Assembly: GCA_947449135.1 (NCBI GenBank)
Contig: CANFQO010000012.1
Span: forward strand, 1 to 62,135
DNA: 62,135 nucleotides
Reading direction: 5' to 3'
Source: Planctomycetaceae bacterium
Lineage (GTDB): Bacteria > Planctomycetota > Planctomycetia > Pirellulales > UBA1268
Shown here: piece after piece, positions 1 to 62,135 of the stretch
Layout of the letters: the number at the start of each line of letters is the position of its first letter
Numbering within the stretch: the stretch's first letter is position 1
Notes under the pieces: generated by a model
Told to the model about the DNA's origin: nothing
What the model saw: only the letters and a program-made list of their open reading frames with translations
Databases searched by the model: none
Position numbers and translations under genes: made by a program

Positions 1-2
1 AC

Positions 3-3000
3 GCCAACGGCAACTTCAACACAGCAGCCGATCAGGTCTCGCTCGCTGTCAACACAATCGCGCCAACCGTCGCCGTCAGCAGCAGCAGTTCCAGCCTGGG
101 AGGCATCGCCACCGCCACCATCACCTTCACCCTCAGCGCGCCCTCAAGCACCTTCGACCTTACCGACATCGCTTCCACAGGGGGCACGCTCGCCGGGTTC
201 GCTGCTGTGTCGGCCTCCGTCTACACCGCTGTCTTCACGCCCACCGCCGGTTCCACAGCTCCAGGCAACGTCTCCGTCGATGCCGGAAAGTTCACCGACT
301 TGCTCGGTAACAACAATCTCTCTGGTGCCCTCACAACTCCCATCACGATCGATACCGTGAAATCCACGGTATCGATCTCGTCGAGCACGTCCTCTCTCGG
401 CTTCGGTCAGACTGCCATGATCACATTCACGCTCGGCAAGGACACCAGCAACTTCATCGCTAGTGACGTCATCGCTACCGGTGGACAGATCGGCTCACTC
501 ACATCAGTCTCGCCCAGCGTCTACACCGCTGTCTTCACGCCCGCGCCCAACTCCACTGCCAACGGCACGATCTCCGTACCGGCCAACGTCTTCACCGACT
601 CGCTCGGCAACAGCAACATCGCGGGTGCCTTGGCCACCTCGATCACAATCGACACACAAGGGCCCACTGTCGCCATCATCAGCGACAAGCTCAGCCTGAG
701 CGGTAGCCAGACCGCCACGCTCACCTTCACGCTCAGCGAAGCAAGCATCAACTTCACCACTGCCGACATCACTGTCACGAACGGCACCATCTCTGGCTTT
801 GCGGTTACCACGCCCAATACCGTCTACACCGCCATCTTCACACCAGCAGCCAACTTCTCCGGCGTGGCCACCGTCAGCGTCGCCGCCACGGTCTTCACAG
901 ATGCCAACGGCAACGCCAACACTGCAACCCTTCCGCTCTCTCTCAACGTCGACACCGTCGCGCCGAAGGTCGCCATTCTGTCGAGCAAGGCCAGCCTTGG
1001 TAGCAGCGACACCTCGACCATCACCTTCACCCTCAGCGCGCCCTCAAGCACCTTCGACCTTACCGACATCGCTTCCACAGGGGGCACGCTCTCCGGGTTC
1101 GCTGCTGTGTCGGCCTCCGTCTACACCGCTGTCTTCACGCCCACCGCCGGTTCCACAGCTCCAGGCAACGTCTCCGTCGATGCCGGAAAGTTCACCGACT
1201 TGCTCGGTAATCAAAACCTTCCCGGAACCCTCGCCGATCGCATCGTTATCGACACCGTGCAGCCCACCGTGGCCATCTCGTCGAGCAAGGCCTCCCTCGG
1301 CATTGGCAACACCTCCCTGATCACATTCACGCTCAGCAAAGACTCCAGCACCTTCGCAGTCGACGATATCGACTACACAGGCGGCACACTTGGCCCGATC
1401 ACGAAGGTTACTCCGAGGGTCTACACCGCTGTCTTTACGCCCACAGCCGGATCCACCGCCAACGGTACGATTTCCATACCTGCCAACGGTTTTACCGACT
1501 CATTCGGTAACCCCAACACCGCTGGTGCCTTGGTCAATCCGATCTCTATCGATACAGCCACGCCGTCGATCGTGGCCGTATCGCCGCCTGCAAACCAGGC
1601 CTACGCCACAGGCGACACGCTCGCCTTCACCGTAACCTACACCGAGAATGTCGTCGTTGCGGGCAGGCCGGTGCTCAACCTCACCATCGGCAGCCGCACG
1701 AGACAGGCGGTCTACACAGTCGGATCCGGCTCGCCCACGCTCACGTTCGAATACACCGTCCAGAGTTCGGACGTATCCACAAAGGGCATCGTCGTTTCGA
1801 GCCCTCTCGACCTCAACGGCGGAAGCATCACGGACTCCATCGGCAATAACGCGGCGCCACTGTCCTTCACACCGCCGACAGCGACGGGCGTCATCATCAA
1901 CACTGCCACTGTGTTAAGCGTCTCCGCCGGCCCGGCCAAATCCTACAAGACGGGCGATATCATCTCGCTTACCGTCCGGTATTCCCAACCCGTCACCATT
2001 GCCGGAATACCCGCAATCACGATTACCATTGGAACGAACGGTCGACTCGCGACCTACACAAGTGGAAACGGCACAGACACGCTCCTCTTCAACTACACGG
2101 TCATCGCAGGTGACCTCGACACCGATGGCTTTACCGTCGCAGCGCCGATACTTCTCTCTGGCGGATCGATTCAGGACGCAGCCGGTGGCGACGCCCTCCT
2201 TTCCTTCTCACCGCCGAACACCGCGAACCACTTGGTCTTCTCGACCACCGGTACTGCCGCAGCCGGGTTCTCACTCGTCCCAAACAGGAAAACCAACCCA
2301 CGAGCGACGCCCGTTTCCGTAATCAGCGTTACTTTCGACCAAGCTGTGGCCTACGTCAGCGACAGCTTTAATGCCGATGGCTGTCTGAGCCTTGCTGACT
2401 TCGAGTTGACGCGAAACGGCACGGTGGTTCCGTTCCCAGCCGGCACACGCCTCATCCCCAATCCCGCGTCCACCACCTTTGAAATCTCGAACCTCTCTGC
2501 CGTTACAGAAGACATCGGCACGTACGTCGTCACCTTCGCCGACCGCTTGATCGGCCCGAGAGCGTTCTACAACTGGGTTAAGACGGAGACGGTCCCAGCG
2601 ATACCGCTCAGCGCCGCTATTACGCTCTCGCCTACCTCCGCCGCCTCACCCAGAATTACACCTGTCGGCTCAGCTGTCATCACCTTCAACCAAAACGTCG
2701 ACAACGTCGATCTCACCGACTTCGAGCTGCACCTCGACGGCGTGCTTGTGCCATGGACCGGATCCCGCGCATCCCTCTCCGGCGGTGGTGCTTCGTACGT
2801 GCTCAACAACCTCGCCTCGCTCACGAACACCGAGGGTTCGTACGAGATCAAACTTCTTGCCGACAATCAGGCTACGTCCTTGGTCGAGAGCGACATCGCC
2901 GACTATGCCGGTGGCCAACTGATCGCCTCAGTTGTCAGCACATGGGACTATAACCCCCTGGCAGCGATCGTTGATGTGATCCCACCTACGCCCCCTGCGT

Positions 3001-6000
3001 CTGGCTTTTTCCGAACTGGTGACGTTCTCGTCTTCACTGTTCGATTCTCCGAGCCGGTGTTTCTCACAACCACTTCATCCATCACGCTGCCATTCCAGCT
3101 CGGCAGCACGGCCGTAGCGGCCAACTACGTCAGCGGCGACACTACCGCCACCCTGACGTTCCGCTACACCGTGCAGCCGAACGATGAGGATCTCGACGGC
3201 ATCCTGCTCGCCGGAATCATCGACACCGGGGCTGGTGGCACAGTGAAGGACGGCACAGGTGCAGACGCCGTGCTCGTCTTCCAGCAGCCCGACACGTCAA
3301 CCGATCTTGTCGACGCAGTCGCTCCAACGCTTGACTCCGTCGTCACAGGTCCTTCCGCCGGACTCTATGGCACAAATCAGGCGTTGCAATTTACTGCAAC
3401 ATTCAGCGAGCCCATGCTGGTCAAGGGGACACCTCGCATCGCCCTCACGGTGGGCACAACCACCCGCTACGCTTCGTACGTAGCTGGCAGTGAAACCGGT
3501 ACTCTTGTCTTTGAATACGCCACTCAGCCGGGCGATTCCGACCTGAACGGGATCGTCGCGGCGAATGTGATTTCCCGGAATGGTGGTGCGATCACCGACC
3601 TAGCCGGCAATGGCTGTGGGCTGGCGTTCACGACGCTGAATCTAAATGGTGTGCTTGTCGACACCGTCGCTCCCGACGCCCCAACGCTCGCCCTTGGCGT
3701 GGGTGTCGCCAATGGCGCCACGTCTGCCGAAGCCACCCAGCCTTCCGGGGTGGTGACAGTTCGCGGCGAACTCAATGCCACGATCACTGTGAGTTTCAAG
3801 GGAACTGCCGGTACGGTCACCAAGTCCCCCATTATCGGCACAGGAGGCAATCAGGCGGTCGTGCTGAGTCTGGCGGACCTGTCCACGCTCGGTAACGGTT
3901 TGGTCGAGGTATCGGCCACGCAGACCGATGCTGCCGGAAATGTTCAGACCGCTGCCGCTGCCACCGTCTCCTTCATTCTCGATACCATCGCTCCCGCGAT
4001 CGCGATTACAAGTGATAAGGCCGCCCTCAAGATCGGCGAGACCGCCACGATCACTTTCACGCTCAGCGAAGGCTCGTTGACGTTTGACGGCTCCGACATT
4101 GTCGTGGCTGGTGGCACACTCGGCAGCTTCACGCAGCTCTCCGTCACCGTCTATACCGCTGTGTTTACGCCTGTAGTCAACTCCACGGCCAACGGCACGA
4201 TCTCCGTGTCCGCCAACAGATTCGCCGACGACGCCGGCAATGGAAACATCGCCGGATCGCTCACTCCATCGATCACAGTCGATACCGTCGCCCCAACAAT
4301 CACGATTACGAGCAGTAAGACCGCGCTCAAGATCGGCGAGACCGCCACGATCACCTTCACGCTCAGCGAAGATTCGACGACCTTCACTATGCCGGACATC
4401 GTCATCACTGGTGGCGTGTTGAGCAACTTCACGCAGGTCTCGCCGCGTGTCTACACCGCGGTGTTCACCCCCGCATCCCTCTCTACCACTCCCGGCACAG
4501 TTTCCGTGCCAGGAAACGTGTTCACCGACCCCGCCGGGAATGGAAACATCGCCGGAACGCTCTCTCCCTCGATCGCGATCGACACCGTTGCTCCCGATTC
4601 CCCAACGCTCACGCTCGGTGCGGGCGTCTCCAACGGCGCCACGTCCGTCGAAGCCACCCAGCTTTCCGGGGTGGTAACGGTTCGCGGCGAACTCAATGCC
4701 ACGATCACGGTGAGTTTCAAGGGAAGTGCCGGTACGGTCACCAAGCTCATTATCGGCACAGGAGCCAATCAGGCGGTCGTGCTGAGTCTGGCGGATGTGT
4801 CCGCGCTCGGTAACGGCTTGGTCGACGTATCGGCCACGCAGACTGATGCTGCCGGAAATGTTCAAAACGCCGCCGCTGCAACCGTCTCCTTCATTCTCGA
4901 CACCGTCGCTCCCACGATCGTGATTGCGAGCAATAAGACCACCCTCAAGATCGGCGATACTGCCACGATCACGTTCACGCTCAGCGAAGACACGTCAACC
5001 TTTGACGCCTCGGACGTTGTGGTCGCTGGCGGCGGGTTGAGCAGCTTCACGCAGGTCTCGCCCAGCATCTATACCGCTGTCTTCACGCCTACGTCCGGTT
5101 CTACCGCCAACGGCACGATCTCCGTGTCCGGCAACAAATTCACCGACGCCGTCGGCAATGGAAACACTGCCAACTCGCTCTCGCCCTCGATCGTGATCGA
5201 TACCGTCGCCCCCAACGCAGCAGTGCTCACGCTGGGCGCGGGTGTCGCCAACGGCGCTACGGCTGCCGAAGCCACACAGCTTTCCGGGGTGGTGACGGTT
5301 CGCGGCGAACTCAATGCCACGATCACTGTGACTTTCAAGGGACCTGCCGGTACCGTCACCAGGGCCAACATTATCGGCACAGAAGCCAATCAGGCGGTCG
5401 TGCTGAGTCTGGCAGAGTTGACCGCGATCGGTAACGGTTTGGTCGATGTATCGGCCACGCAGACCGATACCGCAGGAAACGTGCAGACCGCCGCCGCTGC
5501 AACCGTCTCCTTCATTCTCGACACCGTTGCTCCCACGATCGCAATTGCGAGCAGTAAGACCGCCCTCAAGATCGGCGCGACCGCCCTAATCACCTTCACT
5601 CTCAGCGAAAGCTCGTCGAGCTTTGACTTCTCCGACGTCGTCGTGACTGGGGGCACGCTCAGCAACTTCACGCAGGCCTCCGCCGGCGTCTACACCGCTG
5701 TGTTTACGCCTGCAGTCAATTCCACGGTCACCGGCACGATCTCCGTGTCCGCCAACAGGTTCACCGACGCCGCAGACAACGGAAACATCGCCGACTCGCT
5801 CTCTCCCTCAATCACGATCGACACCGTTGCTCCAACAATCACGATTACGAGCGATAAGGCCGCCCTCAAGATCGGCGAGACCGCCCAGATCACCTTCATG
5901 CTCAGCGAAGTGACCACCGACTTCACACTGGATGACATTGAGGTTGCTGGAGGCACGCTCTCCAACCTGATTTGCTCGGGCTTGAACTATGTTGCGACAT

Positions 6001-7760
6001 TTACACCGCTTGCCAACTCAGTGGCATCTGGTTCGATTTGCGTTGCTGCCAATATGTTCCATGACGCTGCCGGCAACGGCAGCATCGAGGGAGCCCTTGC
6101 CACGCCACTTTCGATCGACACTGTCACTCCGACAGTCACGATCATAAGCGATAAGACTGCCCTCAAGATCGGCGAGACCGCCCTGATCACCTTCACGCTC
6201 AGCGAGGACTCGAACGACTTCGGAAAGGAAGACGTCTCCTATTCCGGGGGTAGCTTGTACGGCGTTCTCACTCGAATTTCTGCACGCGTCTATACAACCG
6301 TCTTTACGCCCACGCCCGGCTCAACATCCCCCGGCACCCTCTCCGTTGCCAGCAATAGATTTAGTGACCCAGCCGGCAACGGAAACATCGCCGGTTTGCT
6401 CTCTCCCTCGATCACCATCGATACCGTCGCTCCGACAATCACGATTACGAGCACGAAGACCGCCCTTAAGATCGGCGAGACGGCCACCATCGTCTTCACG
6501 CTCAGCGAAACCTCATCGACATTCGAGTCCTCCGACGTCGTCGTCACTGGTGGCACGTTGAGTAGCCCACTCACGCCCGTATCGCCGGGCGTCTCTACCG
6601 CGGTCTTCACACCCAACGCCAATTACGAGGGCCTGGGGCAGGTCTCGGTCGCTTCAAGCAAGTTCACCGACGCCGCAGGCAATAACAACCTCGCGACGAT
6701 CGGCCTGACACTCTCAATCGACACCCTCACTCCGACGATCAAGATTTCAAGCAACACATCCGCCCTCAAGATCGGCGAGACAAGCACGATCACGTTCACG
6801 CTCAGCGAAGACGCCACCATGTTCACAGCGGGCGACGTCACGGTGACCGGAGGCATCCTCTCGGAATTCACGGGCTCCGATTCCTCCTACACCGCCACGT
6901 TCACGCCCACGGCCGGCTCCACGGCCCCCGGCACGATCTCCGTCGCTGCCAACGCCTTTACCGACGCGGCCGGCAACGGCAACCTCGCCGGCTCGCTCGC
7001 CGCTCCGATCACCATCGACACAATCGCCCCGAGGATCATGAGCTTCTCCTCGCCACTGACGGACGGCATCTACTCAACGGGGTCGGTGATCCCAATCACC
7101 GCCTCTCTTTCGGAGGTCGTGCAGGCTGGCGGAGCCATCATGGTGACGCTCACGACCGGTGCCGTTGTGACGCTCCGCGCAGAGTTGCAGGGCACGACGC
7201 TGACAGGCACCTACACCGTCAGTCCCGGTGAAGTGACGTTGGACCTCGACGTGATCGCCTACCAGCTCACTGGGAACCCCATCCTTGATCTGGCGGGCAA
7301 TGCGATCACGAGCACGACGCTCCCCGACCAGATTGGCAGTCTCGGGGCCCTCAAGAACATCACGGTCGACGCGTCGATCAAGGCCTCAAGCGTCACTGGG
7401 TTTAGCGCGAATGCCAATGTGATCGCCGACAAGAAGGCGATCGTTAGGACCGTGCCCATCACGTTCACGACCCCTGTCACCGGCGTCTCGCTGGCTGCCT
7501 TCCGGCTGTTTTACAACGGCCGGAGCCTCTCTCTGAGAGGCGCGTCGGTTACCGGTAGCGGCGCTAACTACACCCTGCGACTGCCTCCCAATCTGGCGAG
7601 ATTCAAGGGGCTCTACACCGTGCAGATTCTGCCCACGACGGGCATTCAGTCCATCTCAAATGGGGCCCTGATGACCCAGACATCCCAGATCTTCTGGGGT
7701 TACGGCAAGAGCGTCGGAATCACTCCATTGGCCCAGGCGAGGGTGGCCAGAAGGTTCTGA
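3..7760 (+). CDS. Giant surface protein of tandem Ig-like domains (5'-partial)
   Basis: The frame is open from nt 3 with no start codon, so the N-terminus and any export signal lie left of the window; 2,585 residues are visible. The body is a chain of about 100-residue beta-sandwich modules. Each has a lysine/serine-rich opening such as SDKAALKIGETA, then ITFTLSE, a VVTGGTL turn, VYTAVFTP, a FTDAAGNGN loop and an IDTVAPT linker, which resembles bacterial Ig-like (Big_12-type) repeats. Five modules run at nt 63-1562. Cadherin/CshA-like modules follow at about 1563-2250 and 2970-3650. A different domain occurs three times (about 2277-2590, 2640-2930 and 7380-7720) and closes the protein. Three copies of a TLxLGxGVxNGA module sit near 3670, 4590 and 5210. 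No transmembrane anchor is visible at the C-terminus. The likely role is extracellular adhesion or surface structure, which is an inference. Confidence 0.85.
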   Translation, partial: ANGNFNTAADQVSLAVNTIAPTVAVSSSSSSLGGIATATITFTLSAPSSTFDLTDIASTGGTLAGFAAVSASVYTAVFTPTAGSTAPGNVSVDAGKFTDLLGNNNLSGALTTPITIDTVKSTVSISSSTSSLGFGQTAMITFTLGKDTSNFIASDVIATGGQIGSLTSVSPSVYTAVFTPAPNSTANGTISVPANVFTDSLGNSNIAGALATSITIDTQGPTVAIISDKLSLSGSQTATLTFTLSEASINFTTADITVTNGTISGFAVTTPNTVYTAIFTPAANFSGVATVSVAATVFTDANGNANTATLPLSLNVDTVAPKVAILSSKASLGSSDTSTITFTLSAPSSTFDLTDIASTGGTLSGFAAVSASVYTAVFTPTAGSTAPGNVSVDAGKFTDLLGNQNLPGTLADRIVIDTVQPTVAISSSKASLGIGNTSLITFTLSKDSSTFAVDDIDYTGGTLGPITKVTPRVYTAVFTPTAGSTANGTISIPANGFTDSFGNPNTAGALVNPISIDTATPSIVAVSPPANQAYATGDTLAFTVTYTENVVVAGRPVLNLTIGSRTRQAVYTVGSGSPTLTFEYTVQSSDVSTKGIVVSSPLDLNGGSITDSIGNNAAPLSFTPPTATGVIINTATVLSVSAGPAKSYKTGDIISLTVRYSQPVTIAGIPAITITIGTNGRLATYTSGNGTDTLLFNYTVIAGDLDTDGFTVAAPILLSGGSIQDAAGGDALLSFSPPNTANHLVFSTTGTAAAGFSLVPNRKTNPRATPVSVISVTFDQAVAYVSDSFNADGCLSLADFELTRNGTVVPFPAGTRLIPNPASTTFEISNLSAVTEDIGTYVVTFADRLIGPRAFYNWVKTETVPAIPLSAAITLSPTSAASPRITPVGSAVITFNQNVDNVDLTDFELHLDGVLVPWTGSRASLSGGGASYVLNNLASLTNTEGSYEIKLLADNQATSLVESDIADYAGGQLIASVVSTWDYNPLAAIVDVIPPTPPASGFFRTGDVLVFTVRFSEPVFLTTTSSITLPFQLGSTAVAANYVSGDTTATLTFRYTVQPNDEDLDGILLAGIIDTGAGGTVKDGTGADAVLVFQQPDTSTDLVDAVAPTLDSVVTGPSAGLYGTNQALQFTATFSEPMLVKGTPRIALTVGTTTRYASYVAGSETGTLVFEYATQPGDSDLNGIVAANVISRNGGAITDLAGNGCGLAFTTLNLNGVLVDTVAPDAPTLALGVGVANGATSAEATQPSGVVTVRGELNATITVSFKGTAGTVTKSPIIGTGGNQAVVLSLADLSTLGNGLVEVSATQTDAAGNVQTAAAATVSFILDTIAPAIAITSDKAALKIGETATITFTLSEGSLTFDGSDIVVAGGTLGSFTQLSVTVYTAVFTPVVNSTANGTISVSANRFADDAGNGNIAGSLTPSITVDTVAPTITITSSKTALKIGETATITFTLSEDSTTFTMPDIVITGGVLSNFTQVSPRVYTAVFTPASLSTTPGTVSVPGNVFTDPAGNGNIAGTLSPSIAIDTVAPDSPTLTLGAGVSNGATSVEATQLSGVVTVRGELNATITVSFKGSAGTVTKLIIGTGANQAVVLSLADVSALGNGLVDVSATQTDAAGNVQNAAAATVSFILDTVAPTIVIASNKTTLKIGDTATITFTLSEDTSTFDASDVVVAGGGLSSFTQVSPSIYTAVFTPTSGSTANGTISVSGNKFTDAVGNGNTANSLSPSIVIDTVAPNAAVLTLGAGVANGATAAEATQLSGVVTVRGELNATITVTFKGPAGTVTRANIIGTEANQAVVLSLAELTAIGNGLVDVSATQTDTAGNVQTAAAATVSFILDTVAPTIAIASSKTALKIGATALITFTLSESSSSFDFSDVVVTGGTLSNFTQASAGVYTAVFTPAVNSTVTGTISVSANRFTDAADNGNIADSLSPSITIDTVAPTITITSDKAALKIGETAQITFMLSEVTTDFTLDDIEVAGGTLSNLICSGLNYVATFTPLANSVASGSICVAANMFHDAAGNGSIEGALATPLSIDTVTPTVTIISDKTALKIGETALITFTLSEDSNDFGKEDVSYSGGSLYGVLTRISARVYTTVFTPTPGSTSPGTLSVASNRFSDPAGNGNIAGLLSPSITIDTVAPTITITSTKTALKIGETATIVFTLSETSSTFESSDVVVTGGTLSSPLTPVSPGVSTAVFTPNANYEGLGQVSVASSKFTDAAGNNNLATIGLTLSIDTLTPTIKISSNTSALKIGETSTITFTLSEDATMFTAGDVTVTGGILSEFTGSDSSYTATFTPTAGSTAPGTISVAANAFTDAAGNGNLAGSLAAPITIDTIAPRIMSFSSPLTDGIYSTGSVIPITASLSEVVQAGGAIMVTLTTGAVVTLRAELQGTTLTGTYTVSPGEVTLDLDVIAYQLTGNPILDLAGNAITSTTLPDQIGSLGALKNITVDASIKASSVTGFSANANVIADKKAIVRTVPITFTTPVTGVSLAAFRLFYNGRSLSLRGASVTGSGANYTLRLPPNLARFKGLYTVQILPTTGIQSISNGALMTQTSQIFWGYGKSVGITPLAQARVARRF
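117..310 (+). repeat. 194-bp near-identical repeat, copy 1
   Basis: This stretch matches nt 1017-1210 at 193 of 194 positions; the only difference is G at 192 against T at 1092. The copies are three modules (900 bp) apart, while the intervening modules are clearly diverged. Confidence 0.9.
1017..1210 (+). repeat. 194-bp near-identical repeat, copy 2
   Basis: Second copy of the sequence at nt 117-310, offset by exactly 900 bp with one substitution. Identity stops abruptly at 310/1210, inside the module, where the sequences change from CAACAATCTC to TCAAAACCTT. An internal break point of this kind suggests gene conversion rather than duplication of whole modules. Confidence 0.9.
3660..7030 (+). 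repeat. Second block of Ig-like modules, two interleaved types
   Basis: Three copies of a module opening with TLxLGxGVxNGAT and containing VVTVRGELNATITV start near nt 3670, 4590 and 5210. They are interleaved with Big_12-like modules starting near nt 4000, 4300, 4910, 5535, 5838, 6138, 6438 and 6740. Stretches such as the 18 bases TTCGCGGCGAACTCAATG are shared word for word by the first module type, so DNA-level similarity is high. Confidence 0.75.
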
Positions 7761-7933
7761 CCGTTCACGCATCAGCGGCTACGGACGCCCCGTTGAGCCC
7801 ACGCGCGGCGGACCGCTGCCGCTACATCTTCTCCATCTTGCCCGACGCGAACCCGCGGCAGAACCCTACCGGCGGACGACCGGCATGACCGATCCAACCG
7901 GTCGTGACGGTATTCTTCACGGAGGCAGCAACG

Positions 7934-9487
7934 ATGGTGGTACGACCCAGTGCATTCCGGCCAATCGCTGGATTCAGCACGATCGCCAAGACAACCCTGA
8001 CATCCCTTGCCCTCGCCGGCGGCATCGCAGCCGCTACGAGCCCGGCATTCGCCGCCCCGAACGGCTGGAGCAGCAGCACACAAAAGTCGGTGCTCGTCCA
8101 GTCGAACGGCCGCCGCGCACCCACGCCTTACGCCAGCCAGTCGACCAGCCCGGGATATTCTCAGGGGGGCCCGGTCGAAGAGATCGGCCCTGGTCAGCTC
8201 GCGACCGATTCGTTTGACGGTGCCGTCCAGGGGGAGGACGCAATCGTCGGCTCACCCAACGAGAGCTACTCCGACGGCGGCTATGACGACGGCAGTTCGG
8301 CGCCCGGCTACAGCAGCGCCATGGCACAGGACGGCACCTACGATAGCGCCGTCGAGGGCGTCTATGGCAGCCCCTTCAACGGCAGCTACGAAGGCGGCTT
8401 TGAAGGCCAGGAGCCCGGTCCGCTCCCCTGCGGTGAACACTGCAACGGCAACTGCAATGCCTGCCAGCAGGGCTCCTGCGGGCTTCCCGAATGGCGATAC
8501 AACGCCGAATGCGAGCCGATGGGATTGCTCCAAAAGATGTATCTGCTCCACCGCGGCATGAAGAGCGACGGCTGCTGGACCGGCCGGGTCGACGCCCTGA
8601 TCCTGTCGCGAAATGCCCCCGGCAACCGCCCGCTCTATTCGTTTAATTCGGCCGCTGGTGGCACCGCGCTCAACGCCAACCAGCTCGAGAGCATCGCGGC
8701 CGTCGGCCCGCGGCTGTCGCTGTTCCATAAAGACAGCTGCGGCAAGGCCTCGTGGGAAGGAACCTACATCTATTCCGGTAGCTTCGTGGCCAATAAGAGC
8801 CTGACCCCGTCGCTCGCCGGCTACCAGCTCGCCCCTCCGGGCATCTACGGCATCGACGCGCCAAATCCCGACGGTCTCGATGGAGCCACCGCCCGGCTGA
8901 CGTCGTCGCTGCAAAGCGCGGAATTGAACCGCCGCTGGGCCTGGGGCTCCTGCACACAGTTCTTGGCCGGCTTCCGCTGGCTGCAGTGGCAGGAGACGCT
9001 CGCCATCAACGACGCCTACGCTGTCGGCACGCCAAACTTCGGCCAGGATGTCTACACGACGGGCTGCTACAACAATCTCTTCGGTGGTCAAATCGGCCTC
9101 GACACGGCCCTCTGGTCGCCCTCGAAATACTTCCGGCTCGAAGGGCTGGTGAAGGCAGGGGCTTACTACAACAGCGCCTACCAGTCATCGAGCTACCAGA
9201 ATTATGTGGGAGGGGCCCCCTTCGAAGGGAATTCGGTGTCAGCCGGCCAGTCTCCCGCCGTCTGCTCCTTCGCTGGCGAACTGGGGATCACGGGCGTTGT
9301 CCCGGTCTGCTGCAATGTCGACTTCCGGTTCGGCTACTTCGGCCTCTGGCTGACATCGCTCGCCCAGCCGGCCAACCAGCTCAGCAACCAGGTGCTGATC
9401 CCGGCCGCCCCGTCCTATGGCTCGCTGACGACCAACGGCAACGTTGTGCTCCAAGGACTTTCGCTGGGCCTCGAGGGCCGCTGGTAG
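7934..9487 (+). CDS. BBP7-like outer-membrane beta-barrel protein
   Basis: A 517-residue exported protein. I chose the ATG at 7934 because GGAGG (7921-7925) lies about 8 nt upstream; the in-frame GTG at 7904 has no such site. Residues 1-41 are a long signal peptide ending near SPAFAAP. A Gly/Ser/Tyr-rich low-complexity stretch follows, then a cysteine cluster (CGEHCNGNCNACQQGSCG), then alternating hydrophobic/aromatic segments typical of outer-membrane strands, with the terminal GLSLGLEGRW matching a barrel-closing end. The layout fits the planctomycete BBP7 (DUF1551) outer-membrane family. It lies between two giant surface-protein genes, so a role in the outer surface is plausible. The family assignment was made by eye. 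Confidence 0.65.
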   Translation: MVVRPSAFRPIAGFSTIAKTTLTSLALAGGIAAATSPAFAAPNGWSSSTQKSVLVQSNGRRAPTPYASQSTSPGYSQGGPVEEIGPGQLATDSFDGAVQGEDAIVGSPNESYSDGGYDDGSSAPGYSSAMAQDGTYDSAVEGVYGSPFNGSYEGGFEGQEPGPLPCGEHCNGNCNACQQGSCGLPEWRYNAECEPMGLLQKMYLLHRGMKSDGCWTGRVDALILSRNAPGNRPLYSFNSAAGGTALNANQLESIAAVGPRLSLFHKDSCGKASWEGTYIYSGSFVANKSLTPSLAGYQLAPPGIYGIDAPNPDGLDGATARLTSSLQSAELNRRWAWGSCTQFLAGFRWLQWQETLAINDAYAVGTPNFGQDVYTTGCYNNLFGGQIGLDTALWSPSKYFRLEGLVKAGAYYNSAYQSSSYQNYVGGAPFEGNSVSAGQSPAVCSFAGELGITGVVPVCCNVDFRFGYFGLWLTSLAQPANQLSNQVLIPAAPSYGSLTTNGNVVLQGLSLGLEGRW

Positions 9488-9560
9488 ACCGACACACCAG
9501 CCCGGTTTGGGCGCGACCGGGATTCCTTTTGGCGGACGCCATCCCGCCCCATCGCGATCA

Positions 9561-9608
9561 CCCTCCTTCCCCCCGATGACCTTCGGGGGGAGGGAGGGTT
9601 TCTTTTTT
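9561..9608 (+). terminator. Rho-independent terminator after the barrel gene
   Basis: A long inverted repeat (CCCTCCTTCCCCCCGA, short loop, TCGGGGGGAGGGAGGG) is followed by TTTCTTTTTT. It lies 74 nt after the stop of the barrel protein and probably separates it from the giant gene downstream. Confidence 0.75.
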
Positions 9609-9907
9609 AATCCGCCCAGCGGAGTGGCCGATGCTTCGGGCCCCCCGGTGAGACGCACAGGCCGCCGGAAGCGGTTATGCCGGCCGCGGCGAGCGGGCTT
9701 CGCCGCACAGCCCGCACTTTCGGAACAAATTCGCTGAAAAACCGTTGAATAAGCGAACAACCGAAAGCTTGCTGCGTAGGTGAATCTATATTTGAATCGA
9801 TATGCCCGGAGGGAACCGCCCAACACGGACCCTTTTCCTCTCTTTCCTGCCCTGCCCATTTTCCGCCTGTCCCGTTTGCCTAGCCGCCTCTTTAGGGATG
9901 CCCCTCG
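9609..9907. other. Leader region of the second giant gene
   Basis: About 300 bp with no convincing gene. The middle part, near 9725-9800, is AT-richer than the surroundings, as expected for a promoter region, but no well-spaced -35/-10 pair could be assigned. Confidence 0.4.
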
Positions 9908-12900
9908 ATGCTCAACTCCCTCACCGGTCTGTTCCATGCCCCGCGGTCACGTGAGACCGGCAAGATCCGTTCTGCCCGAGCACGGAAAGGCTCCCGCCGC
10001 CAGCGGGGCGACTCGCTAACGCTGCAGCAACTGGAGTCGAGGCTCGCGCTGACGCTCAACGCCGTCGCGGTGCCTATCGATGGTGGCACCTTCGCCTGGA
10101 ATATCCTCATCGACGACACCGTCGATGCCGCCGGTGCGGGCCGTGACGCCTACCTGCAGGCCTCGGCAAGCGAGGGGATCTTTCTCCTCGCCGACAACTC
10201 CTCGTATGTCGACGAAAAAAACCTGTCGAACGCCTATCTATTTCCCAACCCCGACGGCACCGAAACCGGCCGCGTCCTCTCGACCTTCTACGTTGGCACA
10301 GGCACCACGGATTCTTTCAGCGCCACGCTGACAAACGGCATCACGCAACCAGGCCCCGGCAAATATGGATTTCCGCTGCAGTCACGTACGGTGAAAGCGT
10401 CGGGAACCGTCTTGATCGACACGAATCCTACGAGCAAACAGGCAACGACAACCAATGCCTCCTCAAGCGTCGCCATTAACGGTTCCACGGCCTCGCTGTT
10501 GGTAGGCATGGGCGTTCAGGGCAACAACATCGCGCCTGGCACCACCATCACCGCCATCGACGCCGCGGCCTCCACGATCACGCTGTCGGCAAACGCCACG
10601 GGCGACGGCCCCAGTACCCTCACATTCACCGGCAACAATGCCGTCTCTCTCCAGTTCACCGCATATCCGGACACCATCGGTGTCCAACTCGGATTCGATG
10701 CCGACGCCTGGAAAGCCGCCGGCTACGGCACCCCGACTGCCAAGATAAACCTTGGAGCCATTGAGTTCTCGCTGGTGAAAGCCGACGGTACCCCGGTCAC
10801 CGTCACGACATTCAATGCTACCGCCAGCGAGTACTTTCGCCCTCTCGGGACCGTCAACGATAGTCCCCAGAGCTTCACGCTCACGGCGGGACAAAACGTG
10901 AACCAGCGGCTGGTCTGCGATCTGACGCCCACCTATTCAACGGTGAATATCAATTCACCGCTCCTGTCGACAATGGGTTCTGACGCTGACCCCGGCTATT
11001 TCGCGGGGAGCGTGTCGCTTGATGCCACCACCGTCAACATCAACCAGAAGACCACAGGTGTCCGCGATATCACCATCGGCAGACAGAGCACTCCGCTGTC
11101 TCCCACCGCGCAGTTCGTCAATGTCAATGCCGAGTTCGCCTCTGCTACGCGCTTCCGGATGTCTCTCGCCAGCATTGACGCCGAACATGCCCTGCTCGCG
11201 GTATCCCAGGCGGGCAGCCTGACGGCCGGCATCAGCATGACGTTCACCGGCGACAACGCAGACGTCCAATTCCTCGGAGCGGTTTCCGCACCGCAACACT
11301 CCTATTTTCTGCGAGCTGTGGGATCTGCCGATCAGTACCAGTTCACCACCCGCTCGCCCGCCACCGGTATCCAGGCGGGCACGATAGCCGGTGGCACCGT
11401 GGCGATGACGCTCGGCCAACCTGCCGGTGGTACGGTCGATATCCGCACGAACATCGATAATTTCCGATTCGATTCCGGCACCGGTAGCGACAGCGTGCCG
11501 CTCGCCTACACGATCAACGTAGAGGAGCAGGACGGCCTCACCGTCGATGCCGTCGGCTCCAGCAGCGCCCCGATTTCGATCCGCTCCGGTGTCGCAGCCG
11601 GCACGGGCGATCTGACGATTCTTGGTTCCGCAGTCCGCACCGTCAGCGACCTGAGTCTCTCCACGCCTGGCACCCTCACGCTCAACGGTGCCGTGTCGAC
11701 GGGCGACGGCGACGTCCGGCTCTCCGCCGCCAGTCTCGCCATCTCCACAAACATCACGGCCGGCGGCAACCGCAGCGTAAGCCTCAACTCCGCCGCTGGG
11801 ACTGCCTCCATCGGTGCTCTCGTGCAGGCTGGTGGCACGGTGAAGGAGTCGGTACGGGTTGCCACCACCGGCACCATCACGCTCTCGGGCCTCCAGACCG
11901 TCGACGGCATAGCGGTCAGCGCTGGCGACCGCGTGCTGGTCAAAAATCAAACCACCGCGTCCCAGAACGGTATCTACATCGTCGCTGTTGGAGCGTGGAC
12001 GCGTGCCAGCGATGCCAACACCGCCAACCTGCTTGTGCCAGGATTCGTAACGTTTGCCGCGGAGGGCACGCAGAAGGGCGGTTGGACGTTCCGCAACGCG
12101 GCCACTCCGATCGTCGGTAGCACCGGTCTCTCCTTCGTGCCTACCACGGCGACGGTCGTGTTCAATCCCGTGCGACTGGCCACCACCGGCGAGAATCTCT
12201 CGCTCGACGGCATCGGCCAAACGATCGATGGCCAGACCGTCGTGGCAGGCGATCGGATTCTCGCCAAGAACCAGACCGACCCCTCTGACAACGGTATCTA
12301 TCTCGCCTCCGCCGGTGCGTGGACGCGAGCCAGCGATGCCGATACGGTGGCCGAACTGCGATCGGGAGCCTATGCGTTTGTCACCTCCGGCACCGCGAAT
12401 GGCGGCAATGGGTTTGCCCTCTCCAACGACGCTGTGGAAGTTGGCACCACGCCCCTCACATTCCAGCCATTCCTTGTCGCCTCACCGCGAACGAATGTCT
12501 GGTCGCCGGCCAACGTGCTGGCCAATGCCGACGTCGCCACAACCAACAACATCGTGCTTTCCGGCCTCCAGCCCATCGACGGCGTGCTGCTCACCGCCGG
12601 CACTCGAGTGCTGGTGAAGAATCAGTCCAATGCAGCAGAGAACGGTCTCTATGTGGCGGCGGTCAGTTCGTGGAGCCGGGCGATCGATGCCGACACCGCC
12701 GCCGAACTGCCCGGGGCGACGACCGTGTTTGTGAAGAACGGCACGCAGAACAAAAACACGGCCTGGAACATCGACAACTCGATCACCGAAACAGCCACCA
12801 CGGTCAAAGACAGCGCTGTCGTCAGCGGCCTGTTTTCGACGCAGGCCCTGAGCGTCGGCATGCTGGTGGTGGGGGCCGGGATCCCTGCCAATACGACGAT

Positions 12901-15900
12901 TGCCGCGATCAACGCCGACGGCCACTCCGTCCGCCTGTCCGCCAACGCCACGCTCCCAGGTACCAACACCGCGGTCTCGTTCCTCAGCACATCAGCCATC
13001 ATGCTCGGCACGAGCCCGATCCGGTTCCTGCCCGTGGGTGGCGACGTGGCGGTCACGAGTGCCACCGACATCACCGGAGCCAGCCGGTTGGTGGGATCGA
13101 CGGCCGTGCTGACCGCCGGCACTGCGGGCAAAAGCGGCCTCATCAACGCCTTCACAAATGCCGGTGAATTGATCGCCTCGTCCCTCGGCTCGATCACGCT
13201 CGACAACGCAGCCCCTGTTGAGCTGACCAACGTCCGCACCACCGTGGCCGGATCGATCACCGCCACCTCCAAGGGCACGCTCACCGCCACGCTCGTGTCG
13301 GCCACCGGAACGACAGGCACTCCAGCTCTTCCTGGCAACGTCTCGCTGACCTCGCAATTTGGCGATGTCGTGGCGGGGAACGTCTCGTCGACGTTTGGCG
13401 ACATCAGCCTCGTGGCCTCGAACGCCAATGTGCTGATGACCACCGGAACACCCACGCCCGCCAACGTCTCGGCACAGGCTGGCAACGTGGTGGTGACCGC
13501 CGACTTTGGCAAGATCCTGGTGGATGGCCGCGTGCAGGCACAGGGCGTCAGCAGCGATGTCACGCTTTCCTCCGCCAACGGCACGATTGAGTTCACAGAC
13601 CTGGCCAACGTGTCAGCCACCGACCAGCTCACGATCAGTGTGCCCAAGGGCACGCCCACCGTGGCAACGAACGCCCAACTCGCCGCCGCGGCGCTGAATT
13701 ACACGGCCCAATTTGGTAAGAGCAGCGAGCCCCCCGCCAGCCTGGGCAGCTATGGCACCGTGACGCTGACCCGCACCGACGCAGGCGACATCGACTACAC
13801 CGTCCCCGGCTCGCTGACGGTTGCCGGAGCCTCGACGATCAACGGCTCGATCTCGTTCAAGGCCGCGGCACTGACGGTCACCGGAGCGATCGCCCCCAAC
13901 GGCACCGCCAAGGACGTGTCGCTCACGGCTGACTCCGGCGACATCCTCATCGACAATACGATCACCAGCGGGCGGAACCTCACACTCTCCGCTGAGCAGG
14001 GAAGCATCGGTGGCACGGGTGGTATCGCCACGGCCAAGCTCAACGTGCCGGGTGATATCACGCTGCGAGCCCTGTCATCGGCCCAGCTCACCACCCGAGC
14101 CGGTGGGCTCAATGCCACGCTGACCGGTGCGAATGCCGTGCTCGTGGTTACAGAAGATGACAGCCTCGACATCAAGAGCGTGGCGTTCGACGGCACCGGT
14201 GCGACCGCGACACTCACCGTCGGCTTGCCCGCCCTCGGCGGCGTCGCCAAGGTGGGTCTGATCAGCGCCGGCACCACCGGCACCGTCACGATCAACGCCT
14301 ATAGCAACATTCTAGAAAACACCGTCGATGCCGCCGCCGATATCGTGGCCCAGACACTCTTCCTCACCTCCATCACCGGCTCGATCGACCTCGACACCGA
14401 TGTGGCGGTGCTCTCCGCCACCACCCAGCAGGCGGGCAAGTCACTCTCGATTCGCGATGTCGGCACGGGTGCCTCGGGGGGACTGGAGCTGAAGTCGATC
14501 GTGGCCGCTGGGACGGTCAGCGTCACCTCCGTCGGCGCAATCCTCGCGACGAGCGTGACAAACAGCGGGGCCGTCAGCCTGACCACCACTGGCGTTGACG
14601 CCGACATTCTCCTGGGCAGCGTCGTCGCCACCGGCAACACGGCCACGCTCCATGCCGCACGGTCGATCCTGGAGGTCACCGTGGGCGACACTCTGGCCGA
14701 TCTGGTTGCCGCCGGTGCCGTGCTCACGGCCGACACTGGATCGATCAACGTGCAGACCAACGTCGATTCGCTGGCCGCCACCGCCACCACGGTCGGTTCC
14801 TCGATTACCGTGAGTGATGACAATGCCCTGAGCATCGGTGTGGCCAGTCAGGGCATCAATGGCCAGACCGTTTCCATCACCACCGGTGCTCTCGGTGGCA
14901 ACGGGGCGATGACGCAGTCGCAGTCCGTGGTTGCCACGCAGGGGCTCACCGTCACGAACCTGGGCAATGCCGGCGCGGTCACCCTCGGTAACGCCGCCAA
15001 CGACGTCGCGAGCGTCGCCATCACCAACACCGGCCGGGCCGTCACCTACACCGACAAGAACGGCTTCGATATCGCGACTGCCGGCATCGTCGGCAGCACA
15101 GTCGCGCTCACGGCCGCGGGCAACGTCACCCAGACCGGAGCCATCGCAGCGACCACGCTCACGGTCACAAACTCCGCCGGCACCGTTGTCCTCGGCAACG
15201 CCGCCAACAACGCGGACAGCATCGCCTTGAGCAACACCGGTCGGGCCATCACCTACACCGACTCAAATGGCTTTGACATCGCCGCTGCTGGCATCTCTGG
15301 CAGCCCTGTCACCCTCACCGCCGCCGGCATCGTCACCCAGACCGGAGCCATTACAGCGGCCTCGCTCGCCGTCACCAACACCGCCGGCACGGTCACGCTC
15401 ACTAACGCCAAGAACGACGTCGGTTCGCTCGCCATCAGTAACACCGGCCGGGCCATCGCCTACACCGACTCAAACGGCTTCGACATCGCCGCCGCCGGCA
15501 TCGTCGGCAGCCCCGTCACGCTCACCGCCGGGGGCAACCTCACCCAGACCGGAGCCATCACCGCGGCCTCGCTCGCCGTCACAAGCTCCGCCGGAACGGT
15601 CACCCTCGGCAACGCCAGCAACGACGTGGCCAGCGTCGCCATCACCAACGCCGGCCGGGCCATCACCTACACCGACAAGAACGGCTTCGACATCGCCGCC
15701 GCCGGTATCGTCGGCAGCCCTGTCACGCTCACCGCCGGAGGTAACGTCACTCAGACCGGAGCCGTCACGGCGGCCTCTCTGGCCGTCACCAACTCCGCCG
15801 GCACGGTCACCCTCACCAACGCCAAGAACGACGTCAGCTCGCTCGCCATCAGCAACACCGGCCGGGCCATCGCCTACACCGACTCAAACGGCTTCGACAT

Positions 15901-18721
15901 CGCTGCCGCCGGCATCGTTGGCAGCCCCGTCACGCTCACCGCCGCGGGCAACGTCACTCAGACCGGAGCGATCACCGCGGCCTCACTCGCCGTCACAAGC
16001 TCCGCCGGAACGGTCACCCTCGGCAACGCCAGCAACGACGTTGCCAGTGTCGCCATCACCAACACCGGCCGGGCTGTCAACTATACCGACAAGAACGGCT
16101 TCGATGTCGCCGGCATCGCGGGCAGCGTCGTTACGCTCACCGCCGCGGGCAACGTCACCCAATCGGCAGCCATCACCGCGACCTCGCTGGCCGTCACCAA
16201 TACGACCGGCTCGGTCACGCTCGACAATGCAGGCAACAACGTGGGCACCCTGGGCACGGTCTCCAACCCGGGCGGCGACGTGACCTTCGTCAACGCCGGC
16301 ACGTTTACGACCACGGCGATCACCGCTGGTACGGTCGCTGTGGGCGACGGCAACATTCTGCTCAAGTCGGTGAACGGCAGCATCAACGTCAATGGTGACC
16401 TGACCGCACAGAACGACCGAGTCACACTCGACGCCCGAAACGGCACGTTCACGCTTGCCAACGGCATCACGATCGACGCCTACATGCTCGTCTATTACGT
16501 CGCCACTCCCCCCAACTTCGGCGTCGGCACGACGATCCCGTCGATCGTTGCCGCCAACGGCAATCTCACGATCGATAGTCTGACCCCCGTCACGTTCGGC
16601 GGCTATACGACCGAAGGCGACATCACGATCATCGGAACCACCGTCACCATCAGCGGCCTGCTCAAGACGACTGGCACTGGCAAGACTGTGGCGATCACCG
16701 CGACGGCCGGTGATATCGCCTTTATTAGCGCCGGTGCCATCGACAATGCCGTGGGTCTGAGCGGCACCACCACGCTGTCGGCAGCGGCTGGCACGATCAC
16801 CGGGTCGTCCAGTTCGGCGGTCTCCGGCTTCATCACCACCCTGACGGTCGGACAAGCCCTCTCGTTCGCCGGCCCGATCACTGCCACGACCCTCACGGCG
16901 ACCGGAGCCAGCACAGGCATCAGCCTCACCGGCACCAACAGCCTCGGGACGGTCGCCGTCACCAAGGGCAGCAACGTGGTCATCAACGACTCCACGGGCG
17001 CGCTTATCCTTGGCGCGATCGGCGCGACCGGCTCCATCACGGTGACCGCCGCCGGCGCGGTGAGCCAGTCGGGGGCCATCAGCGGTGGGGCACTCAGCGT
17101 CAATGCGGCTGGCAATGCCATCACACTCAACACGCAGAACAACACCGTCACCTCCTTCGCCTCAACCAATGGCGCAGGCAGCGTCACCTTCAAAGACACG
17201 GCGGGCACCCTCGTCCTCGCCGGCATTACGGGCGGCACGGTCACCATCGATGCCGCCGGAGCAGTCACGCAGACGGCTGCCATCAACGCCGGGGCGTTCA
17301 CCGTCAACGCCGCTGGCAACGCCGTCACGCTGAACACCCAGAACAATGCCGTCACCTCCTTCGCGTCGAGCAACGGTGCAGGCAGCGTCGTGTTCAAAGA
17401 CACGGCCGGCGGACTGACGCTCGCCGGCATCACCGGCGGGACCGTCACCATCACTGCCGCCGGCGCCGTCGATCAGACGGCCGCAGTGAGCGCCGGAGCC
17501 TTCACCGTCAACGGCAACGGCTCCGCCATCAGCCTCAACACCCAAAACAACGCCGTCACCTCCTTCGCCTCGAGCAACGCCGCGGGCACGGTGCTGTTCA
17601 ACGATACCGCCGGCGGACTGATCCTTGCCGGCATCACGGGTGGGACGGTCACCCTCGGTGCCGCCGGAGCAGTCACGCAGACGGCCGCATTGAACGCTGG
17701 AGCGTTGACCGTCAACGGCAACGGCTCCGCCATCAGCCTCAACACGCAAAACAACGCCGTCACGAACTTTGCTGCGAGCAACGGGGCGGGAAGCATCTCC
17801 TTCGCGGATACATCCGGCGACCTGTCGCTCGGCAACATCACGAGCGGGTCGCTCTCGATCGCTGCTGCGGGAGCCGTGACGATCAATCAGACACAGGTGG
17901 TGGCCAGTGGGAACGTCATCATCACGACGCAGGCCGGGGGTGGGCTCTCCGTCATCGGCCCGCAGCCTGGTGGCCTGCTGAGCAGCAGCACGCAGATCAC
18001 CCTCAGCGGCGTCCAGGGTCCGATCGTGCTGGTCAACGGCGGGCAGATCGTCGCCCCGACCATCATCGGCAACGGCCAGAATGTCGACGTCGGGGGCACC
18101 ATCACGACGACCGACGACCTGAATGCGGCGGTGGCTGCCGTCAACACGCTGCCGATTATCAGCGGCTCCACCTATGAGATCGTCGTGGGGTCCAATCTCA
18201 CGCTGTCGCAAACACTCACCATCAACCGGCCAGTGTCGCTGCACGGCAATGGAACTCCCTATGTCCTCACTGCGGGCAGTGGCGTGACCAACGGTCTGGT
18301 CCTGAACCCGACCGCCAGCGGCAGCCGGATCTCGAGCCTTGCATTCAGCGGCTTCGGCGGCACGGCCATCCAGCTCAACGCTGCCCAGAATGTCGCGATC
18401 TCCGGCATTGCGGTCACTGGCAACTGGACAGGCGTCGGCACCGGCCTGGGAATCACCGGCAGGAGCACAGGAACTACCGTACAGGGCTCCACCTTCACGA
18501 ACAACCCATTCGCCATCAGGCTCACCTCGGCCACCGGTGTGACCATCGGCGGCACCGCGGCCGGCCTGCGGAACACGATCTCCGGGAGCACCCGGGCCGG
18601 CGTCTTCGCCACGGGCTTCGGCACTGGCTCGTCGGTGATCAGGACCGTGTTTTTGAGAACGCTGCCGACGCCCGTGCAGTACAACCTCCGCAGTTCACGG
18701 AACCTCCGAGTGGTGCGGTAG
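9908..18721 (+). CDS. Giant repeat-built surface protein with LEPR-like N-terminus
   Basis: 2,937 residues from the ATG at 9908. Residues 40-50 (QQLESRLALT) match the LEPR-XLL-like motif found near the N-terminus of many planctomycete giant surface proteins, in place of a classical signal peptide. Residues about 648-1042 hold three copies of a module with DRVLVKNQ, NGIY and WTRA motifs, also seen in phage tail and virion proteins. Residues about 1681-2111 hold six copies of a filamentous-haemagglutinin-like module around YTDxNGFDIA. Residues about 2378-2658 hold four copies around LNTQNNAVTSFAS. Residues about 2755-2911 look like a right-handed beta-helix, ending NLRSSRNLRVVR. A VGMxVxGxxI..TTIxAI motif occurs twice. 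An extended, secreted beta-helical adhesin or surface fibre is the likely product. The export route is not visible. Confidence 0.85.
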   Translation: MLNSLTGLFHAPRSRETGKIRSARARKGSRRQRGDSLTLQQLESRLALTLNAVAVPIDGGTFAWNILIDDTVDAAGAGRDAYLQASASEGIFLLADNSSYVDEKNLSNAYLFPNPDGTETGRVLSTFYVGTGTTDSFSATLTNGITQPGPGKYGFPLQSRTVKASGTVLIDTNPTSKQATTTNASSSVAINGSTASLLVGMGVQGNNIAPGTTITAIDAAASTITLSANATGDGPSTLTFTGNNAVSLQFTAYPDTIGVQLGFDADAWKAAGYGTPTAKINLGAIEFSLVKADGTPVTVTTFNATASEYFRPLGTVNDSPQSFTLTAGQNVNQRLVCDLTPTYSTVNINSPLLSTMGSDADPGYFAGSVSLDATTVNINQKTTGVRDITIGRQSTPLSPTAQFVNVNAEFASATRFRMSLASIDAEHALLAVSQAGSLTAGISMTFTGDNADVQFLGAVSAPQHSYFLRAVGSADQYQFTTRSPATGIQAGTIAGGTVAMTLGQPAGGTVDIRTNIDNFRFDSGTGSDSVPLAYTINVEEQDGLTVDAVGSSSAPISIRSGVAAGTGDLTILGSAVRTVSDLSLSTPGTLTLNGAVSTGDGDVRLSAASLAISTNITAGGNRSVSLNSAAGTASIGALVQAGGTVKESVRVATTGTITLSGLQTVDGIAVSAGDRVLVKNQTTASQNGIYIVAVGAWTRASDANTANLLVPGFVTFAAEGTQKGGWTFRNAATPIVGSTGLSFVPTTATVVFNPVRLATTGENLSLDGIGQTIDGQTVVAGDRILAKNQTDPSDNGIYLASAGAWTRASDADTVAELRSGAYAFVTSGTANGGNGFALSNDAVEVGTTPLTFQPFLVASPRTNVWSPANVLANADVATTNNIVLSGLQPIDGVLLTAGTRVLVKNQSNAAENGLYVAAVSSWSRAIDADTAAELPGATTVFVKNGTQNKNTAWNIDNSITETATTVKDSAVVSGLFSTQALSVGMLVVGAGIPANTTIAAINADGHSVRLSANATLPGTNTAVSFLSTSAIMLGTSPIRFLPVGGDVAVTSATDITGASRLVGSTAVLTAGTAGKSGLINAFTNAGELIASSLGSITLDNAAPVELTNVRTTVAGSITATSKGTLTATLVSATGTTGTPALPGNVSLTSQFGDVVAGNVSSTFGDISLVASNANVLMTTGTPTPANVSAQAGNVVVTADFGKILVDGRVQAQGVSSDVTLSSANGTIEFTDLANVSATDQLTISVPKGTPTVATNAQLAAAALNYTAQFGKSSEPPASLGSYGTVTLTRTDAGDIDYTVPGSLTVAGASTINGSISFKAAALTVTGAIAPNGTAKDVSLTADSGDILIDNTITSGRNLTLSAEQGSIGGTGGIATAKLNVPGDITLRALSSAQLTTRAGGLNATLTGANAVLVVTEDDSLDIKSVAFDGTGATATLTVGLPALGGVAKVGLISAGTTGTVTINAYSNILENTVDAAADIVAQTLFLTSITGSIDLDTDVAVLSATTQQAGKSLSIRDVGTGASGGLELKSIVAAGTVSVTSVGAILATSVTNSGAVSLTTTGVDADILLGSVVATGNTATLHAARSILEVTVGDTLADLVAAGAVLTADTGSINVQTNVDSLAATATTVGSSITVSDDNALSIGVASQGINGQTVSITTGALGGNGAMTQSQSVVATQGLTVTNLGNAGAVTLGNAANDVASVAITNTGRAVTYTDKNGFDIATAGIVGSTVALTAAGNVTQTGAIAATTLTVTNSAGTVVLGNAANNADSIALSNTGRAITYTDSNGFDIAAAGISGSPVTLTAAGIVTQTGAITAASLAVTNTAGTVTLTNAKNDVGSLAISNTGRAIAYTDSNGFDIAAAGIVGSPVTLTAGGNLTQTGAITAASLAVTSSAGTVTLGNASNDVASVAITNAGRAITYTDKNGFDIAAAGIVGSPVTLTAGGNVTQTGAVTAASLAVTNSAGTVTLTNAKNDVSSLAISNTGRAIAYTDSNGFDIAAAGIVGSPVTLTAAGNVTQTGAITAASLAVTSSAGTVTLGNASNDVASVAITNTGRAVNYTDKNGFDVAGIAGSVVTLTAAGNVTQSAAITATSLAVTNTTGSVTLDNAGNNVGTLGTVSNPGGDVTFVNAGTFTTTAITAGTVAVGDGNILLKSVNGSINVNGDLTAQNDRVTLDARNGTFTLANGITIDAYMLVYYVATPPNFGVGTTIPSIVAANGNLTIDSLTPVTFGGYTTEGDITIIGTTVTISGLLKTTGTGKTVAITATAGDIAFISAGAIDNAVGLSGTTTLSAAAGTITGSSSSAVSGFITTLTVGQALSFAGPITATTLTATGASTGISLTGTNSLGTVAVTKGSNVVINDSTGALILGAIGATGSITVTAAGAVSQSGAISGGALSVNAAGNAITLNTQNNTVTSFASTNGAGSVTFKDTAGTLVLAGITGGTVTIDAAGAVTQTAAINAGAFTVNAAGNAVTLNTQNNAVTSFASSNGAGSVVFKDTAGGLTLAGITGGTVTITAAGAVDQTAAVSAGAFTVNGNGSAISLNTQNNAVTSFASSNAAGTVLFNDTAGGLILAGITGGTVTLGAAGAVTQTAALNAGALTVNGNGSAISLNTQNNAVTNFAASNGAGSISFADTSGDLSLGNITSGSLSIAAAGAVTINQTQVVASGNVIITTQAGGGLSVIGPQPGGLLSSSTQITLSGVQGPIVLVNGGQIVAPTIIGNGQNVDVGGTITTTDDLNAAVAAVNTLPIISGSTYEIVVGSNLTLSQTLTINRPVSLHGNGTPYVLTAGSGVTNGLVLNPTASGSRISSLAFSGFGGTAIQLNAAQNVAISGIAVTGNWTGVGTGLGITGRSTGTTVQGSTFTNNPFAIRLTSATGVTIGGTAAGLRNTISGSTRAGVFATGFGTGSSVIRTVFLRTLPTPVQYNLRSSRNLRVVR
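11851..13032 (+). repeat. Three DRVLVKNQ/NGIY modules
   Basis: Three in-frame copies at about 11,851-12,150, 12,168-12,480 and 12,520-13,032. Each contains a LSGLQ-DG opening, an AGDRVLVKNQ-type core, NGIY/NGLY and WTRA/WSRA. The third is longer because it carries an inserted VGMLVVGAGIP segment that also occurs earlier in the protein. Confidence 0.8.
14950..16240 (+). repeat. Six haemagglutinin-like modules (about 210 bp)
   Basis: Six in-frame copies with cores near nt 15,030, 15,240, 15,447, 15,655, 15,865 and 16,070, each encoding GRAxxYTDxNGFDxA followed by VTQTGAI-type text. Alternate copies (DKN versus DSN) resemble each other more than their neighbours do, which suggests two-module units were duplicated. 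Confidence 0.85.
17040..17880 (+). repeat. Four LNTQNN modules (about 207 bp)
   Basis: Four in-frame copies near nt 17,130, 17,337, 17,547 and 17,745 encode LNTQNN-VT-F-A-SN-AG-V-F-DT followed by a GITGGTVT turn. Spacing is nearly constant. Confidence 0.85.
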
Positions 18722-18766
18722 GCCGGGACGGGCCGCGAGTACTAGGCAGCCGCCAGTGGCTTTGTC

Positions 18767-19771
18767 CTAGCCCGCGTTCTCCACCACCTCGCTGCCGCCC
18801 GCCGCGGTTACTCGGGCAAACCGGATGTCGAGCGTCCGCAGGTAGGTGTGGAGCCCGGCGTCTTGAATCGGCAGCACATGTGCCGGGAAGCCCGACTCGT
18901 TGTGGTGGGAATGCCAGAGGCCCGGCGGCGTCACGAACACCGCATGCGGCTGCCAGTCGAACCGCTCACCATCCTTGATCCGGCCGTCTGCCCCCAGCGA
19001 CTTGCCCACCATCGTGTAGCAGCCCGGCTTGGCATCGACGACCAGATCGACCGCCACCGACTGGTGCCGGTGCGGAGCCTGCACCGCACCGACCGGCAGC
19101 CGGCCGAACATCGCCCAGATGATGTGCGTGATCGTCATCGTCTGCGGAAAGAGCCGGTTTCCGAGCAAAACACTCAGCCGGTTGGCATGGGCACTGGCAG
19201 GATCGCGGATGACGGTCTCGAGTGCCTCGTGGATCGACTCCCGCTTGTAGAGCGTCGGCGAAAACTGCCGCCGTGTCGCCTCCACGCCCAGATAGGCAAG
19301 CAGGGGCGCATCATGCACCCAGTAGACCGCGGCGTCGTCGCACGCCACGTGCATCGCCCGACTCCCGGCCGGGAGTGTGAACAGGTCGCCCGCCTGCCAG
19401 ACGATCTCCGTGCCGTCGGTCAGCGCCGCGGCATTACCCTCTAGCTGCGTCGTGCCGCTGCCCCGCATCACGAAGAAGAGCTGGCTCGTGGCATTGGCGT
19501 CGGTGATGATCGCGTCGCCCGAACAGATGTGGATGAAGTTGGCACAGAGCCCAGGCGAGGTGGCCGGCCCGGGACAGCCGAGGCTGGAGCTGTTGTCGAG
19601 GGGCACCGTACGCGTGATCCCCTGCTCGTGCAGTTCGGCCGCGAACCGGGCCCCGGGAATCGCCCCCAGCGTGCCATCGGCGATCGGGTTGGATGCATAG
19701 CGATAGTCATGAAACCGGGCAGCCTCCGTCAGGCGGTCCGCAGGAGTGCGGTCGGGAGATGGCTTGAGCAT
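18767..19771 (-). CDS. Bicupin protein, gentisate 1,2-dioxygenase-like
   Basis: 334 residues from the ATG at 19771, chosen because AAGGAG lies about 8 nt upstream; a longer in-frame extension to 19990 would run into the toxin gene. The first cupin holds the core QLFFVMRGSGTTQLEG and GDLFTLPAG. The second cupin holds candidate metal ligands PHRHQSVAVD and LWHSHHNESG. The two-cupin layout resembles gentisate dioxygenase and related ring-cleavage enzymes, but the substrate cannot be read from sequence. The gene stands alone, convergent with the giant surface gene. Confidence 0.6.
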   Translation of the reverse strand: MLKPSPDRTPADRLTEAARFHDYRYASNPIADGTLGAIPGARFAAELHEQGITRTVPLDNSSSLGCPGPATSPGLCANFIHICSGDAIITDANATSQLFFVMRGSGTTQLEGNAAALTDGTEIVWQAGDLFTLPAGSRAMHVACDDAAVYWVHDAPLLAYLGVEATRRQFSPTLYKRESIHEALETVIRDPASAHANRLSVLLGNRLFPQTMTITHIIWAMFGRLPVGAVQAPHRHQSVAVDLVVDAKPGCYTMVGKSLGADGRIKDGERFDWQPHAVFVTPPGLWHSHHNESGFPAHVLPIQDAGLHTYLRTLDIRFARVTAAGGSEVVENAG

Positions 19772-19811
19772 TGTCGGGCTCCTTGAGCGGGCATGATCAG
19801 ACTCGAACGCC

Positions 19812-20102
19812 TCAATACACATCCTCGTGACGACCGATCGCGAGCAGTTCCACGACTTCAGGGGATGGATCGGGAGTGGACCGGGCGAGCCGAAACACAA
19901 TACGAATGTCGTATCCGCCGCTACAAGCCCATGATCCTTCAAGTTCACCCTTGAGCTTGTGCGAGCGGAGCCGCGGATCAAAAAGATCATTCTCCATCAA
20001 TTCGAGCGTTGTTGCCACGGATTCCAACGCTTCGGGATGTCGTTTAAGGAATCGCTTCGCGGTCCGCATGAACGCTGGGGTCCGAACCAGCAGCCGATTC
20101 AT
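19812..20102 (-). CDS. RelE/ParE-family toxin
   Basis: 96 residues. The pattern fits RelE/YafQ/ParE-type toxins of type II systems, which usually cut mRNA at the ribosome or poison gyrase: an N-terminal helix (FMRTAKRFLKRHPE), a DPRLRSHKLKGELEG segment, then strands GYDIRIVFRL and ELLAIGRHEDVY. The gene overlaps the upstream antitoxin by 4 nt (ATGA) and appears full length, unlike the other toxin-like genes in this window. Which toxin subfamily it belongs to is not clear. Confidence 0.8.
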   Translation of the reverse strand: MNRLLVRTPAFMRTAKRFLKRHPEALESVATTLELMENDLFDPRLRSHKLKGELEGSWACSGGYDIRIVFRLARSTPDPSPEVVELLAIGRHEDVY

Positions 20103-20332
20103 GACGACAGATCACGGGTCAGGTCGCTCATCAGATCGCGGGCCGTTGTGCGGCTACCCTTGCCAGACGCCAGATCGGCCTCCGCCTCGCGCACGTCTGC
20201 AATCAACTGCTGCCGCCGCAGAGCAGCCAGCCGCATCCGGACAACATCGACCAACTCCGCCTGCTGCTCCGGAGGAAGTTGGCCGATCGCGTCAAGCAAG
20301 GCGTCGAAGGTGGGGATAGAAATCATGGGCAT
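20099..20332 (-). CDS. Antitoxin of the RelE-like pair
   Basis: 77 residues, rich in charged and helix-forming residues (LPPEQQAELVDVVRMRL), ending in a flexible acidic/Ser-rich tail. It lies directly upstream of the RelE-like toxin with a 4-nt overlap, the usual antitoxin-first order. The first ATG is at 20332; an ATG at 20326 in the same frame is also possible. The DNA-binding fold is not obvious; it could be a short coiled antitoxin without a separate DNA-binding domain. Confidence 0.7.
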   Translation of the reverse strand: MPMISIPTFDALLDAIGQLPPEQQAELVDVVRMRLAALRRQQLIADVREAEADLASGKGSRTTARDLMSDLTRDLSS

Positions 20333-20478
20333 TCCCGTGTCGCGTGAGGAAATCGGTCCCGCCAGAAACCTAACTTATTCTACGCATCACATCGGGATCG
20401 AGAAACGGGTCGCCAAACTGGTATAGTTCCGCAACTGCTTCGTGATTCTGGCACTTAATCATCAATGCAGCGGATCTT

Positions 20479-21489
20479 ATGGCTTCAGACAACACCCTCG
20501 CGCCCCGGATCGTGTCGCTCCTGCCGGCTGCCACGGAGATCGCGGCGGCGCTGGGGCTTGAGGGGAATCTCGTCGGACGGTCGCACGAATGCGATGAGCC
20601 GGCCGGCGTGGCCAGCCTGCCCGCCCTGACGGCAGCCCGCATCGACGCCTCGGCCCCGAGCCGGGAGATCCATGACCAAGTGACGCAGATCGGGAAGGCC
20701 CTCAGCGAAACCGCCATCACGCGAACGACCGCAGGCAACGCCGCGGCCTGCGCCATCGGCACCTCCGCCGCCCTCTACACGCTCGATGTCGACACGCTCG
20801 CTAGCCTCAAGCCCGATCTGATCCTCACGCAGGCCGCCTGCGACGTCTGTGCAATTTCGGCCGCCGACGTCGAGGCCGCGGTGCAGAAGGCAGGCGTGAA
20901 CACACAGGTGCTCGCCCTTTCGCCAGCCACGTTTGCCGACCTACTCTCTGACATTCGTGCCGTGGGCAAGGCCACGGGCCGGCTGGCCCAGGCGCGGGAA
21001 GTGGTGGCTCGATTGCGCGCTCGGATCGCCTCCGTAGCCTGCCGGGTCGGCACGTTCTCCGACCGGCCCCGTGTCGCCGTGATCGAGTGGCTCGACCCGC
21101 CGATGGCCGCGGGCAACTGGGTGCCGGAGATGGTCCGCCTGGCTGGCGGGGAGGACCTGCTCGGCAAGGCGGGCGGCCACTCGCACTGGATCTCTTGGGA
21201 CGACGTCGCCGCCGCCGATCCCGACGTCGTGATCCTCGTGCCCTGTGGATTCACGCTCGATCGCGTGGTCGCCGAGGCAGCCTCAGCGGCGGTACAGCCG
21301 CATCTCAAGAAACTACGCGCCTGCCGCGAGGGCAATGTTGTCGCCGTCGACGGCCACCACCTCTTCAACCGGCCTGGACCGCGGCTGGTCGACTCGCTCG
21401 AAGTGCTGGCGGAGATCGTGCACCCGGGCAGGTTCGCGTTTGCGACAACGCGGCGGTTTGCCCAGCGACTCTTCTCCCCGCCTACCTGA
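20479..21489 (+). CDS. BtuF-like cobalamin/metal-binding protein, no signal peptide
   Basis: 336 residues in the periplasmic-binding-protein fold of class III (PF01497-like). The N-terminal domain opens with RIVSLLPAATEIAAALG and GRSHECDEP, a signature of BtuF-like cobalamin-binding proteins; a long helix (residues about 165-190) links it to the C-terminal domain with PDVVILVPCGF. No signal peptide or lipobox is present, so it would act in the cytoplasm unless the start is wrong. No btuCD permease or ATPase lies nearby. The 3' end overlaps the convergent ThuA gene by 8 nt. Confidence 0.7.
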   Translation: MASDNTLAPRIVSLLPAATEIAAALGLEGNLVGRSHECDEPAGVASLPALTAARIDASAPSREIHDQVTQIGKALSETAITRTTAGNAAACAIGTSAALYTLDVDTLASLKPDLILTQAACDVCAISAADVEAAVQKAGVNTQVLALSPATFADLLSDIRAVGKATGRLAQAREVVARLRARIASVACRVGTFSDRPRVAVIEWLDPPMAAGNWVPEMVRLAGGEDLLGKAGGHSHWISWDDVAAADPDVVILVPCGFTLDRVVAEAASAAVQPHLKKLRACREGNVVAVDGHHLFNRPGPRLVDSLEVLAEIVHPGRFAFATTRRFAQRLFSPPT

Positions 21490-22513
21490 GATCCTCGGGC
21501 TTCACGCCCTTCTTGAAGCCGTCGCCCCTAAACGGCAGCGGCTCGAAGGTGCCTACGATATTCACGTTTGAAGCTGACGGAATCTGGCTCTCCATCCCCG
21601 TCGCCCAGTAGCAGGCATTCACGAGCATCCGCCGCGTGCCGGTGCTCACCAGGTCGGTCGACGAGCCCATGGTGGTCGTAAATACCCGGCCTGTCGGGCC
21701 GCCGCCCACGCTATACGTCTTCACCCATGCCACCGGCATCATCGGCTCGTTCTTCTTGGCATCCTCCCCCTCGACGACCGGCGACCCCGGGTTCATGCCT
21801 TCGAGCACCTGCCCCAAGACCAGCGGCTCACAGTCGCCCGGTAGCGGCAGGCGAACGGTGTAGACGTCGGTATCGCCCCAGATGTCACCCTCACCGATGC
21901 CGCGGAGAATCGGGTGATCCTTGGCCTCCGGAACGATCAGGCCCCGGGTGCTCTCCTGACCGTGATGGCCGTGGTGGTTGATCCACGTCTCACCAAGCAC
22001 CTGTCGGCCGAAGCCCTGCGGCATCGTGTCGCCCGTCTGATTCCAGCCGTAGTGCGAGTAGGGTCGATCCTTCGGAATGTTAAAGGCGTGGGTCGCCGTT
22101 CGCATGCCGATCACCGGTTTGCCGGTCTTCAGATAGTCGTCGATCTCCTTCATCTGCGCATCGGGCAGATTGCGAAACCGCGTGGCAATCACCATCAGGT
22201 CGGCTTTGCGCAGCGATTCGAGGCCCGGGATGTTGTCAGACTGATTTGGGTTGATCTCACCCGTGGCCGGATCGATCGCATAGAGCACCGTGCAGTTGAA
22301 GCCGTGGTGTTTGGCGAGGATTTTTGCGAGCTGCGTGAGTCCCTCCTCGCTGCGGTATTCCTCGTCGCCGCTGATGAGCACGACCTGCTTCCCCTTCCCC
22401 GGCCCCTCGCCCCCTTCCACCACGAGCCACGGATCGGCGGCTCTTGAATGTGAAGCCACCAGAGCGGCAGAGCACGCGAACAAGAAGAGCGCAATGGAGC
22501 ACAGGCGATTCAT
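21482..22513 (-). CDS. Exported ThuA-like protein
   Basis: 343 residues from the ATG at 22513; AGGAA sits about 7 nt upstream, whereas the ATG at 22537 has no site. Residues 1-26 form a signal peptide (ALFLFACSAALVASHSRAA). The body has the glutamine-amidotransferase-like ThuA fold: KQVVLISGDEEYRSEEG, FNCTVLYAIDP, ADLMVIATRFRNLP and GKPVIGMRTATHAF, with His-rich NHHGHHG. ThuA proteins have been linked to trehalose or other sugar use; in planctomycetes they usually sit with exported cytochrome/DUF1501 genes, as here. It is the third gene of a minus-strand run. Confidence 0.75.
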   Translation of the reverse strand: MNRLCSIALFLFACSAALVASHSRAADPWLVVEGGEGPGKGKQVVLISGDEEYRSEEGLTQLAKILAKHHGFNCTVLYAIDPATGEINPNQSDNIPGLESLRKADLMVIATRFRNLPDAQMKEIDDYLKTGKPVIGMRTATHAFNIPKDRPYSHYGWNQTGDTMPQGFGRQVLGETWINHHGHHGQESTRGLIVPEAKDHPILRGIGEGDIWGDTDVYTVRLPLPGDCEPLVLGQVLEGMNPGSPVVEGEDAKKNEPMMPVAWVKTYSVGGGPTGRVFTTTMGSSTDLVSTGTRRMLVNACYWATGMESQIPSASNVNIVGTFEPLPFRGDGFKKGVKPEDLR

Positions 22514-22544
22514 GGACAGGTTCCTGAAGGGACTCATAGAAGAA

Positions 22545-23978
22545 TCAACTTAAAATACCATTCACCACATGCCCATGCACGTCGGTGAGCCTGAAGTCGC
22601 GGCCCTGGTAGCGGAACGTGAGCCGCTCGTGGTCGAGGCCGAGGCAGTGCAGGATCGTGGCCTGCAGATCGTGCACATGCACCTCGTCCCGCGCGACATG
22701 AAAACCCAGCTCGTCGGTCTCACCGTAGCTGATGCCACCCTTCACGCCACCGCCGGCGAGCCACATGGTGAAGGCATTGGGATGGTGGTCGCGGCCCATC
22801 GAACGGCCGAGCACGGCGCTAGCCTCCACCATCGGCGTGCGGCCGAACTCGCCCCCCCAGACGACGAGCGTGCTGTCGAGCATGCCGCGCCGCTTCAGAT
22901 CGGACACGAGTGCGGCGCTCGCCCGGTCGGTTGCCACACAGTTGTTCTTCACGTTGCCCGCGACGTCGGAATGACCATCCCAGCCCTCGTGGTAGATCGT
23001 CACGAACCGCACGCCCCGCTCCACCAGCCGCCGCGCAATCAAGCAAGCCCGCGCGAAGCTCGCCTCCTCGGCCTTGCAGCCATAGAGACCAAGCGTCTCG
23101 GCCGTCTCGTCGGCCAGATTCATCAGCTCCGGCGCCGACGTCTGCAGCCGGTGGGCCATCTCGTAGCTGGCGATCCGGGTGGCGATCTCGGGATCGCCGT
23201 CGGCCAGGAGCCGGCGGCGGTTGAGCGCCGACACCACCCCCAGCGTGTCTCCCGCCAACCGCCGGTCGGCGCCGTCGGGCGACTGCACGTTGAGGATCGG
23301 CGGACCGCCGTTGCGAAACCGCGTGCCCGTATAGACGCTCGGCATAAAGCCGCTCGACCAGGTGGCCGCCCCGCCGCTGACGCCCCCGCCCGTGCTCATC
23401 ACCACGAAGGCCGGCAGCTGATCGCTCTCGCTACCCAGGCCGTAGGTCACCCACGAGCCCAGGCTCGGCCGGCCTGGCTGGGCAAAGCCGCAGTTCATGA
23501 AGATCTGGGCCGGCGCATGATTGAACTGGTCGGTACGACAGCTCTTCACGATCGCGATGTCGTCGACCACCGTGGCGAGGTGCGGCAGCACCTCCGAGAG
23601 CTCTGCTCCGCACTGGCCGTGCCGTGAAAACCGAAACCGCGGCCCCAGCACGGCAGCATCTGGCCGAATGAAGGCATACCGCTGCCCGCCGATCACCTCG
23701 GGCGGGATCGGCTTCCCCTCGATCGCCGCCAGCTTCGGCTTGTGGTCGAACATGTCGAGCTGGCTCGGCGCCCCTGCCATGAAGAGCTGAATGACCGCCT
23801 TGGCCTTGCCTGGAAAATGCGGCGGCCGAACCGCGAGCGGAGCCTCTTGAATCAGGCTGCCACGCGCCGGGGCAGCACGACCAAGCGTATCGGCCAACAG
23901 CCCGGCCAGCGCGATCTTGCCGACGCCAACACCGCACTGCTCGAAGAAGTGCCGCCGTGTGATCTCGAGGAGGTTCAT
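22545..23978 (-). CDS. DUF1501 (sulfatase-like) exported protein
   Basis: 477 residues. The N-terminus carries a Tat-like signal (TRRHFFEQCGVGVGKIALAG). The rest fits DUF1501 (PF07394), an alkaline-phosphatase-superfamily fold: FMAGAPSQLDMFDHKP near residue 66, VVWGGEFGRTP and GRDHHPNAFTMWLAGGG. The metal-site residues D and H in these motifs are present. DUF1501 proteins pair almost always with a DUF1549/DUF1553 cytochrome, and here that gene lies 8 nt upstream. The biochemical role is not established. Confidence 0.85.
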   Translation of the reverse strand: MNLLEITRRHFFEQCGVGVGKIALAGLLADTLGRAAPARGSLIQEAPLAVRPPHFPGKAKAVIQLFMAGAPSQLDMFDHKPKLAAIEGKPIPPEVIGGQRYAFIRPDAAVLGPRFRFSRHGQCGAELSEVLPHLATVVDDIAIVKSCRTDQFNHAPAQIFMNCGFAQPGRPSLGSWVTYGLGSESDQLPAFVVMSTGGGVSGGAATWSSGFMPSVYTGTRFRNGGPPILNVQSPDGADRRLAGDTLGVVSALNRRRLLADGDPEIATRIASYEMAHRLQTSAPELMNLADETAETLGLYGCKAEEASFARACLIARRLVERGVRFVTIYHEGWDGHSDVAGNVKNNCVATDRASAALVSDLKRRGMLDSTLVVWGGEFGRTPMVEASAVLGRSMGRDHHPNAFTMWLAGGGVKGGISYGETDELGFHVARDEVHVHDLQATILHCLGLDHERLTFRYQGRDFRLTDVHGHVVNGILS

Positions 23979-23986
23979 GATGGTGC

Positions 23987-26900
23987 CTACCTTTTTACGA
24001 CCGCTTCATCGAGGTTCATCACAGCCCGGGCCGTCAACATCCAGGCGGCCAGTTCCATCGCGTCGGCGCTGGCTTCAGCCGGCATCGACGCAGCGCCTCC
24101 AGCCAGCTTCGCGGCATCAAGTTCACCTGCCGCCACTCGCTGCCGCTGCATGTGGAGAAAGTCCATCATCGCCCGCTGCTCGTCGGCGTCGAACTCCCGC
24201 GAGAGCACCCGTCGTGCCAGTTCGCGAAGCCGGGTCGCATCGTCGGTGCCGGCTGCCAGCACCGTCTTTCCGAGCGACTGGGCCACCTCCACAAACATCG
24301 GGTCATTCAGAAGCGTGAGGGCCTGCAGCGCCGAGTTGGAGACCTCGCGACGGGCAATGCAGGCCTCGCCACTGGGCCCGTCGAACGTGGTCGTAAATGC
24401 GAACGGCGCCGTCCGCTTCTGATAGGTGTAGATGCTGCGGCGGAACCGGTCCTCGCCGCCGCTGACGTTCCACTTGCCACCACCCCAGGCCGCCTCCGTC
24501 ACGCCGTCGGGCTGCGGCGGCCGCACGCCGGGCCCATACATTTTCGTGGACAACAGCCCCGCCGCAGCGAGGGCAGAATCCCTGATCACCTCGGCCTCCA
24601 GCCGAACCCGCGGGCCACGCGCTCCAAGAGCGTTTTTTGGATCCCGCTCGACCAACGCCTCTGGCGCCACCGAAGCCTGGCGGTAGGTCGCGCTCGTGAC
24701 GAGAAGCCGGTGCAGTCGCTTCATCGACCAGCCCATGCCGCCGCTGCGGGTGTCAGCCATGAACGTGGTCGCCAGCCAGTCGAGCAGCGACGGGTGGCTC
24801 GGCGGCTCGCTCTGGTAGCCAAAATCCTCGACCGTCGCGACCAGGCCGCGGCCAAAGAGCGTCTGCCACTGCCGGTTGACCGTCACCCGCGCAGTCAGCG
24901 GGTTGTCGGCGGAGACGAGCCAGTTTGCCAGCGCCAGCCGGTTGGCCGACACGCCCGGCGGCAACTGCGGTAGGAACGACGGCACGGCGGCCGGCACCTC
25001 CTGCTTCGGCTGCGTGTATTCACCACGATGGTGGAGGAATGTCTTCCGCGGATTGTCGGCCGGCCGCTCCTGCAGCACGAGCGTCGTCTGGCCAGCCCGA
25101 AGGCTGTGCTCGAGTTCTCGGATCTGCTTGATCGGCTCGGCCAGCTCCGGCGCACTGGCAAGGAAGCGACGGAATACTCGCTCCCGTTCGGCGGCCGACC
25201 GCTGGTCTTCCGTCTTGGCAAGCGCCGCCTCGACGTCGGAAGCATGGCCCCGCGACTCCGCATTGTCTGCCGCCGTGATCGACAGCCGGAAGCAGCCAAG
25301 CGGACAGGCGAAGTGCCGCTCAAACCGCATCGTCAGCGTGAGCGACGTGCCGGGAGCGAGCTCTTCAGCCAGTTGGAATACGGCCGCATGAGCCCTGCCC
25401 TGATCGCCATTCGTGCTCCAGCCGCTCGACATGTCGCCGTCAATCGCTTTCGTGGCAGTGCTCTCGACCTTGCTCTTGGCCGCCGTACCGCCAAACGAGT
25501 CGGTCGCATGCGTCAGCGTCAGCCGTTTCCCACCCGCTGTCGCCTCCATCTCCGAGAGGAAGAAATCGCCCTTCGGTCCCTCATAGAAACACATGCCGGG
25601 GCCATGATCCGGAAGGCTCTCGTCGGGCAGCACCTCCAGACGCACGGCCCTGATCGGCTGATCCGACGGCGGCAGTTCAATCTCGTAGACGTCGCTCTTG
25701 GTACTGTCGCCGCTGCCGAGAATCGAGCCATCATCACGGACAACGAGGTGCGGCATACTGGTTTTCAGCGTCGTCGGCCGGATGACCTTCCAGGCCACAG
25801 CCCGCGCCGACTCCTCGCGGTTCCACGCCTCGAACCGCTCCGCGAGGGAGACCACCTGTTTCGCCTCGGCCGCGGGCGGATGCGGACTGCTCTCGCCCGA
25901 CCCGGCGGCCGCCACCTGCTCTGCTTCCGCAGCCGTCGGCACGGGCCACTTCGTCGGCAACTCTGCCCAAAGGTTTTCGATCTGCCGCGCTGTCTCGCTC
26001 TGCTGCCGTTCGCGGTCGGCATTCGGAATCCGCCACTCGGGCTCGTCGGCGTTGTTGAGCAACGCCATCAACGAAAAATAATCGGTGTGCAGAATCGGAT
26101 CGAACTTGTGCGTGTGGCACTGGGCGCAGGCGGTGGTGAGGCCCAGCCAGGTGGTGCCGGTCGTGCCCACGCGGTCGACCATGGCAAGGTAGCGGAACTC
26201 CAGCGGATCGATCCCGCCCTCTTCGTTGAGCATAGTGTTACGGTGGAAGCCGGTGGCGATGATGTCGTCAGGCGTGGCCCCGGGCAGCAGGTCGCCAGCA
26301 ATCTGACGGATGGTGAACTGGTCGAACGGCATGTCGTCGTTCAAGGCACGGATCACCCAGTCGCGATAGGGCCAGATCTGACGGTCGCGGTCTTTTTCAT
26401 AGCCGTTGGTGTCGGCGTACCTCGCGAGATCGAGCCACCGCCGCGCCCACCGCTCGCCATAGCGGGGGCTCGCCAGCAGCCTGTCCACAAGTTTCTCATA
26501 GGCATCGGGCGACGAATCAGCGAGGAACGCGTCGAGATCGGCGAGTGTGGGCGGCAGGCCGACGAGATCGAGATGCACCCGCCGGCAGAGCGCGGCCCGA
26601 TCAGCCTCGGGGCTGGGTGTGAGCCCCTCCTGTTCGAGCCTCGCCAGCACGAACCGGTCGATCTCGTTCTTCGGCCAGACGGTGTTCTTCACCGTCGGCA
26701 GGGATGGACGAACAGGTTTCACAAACGCCCAGTGCGGCCGGTATTCCGCGCCGGCGGCGATCCAGTCGGTGAGAATCTGCCGCTCGCGATCGGTGAGCAC
26801 GACCTTCGTGTGCGGCGGCGGCATGACCAGGTCGGGATCGGTGCTCGTAATCCGGGCGATGAGTTCGCTGTCATCGGGATGGCCCGGCACAATTGCTCTG

Positions 26901-27112
26901 GTACCGCTATCGAGCTCGCGGAGGGCCTCCTCCCGCAGGTCGAGCCGCAGGCCCGCCTCGCGGTGACCTTCATCCGGCCCGTGGCACTTGAAGCAGCGGT
27001 TGGAGAGGACCGGCCTGACCTCGCGGGCGAAGTCGGGGGCGGCCGCCTGACCGACGGCGCTGGGCCACAGAATGCAGCCGGCCGCGAGCACGAGGAGCGT
27101 TTGGCTGTTCAT
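23987..27112 (-). CDS. PSD1-type cytochrome with DUF1549/DUF1553
   Basis: 1,041 residues. A signal peptide (residues 1-25) precedes a planctomycete cytochrome domain with the haem motif CFKCH at residues 40-44. DUF1549 follows (about 150-360, starting near DEIDRFVLARLEQEG), then a long middle region including a carbohydrate-binding-like stretch (about 440-620), and DUF1553 (about 720-990, with NPLTARVTVNRQWQ). It is the first gene of the PSD1-DUF1501-ThuA run. The family is characteristic of planctomycetes and thought to work in the periplasm on polysaccharide-linked chemistry; its reaction is unknown. Confidence 0.88.
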   Translation of the reverse strand: MNSQTLLVLAAGCILWPSAVGQAAAPDFAREVRPVLSNRCFKCHGPDEGHREAGLRLDLREEALRELDSGTRAIVPGHPDDSELIARITSTDPDLVMPPPHTKVVLTDRERQILTDWIAAGAEYRPHWAFVKPVRPSLPTVKNTVWPKNEIDRFVLARLEQEGLTPSPEADRAALCRRVHLDLVGLPPTLADLDAFLADSSPDAYEKLVDRLLASPRYGERWARRWLDLARYADTNGYEKDRDRQIWPYRDWVIRALNDDMPFDQFTIRQIAGDLLPGATPDDIIATGFHRNTMLNEEGGIDPLEFRYLAMVDRVGTTGTTWLGLTTACAQCHTHKFDPILHTDYFSLMALLNNADEPEWRIPNADRERQQSETARQIENLWAELPTKWPVPTAAEAEQVAAAGSGESSPHPPAAEAKQVVSLAERFEAWNREESARAVAWKVIRPTTLKTSMPHLVVRDDGSILGSGDSTKSDVYEIELPPSDQPIRAVRLEVLPDESLPDHGPGMCFYEGPKGDFFLSEMEATAGGKRLTLTHATDSFGGTAAKSKVESTATKAIDGDMSSGWSTNGDQGRAHAAVFQLAEELAPGTSLTLTMRFERHFACPLGCFRLSITAADNAESRGHASDVEAALAKTEDQRSAAERERVFRRFLASAPELAEPIKQIRELEHSLRAGQTTLVLQERPADNPRKTFLHHRGEYTQPKQEVPAAVPSFLPQLPPGVSANRLALANWLVSADNPLTARVTVNRQWQTLFGRGLVATVEDFGYQSEPPSHPSLLDWLATTFMADTRSGGMGWSMKRLHRLLVTSATYRQASVAPEALVERDPKNALGARGPRVRLEAEVIRDSALAAAGLLSTKMYGPGVRPPQPDGVTEAAWGGGKWNVSGGEDRFRRSIYTYQKRTAPFAFTTTFDGPSGEACIARREVSNSALQALTLLNDPMFVEVAQSLGKTVLAAGTDDATRLRELARRVLSREFDADEQRAMMDFLHMQRQRVAAGELDAAKLAGGAASMPAEASADAMELAAWMLTARAVMNLDEAVVKR

Positions 27113-27186
27113 ATCCCTCCATTATTCCACGCCGGAAGCAGCGCAGCCACTGCAGGGGGAAACGGCTTCCGGATAGACTTTCTTGC

Positions 27187-28044
27187 ATGCACAAGAAAAC
27201 ACCCGTCACGCTGTTGTTTGCCGCCATCTGCGCGTTCGTTTTCTGCCAGCCACCAGCGTGTGGTGAGACGCCGAACGAGCCGCCGCAGAAAGAGTTGATC
27301 CTGCCCGGCGAGGTCTTTTCCGTGGAGGGCCGGACAGCCTTTCTCTTCACGCCCGCCAACCGGCCTGACGACTCGGCCGCACCCGCGGCGGGACCGAAGC
27401 CGTGGATCCTGTATTCACCCACACTCCCCTGCTGCCCTGACAAGGCAGAAGAATGGATGCACGAGCAGTTCACGCGGGCCGGCATCGCCGTCGCCGGTAT
27501 CGACACGGGTGAGTCGTATGGCAGCCCTGCGGCGGTGAAGGCGGCGGAGTCGCTCCACGCCGAGCTGGTGCGACGAGGCTACGCCACCAAGCCGGCGGTG
27601 CTCGGCCGCAGCCGCGGCGGCCTCTGGGCGAGCAGTTGGGCGATCGCCCATCCCGAACTCACGGCGGGCGTCGGCGGCATCTATCCGGTCTACGACTGGC
27701 GGACCTATCCCGGGATCGAAACGGCGGCCGTCGCCTATGGCCTCACGCCGGCCGAACTCACCGCCCAAGCCGCCGCCCTCTGTCCGATCGAACGCATCGA
27801 CGTGGCGGCGAAGGCGGGTGTTCCCTTCTGCATCATCCATGGCGATGACGACACGGTCGTGCCGCTCGGCCCCAACTCGGCCACCCTCAAACAACGGTAC
27901 GAGGCCGCTGGCCGGGGTGATCTGGTCACGCTGATCGTGGCCAAGGGCCAGGGGCACAGTTTCTGGGAAGGCTTCTTCCACTGTCAGGAACTGGTCGATT
28001 TCCTGATCGACCGGGCCCGTGCCGGCGCTGGCGCCGCCCGCTGA
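27187..28044 (+). CDS. Secreted alpha/beta hydrolase
   Basis: 285 residues. A signal peptide runs to about residue 25 (CQPPACGE). The alpha/beta-hydrolase core shows a nucleophile elbow GRSRGG (Ser), an acid loop HGDDDTVVP and a histidine in KGQGHSFWEG, so the triad is complete. Length and order resemble dienelactone-hydrolase or prolyl-peptidase-type enzymes. The substrate cannot be inferred. It is divergent from the PSD1 operon, sharing a 74-bp intergenic region. Confidence 0.7.
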   Translation: MHKKTPVTLLFAAICAFVFCQPPACGETPNEPPQKELILPGEVFSVEGRTAFLFTPANRPDDSAAPAAGPKPWILYSPTLPCCPDKAEEWMHEQFTRAGIAVAGIDTGESYGSPAAVKAAESLHAELVRRGYATKPAVLGRSRGGLWASSWAIAHPELTAGVGGIYPVYDWRTYPGIETAAVAYGLTPAELTAQAAALCPIERIDVAAKAGVPFCIIHGDDDTVVPLGPNSATLKQRYEAAGRGDLVTLIVAKGQGHSFWEGFFHCQELVDFLIDRARAGAGAAR

Positions 28045-28152
28045 CCACTCCACTGCAGCACGGTGTCGGCTGATTCGACATCGTCCTTGGTCGAGGGTAT
28101 TACTAGGAGCCACCCTCACGGTGGTTCTCCCCTCGGCCTCCACGGCATCTCC

Positions 28153-29154
28153 ATGGCAGACTTTCCCCGTTTTCCGAATCAGTCCCGCACGCCTGGCCTG
28201 CCGGCCGGCGGCCTTCCCATCAAGTGGCTCGCGGTGGCGGCGGTGGCGGTCCTGCTCGGCTCGGGCCTGGCCCGCGGCGTCTACACCGTCGGCCCCGAGA
28301 GCGTGGGAGTCATCCAGCGGTTTGGCCGGTTTGTCGGCACGGTCGGCCCGGGACTGCGGTTCAAGCTGCCCTTCGGCATCGACACCGTCACGATCCTGCC
28401 GGTGAAGCGGCAGCTCAAGATGGAATTCGGTTTCGGCTCCGCCGGTGCCAGCAATCCGGATCAGGCCGCCTCCGGCCCCGAGCAGAATCGGGAGAGCGAC
28501 ATGGTGACGGGCGACCTGAATGCCGCGCACGTCGAGTGGGTCGTGCAGTATGAGATCAGCGACCCCGAACTGTATCTCTTCAACCACCGGGAGCCAGGCC
28601 CGACGCTCCGCGATCTTGCCGAGAGCGTGATGCGGGAGGTGGTGGGCGACCGCACGGTTGACGAGGTGCTCACGGTCGGCCGTCAGGGGATCGAGAACGA
28701 CGCGATCACGAAGCTCACCGCCCTCGTGCAGGATCTCGGCATGGGGCTCCGAGTTCAGCAGGTGCAGCTCAAGAACGTCCACCCACCCGAGGCCGTCCAG
28801 CGGTCGTTCGACGAGGTCAACCGCGCCCAGCAGGAGCGGGAGCAGATGATCAATCAGGCCAACGGCGAATACAACAAGGTCGTGCCACGGGCCAGCGGCG
28901 AGGCCGACAAGAAACTCCGCGAGGCTGAAGGCTTCGCGCTCAAGCGAGTGAACGAGGCCCAGGGCGACGTGGCCCGGTTCAAGTCGCTGCTCGAACAGTA
29001 TGAAAAAGCCCCCGACGTCACCCGCCAACGGCTTTACTTGGAGACGCTCTCAGAAGTGCTGCCGCAGCTCGGCGGCAAGGTGATCCTCGACGCCGACGCC
29101 AAGCAGTTCCTCCCGCTGATGAATCTGCAGCAGCTCGATGCCAAAAAGCCATAG
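28153..29154 (+). CDS. hflK: HflK, membrane SPFH protein
   Basis: 333 residues from the ATG at 28153 (MADFPRFP); an upstream GTG at 28063 in frame would add 30 poorly conserved residues. One N-terminal membrane segment (WLAVAAVAVLLGSGLA) precedes an SPFH/band-7 domain starting with VGPESVGVIQRFGRF and a coiled region ending LMNLQQLDAK. HflK forms a ring complex with HflC that encloses and regulates the FtsH protease in the inner membrane. hflC follows 27 nt downstream, the conserved order. Confidence 0.9.
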   Translation: MADFPRFPNQSRTPGLPAGGLPIKWLAVAAVAVLLGSGLARGVYTVGPESVGVIQRFGRFVGTVGPGLRFKLPFGIDTVTILPVKRQLKMEFGFGSAGASNPDQAASGPEQNRESDMVTGDLNAAHVEWVVQYEISDPELYLFNHREPGPTLRDLAESVMREVVGDRTVDEVLTVGRQGIENDAITKLTALVQDLGMGLRVQQVQLKNVHPPEAVQRSFDEVNRAQQEREQMINQANGEYNKVVPRASGEADKKLREAEGFALKRVNEAQGDVARFKSLLEQYEKAPDVTRQRLYLETLSEVLPQLGGKVILDADAKQFLPLMNLQQLDAKKP

Positions 29155-29181
29155 GCCCCCGCCCACCCGCACGATCCGACC

Positions 29182-30225
29182 ATGAACAACCTCCCCATCA
29201 ATCATCCGCTCCTGCAACTGGCCCGGCAGTTTGCCGACGCGCTCTTCTCGCCGCTGGGCGGCCTGCTGGCCGCAGCCGCCGCGGTCTTCCTGCTCGGCTG
29301 CGCCTACACGGTCGATCAGGCGGAGCAGGTCGTGATCACGCAGTTTGGCCGACCGGTCGGGCAGCCGATCAACGTGGCTGAAGAGGGTGCCGGCCTGCAC
29401 TTTAAGCTGCCGTTCGTACAGACGGCGAATCGGTTCGAGAAGCGCATCCTGCAATGGGACGGTCCGCCGAATGAGATGACGACCCGCGACAAGCTGTATG
29501 TCGTCGTCGACACCTTCGCCCGCTGGCGGATCGCCGACCCGCTGAAATACTTCGAAAGCCTCCGCGACGAGCGGAGCGCCATGTCGCGGCTCGACGACAT
29601 TATCGGAAGCGAGACCCGCAACGTGGTCGCCCGCCACGACCTGATCGAAGTGGTGCGTTCCGACAAGAGCCGGCAGCCGGAGCAGGATGCGGCACTGGCT
29701 GACTCAGGAACTGCCGTGGGCACGCTGCCGCCGATCGAGTTTGGCCGCAAGGAGCTTGAGCGTGAGATCCTCGCGGCCGCGCGGCCGAAGGTGGGGCTCT
29801 GGGGGATTGAACTGCTCGATGTTCGTGTGAAGCGGCTCAACTACAAGGCGGGCGTGATCGAGAAGATCTACGACCGCATGATCTCAGAGCGGATGCAGAT
29901 CGCGGAGCGGTTCCGCTCCGAGGGCGCGGGCGCCGCGGCCAAGATCGAAGGCCGCAAGGACAAGGATCTGCAGCGAATCCAGTCGGAGGCCTACCGGCAG
30001 GTGCAGGAGATCAAGGGCGACGCCGACGCGCAGGCCTCCGAGATCTACGCGACCGCCTACACGGCCAGCCCGAGGGCCGCCGATTTCTACGCGTTCGTGA
30101 AGACGCTCGACACGTATAAAGCGACGCTCGGCCGCGACAGCACGTTGATCCTCACGACCGACAGCGACCTGTTCCGGCTGCTCAAGCGGGTCGATGGCCG
30201 TAGTCCCAACCAGCCGGCTCCCTGA
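29182..30225 (+). CDS. hflC: HflC, membrane SPFH protein
   Basis: 347 residues. A hydrophobic segment (LLAAAAAVFLLGCAYTV) precedes an SPFH domain (QAEQVVITQFGRPVGQP). The conserved stretch LDVRVKRLNY, the arginine-rich RMISERMQIAERFRSEG and a coiled-coil with KIEGRKDKDLQRIQSEA are typical of HflC. It partners HflK around FtsH. It sits directly downstream of hflK in a likely operon. Confidence 0.9.
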   Translation: MNNLPINHPLLQLARQFADALFSPLGGLLAAAAAVFLLGCAYTVDQAEQVVITQFGRPVGQPINVAEEGAGLHFKLPFVQTANRFEKRILQWDGPPNEMTTRDKLYVVVDTFARWRIADPLKYFESLRDERSAMSRLDDIIGSETRNVVARHDLIEVVRSDKSRQPEQDAALADSGTAVGTLPPIEFGRKELEREILAAARPKVGLWGIELLDVRVKRLNYKAGVIEKIYDRMISERMQIAERFRSEGAGAAAKIEGRKDKDLQRIQSEAYRQVQEIKGDADAQASEIYATAYTASPRAADFYAFVKTLDTYKATLGRDSTLILTTDSDLFRLLKRVDGRSPNQPAP

Positions 30226-30248
30226 TTCGCTTGGCGGCAGCACCAGCA

Positions 30249-30578
30249 GTGACCAGCACGAAGCCCAAGCAGAAGCCTGCCAGGCAGAGCACACGGCCAG
30301 CCGCCCGTTGGAGCGTGTATCTGGTGCGGTGCCGCGACGGCTCGCTCTACACGGGCATCACAAACGACCTGTCCAAACGGCTCAAGACCCACGCCGCCGG
30401 CAAGGCCTCGCGGTACACCCGCAGCCGGCTTCCCGTGACGCTGGTCTACACCGAGCCGCAGCCTTCGCAATCAGCAGCGCTCAAGAGAGAGGCAGCGATC
30501 AAGAAGCTGACCCGGCCGCAGAAGGACCGCCTGATCCTTATGAGGCCGTCGTGCAAGCCAGCCGGCACCACTGGCTGA
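30249..30578 (+). CDS. GIY-YIG endonuclease-domain protein (YhbQ-like)
   Basis: 109 residues from a GTG at 30249, with GGCGG upstream; a TTG at 30231 is also possible. A basic Lys/Pro-rich leader is followed by a single GIY-YIG domain: VYLVRCRDGSLYTGIT, then R, H and SRYTRSRLP, the order seen in small UvrC-like YhbQ proteins. Such proteins are thought to act in DNA repair or processing. It follows hflC by 23 nt and its 3' end overlaps the convergent ArsC fusion gene by 41 nt. Confidence 0.8.
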   Translation: MTSTKPKQKPARQSTRPAARWSVYLVRCRDGSLYTGITNDLSKRLKTHAAGKASRYTRSRLPVTLVYTEPQPSQSAALKREAAIKKLTRPQKDRLILMRPSCKPAGTTG

Positions 30579-31425
30579 CCCGCTCACGGATGTCGTCCCG
30601 GATCCGACGGACCGCGACGAGCCGCTCCTCGTGCGAGCCCGCCAGTGCTGAAGGATCGGGGAATCCCCAGTGATCGCGGTGCACACCGCTCGGAAACGTC
30701 GGGCAGCGTTCGGCGCTGGCCTCGTCGCAGACCGTGACGACACGCGTAAACCGCGGGCCGTGCGTGAGCATCTCGGCCACGCTCTTGGTCTTCGCGCCGG
30801 CGATGTCGATGCCCACCTCCTGCATCGCCTCGACCACCAGCGGATTGAGCACTCCTGGTTCGAGGCCTGCACTGTGCGCCTCGTAACTCCCCTGGCACAT
30901 CTGGTTCACGAATGCCTCCGCCATCTGGCTGCGGGCGCTGTTGTGGATGCAGACAAACAGAATCCGCTTCGGCTCAGGGGCCGGGCAGCACGCCTCGCCA
31001 CCGACACCACACTTCTCCGGGGCAAGGCAGGCGGTGTGCTTGGTGCCCAGATTGAAGAGGATGCCGGACGGCGTAACCTCGGCACCGCCGAGAGGGTATT
31101 GCGACACCACGGCGTCTTCATACTCGACCTCAACTGGCAGATCATCGGACTTCAGGAGCGGCCGGGCGACCTCGACGATCTTCGCCAGCTTCGTCGTCTC
31201 GAGCCGATGGTCGAGATCGTTGGCCACCCAGACCTGCAGGACGCAAGACGACAGCGACCGGACGGTGCCGCCGCAGTCGACGAAGTCTTTCTGGACGCGA
31301 CCGACTTCGGTGATGTGGTAGTGGGCTGGAATGAAGGAGTTGTCGGGCAGCATGAAGTGCATCTTCACGCTGGGGTTGGCGATGAGCACGGCCAGGAATT
31401 CGGAGACAGTCATCGGGGTTTCCAT
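30538..31425 (-). CDS. arsC: DUF6428-ArsC arsenate reductase fusion
   Basis: 295 residues in two parts. Residues 1-135 fit DUF6428, a small domain often encoded beside arsenic genes (MLPDNSFIPAHYHITEVG, VDCGG, LQVWVAND). A Cys-containing linker (CLAPEKCGVGGEACC) follows. Residues about 153-290 are an ArsC of the low-molecular-weight phosphatase type, with the catalytic P-loop CIHNSARS at C159-R165 and further cysteines in VCDEASAERCPTFP, as in thioredoxin-linked arsenate reductases. The fusion would reduce arsenate to arsenite in the cytoplasm. No arsR or arsenite exporter lies nearby. It is divergent from katG. Confidence 0.85.
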   Translation of the reverse strand: METPMTVSEFLAVLIANPSVKMHFMLPDNSFIPAHYHITEVGRVQKDFVDCGGTVRSLSSCVLQVWVANDLDHRLETTKLAKIVEVARPLLKSDDLPVEVEYEDAVVSQYPLGGAEVTPSGILFNLGTKHTACLAPEKCGVGGEACCPAPEPKRILFVCIHNSARSQMAEAFVNQMCQGSYEAHSAGLEPGVLNPLVVEAMQEVGIDIAGAKTKSVAEMLTHGPRFTRVVTVCDEASAERCPTFPSGVHRDHWGFPDPSALAGSHEERLVAVRRIRDDIRERVSQWCRLACTTAS

Positions 31426-31480
31426 GTGAGAATTGGGGAACGAGTCGGTTGCTGTTTCCAGTCTCTCTATTACCAGACTC

Positions 31481-31486
31481 TATAAT
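31481..31486 (+). promoter_or_regulatory. Possible -10 box upstream of katG
   Basis: A perfect TATAAT lies 99 nt upstream of the katG start, in the 159-bp region shared with the divergent ArsC gene. No good -35 hexamer is visible at 16-18 nt, so this is a weak call. Confidence 0.3.
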
Positions 31487-31548
31487 GCTCGGGTCGATTT
31501 CCACCACCGCACGGTCTGTCGGTACCGCGGCCGGCTTGCCTGGATTGA

Positions 31549-33981
<2,433 letters not shown>

Positions 33982-33989
33982 CAGCCAAC

Positions 33990-35501
33990 TCACGGCAGCT
34001 TCGAGTTCATGTACTTTGGGGGCAAAAAGACCCGCGAACTTGCCCGCAAAACACCGACCGCTTCATCGGACATTTCGTTCACTCCCATCAGGGAGACGGC
34101 ACCGTCGTGCCGGGATAATGCTACTGCTCCTTCATCGGACAACGTGGCAAGGCTGCTGAGGTTCAGATAGCCCACATGCTGTGCCAGTGCCACGACCGCC
34201 TCATCGGAGAGATGGGTCACGCCGTCAAGGACCAGTCCGCCCTTGTGCTGAGCCAGTGATTTGGCCTCCAGATCCGAGATCGTTGTGAGCCCGTTGAGGA
34301 CCAGTCCGCCCTTGTGCTGTGCCAACGACTTGGCCGCGTTGGCGGAGAGCGTGGTGAGGCCATCGAGGGAGAGCGTGGCGCCGCTGTGCTGGCCCAGTGA
34401 CGTGGCTTCTCCCTCGGAAAGCGTGGCGAGTCCGTCGAGGTAGAGACGGCCCTTATGTTGTGCGAGTTGTTTGGCAGCCTCCGCCGAAAGCGTGGTGAGG
34501 CCATCGAGGGTCAGGTCGCCCTTGTGCTGCGCCAGCGCTTTGGCGGCCTCGGGAGAGAGCGTATTCAGGCCACGGAGCCATAGGCCGCCCTTGTGCTGTG
34601 CCAGCGACTTGGCAGCTTGGTCCGAGAGCGTGGTCAGGCGATTGAGCCACAGGACGCCCTTGTGATCCTTGAGCGACTTGGCTGCTTCATCCGAGAGCGT
34701 GGTCAGTCCGCTGAGGTTCAGATAGCCCGCGTGCAGCGACAGTGCGGCGGCCGCGTCATCCGAGAGCGTGGTCAGGCCAGTAAGGATCAGGCCACCCTTG
34801 TAATCTGTCAGCGACTTCGCGGCCTCGCCCGAGAGCGTGGTCAGGCCTTCCAGGGAGAGCGACGAACCCCGGTGCTCCGACAGCGATTGGGCAGCATCTT
34901 CTGAGAGCGTGCTCAGGCCGTCGAGCGACAACGCCGAGCCTCGGTGCTCGGCCAGCGCCTTGGCCACGTCCTCAGACAGCATGGTTACTCCGTCGAGAGA
35001 GAGATCTCTCTTGTGCTTCAGCGACCCGGCGGCCTCCGCTGAGAGCGTGGTCAGTCCGTCGAGCGACAGCGACAGGCCCCCTCGCTCTTTCATAGCCATG
35101 GCGGCCTCGTCCGAAAGAATGGCCAAGCCGTCGAGAGACAGTGATGTGCCCCGGTGCTGGGACAGCGCCGCGGCGGCCGGGCCCGAAAGCGCGGTGAGGC
35201 CGTCGAGGGAAAGCGATGTGCCCCGGTGCTGGGACAGCGCCACGGCAGCCTCGTCGGAAAGCGTGGTCAGGCCATCGAGAGACAGCACCACACCCCTGTG
35301 CCGCGCCAGTGCTGCGGCAATCTCGTCCGAGAGCGTGGTCAGACCGTCGAGGGAGAGCGATGTGCCCCTATGCTGCCGTGCGAGCTCCACCGCCTTTTCG
35401 ACAGTCAGCTCCTTGATCAGATCTGTGCTTTCGGCGTGGATCTGCATCCCTGAGAGGAACATGAAGCCGACACAGGCAACCACCGACGTTGCATTTCTCA
35501 T
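33990..35501 (-). CDS. Secreted protein of 19 leucine-rich 23-24-residue repeats
   Basis: 503 residues from the ATG at 35501; the in-frame ATG at 35552 adds only a non-signal extension. Residues 1-24 are a signal peptide ending near MQIHAES. The rest is about 19 repeats with consensus LxLDGLTTLSDEAAKSLAQHKGG, i.e. a leucine-rich strand, LTTLS turn and an alanine-rich helix. The first repeats are 24 residues, later ones 23. Such a solenoid could bind a protein or glycan in the periplasm or outside. No catalytic motif is visible; the function is unknown. Confidence 0.75.
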   Translation of the reverse strand: MRNATSVVACVGFMFLSGMQIHAESTDLIKELTVEKAVELARQHRGTSLSLDGLTTLSDEIAAALARHRGVVLSLDGLTTLSDEAAVALSQHRGTSLSLDGLTALSGPAAAALSQHRGTSLSLDGLAILSDEAAMAMKERGGLSLSLDGLTTLSAEAAGSLKHKRDLSLDGVTMLSEDVAKALAEHRGSALSLDGLSTLSEDAAQSLSEHRGSSLSLEGLTTLSGEAAKSLTDYKGGLILTGLTTLSDDAAAALSLHAGYLNLSGLTTLSDEAAKSLKDHKGVLWLNRLTTLSDQAAKSLAQHKGGLWLRGLNTLSPEAAKALAQHKGDLTLDGLTTLSAEAAKQLAQHKGRLYLDGLATLSEGEATSLGQHSGATLSLDGLTTLSANAAKSLAQHKGGLVLNGLTTISDLEAKSLAQHKGGLVLDGVTHLSDEAVVALAQHVGYLNLSSLATLSDEGAVALSRHDGAVSLMGVNEMSDEAVGVLRASSRVFLPPKYMNSKLP

Positions 35502-35716
35502 GGTATGACCTCTGCTGCCGTTCTGTTCCGAGCACCCCTCGCCCGCCCCCATTGCATGACGTTCGTTCTTCAGGACGGGTATGCCCGGCCGTCACTGCCC
35601 CCGAAACAGTCATCGACGAAATCGTACGTCAGCCCACATGCCTCGTCCAGCACGAGCATCGGATTGATGGATTGGCTGCACGCGGTTGTGCGACGACTCT
35701 GACAGAAATCAGGGGA

Positions 35717-36679
35717 TCAGCAATCAGGGGATGAGCCCTGCGGGATTGGCAGGTCACGTGGAGACAGACGCCACCACCCGGCCAACAGGCTGCCGATCAC
35801 TGAGTGAGTCACGCTGGAGATTGCACAGGGAACGGCGGTGAGGGGCTCAGTGGGAAAATGTCGCTGGGCCAGCACCACGCCGAGTCCCGAGTTCTGCATC
35901 CCCACCTCGATCGAGATCGTGCGGGAGATCGTGCGGTCGTAGCCGAACATGCGGGCAAAGAGATACCCCACCCCAAACCCGACCGCATGCAGCATGACCA
36001 CGGCGAGCAGCAGCTGCGTTCCACTGGAGCGGATCGCGGCGGCGTTTTGCCCAACGATGCTCGCGCATACAAGCGCGATCGTGACCACGCTCACCAGCGG
36101 GGCGATCGGCAGCACCCGCTGCACCGCCCCAGGCAGCCAGCGATTGACTGCCATGCCGGCCACCACGGGCAGCACGACCACTTGGAGCGTCGAGAGGAAC
36201 AGCCCCCAGCCATCGACCGCCACGAGCCTGCCGGCAAGCAGCTGAGTCAACAGGGGCGTGAGCACCACCGCGCCGAGCGTGCTGCATGTGGTCATCAGCA
36301 CCGAGAGCGCCACATCCGCTCTCGCGATATAGGTCACCACGTTCGATGCCGTGCCTCCGGGGCAGCAGCCGACGAGAATCAGCCCGACGGCGAAGGGCGT
36401 ATCGAGCTGCATCGTCTCGGCCACGAGCCATCCGGCGGTGGGCATGATGAGGAACTGCGCCACAAATCCAGCCGCCACGGTCGTGGGGCGGGTGGTGACA
36501 CGCCGGAAGTCGTCGAACGTGAGCCCGAGCCCCATGCCGAGCATGATCACTGCCAGACCGATGACGATCGCATTGCCGCGAAACCAAGTGAACAGGCCCG
36601 GCTCCACCAGCGCCAGTCCGCACGCCACCAGCACCCAGAGGGGAAATGCATTGGCCAGTTGGTCGAAAAGGCGATTCAT
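35717..36679 (-). CDS. Bile acid:sodium symporter (BASS) family transporter
   Basis: 320 residues with about ten membrane segments. The start is set at the ATG at 36679 (MNRLFDQLANAFPLWV). The BASS signature VGCCPGGTASNVVTYIARAD lies near residues 100-120, followed by LSVLMTTCSTLGAVVLTP, and a second half with IEVGMQNSGLGVVLA, matching the two inverted repeats of the fold. The family uses sodium to import organic anions such as pantothenate, pyruvate or bile acids; the substrate here is unknown. No neighbouring gene indicates it. Confidence 0.85.
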   Translation of the reverse strand: MNRLFDQLANAFPLWVLVACGLALVEPGLFTWFRGNAIVIGLAVIMLGMGLGLTFDDFRRVTTRPTTVAAGFVAQFLIMPTAGWLVAETMQLDTPFAVGLILVGCCPGGTASNVVTYIARADVALSVLMTTCSTLGAVVLTPLLTQLLAGRLVAVDGWGLFLSTLQVVVLPVVAGMAVNRWLPGAVQRVLPIAPLVSVVTIALVCASIVGQNAAAIRSSGTQLLLAVVMLHAVGFGVGYLFARMFGYDRTISRTISIEVGMQNSGLGVVLAQRHFPTEPLTAVPCAISSVTHSVIGSLLAGWWRLSPRDLPIPQGSSPDC

Positions 36680-36739
36680 GTGGTCTCTACCGGTGTGCTT
36701 CCGCAACCGCGCAGTGCTGGCACCACGTTGGGGGCCGAG

Positions 36740-36811
36740 TCAATCATGTCCGCGGTCGCGGCGCCAACAGGCCACGGTAGGAGGCAACTGGTGGTCGACC
36801 AGAAACCTCAT
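36740..36811 (-). pseudogene. Remnant of a DUF5615 PIN-like toxin
   Basis: The ATG overlaps the DUF433 stop as ATGA and the frame reads MRFLVDHQLPPTVACW, then RRDRGHD and a stop. That is the conserved N-terminus of DUF5615 PIN-like proteins (FLVDxQLPP...GHD), which are about 110 residues long. The remaining gene is missing: within about 60 nt the BASS gene begins. The partner toxin is therefore broken. Recognition is from family knowledge. Confidence 0.65.
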
Positions 36812-37035
36812 GCGACCTCAACGACGACATGGTTCGTCTGCTGGGCGGCGTAGGCGATGGTGGCGAGGATGTCGTCCCGCTCGAGACAGGGATAGTCCGC
36901 AAGGATTTCCTCGATTGAGGCCCCGTTGGCGAGGAGTTCGATGACGTCGGAGACGCGGATGCGCATGCCCCGAATGCAGGGCTTTCCGCCGCACTTTCCT
37001 GGCTCGATCGTGATCCGCGGGTGGGTTGTAGTCAT
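36808..37035 (-). CDS. DUF433 antitoxin-like protein
   Basis: 75 residues from the ATG at 37035 (MTTTHPRITIEPG). DUF433 core: CGGKPCIRGMRIRVSDVIELLANG, here broken as GGKPCIRGMRIRV and DVIELLANGAS, followed by EEILADYPCLERDDILATIAYAA, a winged-helix-type DNA-binding fold. These proteins pair with DUF5615 toxins, with antitoxin first; here only a toxin stub follows. It is divergent from the DUF1552 gene. Confidence 0.8.
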   Translation of the reverse strand: MTTTHPRITIEPGKCGGKPCIRGMRIRVSDVIELLANGASIEEILADYPCLERDDILATIAYAAQQTNHVVVEVA

Positions 37036-37191
37036 CGTTCTCGCAGTATACCTCGTGCCTTTCTGGAGAGTCATGCCTCCCAACCCGGCGATGGCTCCTC
37101 GTGGTCCGCTCGGCTGACGCTTGCCGACGTGCCATTGGCCGAACTATCCTTGACGATCCCGCTTGACCAATCCGACCACGAGGTGTGCGGC

Positions 37192-38475
37192 ATGCCGCCG
37201 AATCTCTCCCGGGCGCACCAGTCACCGGATCGATTGAGCCGACGTGTTTTCCTCCGGGCGGGGGCGACCATGATCGCCCTGCCGGCACTCGAGGCCTTCG
37301 GGAGCCCGGTGACCCCGGCAAAAGGCCCGCGAAATTTCGTCGCCGTTGGCACCTACCTCGGCTGGCACCAGAACGCCTTCTTCCCCACGCAGTCTGGCCG
37401 CGACTACGAACTCTCCCCCACGCTCAACCCGCTCGCCGGCTTGCGCGACCATTTCACCGTGTTCTCGGGGCTCGACCATCGCGCACCCAATGGTCACAAC
37501 GCCTGGAGCAACTTCCTCTGCGGCATGAACCCGGGCAGTTGGTCGCTCGACCAGATGATCGCCGACTCGATCGGCCAGCAGACCCGCATCCCCTCGATCG
37601 AGCTCACCGCCGGCTCGGGCGAAGGCCCCCAAGCGATGAGTTTCACACGGCAGGGCGTCGGCCTGCCACAGATCGACCGGCCGAGCGTGCTCTACAAACG
37701 GCTCTTCACGTCGGAGGCCGACCGCGCCCGCACCGAATACCTGCTCGCGAGCGGCGAAAGCTCGCTCGATATGGTGCTCGACGATGCGAACCGGCTTCAA
37801 CGGTCGCTCCCGTCTCGCGACCGGGCCAAGCTCGACGAATACTTCGAATCGATCCGCGCGGTCGAGAAGCGGATGGAGCGGCAGCATGCCGCCCTCGGCA
37901 AGCCCGCCGCCACGACCACGTACAAACTGCCCGACTACGATCCGGTCACACCGAACCTCCAGATCGAGGCGGAAGGAATCCTCTATGACCTGTCGGCGCT
38001 CGCTCTGGAAGGCGGCCAGACCCGCGTGATCACGATGTTCCTTCATGGGCTCGGGCAGGTCTTCTCGCTCGACGGCCGGCAGCTCGTGGCGGGCTACCAC
38101 GGCCTGTCGCACCACGGCAACGATCCCGTCATGATCCGCGACCTCGTGGCGATCGAAACGGCCCACGTCCACTGTCTCGCCCGGTTTCTCGAACAACTCC
38201 ATGGAAAGAAGACGCCCGAGGGGAAGTCGCTGCTCGAGGACACGGTCGTGCTCGTTGGCACCGGCATGGGCGATGCCAGCCGCCACAGCAACGCGAATCT
38301 TCCCACGCTCGTCGCCGGCGGCGGCTTCAAGCACGGCAGCCATGTGGCGGTCGATCCGCAGCAGGCAGGAACGCCACTCCTCGGCGACCTCTACATCACG
38401 CTCATGCAGCGCCTCGGCATCGAGACCGATCAGTTTTCGAACGCGTCGCAAAACATGAACGAGGCGTTGCTCTGA
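37192..38475 (+). CDS. DUF1552 exported protein
   Basis: 427 residues from the ATG at 37192, with GAGGTG upstream. A Tat-like signal (SRRVFLRAGATMIALPALEAFG) precedes a DUF1552 (PF07586) domain: NFVAVGTYLGWHQNAFFP, GLDHRAPNGHNAWSNFLCG, and VLVGTGMGDASRHSNANLP near the end. This family resembles DUF1501 in fold and belongs to planctomycete export clusters. The next gene begins at the stop codon (TGATG), showing translational coupling with the cytochrome gene. Reaction unknown. Confidence 0.85.
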   Translation: MPPNLSRAHQSPDRLSRRVFLRAGATMIALPALEAFGSPVTPAKGPRNFVAVGTYLGWHQNAFFPTQSGRDYELSPTLNPLAGLRDHFTVFSGLDHRAPNGHNAWSNFLCGMNPGSWSLDQMIADSIGQQTRIPSIELTAGSGEGPQAMSFTRQGVGLPQIDRPSVLYKRLFTSEADRARTEYLLASGESSLDMVLDDANRLQRSLPSRDRAKLDEYFESIRAVEKRMERQHAALGKPAATTTYKLPDYDPVTPNLQIEAEGILYDLSALALEGGQTRVITMFLHGLGQVFSLDGRQLVAGYHGLSHHGNDPVMIRDLVAIETAHVHCLARFLEQLHGKKTPEGKSLLEDTVVLVGTGMGDASRHSNANLPTLVAGGGFKHGSHVAVDPQQAGTPLLGDLYITLMQRLGIETDQFSNASQNMNEALL

Positions 38476-41108
38476 TGCGGCAGTTCCTGCCTGTCATCCT
38501 GATCCTGGCCGGCACGTCCGCCGCCGTGCGGGCGGAGGAGTCAGCAGCAGTGCCGCCGGATGTCCGGGCGACCCTCGCGGGCAGGTGTCTTGGCTGTCAC
38601 TCAGGCGACGCGGCGGAAGCAGGCGTTCGCCTCGACTGCGACACGATCGACTGGGCCGACCCCACTCAGGTCGATCTCTGGGGGCGGGTCGTGGCGGTGA
38701 TCGAAGACCGCCGGATGCCGCCGCCCGATGCGGATCCGGCCACGCTGGAAGAGCGGGCGGCACTCGTGTCGTTCCTCGATTCGCCCATCCTCGCCCACAC
38801 GCCCTTCGGCGGCACGCTGCCGCGGCGGCTCAGCCGGGACGAGTATGCCACCACGATCCGCCGGCTCTGCCACCTGCCGTCGTTCAACCTGCCGATCGGA
38901 TTTCCGCCCGACACGGAGCGACACGGCTTCGACAACCTCGCTGAGGGGCTCGTGCTCTCACCGGCGCACCTCGAAGCCTACGCCACGGTCGCCCGCGACG
39001 TGGCCGACGAGATCTTCCCGCCGCCGCGGCCGGCGGCCAGGCCCGCCCGCTGGGAGGCCGGGCCGCGTGATCTCGCGCTCAGTTTCTCGGCCGCCACAGT
39101 TCACGGAGATGCCCTCCGCCTCGCATCCCGCAGCGTCGACATCATGCGGAGTTGCACCTGGCCGAGCCGGATCGAGATGAAGGATTCGGGCACCTACACG
39201 ATCATCGTCGACGCCTCGCAGTTTCTCTCGCCCGAAGGGCACCGCTTCGCGGGGCCGATGAAACTTGAGGTCTATGCCCGGCCAGTGTCGGCCACCGATC
39301 GCTCGAAGGTCACGGCCTTCCGGCTACTCAACACGATCGAGGTCTCGTCCGAGTCGCCTGCCACGACGACGTTCGAGGCCGATCTCTACGAGGGCGACAC
39401 AGTGCTCTTTCGCTGGGCCAATGCGGAGATGACGCACGAATTCGAGGAGCTTGCCGACCAGATGGAGGCCTGGTTTCGTGACGACCCGCGGTTTCTCGCC
39501 GCCTGGCAGCAGGCGGTGTTTTCCTCTGGTCAGCCCGAAACCGCGCGGCTGCGCGGCCGCAACGGCTGGGACATCGTCTCCAAGCATTGGGCCGACCCGG
39601 CGCTCGATCTGGGCGACGCGACGATGGAGACGAAGAAGACGAAGCAGTTGATCGCCATCTGGCGGTCGATGGCCGGCACGTTCTCGCTCGCCGACGCGCT
39701 CTGCCACTTTTATCACGAGCGGGGTCCGGCGCTCCAGATTCATCGCGTCGTCATCGAGGGTCCGTCGAAGTCCATCGAGAGTCCGCGCGACCAAGCCCGG
39801 GCGACCGTGCGACGGAGGATCGTCGGCAACCGCCAGGACGGGCAGACTGACCGTGACGTCGCTCGCCGCATGCTCGAAACGTTCCTACCGCAGTCATTTC
39901 GCCGGCCCGTGAGCGATGCCACGGTGGAGAGTTTTCTCACCATCGCGACCCGGCACTGGGACGACGGCCATTCATTCGATGAAGGGATGCATCTGCTGCT
40001 GCGAAGCATTCTCGTCTCCCCCCGGTTCCTCTACCGCTGCGTCGAGCCACCGGATGCGGCTGGCAACCTCGACCAGTTCGACCTCGCGACACGGCTCTCC
40101 TTCTTCCTCACGCAGGGGCCACCGGACGGCACCCTCGTGGATCTCGCAACGCGGAATCGGCTCGGCGAGTCGTGGGTGCTCAAGCGGGAGGCGGAGCGGC
40201 TCATGCCGAAGGGGCCGACCGATCCCATGATCCGCAGCTTCGTAGGCCAGTGGCTCGACACGAAGTCGCTCCCGGGCATCATGCCCGATCCGAAGTTCAA
40301 TTTCGACGACGAGGCCACGGCCCTGGCCCGCCAGGAAACGGAAATGTTTTTCGCCGAGATCCTGACGAAGAACCTGCCGATGCGGACATTCATCGATCCC
40401 GACTTCACGTTCTCCTCGATCGCCTTCGTCCAGCGGAACTACGGCTTCACGCCCGCGGCAGCAAAGGAGGCGGCCCAGCCACTCTCGCAGAACGAACTCC
40501 GCCGGTTCCAGCGTCTCGCGATCGACCGCGGCGGCCGCTACGGCGGACTCCTCGGCCAGGCAGGGATCCTCATGGCGACGGCCAACGGGGTCGACACGCA
40601 GCCGGTGATCCGCGGCGCGTGGGTACTCGAAAACATCCTCGGCATGCCGTCGCCTCCCCCGCCGAAGAACGTGCCGGCCCTCACGCCCGATACCAAGGGG
40701 GCGAAGACACCGCGCGACCTCCTTGCCGCCCACACGCGGGAGACGAGTTGTGCCCTCTGCCACGCCCGGATCGATCCCATCGGCTTCGCGCTCGAGAACT
40801 ACGACCCGGTGGGCCGTTGGCGGACAAAGTGGCCGGGCACCGAGGCCACGATCGACGCCTCCGGCACGCTGCCGGACGGCACCCTGGTGAAGAACCCTGT
40901 TGAATTTAAGGCCTGGCTCGTGGCGAACATCGACCTCTTCTCTACGTGCATCGCGGAGAAGCTCATGACCTACGCAACCGGTCGCCTGCCCAACTACGCC
41001 GAGCGGCGCGAGATCGAGAAGCTCGTGCGGGCCAACCGTGAGGCGGGCAAGGGATTCCGGGATCTCTTTCTCGACCTCGTCGACAGCCGCACGTTCCGCG
41101 CGCGGTGA
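38475..41108 (+). CDS. DUF1587/1592/1588/1585 planctomycete cytochrome
   Basis: 877 residues. A signal peptide (residues 1-21) precedes a cytochrome domain with CLGCH at 38-42. DUF1587 follows (LSRDEYATTIRRLC near 118), then DUF1595/DUF1592 and DUF1588 with a second CxxCH (CALCHARIDPIGFALENYDP), then DUF1585 at the C-terminus (DLVDSRTFRAR). It shares one base with the DUF1552 stop, the usual partner. The two proteins probably work together in the periplasm; their reaction is unknown. Confidence 0.87.
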   Translation: MRQFLPVILILAGTSAAVRAEESAAVPPDVRATLAGRCLGCHSGDAAEAGVRLDCDTIDWADPTQVDLWGRVVAVIEDRRMPPPDADPATLEERAALVSFLDSPILAHTPFGGTLPRRLSRDEYATTIRRLCHLPSFNLPIGFPPDTERHGFDNLAEGLVLSPAHLEAYATVARDVADEIFPPPRPAARPARWEAGPRDLALSFSAATVHGDALRLASRSVDIMRSCTWPSRIEMKDSGTYTIIVDASQFLSPEGHRFAGPMKLEVYARPVSATDRSKVTAFRLLNTIEVSSESPATTTFEADLYEGDTVLFRWANAEMTHEFEELADQMEAWFRDDPRFLAAWQQAVFSSGQPETARLRGRNGWDIVSKHWADPALDLGDATMETKKTKQLIAIWRSMAGTFSLADALCHFYHERGPALQIHRVVIEGPSKSIESPRDQARATVRRRIVGNRQDGQTDRDVARRMLETFLPQSFRRPVSDATVESFLTIATRHWDDGHSFDEGMHLLLRSILVSPRFLYRCVEPPDAAGNLDQFDLATRLSFFLTQGPPDGTLVDLATRNRLGESWVLKREAERLMPKGPTDPMIRSFVGQWLDTKSLPGIMPDPKFNFDDEATALARQETEMFFAEILTKNLPMRTFIDPDFTFSSIAFVQRNYGFTPAAAKEAAQPLSQNELRRFQRLAIDRGGRYGGLLGQAGILMATANGVDTQPVIRGAWVLENILGMPSPPPPKNVPALTPDTKGAKTPRDLLAAHTRETSCALCHARIDPIGFALENYDPVGRWRTKWPGTEATIDASGTLPDGTLVKNPVEFKAWLVANIDLFSTCIAEKLMTYATGRLPNYAERREIEKLVRANREAGKGFRDLFLDLVDSRTFRAR

Positions 41109-41275
41109 CTGCGGCCGATGCCGCAGCGGCGTTGTCGTGAGGGCCAAGCCATCCAAGGCCTTTTCCAGCCTGCGCACTTCCGGTTCACAGAGAGCAGGTC
41201 TTGGGTTGGTGCTCACTGGGATCGGGATCCCTTAGGTCCACCAACACCCCGTCTCACGCCCTCCCAAACCCCACC
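41109..41275. other. Intergenic region with a 7-bp hairpin
   Basis: No gene is visible. A perfect short hairpin, CTGCGGC-CGAT-GCCGCAG at 41109-41126, follows the cytochrome stop directly, but it has no T-run, so its terminator role is uncertain. The remainder leads into the tRNA-derived repeat. Confidence 0.4.
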
Positions 41276-41385
41276 GAGTTTGGGTTCGGAATGGGTTTGG
41301 CACTTTGTCCTCTCCGAAAATCGTCAAAAACCACTAGGCCCGGTGTGATTCGAACACACGACCAAGGGATTATGAGGACGAAAGC
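41276..41385 (-). repeat. tRNA 3'-half repeat, copy 1
   Basis: Nt 41335-41376 are identical to the 3' 42 nt of the tRNA at 46811-46883, stopping in its anticodon loop. To the left, about 59 bp matches the sequence downstream of that tRNA with two substitutions and one indel. To the right, nine bases (GACGAAAGC) match copy 2 but not the intact tRNA. Confidence 0.9.
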
Positions 41386-41442
41386 AGCTGATTGCGAACC
41401 GATTGGGGATTTCGGGGTGGTCTGAGTTTCGCGTGAGGATAC

Positions 41443-41868
41443 TTAATCCCAGATACGGCCCACTCCGTACTGTTCAAACACGGAGTCGGCACTGACGATC
41501 GGGATCCCTTCTACGAGACATTGAGCCGCCAGAAGCCTGTCAAAAGGATCTCTGTGATGGAACGGCAACGCCATCTGCCGGTCAGCGACTTCCAGGGTGA
41601 TGGGCGACACCACCAGGGCAAGATCAATCAAGGCTTTTTCCATCCATGTGCGGTACGGCAGGGACAGAGAGAGCTTTCCCAACCCAACCTTGATGGAGAG
41701 TTCCCAGATGGTTCCGACACTGACGAGCAGCTCGTTGGCGGGGTCTTCCAAAACAGCGATGGCACGAAGCCCAAGTTTGCGTGGGTCATCCAACGCCCAG
41801 ATCAACGAGTGGGCATCAACCAGTGCCTCATCGCGTGTACTCCTTGAAGTCCTCCAATGGGGCATCAA
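41443..41868 (-). CDS. VapC-like PIN toxin with disrupted start
   Basis: The open frame spans up to 141 residues and contains a full PIN domain: VDAHSLIWALDDP, WELSIKVGLG, HHRDPFDRLLAAQ and SADSVFEQYG supply the acidic residues of a VapC RNase. The natural start, however, appears to be the ATG at 41831, which overlaps the antitoxin stop (ATGA) and has AAGGAG 8 nt upstream; its frame (MRHW...) stops after 9 codons. One added base after ATGAGGC would give MR-LVDAH. As it stands, translation must begin at 41868 or 41865, inside the antitoxin. Probably a frameshifted toxin. Confidence 0.7.
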   Translation of the reverse strand: MMPHWRTSRSTRDEALVDAHSLIWALDDPRKLGLRAIAVLEDPANELLVSVGTIWELSIKVGLGKLSLSLPYRTWMEKALIDLALVVSPITLEVADRQMALPFHHRDPFDRLLAAQCLVEGIPIVSADSVFEQYGVGRIWD

Positions 41869-42064
41869 AGTCTGGAGCCATATACAGCACGGAACCCTTC
41901 ATCGTTCCCAACTGCCTGGCTGTCTTCTTGGCACCAACGGGGGTGGGAACAATTCGGGCGACCGGTTGGTCGTTCTCGGTGATCACTACCTCTTCGCCCG
42001 GCGAAAGTCGATGAATGAGGTCGGTCAGCCTCGTTTGTGCCTCTTGGATAGTCACCGTTGTCAT
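41828..42064 (-). CDS. Phd/YefM-family antitoxin
   Basis: 78 residues, with AAGGAG upstream of the ATG. The N-terminus MTTVTIQEAQTRLTDLIHRL and GEEVVITENDQPVARIVP match Phd/YefM DNA-binding antitoxins, and the C-terminal LEDFKEYTR is the usual toxin-binding tail. It precedes the VapC-like gene with a 4-nt overlap. The antitoxin appears intact even though the toxin start is disrupted. Confidence 0.85.
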   Translation of the reverse strand: MTTVTIQEAQTRLTDLIHRLSPGEEVVITENDQPVARIVPTPVGAKKTARQLGTMKGSVLYMAPDFDAPLEDFKEYTR

Positions 42065-42187
42065 GTCCCAATCTCCTTTTCCACCATTCTAGCACGAGGT
42101 GAGACGTGTCGTTCCGTGGACGCACGGCCGGATTTCCTAGGGGTAGAACAAGTCTGCCTGGCCTCCACAGCGGCTCTTTCTGACTGG

Positions 42188-42907
42188 CTACAGGCCGTTG
42201 TAGGCCCACTCCGGCAGAAGTCGCAGAAGCCATGCAATGAGTCGCCATCGTTTTGTCACGTAGGCGTGTTTGTGCCGGCGGCGGATCGCTCGGAGGATCT
42301 GCTCGCAGGCGACATCGACAGGGGCGACCCAAAAGAGACCGTCCCCCTTCGCCATGGCAGTATCAATGAATCCCGCCTGGATATCGGTGATGTGGATGGG
42401 GAGCTTTTGCTTAGCGACCTTGTGTCGCAAAGCCTGCAGGTATCGAGCAACGAATGCCTTCGACGCCCCATAGGCCGGAGCACGTCCATCGGCCTTGATG
42501 CCGGCGATGGACGAAATTCCGACGAGGTGGCCGCTGCCCAGTGCGATGAAGTGTCGCATCGCCACGCCGGCCATCGCTGCGAATCCGGTCACATTGACCG
42601 CAATCGTCTCGGCTTCCGGAGGCCAGGCAAAGTCGGGATTCTCATGCCCGATACCAGCCGTAATGATCACGAGATCAACACCGCCCATGTCCTGAAGCAG
42701 ATCGCCAAGGATTTCCATCGCAGAGCGGCAGTCGGCGATATCTGCCACGCGAGTGAAGGTCGTGGTCGGAAGCGAGGCGGCGAGCATTCGCAGGTTCTCA
42801 TCCCGCCGTGCGACGAGGCCGAGGGTGTAGCCCTGCTGAGCGAGTGCCTTCGCCAAACCGGCACCGATCCCCGAAGACGCCCCAATGATGACGGCGGACT
42901 GGCCCAC
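42188..42907 (-). CDS. Short-chain dehydrogenase/reductase
   Basis: 239 residues from a GTG at 42907, chosen because AAGGA lies about 7 nt upstream; the more distal ATG at 42976 falls inside the tRNA-linked repeat. The Rossmann motif is GASSGIGAGLA (TGxxxGIG class), then DLVIITAGIG, GISSIAGIKA and the catalytic YGASKAF (YxxxK). It should use NAD(P)H on an unknown substrate. The C-terminus has a hydrophobic stretch (WRLIAWLLRLLPEW), which may bind membrane. The first 60 nt of this gene are duplicated at 46662-46721. Confidence 0.85.
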   Translation of the reverse strand: MGQSAVIIGASSGIGAGLAKALAQQGYTLGLVARRDENLRMLAASLPTTTFTRVADIADCRSAMEILGDLLQDMGGVDLVIITAGIGHENPDFAWPPEAETIAVNVTGFAAMAGVAMRHFIALGSGHLVGISSIAGIKADGRAPAYGASKAFVARYLQALRHKVAKQKLPIHITDIQAGFIDTAMAKGDGLFWVAPVDVACEQILRAIRRRHKHAYVTKRWRLIAWLLRLLPEWAYNGL

Positions 42908-43038
42908 GACTCGTTCCTTTTTACCCGACGGCACCCGAGTTATGGGTTCGGAATGGGTTTGGCACTTTGTCCTCACCGAAAATCGTCAAAAACAACTAGG
43001 CCCGGTGTGATTCGAACACACGACCAAGGGATTATGAG
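42848..43038 (-). repeat. 191-bp direct repeat, left copy (SDR start plus tRNA 3' half)
   Basis: Matches nt 46662-46852 with two substitutions over 191 bp (offset 3,814). It contains the first 60 nt and ribosome site of the dehydrogenase, the intergenic flank, and a 42-nt tRNA 3' fragment (42997-43038). After the tRNA part, GACGAAAGC follows, as in copy 1. Confidence 0.92.
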
Positions 43039-43177
43039 GACGAAAGCCCACTTGGACTAAATCTTCAGAAAAACCGAGCGGTTTCCGGTTCCGCCCGTGC
43101 AGGCGTGCGGTTTCGGAAAAAAGCTGGACCACGTCACAACCTTCTCGGAATCGTTTGCAAATCGTCTCGTTTTGCCC

Positions 43178-43199
43178 GTTATGGGGTTAACCCCATAAC
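43178..43199. repeat. Perfect 22-bp palindrome
   Basis: The sequence GTTATGGGGTT is followed directly by its exact reverse complement AACCCCATAAC. No T-run follows on either strand, so it is not an obvious terminator. It lies 20 bp past the end of the 62-residue minus-strand gene. It may be a protein-binding site. Confidence 0.7.
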
Positions 43200-43218
43200 C
43201 GCCACTGAAGCCCGCCCC

Positions 43219-43407
43219 CTACTTCTTCGGGATATAGGCGTTGACGCCCACGATCACTTTCTTGCCGTCCACCACGCAGTCGGTCTCTTTGTTGCCGTAG
43301 GTCGATGCGACCACCAGCGTCTTGCCGCTGGCAGACTTCTCAGGTTTGGCGTTCAAGGGGATCCTGAGAACAAGCTCGTCACCTACGATTTTTGCTGAAA
43401 ACGCCAT
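43219..43407 (-). CDS. 62-residue hypothetical protein
   Basis: Start ATG 43407 (MAFSAKIVGDELVLRIPLN), with AAGGA about 11 nt upstream. It is a small beta-rich protein: alternating hydrophobic residues in VGDELVLRIPL, LVVASTYGN and KKVIVGVNAYIPKK suggest three or four strands. I do not recognise the family. It lies inside the tRNA-bounded cargo segment, divergent from the DUF4160/DUF2442 pair. Codon pattern and length support a real gene. Confidence 0.55.
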   Translation of the reverse strand: MAFSAKIVGDELVLRIPLNAKPEKSASGKTLVVASTYGNKETDCVVDGKKVIVGVNAYIPKK

Positions 43408-43502
43408 TATTCCAGTCCTTGGACGGGTTGGGGTGAAGATCGAATCGCCCAGTCTACGACTCTCGATTAGAATTCCGGGCAGTAGTAGCACGGAACACTT
43501 GC

Positions 43503-43741
43503 ATGACACCAACAGTCTTTCGGGAGGGACCATCCGGTTCTTTTTCTTCTCCAGGGAAGAAACAAGAATGCACGTTCATGTGTCCCATCCGGATGGCGAG
43601 GCGAAGTTTTGGCTGAAGCCTGAAGTCGAGCTGGCAACCCAGACGGGCTTGGCGAAGCACGTTGTCGGTGAGGCACAACAACTGGTCGAAGACCATCTGC
43701 AGGAGATCATCGATGCCTGGGACAAGCACTTTCCCGGTTGA
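43503..43741 (+). pseudogene. DUF4160 gene with a 1-nt frameshift
   Basis: The ATG at 43503 opens MTPTVFREGP, the standard DUF4160 start, then the frame is lost. The continuation RFFFFSREETRMHVHVSHP, DGEAKFWL and IDAWDKHF lies in another frame. Adding one base near nt 43533 (ATCC to ATTCC) joins them into a complete protein of about 80 residues. DUF4160 genes commonly pair with DUF2442, which follows here with a 29-nt overlap. A short in-frame product from ATG 43570 is possible. Confidence 0.75.
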
Positions 43742-43970
43742 AGTCACCAACGTGTCGCGGCACGGCTTGTGGCTATTGGTCGGTGACGAGGAATTGTTCC
43801 TGCCATTCGAGCAGTTTCCGTGGTTTCGTGACGCCAGTATCGAGGAGATTTCGGTCGTTGAGCGTCAGACCGCCGACCATCTGTACTGGTCCCTCCTCGA
43901 TATCGACTTGTCTGTTGAGTCGATTCGCAATCCTGCCGCGTTTCCCCTCGTTGCCAGGAGGCAGCGATGA
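43713..43970 (+). CDS. DUF2442 protein
   Basis: 85 residues from the ATG at 43713, with AGGAG (43701-43705) about 7 nt upstream. The text VEVTNVSRHGLWLLVGDEE, FLPFEQFPWFRDA and LYWSLLDIDLSVESIRNP is typical of DUF2442. These proteins pair with DUF4160 in predicted toxin-antitoxin-like modules; which partner is toxic is not settled. It appears full length while the DUF4160 gene in front is frameshifted. Confidence 0.85.
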   Translation: MPGTSTFPVEVTNVSRHGLWLLVGDEELFLPFEQFPWFRDASIEEISVVERQTADHLYWSLLDIDLSVESIRNPAAFPLVARRQR

Positions 43971-44629
43971 GCATGTCGATCTGCCGTTGCCGCAAGCCAA
44001 CGGCTATGACCACGGATACATGGTGGTCCGGATCGTGGGGCTGACAGCCTTTCGCCTCCGGGCTATTCTCTCGCGACATGTACGGATCCTTCGCGCAACA
44101 AATTGCCATCACGACGTATGGCAACGCCTTCCTCGCCGGGATGCGTGGCGTGGGAGAAGTTCTATCCGTCCAACGACACGTTCACATATTGTGAATCCGT
44201 CCGGTTCGTCGACCGAACACCGGACAAAAGCTGGGAGCAGCGTCAGCCGCACGCTAATTAAGCTTCGAGGCGATACGTCAGCAGGGGGAAGCGTTATAGG
44301 CGGTGGCGTTCTTGCTGCAGGTGGATACGGCCTTGCAACAGCTGGGGCATCAGTGGCGGCGTCAATCGCAGCTTCGAATGCTGCTGCCTTAGCAGCTTAT
44401 ACGGCCGCCACTGGTAGTGCAGCTACATCGGCATCCTTGTTAGGGCTAGCGGGAATGGCGGCCGACGCCGTGGCCTCGTCGCCGGCGGATTCTGCTACAG
44501 GATGCTCTTGGACGAATCATGCATCGCTCGTGAGTCGCAGAATTCACCGGCTCCTGCGCGTGCCACCGACCGGCTCCACACCGTTCGGATATGCTGTCAG
44601 CAATCGACACGGTTCGCAGGGAATGTCTC
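43971..44629. other. Gene-poor region with possible decayed coding
   Basis: No complete gene fits. A frame near 44079 reads MYGSFAQQIAITTYGNAF; a different frame from the ATG at 44118 encodes 47 residues including EKFYPSNDTFTYCESVRF; a third, at about 44270-44480, is a Gly/Ala-rich hydrophobic stretch (GGGVLAAGGYGLATAG). Bases here are less GC-biased at third positions than in neighbours. It may be the remains of one or two transferred genes. Confidence 0.4.
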
Positions 44630-45397
44630 ATGAAAATCGTCATCCACGAGGATCGGGCGGCCATGGGTAGGGCGGCGGCTGCCGAGGCGGCCATCACCCT
44701 CAAGGCGGCGTGCGATCGCAAGGGGTCGGCCACCCTCGTCGTCGCCACGGGCTCGTCGCAGTTCGAGGTGCTGGCGGCGCTTGGCACCACGGCGGGCATC
44801 CCATGGGATGTCATCACCATCTATCACCTCGACGAATATGTCGGCCTCTCACCCGACCATCCGGCGAGCTTCCGCCGCTACCTGCGGGAGCGGTTCATCG
44901 ACCGGCTGCCCATCCGGCCCAAGGCTTTTCATGAGGTTGGCGTCGAGGCCGATCCGGTGGCCGAATGCCGCCGGCTCGCCGCACTCGTGCCGCCGGACGA
45001 TTTTGATGTGTCGATGATCGGCATCGGCGAAAATGCCCACGTGGCATTTAACGATCCGCCCGCCGACTTCGAGACGACGGCACCGTATCTGGTCGTGTCG
45101 CTTGACGAACCGTGCCGACGACAGCAGGTGGGAGAAGGCTGGTTTCCGTCGCTCGAGAGCGTGCCCACGCAGGCGCTGTCGATGTCGATCCGCCGGATTC
45201 TCGCCAGCCGCTCGATCGTTTGTTCCGTGCCCGATCAGCGGAAGGCCGAGGCGGTGCGGGCTGCCGTCGAGGGACCGCTCACTCCCAGCGTGCCCGGCTC
45301 AATCCTGCGAACGCACCCACATTGCAGCCTGCACCTCGACCGCGAAGCGGCGTCGCTGTTGTCGGACTTTCATCGCGGCCAGGCTGCATCGGCCTGA
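44630..45397 (+). CDS. nagB: Glucosamine-6-phosphate deaminase NagB
   Basis: 255 residues from the ATG at 44630, with AGGGAA upstream. It converts glucosamine-6-phosphate to fructose-6-phosphate and ammonia in the cytoplasm. Motifs: VVATGSSQFEVLAAL (phosphate-binding loop), IYHLDEYVGLS (catalytic Asp), MIGIGENAHVAFNDPP (catalytic His and Glu/Asp loop) and a C-terminal VPGSILRTHPHCSLHLD. nagA follows 41 nt downstream, giving the last two steps of GlcNAc-6-phosphate use. Confidence 0.9.
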   Translation: MKIVIHEDRAAMGRAAAAEAAITLKAACDRKGSATLVVATGSSQFEVLAALGTTAGIPWDVITIYHLDEYVGLSPDHPASFRRYLRERFIDRLPIRPKAFHEVGVEADPVAECRRLAALVPPDDFDVSMIGIGENAHVAFNDPPADFETTAPYLVVSLDEPCRRQQVGEGWFPSLESVPTQALSMSIRRILASRSIVCSVPDQRKAEAVRAAVEGPLTPSVPGSILRTHPHCSLHLDREAASLLSDFHRGQAASA

Positions 45398-45438
45398 AGC
45401 CCGCGACCGTGCATGGCTTTGCACGACGGAACATATTC

Positions 45439-46365
45439 ATGACACATCCCCTCGACCTTCAGCTCAACGGCTTCAAGGGCGTCGACTTCAACTCCAACGA
45501 TCTCGGTCTCGACCTCATGCGGCAGGCCTGCGCCGCGGTGCGCCGTGACGGTGGCGGCCGGATGCTCGCCACCATCATCACCGATCGGCTCGACCGGATG
45601 ACGGCGAGAATCGAAAGGCTCGCGGCACTGCACGCCGAGGACGAGTCGGTTTGCGAGGTGATGGCAGGCATCCACATCGAGGGGCCGTTCATCAGCCCGC
45701 TGCCCGGCTTTGTGGGCGCCCATCCGCACGAGCACGTCCTGCCGGCGAGCGTCGATGCCGCGAAGCGGCTGGTCGATGCGGGCCGTGGGCTCGTGAGGCT
45801 CGTGACGCTCGCGCCCGAGCACGATGCGGGCCACGCCACCACCCGGTGGCTTGCCCAGCAGGGCATTCTCGTGTCGGCCGGTCATTGCGATCCGTCACGG
45901 GCCGTGCTGAACGACGCCATCGATGCCGGGCTCTCCTGCTTCACGCATCTGGGCAACGGCTGCCCGCTCATGCTCCATCGCCACGACAACGTCATCCAGC
46001 GTGTGCTGGCTGCCGATCGATTGCGTTGGGTGATGGTGATCGCCGACGGCGTGCACCTGCCGCCGATGGTTCTACGAACCATCATCCGCCACGTAGGGAT
46101 CGATCGCATGATCGCCGTGACCGATGCCACGGCCGCTGCCGGCATGGGGACGGGCCGTTATCTGTTGGCGGGGCAGGACGTCGTGGTGGGTGAGGAAGGG
46201 GCGGCGTGGGCTCCGGATCGGTCGCACCTCGTCGGGTCGACGGCGACGATGGCGGATATCCGTGGCGTGTTGTGCCATGCCGTCGGTCTCAGTGACTCCG
46301 ACGTGGATCGACTCACGGTCGAAAACCCGATGCGGGCGATCAGTGTTGAGGCAAGCATGTCGTGA
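45439..46365 (+). CDS. nagA: N-acetylglucosamine-6-phosphate deacetylase NagA, short form
   Basis: 308 residues from the ATG at 45439 (MTHPLDLQLNGFKGVDF), shorter than the usual 380 or so because the N-terminal beta-sandwich half seen in most NagA proteins is absent. The barrel carries the usual metal and catalytic residues: GIHIEGPFIS (Glu), VSAGHCDP (His), CFTHLGNG (His) and VTDATAAAG (catalytic Asp). It removes acetate from GlcNAc-6-phosphate to feed NagB, its upstream neighbour. The C-terminal strand returning to the missing domain is also brief. Confidence 0.85.
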   Translation: MTHPLDLQLNGFKGVDFNSNDLGLDLMRQACAAVRRDGGGRMLATIITDRLDRMTARIERLAALHAEDESVCEVMAGIHIEGPFISPLPGFVGAHPHEHVLPASVDAAKRLVDAGRGLVRLVTLAPEHDAGHATTRWLAQQGILVSAGHCDPSRAVLNDAIDAGLSCFTHLGNGCPLMLHRHDNVIQRVLAADRLRWVMVIADGVHLPPMVLRTIIRHVGIDRMIAVTDATAAAGMGTGRYLLAGQDVVVGEEGAAWAPDRSHLVGSTATMADIRGVLCHAVGLSDSDVDRLTVENPMRAISVEASMS

Positions 46366-46383
46366 GAGTGGCTCTGAGTACCG

Positions 46384-46661
46384 TCACTTCGTCGTGATGT
46401 CGATGTCGAAAACGGTGCCGCTCCGCGGCACGTCGCATGTCAGCGTGGAACTGCCCGTGCGATACTCCTTGGGGATTGTGATGCCCGCCAGCACCGGCGG
46501 CAGCATGACATTGGTGGTGCCCTCGTCACCGGGCAACGCAATGGACACCCCGTATATGCCTTTGGGGATGCCCTTCATGCCCGGCTTGAGGTACATCACG
46601 ACAGTCCCTGATCATTCGTGACGCCGACGCAGGGCGTCGAATCCGCTCCTTGAGGCGTGAA
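46384..46661 (-). pseudogene. 3' remnant of a transthyretin-like protein gene
   Basis: Reading on the minus strand from 46661: FTPQGADSTPCVGVTNDQG, then a stop, with the continuation MYLKPGMKGIPKGIYGVSIA, here split as KGIPKGIYGV and PPVLAGITIPKEYR, in another frame. Together these resemble the C-terminal half of planctomycete small lipoproteins with a transthyretin/carboxypeptidase-regulatory-like fold. The 5' half is missing because the 191-bp repeat begins at 46662. So the gene is both truncated and frameshifted. Confidence 0.6.
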
Positions 46662-46883
<222 letters not shown>

Positions 46884-47023
46884 GAAGGACAGCGAGTCTA
46901 ACCGATGACAACGGTCCCCGAAGGACCTTTCCCCGCGGTTGAAAAGCCGGATGCCGAGGCGTCCAATGGCACCTTCGTCTCCAGCCCCCTCGTCCCGGTC
47001 GCCCGCAGTGAAAGGCCCACCGC

Positions 47024-47644
47024 ATGCCCCATCGCACCGCTTCCCTGACAGACAACACCGCCTCGCATGTACGTGGCTGGGCAGTCCTCTCGCGGCTGTG
47101 TTTCTGCCTCACTCTGGGTGCAGCCATGATGGCACAGGGGCTATTCACCACCAGTGCCTCGGCAGCAGATCCGTTGCCAACGGTGACTGCCGTCGATCTC
47201 GGCCGGTATGCCGGCACGTGGCACGAGGTGGCGCGACTGCCGAACTGGTTTCAGCGGTCGTGCATCCTCTCCACAGCCCGCTACATCCCCCAGGCCGATG
47301 GTTCCATGGCGGTCATCAACACATGCACCAAGGCCAACTGCCGCCAGAGCTCAATCGAAGGCGTGGCCACCGCCGTGCCCTGCTCGGGCAACGCGCGGCT
47401 GCGGGTGAAGTTTGGCGGGATGGCCGCACTCGTCCCGGCATCCCGCGAAGGCAACTACTGGATCATCGCGCTCGACCAAGAGAACTACCAGTGGGCCATG
47501 GTCGGTACGCCCGATCGCCGCTTCCTCTGGATCCTCTCCCGGCAGCCCTGCCTCGACCCGCAGGTCTACGCGTGCCTGAAACAGCAGGCCTGCAGACTGG
47601 GTTTCGATGTCGGCAGCCTCGTCCGCGCGGGCGACCGGCCCTGA
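47024..47644 (+). CDS. Blc-like lipocalin
   Basis: 206 residues with a long N-terminal signal (LSRLCFCLTLGAAMMAQGL, cut near SASAAD). The lipocalin signature GRYAGTWHEVARLPNWFQ lies near residue 60, and the second conserved stretch YWIIALDQENYQWAMVGTP and LWILSRQP fits bacterial Blc. Extra cysteines (NTCTKANC, CLDP) may form disulfides. Blc-type lipocalins bind lipids at the outer membrane or in the periplasm. There is no clear lipobox, so it is probably soluble. Confidence 0.88.
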   Translation: MPHRTASLTDNTASHVRGWAVLSRLCFCLTLGAAMMAQGLFTTSASAADPLPTVTAVDLGRYAGTWHEVARLPNWFQRSCILSTARYIPQADGSMAVINTCTKANCRQSSIEGVATAVPCSGNARLRVKFGGMAALVPASREGNYWIIALDQENYQWAMVGTPDRRFLWILSRQPCLDPQVYACLKQQACRLGFDVGSLVRAGDRP

Positions 47645-47760
47645 GCCGTCGACGGCCGCGGCGACCGACGGACCATGCCAAGTGTCTGAAGGCCGATGCC
47701 GGGAATCTCCGCACTCTTGCTCACTCTTTTTGCCTGGGGGGCAGCGGTCGTCCTATCGTT

Positions 47761-47779
47761 CCCCAGAATTTTTCTGGGG
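47761..47779. repeat. Perfect hairpin upstream of the 44-residue ORF
   Basis: CCCCAGAA-TTT-TTCTGGGG, an 8-bp perfect stem with a 3-nt loop, ends 27 nt before the start of the small ORF. It could be an operator or an mRNA structure. Confidence 0.5.
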
Positions 47780-47806
47780 CAGCCATCAGTCGTCACGGAG
47801 GGCGAC

Positions 47807-47941
47807 ATGAAAAACCTGAACTGGAATTCAGCGATCCAGGCATTGGTGCTTGTCCGTCTCGGTCAGGAACTCGGCACCGACTCCCGCCTCGCTCGTGCCC
47901 TGCACGAACTCTTCGACGCGGTGCTGATGGTCTGGCGATGA
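47807..47941 (+). CDS. 44-residue small protein
   Basis: ATG 47807 has GGAGG five nt upstream, a good ribosome site. The product (MKNLNWNSAIQALVLVRLG, then a charged segment and HELFDAVLMVWR) is predicted helical with two amphipathic stretches. I do not recognise it. The strong site and absence of overlap support translation, but size leaves doubt. Confidence 0.4.
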   Translation: MKNLNWNSAIQALVLVRLGQELGTDSRLARALHELFDAVLMVWR

Positions 47942-48012
47942 GACCGCCGATGCGGTTGCGGCCTAGGCGACACACGCTCGACTTTGCCTACGTCACAATC
48001 CCACTCGGCCGC

Positions 48013-50745
48013 TCATGAGACCCACTTCATTCGCAGCAGCCACATCTTGACCCCCTGAGTCAGGACAACGTAGCACGCCAGCGAGACTGCCAAGAGAGGC
48101 CAGTAGAGCGGCGGAAGCCGCGTGAAACCGAGATATGCCCCGACCGGCGTGAATGGAATGGCGACGCCGACCGCCATCACGATCCCTGACATCACCATCA
48201 GCGGCCACGAGGGGCGGCTCTGGAGAAACGGGATCCGATTGGTGCGAATGATGTGCATGATGAGCGTCTGCGTCAGCACGCTCTCCACGAACCAGCCCGT
48301 CTGAAAAAGGCTCGCACTGTGGGCTGCAGCCTCCGGCGTGGTCATGTTCCAGCAGTTGAACACGTAGAGCATCATGGCATACGTGGTGAAGTCGAACAGC
48401 GACGAACAAGGGCCGATGAAGAGGATGAAGCGAGTGAGTTGACCTACGTCCCAGGGTCGAGGCTTCTCGACCTGCTCCGGATCCACGTCGTCGGTGGGAA
48501 TCGCGGTCTGACTGATGTCGTAGAGCAGATTGTTGGCAAGGATCTGAATCGGGGTCATCGGCAGGAACGGCACGAAGATGCTCGCTCCCAAGACGCTAAA
48601 CATGTTCCCGAAATTACTGCTCGCCCCCATGCGAACGTATTTGAGGATGTTGGCAAACACGTTGCGTCCCTCCACGACGCCCGCCTCTAAGACAAGCAGC
48701 GACTTTTCCAGCAGGATCAGGTCGGCTGACGCCTTCGCGATGTCGACGGCCGTGTCGACACTGATCCCGACGTCGGCGGCCCGAAGCGCCGCTGCATCGT
48801 TGATGCCGTCCCCCATGAACCCAACGGTGTGATCGCGTGACTGCAACGCCCTGATGATGCGTTGCTTGTGGGCAGGCGAGACACGGGCAAACAGCGTCGT
48901 CTTCTTCACGGCCTCGGCCAGTTGGTCATCGCTCATGGCCTCGAGGTCCTGTCCGAGGAGCACATGATCCGTCGCGAGCCCCACCTCTTTGCAGATTTTC
49001 CGGGCGACCAAGTCATTGTCGCCAGTGAGCACCTTGACCTCCACGCCACGGCTCTGGAGCGACGTGATCGCCGCGGTGGCCGTCTCCTTGGGCGGATCGA
49101 GAAAGGCGACGTAGCCGGTGAGAATCAGGTCGGATTCATCGGCCTGAGAGTAGGGGGTGTCGTCGCCGGCGACGACACCGCGAGGGACGATTTCCTTGCA
49201 CGCAATGGCCAGCACCCGAAAGCCGTCGGCCGAGAGCCGTTCGTACTCCGTCTTCAGGTTGTCGATATGGGCGTGATCCATCGGGTGGAGCACGCCATCG
49301 AGCGTGAAGGCCAAGCACCGCGGAAAGATCGCCTCCGGGGCCCCTTTGCTGATGACGAGATCCTTGCCCTCCGGCGTTCGCACCACGACCGACATGATCC
49401 GGCGCTGAAAGTCGAAGGGGATTTCGTCGACCTTCGTGTACTCAGGAATCTGCGCATGCGCATGGGTTTCGGTATGCGCAAGCACGGCTCGATCCAGGAC
49501 ATTTTTCAGGCCGGTCTGGAAGTGGCTGTTGATGTAGGCCAGCGCCAACACCCGCTCATTCTCCTGCAGCGCCACATCGCAGTGTCTTTCAAGAATCACC
49601 CGGTCCATCGTCAACGTGCCGGTTTTATCGGTACAGAGCACGTCCATGGCCCCGAGGTTCTGGATCGCGTTCAGCCGCTTCACGATCACCTTCTTCCGGC
49701 TCATGCTGATCGCCCCTTTCGACAGGCAGACTGCCACCACCATGGGCAGCATCTCCGGCGTCAGACCGACCGCCACCGCGATGGCAAAGAAGAAGGCCTC
49801 ACGCCAGTTGCCTTTGGTGACACCATTGATGACGAACACCAGGGGAACCATCACCAGCACGAACCGGAGAATCAGCCACGTGAACTCCGCGATACCCTTA
49901 TCAAAGGATGTCGGCGGCTCCTGTTCCGTGAGGGATCCCGCCATACCACCCAGATACGTCTCTTTCCCTGTGGCAATCACCACCGCCGTACCGGACCCGC
50001 TCTCCACGCTGGTGCCCAGGAAGGCGACACTCGCAAACTCGACCGGTGTTGCGGCCGAGGGATTTGTTTCCACCGCAAACTTCTCGACGGGAAAACTCTC
50101 CCCAGTCAGCGAACTCTGATTCACGAACAAATCTTTGGCTGCGACCAAGCGGCAATCGGCTGGGATCATGTCCCCTGCCGCCAAGGCCACCACGTCACCG
50201 GGCACCAGTTGTGCCATCAGTATTTCCCGAGGCTTACCGCCACGGATGACCGTGGCCATGACGGAAATCATCGCCTTGAGCTTGGACGCCGCGTTGTCGG
50301 CCCTCGCCTCCTGAACGCATTTCAGCCCGGCGCCCAGAGCGACCATCAGCGACATCATGGTGCCGGCACGGACATCACCGGTGGCGAATGACACGCTGGC
50401 TAGCACGATCAGCAGGAGCACGAGCGGGTTGAGAACCGCGTGCGCAAACAGCGTGAAGATCCCCACCCGCTGGTCCTTCCCCAGCACGTTCGGGCCATAC
50501 TCGACAAGCCTCGCTTCCGCATCCTCATCGACGAGCCCTTCCGGACCGGTCTTCAATCGTCGATAGAGGCTGGCAACATCTGCCGCGGCGGATTCAACCA
50601 CGACCAACGAGATCTTGACCCGCTGTCGCTCGTGTTGGATTCCTGCAGTGAGATGCTTGGGGATCAAGGCTGCCACCCATGATGACGCGGCACGCCCCAG
50701 CAGCGCGCATCCACAGTATCCCCGGCCCACGTCCCCGTCATGCAT
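48013..50745 (-). CDS. mgtA: MgtA-type magnesium P-type ATPase
   Basis: 910 residues; AGGA lies 8 nt before the ATG at 50745. Class IIIB P-type ATPase: the actuator-domain loop SSLTGESFPVEK, the membrane motif GLTPEMLPMVV, the phosphorylation site CTDKTGTLTMD, and the hinge TGDNDLVARK and MGDGINDAAALRAADVG are all intact. About ten membrane helices are expected. It imports Mg2+ into the cytoplasm under low magnesium. The 230-bp region to the divergent antiporter could hold regulation, but I saw no recognised Mg-sensing leader. Confidence 0.93.
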   Translation of the reverse strand: MHDGDVGRGYCGCALLGRAASSWVAALIPKHLTAGIQHERQRVKISLVVVESAAADVASLYRRLKTGPEGLVDEDAEARLVEYGPNVLGKDQRVGIFTLFAHAVLNPLVLLLIVLASVSFATGDVRAGTMMSLMVALGAGLKCVQEARADNAASKLKAMISVMATVIRGGKPREILMAQLVPGDVVALAAGDMIPADCRLVAAKDLFVNQSSLTGESFPVEKFAVETNPSAATPVEFASVAFLGTSVESGSGTAVVIATGKETYLGGMAGSLTEQEPPTSFDKGIAEFTWLILRFVLVMVPLVFVINGVTKGNWREAFFFAIAVAVGLTPEMLPMVVAVCLSKGAISMSRKKVIVKRLNAIQNLGAMDVLCTDKTGTLTMDRVILERHCDVALQENERVLALAYINSHFQTGLKNVLDRAVLAHTETHAHAQIPEYTKVDEIPFDFQRRIMSVVVRTPEGKDLVISKGAPEAIFPRCLAFTLDGVLHPMDHAHIDNLKTEYERLSADGFRVLAIACKEIVPRGVVAGDDTPYSQADESDLILTGYVAFLDPPKETATAAITSLQSRGVEVKVLTGDNDLVARKICKEVGLATDHVLLGQDLEAMSDDQLAEAVKKTTLFARVSPAHKQRIIRALQSRDHTVGFMGDGINDAAALRAADVGISVDTAVDIAKASADLILLEKSLLVLEAGVVEGRNVFANILKYVRMGASSNFGNMFSVLGASIFVPFLPMTPIQILANNLLYDISQTAIPTDDVDPEQVEKPRPWDVGQLTRFILFIGPCSSLFDFTTYAMMLYVFNCWNMTTPEAAAHSASLFQTGWFVESVLTQTLIMHIIRTNRIPFLQSRPSWPLMVMSGIVMAVGVAIPFTPVGAYLGFTRLPPLYWPLLAVSLACYVVLTQGVKMWLLRMKWVS

Positions 50746-50975
50746 CAGGCGTTCCTACAACGGTGGACCAATGAAACTCTAGCAGATGGGCATGCCCAGT
50801 GAGGCGGCCCCAACTGTCTGTGCCACGCAGCGACTGAAGGACCGTAGACACTTGCGCACACTGCTGGCGGGGCGGCCGCGACACTGTTAGATTTCCGGCG
50901 ACAATCACGTGCGGAAGCAGTTGTGCCCGACGGCTGCTATCCCTTCCCGGTCCGGCACACCCGTGAGTCTCCGCC

Positions 50976-52679
50976 GTGCATGAAGTCGATCTCATCCTCA
51001 CGCTCACCGGCGGCCTGACTGCGGCGCTCATTCTTGGCTACATCACGCAGCAGTTGCGGCTGTCGCCTATCGTCGGCTACCTCCTCGCCGGAATCGCCGT
51101 GGGGCCGCACACACCCGGCTTCGAGGCCGATGGCACGATCGCCCAGCAGTTGGCGGAAGTGGGCGTCATCCTGCTGTTGTTCGGGGTGGGGCTCAACTTC
51201 CACATCCGCGAACTGCTGGCGGTGAAACAGGTGGCAATCCCCGGCGCCCTCGTCGCCAGCAGCGTCGCCACCGGCCTCGGTCTGGCCGTGGCGCGGCTGC
51301 ACGGCTACGGCTGGGCTACCGGGCTCGTGTTTGGCAGTGCCATCTCCGTGGCCAGCACCGTCGTGCTGATTCGCGTGCTGTCCGACAACCGCGATCTGCA
51401 CACCCGCGCGGGGCATATTGCCGTGGGCTGGGTGGTCGTGGAAGACATGCTCACGGTTGCCGCATTGGTGGTGCTCCCGGCGCTGCTGGGCGGAGAAGCG
51501 GTGGGTCTGCAGGCCGTGGCTCTGGCCCTGGGCACCGCGGGGCTCAAGATCGCTGCGCTCGTCGCCGTCATCATGCTGGCAGGCGGACGCTTGATCCCCT
51601 GGGTGTTGGAGGGCATCGCCGCGACCCGCTCGCGGGAGCTCTTCACGCTCGCAGTGCTCGTGATCGCGCTCGGGATCGCCGTCGGAAGCGCCAAGCTCTT
51701 TGGCGTCTCCATGGCAATGGGGGCCTTTCTGGCAGGCATGATCGTCGGACGCAGCGAGTTTGGGCTGCGGGCCGCCTCTGAGGCACTGCCGATGCGGGAT
51801 GCGTTCGCCGTGCTGTTCTTCGTGTCGGTCGGAATGCTCTTTAACCCCAGCACTCTCCTCACATCACCAGGGCTGCTGGCGGCCACCGTGGCCATCGTGC
51901 TGCTTGCCAAGCCCCTCACGATCTGGGCCGCGGTGCTGCTGTTGGGCTACCCGCTGCAGGTCGCGGTGAGCGTCGCCGTTTCTCTGGCCCAGATTGGCGA
52001 GTTCTCCTTCATCCTGGCGACGCTTGGCAGGCAGTTGGGCGTGCTGCCGGACGAGGCAATCAACACACTCGTCGCCGCCGCCATCGTGTCGATCACGCTC
52101 AACCCGCTTCTCTATCGGCTGATCGGGCCCTTGGAACACTGGCTCACCCGTCACGGACATACAACCGTCGCCGATGACAATGCGGTTGGACACGAGGCAG
52201 CGACGCCCAGCCATCGGGCCATCGTGGTGGGCTATGGGCCGGTGGGGCAGACCGTGACCCAACTCCTCCTCGACAACGAGATCACGCCAACCGTGATCGA
52301 GCTGAATCTCGACACCGTCCGACGGCTGAAGGCTTTCGACGTGCAGGCTCTCTACGGCGACGCTACGTGTCCTGAGATCCTCGTGGAGGCGGGCATCAAA
52401 GGGGCCGACAACCTGATCCTGACGAGTGGCACCAGCCGCGTCGACGAGGAGATCGTGCGGCAGGCCAAGGAGCTCAATCCCGACGTCGCAATCCTGGCGC
52501 GCTCGCAATACGTCCGCGACCTGCCGAAGCTGCATCGGGCGGGCGCGGAGGATGTCTTTTCTGCCGAAGGCGAGGTGGCGCTCGCCTTCACCATGCGGAT
52601 TCTGGAGCGGCTTGGCGCGACGGGCGAGCAGATCGACCGCGAACGCGCCCGCGTCGAGGCCACCTTCCGCAACGGGTGA
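50976..52679 (+). CDS. KefB/YbaL-like cation:proton antiporter
   Basis: 567 residues from a GTG at 50976. The first 390 residues form a CPA2 Na+/H+ exchanger domain of about 12 helices, with LSPIVGYLLAGIAVGPHTPG and LLLFGVGLNF, SVASTVVLIRVL and AQIGEFSFIL motifs. The C-terminal 170 residues are an RCK/TrkA-N domain with a nucleotide loop GYGPVGQTVTQLLLDN and DATCPEILVEAGI. It is predicted to export K+ or Na+ for H+ and be controlled by NAD(H). It lies back to back with mgtA, which suggests a cation-homeostasis pair, though this is inference. Confidence 0.88.
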   Translation: MHEVDLILTLTGGLTAALILGYITQQLRLSPIVGYLLAGIAVGPHTPGFEADGTIAQQLAEVGVILLLFGVGLNFHIRELLAVKQVAIPGALVASSVATGLGLAVARLHGYGWATGLVFGSAISVASTVVLIRVLSDNRDLHTRAGHIAVGWVVVEDMLTVAALVVLPALLGGEAVGLQAVALALGTAGLKIAALVAVIMLAGGRLIPWVLEGIAATRSRELFTLAVLVIALGIAVGSAKLFGVSMAMGAFLAGMIVGRSEFGLRAASEALPMRDAFAVLFFVSVGMLFNPSTLLTSPGLLAATVAIVLLAKPLTIWAAVLLLGYPLQVAVSVAVSLAQIGEFSFILATLGRQLGVLPDEAINTLVAAAIVSITLNPLLYRLIGPLEHWLTRHGHTTVADDNAVGHEAATPSHRAIVVGYGPVGQTVTQLLLDNEITPTVIELNLDTVRRLKAFDVQALYGDATCPEILVEAGIKGADNLILTSGTSRVDEEIVRQAKELNPDVAILARSQYVRDLPKLHRAGAEDVFSAEGEVALAFTMRILERLGATGEQIDRERARVEATFRNG

Positions 52680-52683
52680 CCAC

Positions 52684-55323
<2,640 letters not shown>

Positions 55324-55530
55324 GCGCATCGCCTTCTCACGTGAAATAGGTCGTTGTGAAACCGGATCAGTATCGCCACAGAAGTCCCGAGGCACAAACG
55401 GCGTGGCATGGATGGCGGGCGAACAGCCCCGCTAGGGTGCGGAGTTGCAGGTGCTGCGCCACCGGCATTATTCTCCCTGAAGGGCTGGTACGACAGACGC
55501 ACGCTCACATTCGCATCCTGGGGACCGATC

Positions 55531-56331
55531 ATGGCTGGCACACTCTGCAGACTTCCACTGACCGTTCTGACTGGTGCCCTCTTGGCACTCCTCTGCATGA
55601 TCGGTGTGGCTACCACACCCGTCACCCTTGCCGAGGCGCCAGCCGCCGCTGCCACGACCGCGCCGCCGGAGCCGGCTAATATGCAGACGCTCTTCGACGG
55701 CAAGGATCTCGATGGCTGGAATGGCGATCCCCAGCTCTGGAGCGTGAAGGACGGCGTGATCCATGGCGAGACCACACTCGAGACGCCGACCCAGGGGAAC
55801 ACGTTTCTGATCTGGACGGGCGGCGAGGTCGCAGACTTTGACCTGCGGCTTTCCTTCCGCTGTTCTGCGACCAACAACTCCGGCATTCAATACCGCTCAC
55901 GGCATATCACCGACAGGCCGACGAAGAACAAATGGCAGGTCCGCGGCTACCAGCACGAGCTTCGTAACGAGGAGACATTTCCGAACGTGTCGGGCTTCAT
56001 CTACGACGAAGGGGGCGGACAGGACGGGCGGGCTCGGATCTGCCAGGCGGGCGAGCAGGCCACCTGGGAGGCCGAGGGGGGCAAAAAACTGGTGGCGACG
56101 CTGATCGACCAGGAAGCCTTCAAGGATCTGATGAAGGTCGATGACTGGAACGACGTCGTGATCCGCGCCGAGGGCAACCAGATCCGCCACTATTTGAACG
56201 GCCGACTGATCCTCGACTTCACCGACAACGATCCCACGCGGGCGCTGTCCAAGGGCATCGTGGCCCTGCAGCTCCATCAAGGCAAACCGATGTGGGCGGA
56301 ATTCCGCAACATCCGCCTCAAGAGCTTGTGA
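55531..56331 (+). CDS. Exported DUF1080 (3-keto-disaccharide hydrolase-type) protein
   Basis: 266 residues from the ATG at 55531, with GGGGA upstream. A signal peptide spans residues 1-34 (LTGALLALLCMIGVATTPVTL). The body is a DUF1080 jelly roll: LFDGKDLDGWNGDPQLWSVK near the start, NSGIQYRSRH, and WNDVVIRAEGNQIRHYLNG near the end, all standard. Some members hydrolyse 3-keto-glycosides. Overlapping start codons link it to the next gene. Confidence 0.87.
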   Translation: MAGTLCRLPLTVLTGALLALLCMIGVATTPVTLAEAPAAAATTAPPEPANMQTLFDGKDLDGWNGDPQLWSVKDGVIHGETTLETPTQGNTFLIWTGGEVADFDLRLSFRCSATNNSGIQYRSRHITDRPTKNKWQVRGYQHELRNEETFPNVSGFIYDEGGGQDGRARICQAGEQATWEAEGGKKLVATLIDQEAFKDLMKVDDWNDVVIRAEGNQIRHYLNGRLILDFTDNDPTRALSKGIVALQLHQGKPMWAEFRNIRLKSL

Positions 56332-56912
56332 TCACCCCGACTCAGTCACCCTCCCGATTCCGCGGTTTCATTCGAGCCTTGCAGCTCCGCTGCCCGTGGT
56401 GCGGCAGCGGCCCGCTGTTCCGCGGTTTATTCAGGATGCACGAGGCCTGTCCGCACTGCGGCTTCTCCTACACGCGGGAGCCGGGCTTCTATCTCGGGTC
56501 GATCTATCTGAACTACGGGGCCACGGTGATCCTCACTGGCTCGCTCTATGCGCTGCTCGTGATGGGCCTGGGCTTCTCGAACGACACAACGCTGACCATC
56601 TGCCTCACCGCCGCCGTCCTGTGTCCGATTCTCTTCTTCCGGCACGCGCGGAGCTTTCTGCTCGCGCTCGACAGCTCCGTCAATCAGGATCAGGCCCGAA
56701 GCGAGGAAGAGGCCTACGCCGATGCCACGCCGACTGCGACCCTCTCCACCGGCAAGCTGGCCTCGCTCGCTTCCGACGACGGCCGAGCAGGCTGCGTGAT
56801 GGGGATGGCTCTTGCGGCGATCCTGCTCTTCGGCCTTGGTATGGCAGCGGTCACCCTCTATTTCGCAACCACCGGCAGCACGACGATGGAGGATGGCGAC
56901 GGGTTGGAGTGA
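56328..56912 (+). CDS. DUF983 small membrane protein
   Basis: 194 residues from the GTG at 56328, which overlaps the DUF1080 stop by 4 nt (GTGA). An N-terminal zinc ribbon (LRCPWCGSGPLFRGLF and CPHCGFSYTREPGFYLG) is followed by two membrane helices (ILTGSLYALLVMGLGF and a second), fitting DUF983, and a further C-terminal helix (GMALAAILLFGLGMAAV) that is outside the usual 120-residue family. The function is unknown. Confidence 0.8.
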   Translation: MITPTQSPSRFRGFIRALQLRCPWCGSGPLFRGLFRMHEACPHCGFSYTREPGFYLGSIYLNYGATVILTGSLYALLVMGLGFSNDTTLTICLTAAVLCPILFFRHARSFLLALDSSVNQDQARSEEEAYADATPTATLSTGKLASLASDDGRAGCVMGMALAAILLFGLGMAAVTLYFATTGSTTMEDGDGLE

Positions 56913-57024
56913 GCCGTGGCGACGCGGCCGAGACTTTCCAGACCGGCCGACCCCGGCGCCGCGATAGAATCCTGGCCGCGTCTTTTCCAGGCTGTCATCC
57001 GCACTCATTCACCCGGGGGGCTCC

Positions 57025-58077
57025 ATGCGTCTTTCCTGTCGTGCCGCGTTCGTGCTGCTCATCACGCTCGTGGCCACCAGCCTTGGCCGCTCGACCAGGG
57101 CCGCGGAGCATGGCCCCGATCTGCTCCCCACCGTCGGCTCGATCGAACGGCTCGACCCGCGGCTCGATGCCCTCGTGCCCAAAAACGTAACGATCGAGGT
57201 GCTCGCCATGGGCTTTGAGTGGGCCGAGGGCCCTGTCTGGGTGCCGGATGCCAAGGGCGGTCTGCCCGCCGGCTCGCTCCTCTTCAGCGACATTCCCCGA
57301 AACCGCGTCCACTGCTGGAAGGCGAGCGAAGGCCTGAGCGTGTTTCTCGAGCCCGCTGGCTTCACTGGCGTCTCCGCCTACGGCAAGGAACGCGGCTCCA
57401 ACGGCCTCACGCTCGACCGCGAGGGCCGGCTCATCTCCTGTGAACACGGCGACCGCCGCGTGAGTCGGCTCGAACCGGAAGGTGGCAAGCGAACACTCGC
57501 CGACGCCTGGCAGGGCAAGCGGTTCAATAGCCCCAACGACGCGGCCGTGCACTCCTCTGGCGCGATCTATTTCACCGACCCACCCTACGGCCTGCCCAAG
57601 GGCGCCGACGACCCGCGCCGCGAACTCGACTTCTGCGGCGTCTACCGCGTCGCCCCCGATGGCACCGTCACGCTCCTCACGAAGACGATGACGCGGCCCA
57701 ATGGGATAGGATTCTCACCCGATGAGCGAAAGCTCTACGTCGCCCAGTCTGATCCACGGGCACCGCTCTGGAAGGTTTTTAATGTGCAGGCGGATGGCAC
57801 GCTCGACGAGGGTCGGACGTTTTTTGACGCGTCCGCGATGCTCACGACGCGAAAGGGACTCCCCGACGGACTGTCGGTCGATGCGGCCGGCAATCTCTTC
57901 GCCACCGGCCCGGGTGGCGTGCTCGTGTTTGCCGCCGACGGCACGCACCTGGGCACATTCCTCACCGGTCAGGCCACAGCCAACTGCTGCTTCGGCGATG
58001 ATGGGCAGACGCTCTTCATCACGGCCGACTCCCTCCTCTGCCGCGTCCGCCTCACCACCAGTGACAAAAAGCCCTGA
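57025..58077 (+). CDS. Exported SMP-30/gluconolactonase
   Basis: 350 residues with a signal peptide (residues 1-27, ending TRAAE). The six-bladed SMP-30 propeller shows the metal ligands in order: Glu in WAEGPVW, Asn in FNSPNDAAV, Asn in RPNGIGFS and Asp in LPDGLSVD. These enzymes hydrolyse sugar lactones such as gluconolactone. Sugar-acid chemistry fits the nearby dehydrogenase-like and DUF1080 genes, though they are not in one operon. The final codons lie within a dispersed repeat (58067-58115). Confidence 0.88.
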   Translation: MRLSCRAAFVLLITLVATSLGRSTRAAEHGPDLLPTVGSIERLDPRLDALVPKNVTIEVLAMGFEWAEGPVWVPDAKGGLPAGSLLFSDIPRNRVHCWKASEGLSVFLEPAGFTGVSAYGKERGSNGLTLDREGRLISCEHGDRRVSRLEPEGGKRTLADAWQGKRFNSPNDAAVHSSGAIYFTDPPYGLPKGADDPRRELDFCGVYRVAPDGTVTLLTKTMTRPNGIGFSPDERKLYVAQSDPRAPLWKVFNVQADGTLDEGRTFFDASAMLTTRKGLPDGLSVDAAGNLFATGPGGVLVFAADGTHLGTFLTGQATANCCFGDDGQTLFITADSLLCRVRLTTSDKKP

Positions 58078-58115
58078 GCGGAAGCGACGGGACTCCGGGG
58101 ATGAACGCCAAACCG
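58067..58115. repeat. 49-bp dispersed repeat, copy A
   Basis: Matches nt 58268-58316 with two substitutions (offset 201). Its first 11 nt include the last codons and the TGA of the lactonase gene. Confidence 0.85.
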
Positions 58116-58198
58116 GCTATCCTTTGCGAATAGGCTGACAAATGAATGCCTCTTCGGTGCCTTGAATTGTCGACCTGGAACCAACGCCCACCCGGTGT

Positions 58199-58218
58199 CC
58201 CCCGGCTTCCGCCGGGGG
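58199..58218 (+). terminator. REP-like hairpin, possible terminator
   Basis: CCCCCGGC-TTCC-GCCGGGGG, a perfect 8-bp stem, followed by CTTTTATT. It lies 122 nt past the lactonase stop. It may end transcription or be part of the REP-like repeat pair. Confidence 0.6.
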
Positions 58219-58267
58219 CTTTTATTCAACGAATACATATCGTTGAACGATTGCGTCACCCACAAAT

Positions 58268-58316
58268 AAAAGCCCTGAGCGGAAGCGACGGGACTCCGGG
58301 AATGAACACCAAACCG
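58268..58316. repeat. 49-bp dispersed repeat, copy B
   Basis: Second copy of the 58067-58115 sequence, same orientation, two substitutions. Confidence 0.85.
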
Positions 58317-58382
58317 TTTGCCACTCGCACCAGCTTCCACTGACTGCCGGGCACGACGTCGTGTTTCGCGTGAAGACAGAAG

Positions 58383-58754
58383 TCAGTGCCCAACCGGCCA
58401 TGAGAAGAGCCGGATGCGGTTACCGTCGGGGTCAGCCGTAACGAGTTCACGAAAACCCTCGGCGTGCAGCTTCGGCGCCGTCACAGTGGAGTCGGTCTCG
58501 GCCAGCCGGGCGTGCACCGTGTCCAGATCGACCACCTCGAAGCCCAGACTCCACCGCTGGCTCGGCTCACCCGGCGACGAGCGACTGAGAATGGCCAGCC
58601 GGGTGTCGCCTGCCTCGAAGAGCGCGTAGCCGTCGTCCACGACGCGGACGAGCACCCGCAGGCCCAGCACGTTGCGATACCAGTCGATCAGTTCGGCCCA
58701 CCGGGCGGTCCGCAACTCGACGCTAAATAGGCTGGGACGCTGATGAAGGGTCAT
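58383..58754 (-). CDS. VOC-family (glyoxalase-like) protein
   Basis: 123 residues from the ATG at 58754. One glyoxalase/bleomycin-resistance domain: SVELRTARWAELIDWYRNVL at the start, LGLRVLVRVVDDGYALFEAG, LGFEVVDLDTVHARL and a C-terminal ADPDGNRIRLFSW. Metal ligands typical of VOC enzymes (a His/Glu pair) are only partly conserved, so the enzyme class is unclear. It faces the lactonase gene and lies divergent from lysS. Confidence 0.8.
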   Translation of the reverse strand: MTLHQRPSLFSVELRTARWAELIDWYRNVLGLRVLVRVVDDGYALFEAGDTRLAILSRSSPGEPSQRWSLGFEVVDLDTVHARLAETDSTVTAPKLHAEGFRELVTADPDGNRIRLFSWPVGH

Positions 58755-58914
58755 AGTACCGGGCTTTATACACCGTGCTTTTCCCCCTGCGCCACCCGGG
58801 GAAATTCCACCTTCTCCAAATGGCCGTAAAAGCTGACAATCCGGGTTTCCGATTTCTGGTTGCCAGATTCCTGTTTCTGCCGCCGTTCCCCTCTCCCCCG
58901 TCCCCGAGACGCAC

Positions 58915-60486
58915 GTGTCACAGCCTACGGAACATTCTCCTGTCGCCCCGTCCGCCGCCCACCATGACGGCACGGCTCCCGCCGCTCCCGCCCCCGGATC
59001 TCCCGCAGGTGGCAGTACCACCAAGTCGACCCTGGAAAAGGCCCGTCGCGACAAGCTCGAAAAGCTCCGCGGCCTCGGGCTCGACCCCTGGGGCAAGCGG
59101 TACGACGGCGCCACGCCGATCGGGCAGGTCCGCGAGGTGGGCGAGACGCTCGACAAGTCTCCCGAATTCAGCGGCGGCCCCACCGTCCGCGTGGCCGGTC
59201 GGATCATGCTCCTGCGGAGCGCCGGCAGCCTCGTCTTCATCGATCTCGTCGACCGTACCGGCCGGATCCAGATCATGCTCGGCAAGAAGCAGGTCGGACC
59301 CGACGCCTGGAAGATCATCGACTGCCTCGATCTGGGCGATCTGGTCGGCTTCGACGGGCGGCTCGGTCACTCCAAGACGGGAGAGATGACTGTCTTCGCC
59401 TCGGGTGTCGAGTTTCTGACAAAGTCACTGGAAACGCCTCCCGACAAGTTCCATGGCCTGGTCGATGCCGACCTCCGCCAGCGGATGCGGTACCTCGATC
59501 TCATCCATGGCGAGGGTGTCCGCGACCGCTTCGTGGCCCGCTGCCGGATCGTGGAGGCGGTGCGGCGGGTGCTCACGTCCCGCGGCTACCTGGAGGTGGA
59601 GGGCCCCACGCTGCAGGAGAGCGCCGGTGGCGCGGCGGCGCGGCCATTCAAGACCCACCACAACGCGCTCGACATGCCGCTGGTGCTTCGCATCGCGCTG
59701 GAGCTGCATCTCAAGCGTCTGCTCGTGGGCGGCATGGAACGGGTCTTTGAACTCGGCCGTGTCTATCGCAACGAAGGTGTGAGCCCACGGCATAATCCAG
59801 AGTTCACGATGATGGAGGCCTACGAGGCCTACGGCGACTACTTCACGATGATGGACCTCACCGAGGCGATCTTCCTGGAGGCGGCACAGGCCGCGGGCAC
59901 ACCGACGCGGTTTGAATGGATGGGGCACACGGTCGACCTCACGCCCCCCTTCCGCCGGGCAAAATACGATGATCTGCTCGCCGAGGTCACCGGCTGCAAT
60001 CCAGCCGATCCGGCGAGCGTCGCCGCGGCGGCGGCGGCCCAGGGCATCGAGACCGCCGGCCGTCATGCCGATGTGATCAAGAGCGATCTCTTCGAGGCCA
60101 CGGTCGAAAAGACGCTCTCCGGACCGGTGTTCGTCATCGATTATCCCGCGGCCATCTGCCCGCTCACCAAGCGCAAGGCCGACGCACCGCACGTGGCCGA
60201 GCGGTTTGAGCTCTACGTGGCCGGGATCGAACTGGCCAACGCCTATACCGAACTCAACGACCCCGACCTGCAGGAGGAACTCTTCCGCACACAGCTGGCC
60301 GGGCTCGCCCAGGAGGAATCGATGGCGCGGATGGACACCGACTTCATTCGTGCCCTGCGGCACGGCATGCCGCCGGCCGGCGGCCTGGGAATCGGCATCG
60401 ACCGGCTGGTGATGTTTCTCACCGCTGCCCCGTCGATCCGCGATGTGATCCTGTTTCCGATCCACCGTCCGCACGCGGAGAGTTGA
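58915..60486 (+). CDS. lysS: Lysyl-tRNA synthetase, class II
   Basis: 523 residues from a GTG at 58915. An Ala/Pro-rich N-terminal extension of about 38 residues is unusual for the family. The OB-fold anticodon-binding domain (GPTVRVAGRIMLLR) precedes the class II catalytic core: motif 2 ELGRVYRNEGVSPRHNPEF and motif 3 GLGIGIDRLVMFL, both intact. It charges tRNA-Lys in the cytoplasm. The permease gene follows 42 nt downstream. Confidence 0.94.
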   Translation: MSQPTEHSPVAPSAAHHDGTAPAAPAPGSPAGGSTTKSTLEKARRDKLEKLRGLGLDPWGKRYDGATPIGQVREVGETLDKSPEFSGGPTVRVAGRIMLLRSAGSLVFIDLVDRTGRIQIMLGKKQVGPDAWKIIDCLDLGDLVGFDGRLGHSKTGEMTVFASGVEFLTKSLETPPDKFHGLVDADLRQRMRYLDLIHGEGVRDRFVARCRIVEAVRRVLTSRGYLEVEGPTLQESAGGAAARPFKTHHNALDMPLVLRIALELHLKRLLVGGMERVFELGRVYRNEGVSPRHNPEFTMMEAYEAYGDYFTMMDLTEAIFLEAAQAAGTPTRFEWMGHTVDLTPPFRRAKYDDLLAEVTGCNPADPASVAAAAAAQGIETAGRHADVIKSDLFEATVEKTLSGPVFVIDYPAAICPLTKRKADAPHVAERFELYVAGIELANAYTELNDPDLQEELFRTQLAGLAQEESMARMDTDFIRALRHGMPPAGGLGIGIDRLVMFLTAAPSIRDVILFPIHRPHAES

Positions 60487-60528
60487 GAAGGCCCGCGTCC
60501 TGACCTGGCACGCGCCTTACGAACCACC

Positions 60529-62135
60529 ATGTACAAACTCCTCCTCTGCTGGCGGTATCTCCGCACCCGCTGGATCGCGCTGGTGTGTGTCGCCAGCGTG
60601 ATGCTCGGCGTGGCGACGATGATCGTCGTCAATGCGGTGATGGCGGGATTCGCACACGAGATGCAGACGCGGATTCACGGGATCCTCTCCGATCTCGTGT
60701 TCGAGAGTCACTCGCTCTCGGGCTTCCAGGATCCGAAGTGGCATATGGAGGAGATCACCCGTGCGGCCGGCGGCGACATCGAAGGCATGACGCCGACCGT
60801 GGCCGTGCCCGCGATGCTCAGCTTCCAGGTCCGTGGCCAGTGGCTCACCCGTCAGGTGATGTTCATCGGCATCGATGAGGCGACGCACAGCCTCGTCAGC
60901 GACTTTGGCACCTACCTGCAGCATCCCGAGAACCGCCGGCAACTCTCCTTCGCGCTTCGCGACGGCGGCTATGACACCTTCGACAGCCAGGCCGAAGGCC
61001 AGGCCGGCGAGAACGGACCAACCCGGCCCGCCATGGAAGGGGCTGGCTGGACGCACCGGCGAATGAGGGTGGCCCGGGAAAAGCTCTGGCGCGAGAAGAC
61101 GAAAGCCCGCAGTGACTCGGCCGCGGAGCCGACTCGCCCGATCGATCAGCAGGTCGACGCCGTGCTGGCCGCCACCAGTGCCGATGGCGAGCAGCCCGCG
61201 GCCACGGGCGATCCGGCTGGCCCACAGTCAAGCGACGCTGCGGCCGGCACGCCGGCCGCAGACGCGTCACGCCGCGATCCCTTCCGCGCCGTCCGGCCGG
61301 AGGAGGGGGACACGATGGACCCCGCCAATGAGCAGTTCACCGGCATCGTGCCGGGCATCGGGCTGGCGAGCTTCCGCGATTCCGATGGGGTCGACCGGTT
61401 CCTCGTGCTGCCCGGCGACGACGTGAAGATCACCTTTCCCACTGCCGGCACACCGCCGAAGGCCGTCAGTGACACGTTCACGATCGTCGACTTCTACGAA
61501 AGCAAGATGAGCGAATACGACTCGAACTTCGTCTTCGTGCCGATCGCCGCCCTGCAACGGATGCGGGGCATGATCGATCCGCAGACGGGCATCCCGAGCG
61601 TCAACTCGATCCAGATCCGGCTCAAGCCCGGCGCCGATCTGAACGTCGTCCGCGATCGGCTGCGGAAGGCCTTCCCGGCCGAGATGTACGCGGTCTCCAC
61701 CTGGCGGGACAAGCAGGGGCCGCTCCTTTCCGCCGTCGACATGGAGATGGCCGTGCTCAACATCCTCTTGTTCCTGATCATCGCGGTCGCCGGTTTCGGC
61801 ATCCTCGCCATCTTCTTCATGATCGTGGTGGAGAAGACACGCGACATCGGGATTCTCAAGTCGCTCGGTGCCGGCTCCACCGGCATCGCCGGCATCTTCC
61901 TGGGCTACGGTCTGTTCCTCGGGCTCGTCGGAGCTGGAGTCGGACTGGCGCTGGGGCTGGCGATCACCTGGAACATCAACGCGATCCGCGTTGGCGTGGA
62001 ATGGTGCACCGGGCAGCGGGTGTTCGATCCCTCGATCTACTACTTCTTCAAGATCCCCACGATCGTGAATCCCTTCACGGTGGCCTGGATCATCGCCGGC
62101 GCCGTGGGGATCGCCGTGGCGGCCAGCGTGCTGCC
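60529..62135 (+). CDS. LolC/LolE-like ABC transporter permease (3'-partial)
   Basis: The frame is open from the ATG at 60529 to the right edge with no stop; 535 residues are visible. An N-terminal membrane helix (LVCVASVMLGVATMIVV) and a large periplasmic domain precede a helix cluster (NILLFLIIAVAGFGILAIFF and VVEKTRDIGILKSLGAGS), the FtsX/MacB-type permease order seen in LolC/E. Lol permeases release lipoproteins from the inner membrane. Residues about 190-265 are an Ala/Asp/Pro/Gly-rich insertion in the periplasmic domain. The companion ATPase is probably beyond the edge. Confidence 0.82.
   Translation, partial: MYKLLLCWRYLRTRWIALVCVASVMLGVATMIVVNAVMAGFAHEMQTRIHGILSDLVFESHSLSGFQDPKWHMEEITRAAGGDIEGMTPTVAVPAMLSFQVRGQWLTRQVMFIGIDEATHSLVSDFGTYLQHPENRRQLSFALRDGGYDTFDSQAEGQAGENGPTRPAMEGAGWTHRRMRVAREKLWREKTKARSDSAAEPTRPIDQQVDAVLAATSADGEQPAATGDPAGPQSSDAAAGTPAADASRRDPFRAVRPEEGDTMDPANEQFTGIVPGIGLASFRDSDGVDRFLVLPGDDVKITFPTAGTPPKAVSDTFTIVDFYESKMSEYDSNFVFVPIAALQRMRGMIDPQTGIPSVNSIQIRLKPGADLNVVRDRLRKAFPAEMYAVSTWRDKQGPLLSAVDMEMAVLNILLFLIIAVAGFGILAIFFMIVVEKTRDIGILKSLGAGSTGIAGIFLGYGLFLGLVGAGVGLALGLAITWNINAIRVGVEWCTGQRVFDPSIYYFFKIPTIVNPFTVAWIIAGAVGIAVAASVL

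Follow-up and report, generated by a model that had tools for sequence, protein, structure and literature searches.

Behind the intact tRNA gene of the window (the whole stretch of 62,135 nucleotides analysed here) lie two further copies of its 3' half, both breaking off at an identical position within the anticodon loop. From comparison of sequences across relatives, we consider it quite probable that these displaced halves are remnants of attachment (att) sites, left by integration into the anticodon loop with tandem accretion of small, non-autonomous units. Six features can be read directly: a shared core, a shared element end, an order of accretion, units in which no integrase was found, an association with toxin-antitoxin (TA) genes, and identity between genera that exceeds that of the hflC gene. 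The break pattern is that of an established class, anticodon-loop integration with tandem accretion, as far as the available part of the Islander paper describes it (PMC4383910).

The tRNA gene, its displaced halves and the two units

The intact gene, with anticodon CAT, occupies 46811-46883 on the minus strand (ARAGORN; Rfam RF00005, 71 bits), and nothing else in the 41-47 kb part of the window reached an Rfam gathering score. ARAGORN labels it Met from the anticodon; alignment corrects this, since 62 of 73 bases are identical to E. coli ileX [tRNA-Ile(CAU)] and 52 of 73 to metU, and the gene is thus probably a tRNA-Ile2 of the lysidine type.

Copy 2 (42997-43038) and copy 1 (41335-41376) lie on the same strand as the intact gene (minus), and each matches its 3' half at 42 of 42 bases. 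That both copies leave the tRNA at one and the same base had been claimed before and is borne out; it is the first base of the anticodon loop. Also as claimed, both then run into GACGAAAGC: nine bases are equal (41377-41385 and 43039-43047) and the tenth differs. Read on the tRNA strand, both copies give ...GCTTTCGTC followed by CTCATAATCCCTTGGTCGTGTGTTCGAATCACACCGGGCCTA, where the intact gene has ...AGGGGA before the junction. The joined sequence TATGAGGACGAAAGC occurs exactly twice in the window (41371-41385 and 43033-43047, both on the plus strand) against 0.06 occurrences expected by chance, and no third window match appears when up to two mismatches are allowed.

The first-pass annotation had argued against simple duplication from the right flank, and on that side it was correct, the copies diverging after nine bases; it had overlooked the other side, where 61-149 bp are shared past the tRNA 3' end. 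Copy 2 and the intact locus form a 191-bp repeat of 98.95% identity (42848-43038 and 46662-46852), and copies 1 and 2 form a 113-bp repeat of 97.3% that includes the nine bases (41274-41385 and 42935-43047). Because these repeats extend past the tRNA 3' end, each copy combines the 3' half with a left-end module roughly 60 bp long, which we call F. Module F adjoins a tRNA half at all three places in the window, on the minus strand each time: 46749-46810 at the left end of unit 1, 42935-42996 at the left end of unit 2, and 41274-41334 behind copy 1. It is common to copies 1 and 2, to relatives and to a unit at tRNA-Leu(CAA) in genome G003 (handles of this kind denote the genomes compared, G000 being this one). 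The start of a short-chain dehydrogenase (SDR) gene follows at two of the three places. The module behind copy 1 could be the remnant of an eroded older unit or the original flank. The copies, then, would not be the bare tRNA halves that they had been taken for; they appear to be the att sites of two stacked units that share a left-end module.

Unit 1 (3814 bp, 43039-46852, minus strand) adjoins the tRNA and extends from the anticodon loop of the intact gene to copy 2; unit 2 (1662 bp, 41377-43038, minus strand) sits behind unit 1, between copy 2 and copy 1. Both have an attL and an attR, as CIMEs (cis-mobilizable elements) do: copy 2 would be attR of unit 1 as well as the left end of unit 2, and copy 1 attR of unit 2. 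The intact tRNA serves as attachment site, and its present 3' half would come from unit 1. On the tRNA strand (minus) the right ends of unit 1 (43039-43047) and unit 2 (41377-41385) both read GCTTTCGTC, which we term the type A end. Unit 1 contains a perfect 22-bp palindrome (43178-43199), about 130 bp from its right end.

Three genes of unit 2, all on the minus strand, are recognizable: an SDR gene (42188-42976, coordinates being those of the longest ORF; PF00106, 3.5e-33), a 78-aa Phd/YefM-type antitoxin (41828-42064), whose homologues in G058 and G009 match PF02604 (9.2e-8 and 5.3e-7), and a VapC-like PIN toxin gene (41443-41868; PF01850, 8.1e-12). The adjoining Phd-type antitoxin and PIN protein belong to known type II TA families. 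In the window VapC, an ATG at the start position used in relatives gives nine codons and then a stop, so that the frame looks shifted near its start relative to theirs, and the VapC copy in G009 is broken; for this reason these particular copies may be fixed in place.

Behind its module F, unit 1 carries a 5' fragment of an SDR gene (46662-46748, minus strand), near-identical to the SDR start of unit 2 within the 191-bp repeat. Its other genes lie on the plus strand. The DUF4160 gene (43505-43741, start uncertain; PF13711, 3.5e-15) and DUF2442 gene (43662-43970; PF10387, 7.4e-14) are putative TA partners, which we take to form a toxin-antitoxin pair. Further cargo consists of a glucosamine-6-phosphate deaminase-like (NagB-like) gene (44591-45397; PF01182, 3.3e-20; NF001684, 2.4e-42, below its cut-off) and an N-acetylglucosamine-6-phosphate deacetylase-like (NagA-like) gene (45268-46365; TIGR00221, 1.5e-49, below its cut-off, with no Pfam match). 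No integrase was found in either unit by the PF00589 profile or by tblastn, no transfer families among the larger ORFs scanned, and PADLOC returned nothing for six window proteins. Genome G000 has five PF00589 matches, none of them on the window contig.

The gene hflC (29182-30225) and the tRNA are convergent and about 17 kb apart in the window, and 11 kb apart in G002; in G036, G058 and G023 they are co-directional and separated by less than 2 kb. These differences in spacing and orientation indicate that the region has been rearranged in this genus.

The break point in relatives, the candidate crossover region and integrases

Among relatives, which are mostly draft MAGs, blastn matched the tRNA region in 93 of 98 genomes (this one included), and among the matches listed many extra partial ones stop at the same base. 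The junctions read from this search show a single principal break point, and the element-side ends fall into several classes: type A (GCTTTCGTC and close variants), type B (...GGCTCGTCTCCA), type C (...CTGTCCGCA and similar) and others. In two exceptions the match begins inside the half, 10 bases in for G052 (L042 6368) and 16 bases in for G027 (L054 4971). Site-specific recombination in the anticodon loop, proposed from the window alone, thus gains from a recurrent break with varied partners. Three type B ends (L042, L046, L050) adjoin a gene with the motif HEWAHALAW and not a TA pair.

When 396 genomes of the order were searched with a pattern, a hand count gave at least 27 displaced 3' halves in 23 genomes. 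This is a lower bound: one of the four bases was disallowed where the pattern begins, and halves altered anywhere in their first 18 bases would be missed. The pattern could detect breaks at this base only, whereas the blastn reading could detect others. The own family accounts for 15 of the 27, spread over 13 genomes, and other families for 12, spread over 10. A fuller 3' half was seen for 24 of them; in G330, G367 and G158 the half was seen over 18 bases only. On contig C1 of G174, two displaced 3' halves lie about 380 kb from the intact tRNA on that contig, a spacing that points to rearrangement after integration.

The check that the annotation had proposed, a search of relatives for the joined sequence, was run on the same set and found the exact type A joint in five of the 396 genomes, this one included. 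A looser pattern hit six of 72 family genomes, among them G108, which we dropped as a chance match in a low-complexity gene; G017 has a variant of the joint. At displaced halves, the joint or a close variant is present in five other genomes (G009, G036, G049, G058 and G017) from three other genera, which supports a common incoming end. A named genome collection yielded 12 junction matches, seven of them chance (15-21 of the 42 bases of the half) and five real (38-42 of 42); the real ones are contigs of those same five genomes and add no further cases. Viral contigs gave 16 matches to the short junction, none of which continues into the tRNA 3' half (14-23 of 42 bases), and these were rejected.

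Displaced 5' halves narrow the site of exchange. Lone 5' halves in G031 (L045 6937) and G049 (L071 8300), both near hflC, run ...GGGGACTCATAA and then leave the tRNA for other sequence. With the 3' halves fixing the left edge and the 5' halves the right, the shared core is the anticodon loop CTCATAA (46846-46852, minus strand), our candidate 7-bp crossover region. Seven bases is a suitable length for a tyrosine recombinase's overlap region. G031 has an integrase gene (PF00589, 2e-8) immediately upstream of its intact tRNA, about 25 kb from the 5' half, and from this layout some elements seem to restore the 5' half and not the 3' half.

Integrase-like genes are also found behind this tRNA. In G103 a gene of 393 codons lies antisense directly behind an intact tRNA of the same kind; its protein scores below PF00589, with only a weak SAM-like match, and we call it integrase-like because it is 44% identical to a G017 protein that matches PF00589, the G017 integrase spanning only the C-terminal half of the G103 protein. 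PF00589 matches behind this tRNA occur in G156, G202 and G195:C541. G038 has a C-terminal piece of an integrase gene directly behind the tRNA, and G017 has one behind an F end. The seven-base core and the antisense integrase-like gene of G103 both support the proposal of anticodon-loop recombination. No relative of the F-class integrase was found in G000 at E 0.001, and consequently no helper was identified in this genome. An excisionase-like protein beside the G036 type A end served as query for an autonomous type A element; it has one close relative, in G049 (75%), and that match led no further.

Two other tRNA genes of G000 adjoin integrase genes: on contig C5 (L178 2581-2655) a second CAT tRNA, unlike the first and presumably initiator-like, is overlapped by an antisense integrase gene, and on contig C19 (L177 3074-4345) an integrase gene overlaps the end of a tRNA-Arg(CCT) gene.

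Accretion, toxin-antitoxin cargo and other tRNA sites

The order of units at this tRNA forms a series. Behind the tRNA of G029 stands a unit with a DUF433-type gene. G009 has an additional SDR-VapBC unit between tRNA and DUF433 unit, and G058 has two units in that place, an RHH-PIN unit and then a VapBC unit, before its DUF433-type unit. It follows from this series that new units enter next to the tRNA.

The inner units are also more alike between genomes than the hflC genes are. With its counterpart in G009, which belongs to another genus, unit 2 shares 92.2% identity over 1664 bp, against 76.9% for hflC, and with that in G058 it shares 90.6% over 842 bp, against 79.7%. Between G009 and G058 the unit shows 89.2%, hflC 76.2% and the outer DUF433 unit 74.9%; hflC is a single gene and as such a thin control, and the outer unit provides a second. 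The tRNA half before the SDR-VapBC unit differs at 4 of 42 bases between G000 and G009, each following the other halves of its own genome. As the sequences stand, simple carriage of the half by the unit would fail to explain this, and replacement or homogenisation after arrival would account for it. Intact and displaced halves of any one genome have the same T-stem variant (46811-46852 and 42997-43038; L066 5141, 6802), and this holds even where the intervening unit looks recently acquired.

TA-type genes stand beside all eight type A ends and beside one of twelve other ends at the same tRNA (G001, DUF433/DUF5615); the twelve were taken from family loci, and those besides G001 were judged by reading translations. 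Fisher's test gives p 7e-5, the rows being related, and 0.05 after a crude collapse. At the type A ends the genes are Phd-VapC (three cases), RHH-PIN (one, with a weak RHH match), DUF4160/DUF2442 (one), Gp49 with an HTH protein (two, the HTH match weak and scanned in G049 only) and a PemK toxin for which no antitoxin family was found (one). Nine of 13 VapC homologues at 74% identity or more lie beside a tRNA gene or fragment; for the other four (G108, G020, G053 and G036) no tRNA fragment was found in the 260 bp read downstream, and in G036 a 99% VapC copy lies 5.7 kb from tRNA-Asn. Small integrase-less units that by inspection have no TA pair also occur here, in G023 (AraC-type) and G011 (HupE).

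Similar units were found at two other tRNAs, where the TA units measure 0.89-1.14 kb. At tRNA-Asn(GTT), a unit of 887 bp in G023 and 886 bp in G109, two genera, encodes a Phd-type antitoxin and VapC and ends in a T-loop fragment of tRNA-Asn. The two are 98.6% identical over 844 bp, while their 5' flanks are 71-84% identical (long stretches 73-84%) and their 3' flanks show no similarity in the stretches fetched. In G052 two tRNA-Asn units with different PIN pairs stand in tandem. G099 and G108 have one tRNA-Asn unit each with a further PIN protein; this protein scores below the PIN_3 cut-off, and its partner, where scanned, matched no family. A search with the tRNA-Asn 3' fragment matched 50 of 72 family genomes, with two fragments within 1.1 kb of each other at six places in five genomes, and G049 has three fragments spaced 11-13 kb apart.

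At tRNA-Leu(CAA) of G003, a 1144-bp VapBC unit lies between two displaced halves with the break at CTCAAAA (L146, tRNA strand 7891-9035), and its left end has module F. The presence of F behind a tRNA-Leu(CAA) half ties the module to the elements, not to any single tRNA. Related integrases lie beside tRNA-Leu(CAA) in L135-L138.

In the VapC tree the Ile2 units cluster together, and so do the Asn and Leu units together. The twelve att-bounded units measured at the three tRNAs range from 886 to 3814 bp, and no integrase was found in them by tblastn with four integrases (best E 0.077 over 54 residues).

Origin and movement of the units

We propose that two elements entered one tRNA gene in succession. 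A tyrosine integrase would exchange strands inside the seven-base loop CTCATAA; the incoming element's own tRNA 3' half would restore the gene, and the old 3' half would end up on the distal side of the insert, against the element's right end GCTTTCGTC. The next element would enter the restored tRNA, so that the newest unit adjoins it. On the likeliest account, larger islands have been reduced to non-autonomous mini-elements with two att sites and a TA pair, sometimes with other cargo, and such mini-elements would be moved in trans by the integrases of tRNA-targeting islands, the TA pair keeping them in place. An integrase acting in trans, excision, a route between cells and a stabilising role of the TA genes are what we infer from the layout; no excision product, circular form or movement of any unit was seen. 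That the units themselves move in trans is a reading toward which we lean slightly.

A more specific version, that tRNA-addressed cassettes of about 0.9-1.7 kb, with a TA pair between att sites, hop between genera of the family by means of integrases in trans and stack at Ile2, Leu-CAA and Asn, we offer tentatively, as somewhat short of an even bet. It draws on related VapBC pairs at all three tRNAs and a common left-end module at two of them.

The main rival reading agrees with ours on integration, accretion and non-autonomous units, but holds that the units are simply leftovers of islands that lost their integrase and other genes and are themselves immobile, their similarity between genera dating from transfer of the larger islands and the TA pairs surviving because their loss is harmful. 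This route is described in the CIME literature, in the part of it available (PMC5704250), and agrees with the C-terminal integrase pieces of G038 and G017, which adjoin the tRNA and an F end respectively, with the decayed look of the TA genes of G000 and G009, and with the bare 5' SDR fragment of unit 1. It has to contend, however, with the 887/886-bp tRNA-Asn unit, which has the same ends and 98.6% identity in two genera between divergent flanks, and with unit 2, which has the same ends in G009 at 92%; decay would need independent reduction to identical ends each time. Island decay accounts for many of the observations and may be how the units arose, but the cases with the same ends and high identity between genera speak for later movement of the units, and we hold decay without mobility to be doubtful as a full account, if with a real chance of being right.

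Second, the tRNA 3' region could have been copied as a segment, through homologous recombination or template switching and without a site-specific recombinase. The up to 149 bp that the copies share past the tRNA half speak for such a segmental duplication, but a single break base across different contexts, the existence of displaced 5' halves, the classes formed by element-side ends and the left module behind another tRNA in G003 make it very improbable. Third, contigs of several relatives do end near these repeats, but a misjoining of repeats in MAG assembly is hardly credible given type A junctions in five other assemblies (G009, G036, G049, G058 and G017) and the general pattern in the single-contig genome G202.

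Integration in the anticodon loop with accretion, the reading we prefer, places the units near several known systems. In the available part of its paper, Islander lists 2083 islands with an anticodon-centred attP, 159 with 5' fragments, and 125 tandem arrays (at least two each), and demands an integrase gene per island (PMC4383910). Such islands have the displaced 3' tDNA fragment, its orientation shared with the regenerated tRNA, and the anticodon-loop break (PMC4383910), but the window units are small and had no integrase that we found, and for lack of an integrase they fall outside the Islander definition. By structure the units are nearest to CIMEs in tandem accretion, as these appear in the parts of the sources available (PMC5704250, PMC3146451). 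The ICESt1-related CIMEs of Streptococcus thermophilus likewise keep attL and attR, have lost their integration genes and stack at one site, according to the portion accessible (PMC5704250); the units here differ in their size of 0.89-3.8 kb, their cargo of mostly TA genes, their use of three tRNAs and their apparent ability to cross genera. The ssrA islands of Dehalococcoides also stand in tandem at a single RNA gene, and some of them lack integration genes; what is available of their description proposes 15 islands without an integration module as possible cis-mobilizable elements (PMC3146451); they have a serine recombinase and reductive dehalogenase cargo (PMC3146451), whereas here the integrases are of the tyrosine type and the cargo is TA.

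The TA cargo invites two further comparisons. Chromosomal integrons also carry small TA units in tandem, as cassettes that may stabilise the array. Integrons are listed among TA carriers in the accessible part of a further source (PMC12548467). Here, however, a tRNA serves as the site and every unit comes with a piece of it, and insertion at the tRNA core argues against an integron cassette. In Shewanella putrefaciens, the 48-kb island CGI48 at tRNA-Trp was excised upon expression of integrase and excisionase, and a TA system (HipAB) stabilises this composite tRNA-targeted island, as reported in the text available (PMC8978831); in the units described here, by contrast, the TA pair is often almost the whole unit. 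A search of the literature found no TA-only, integrase-free units bounded by tRNA fragments, a weak negative because subscription journals lie mostly outside its coverage.

The distinctive traits of these CIME-like units are their minimal size, their dominance by TA genes and their presence at several tRNAs. Island searches that demand an integrase gene, as the Islander filter does by its partly available account (PMC4383910), would miss such units. Their stacks record arrival order, so that the role of TA genes in the retention or loss of units can be tested across strains. If movement in trans is real, a bare TA pair with two att sites would suffice as a mobile element, and tRNA gene fragments beside TA loci would be a simple marker for finding such units. 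If the cassette reading is also right, these units would represent, outside integrons, a counterpart of TA cassette arrays, and would rank with the smallest known integrative elements.
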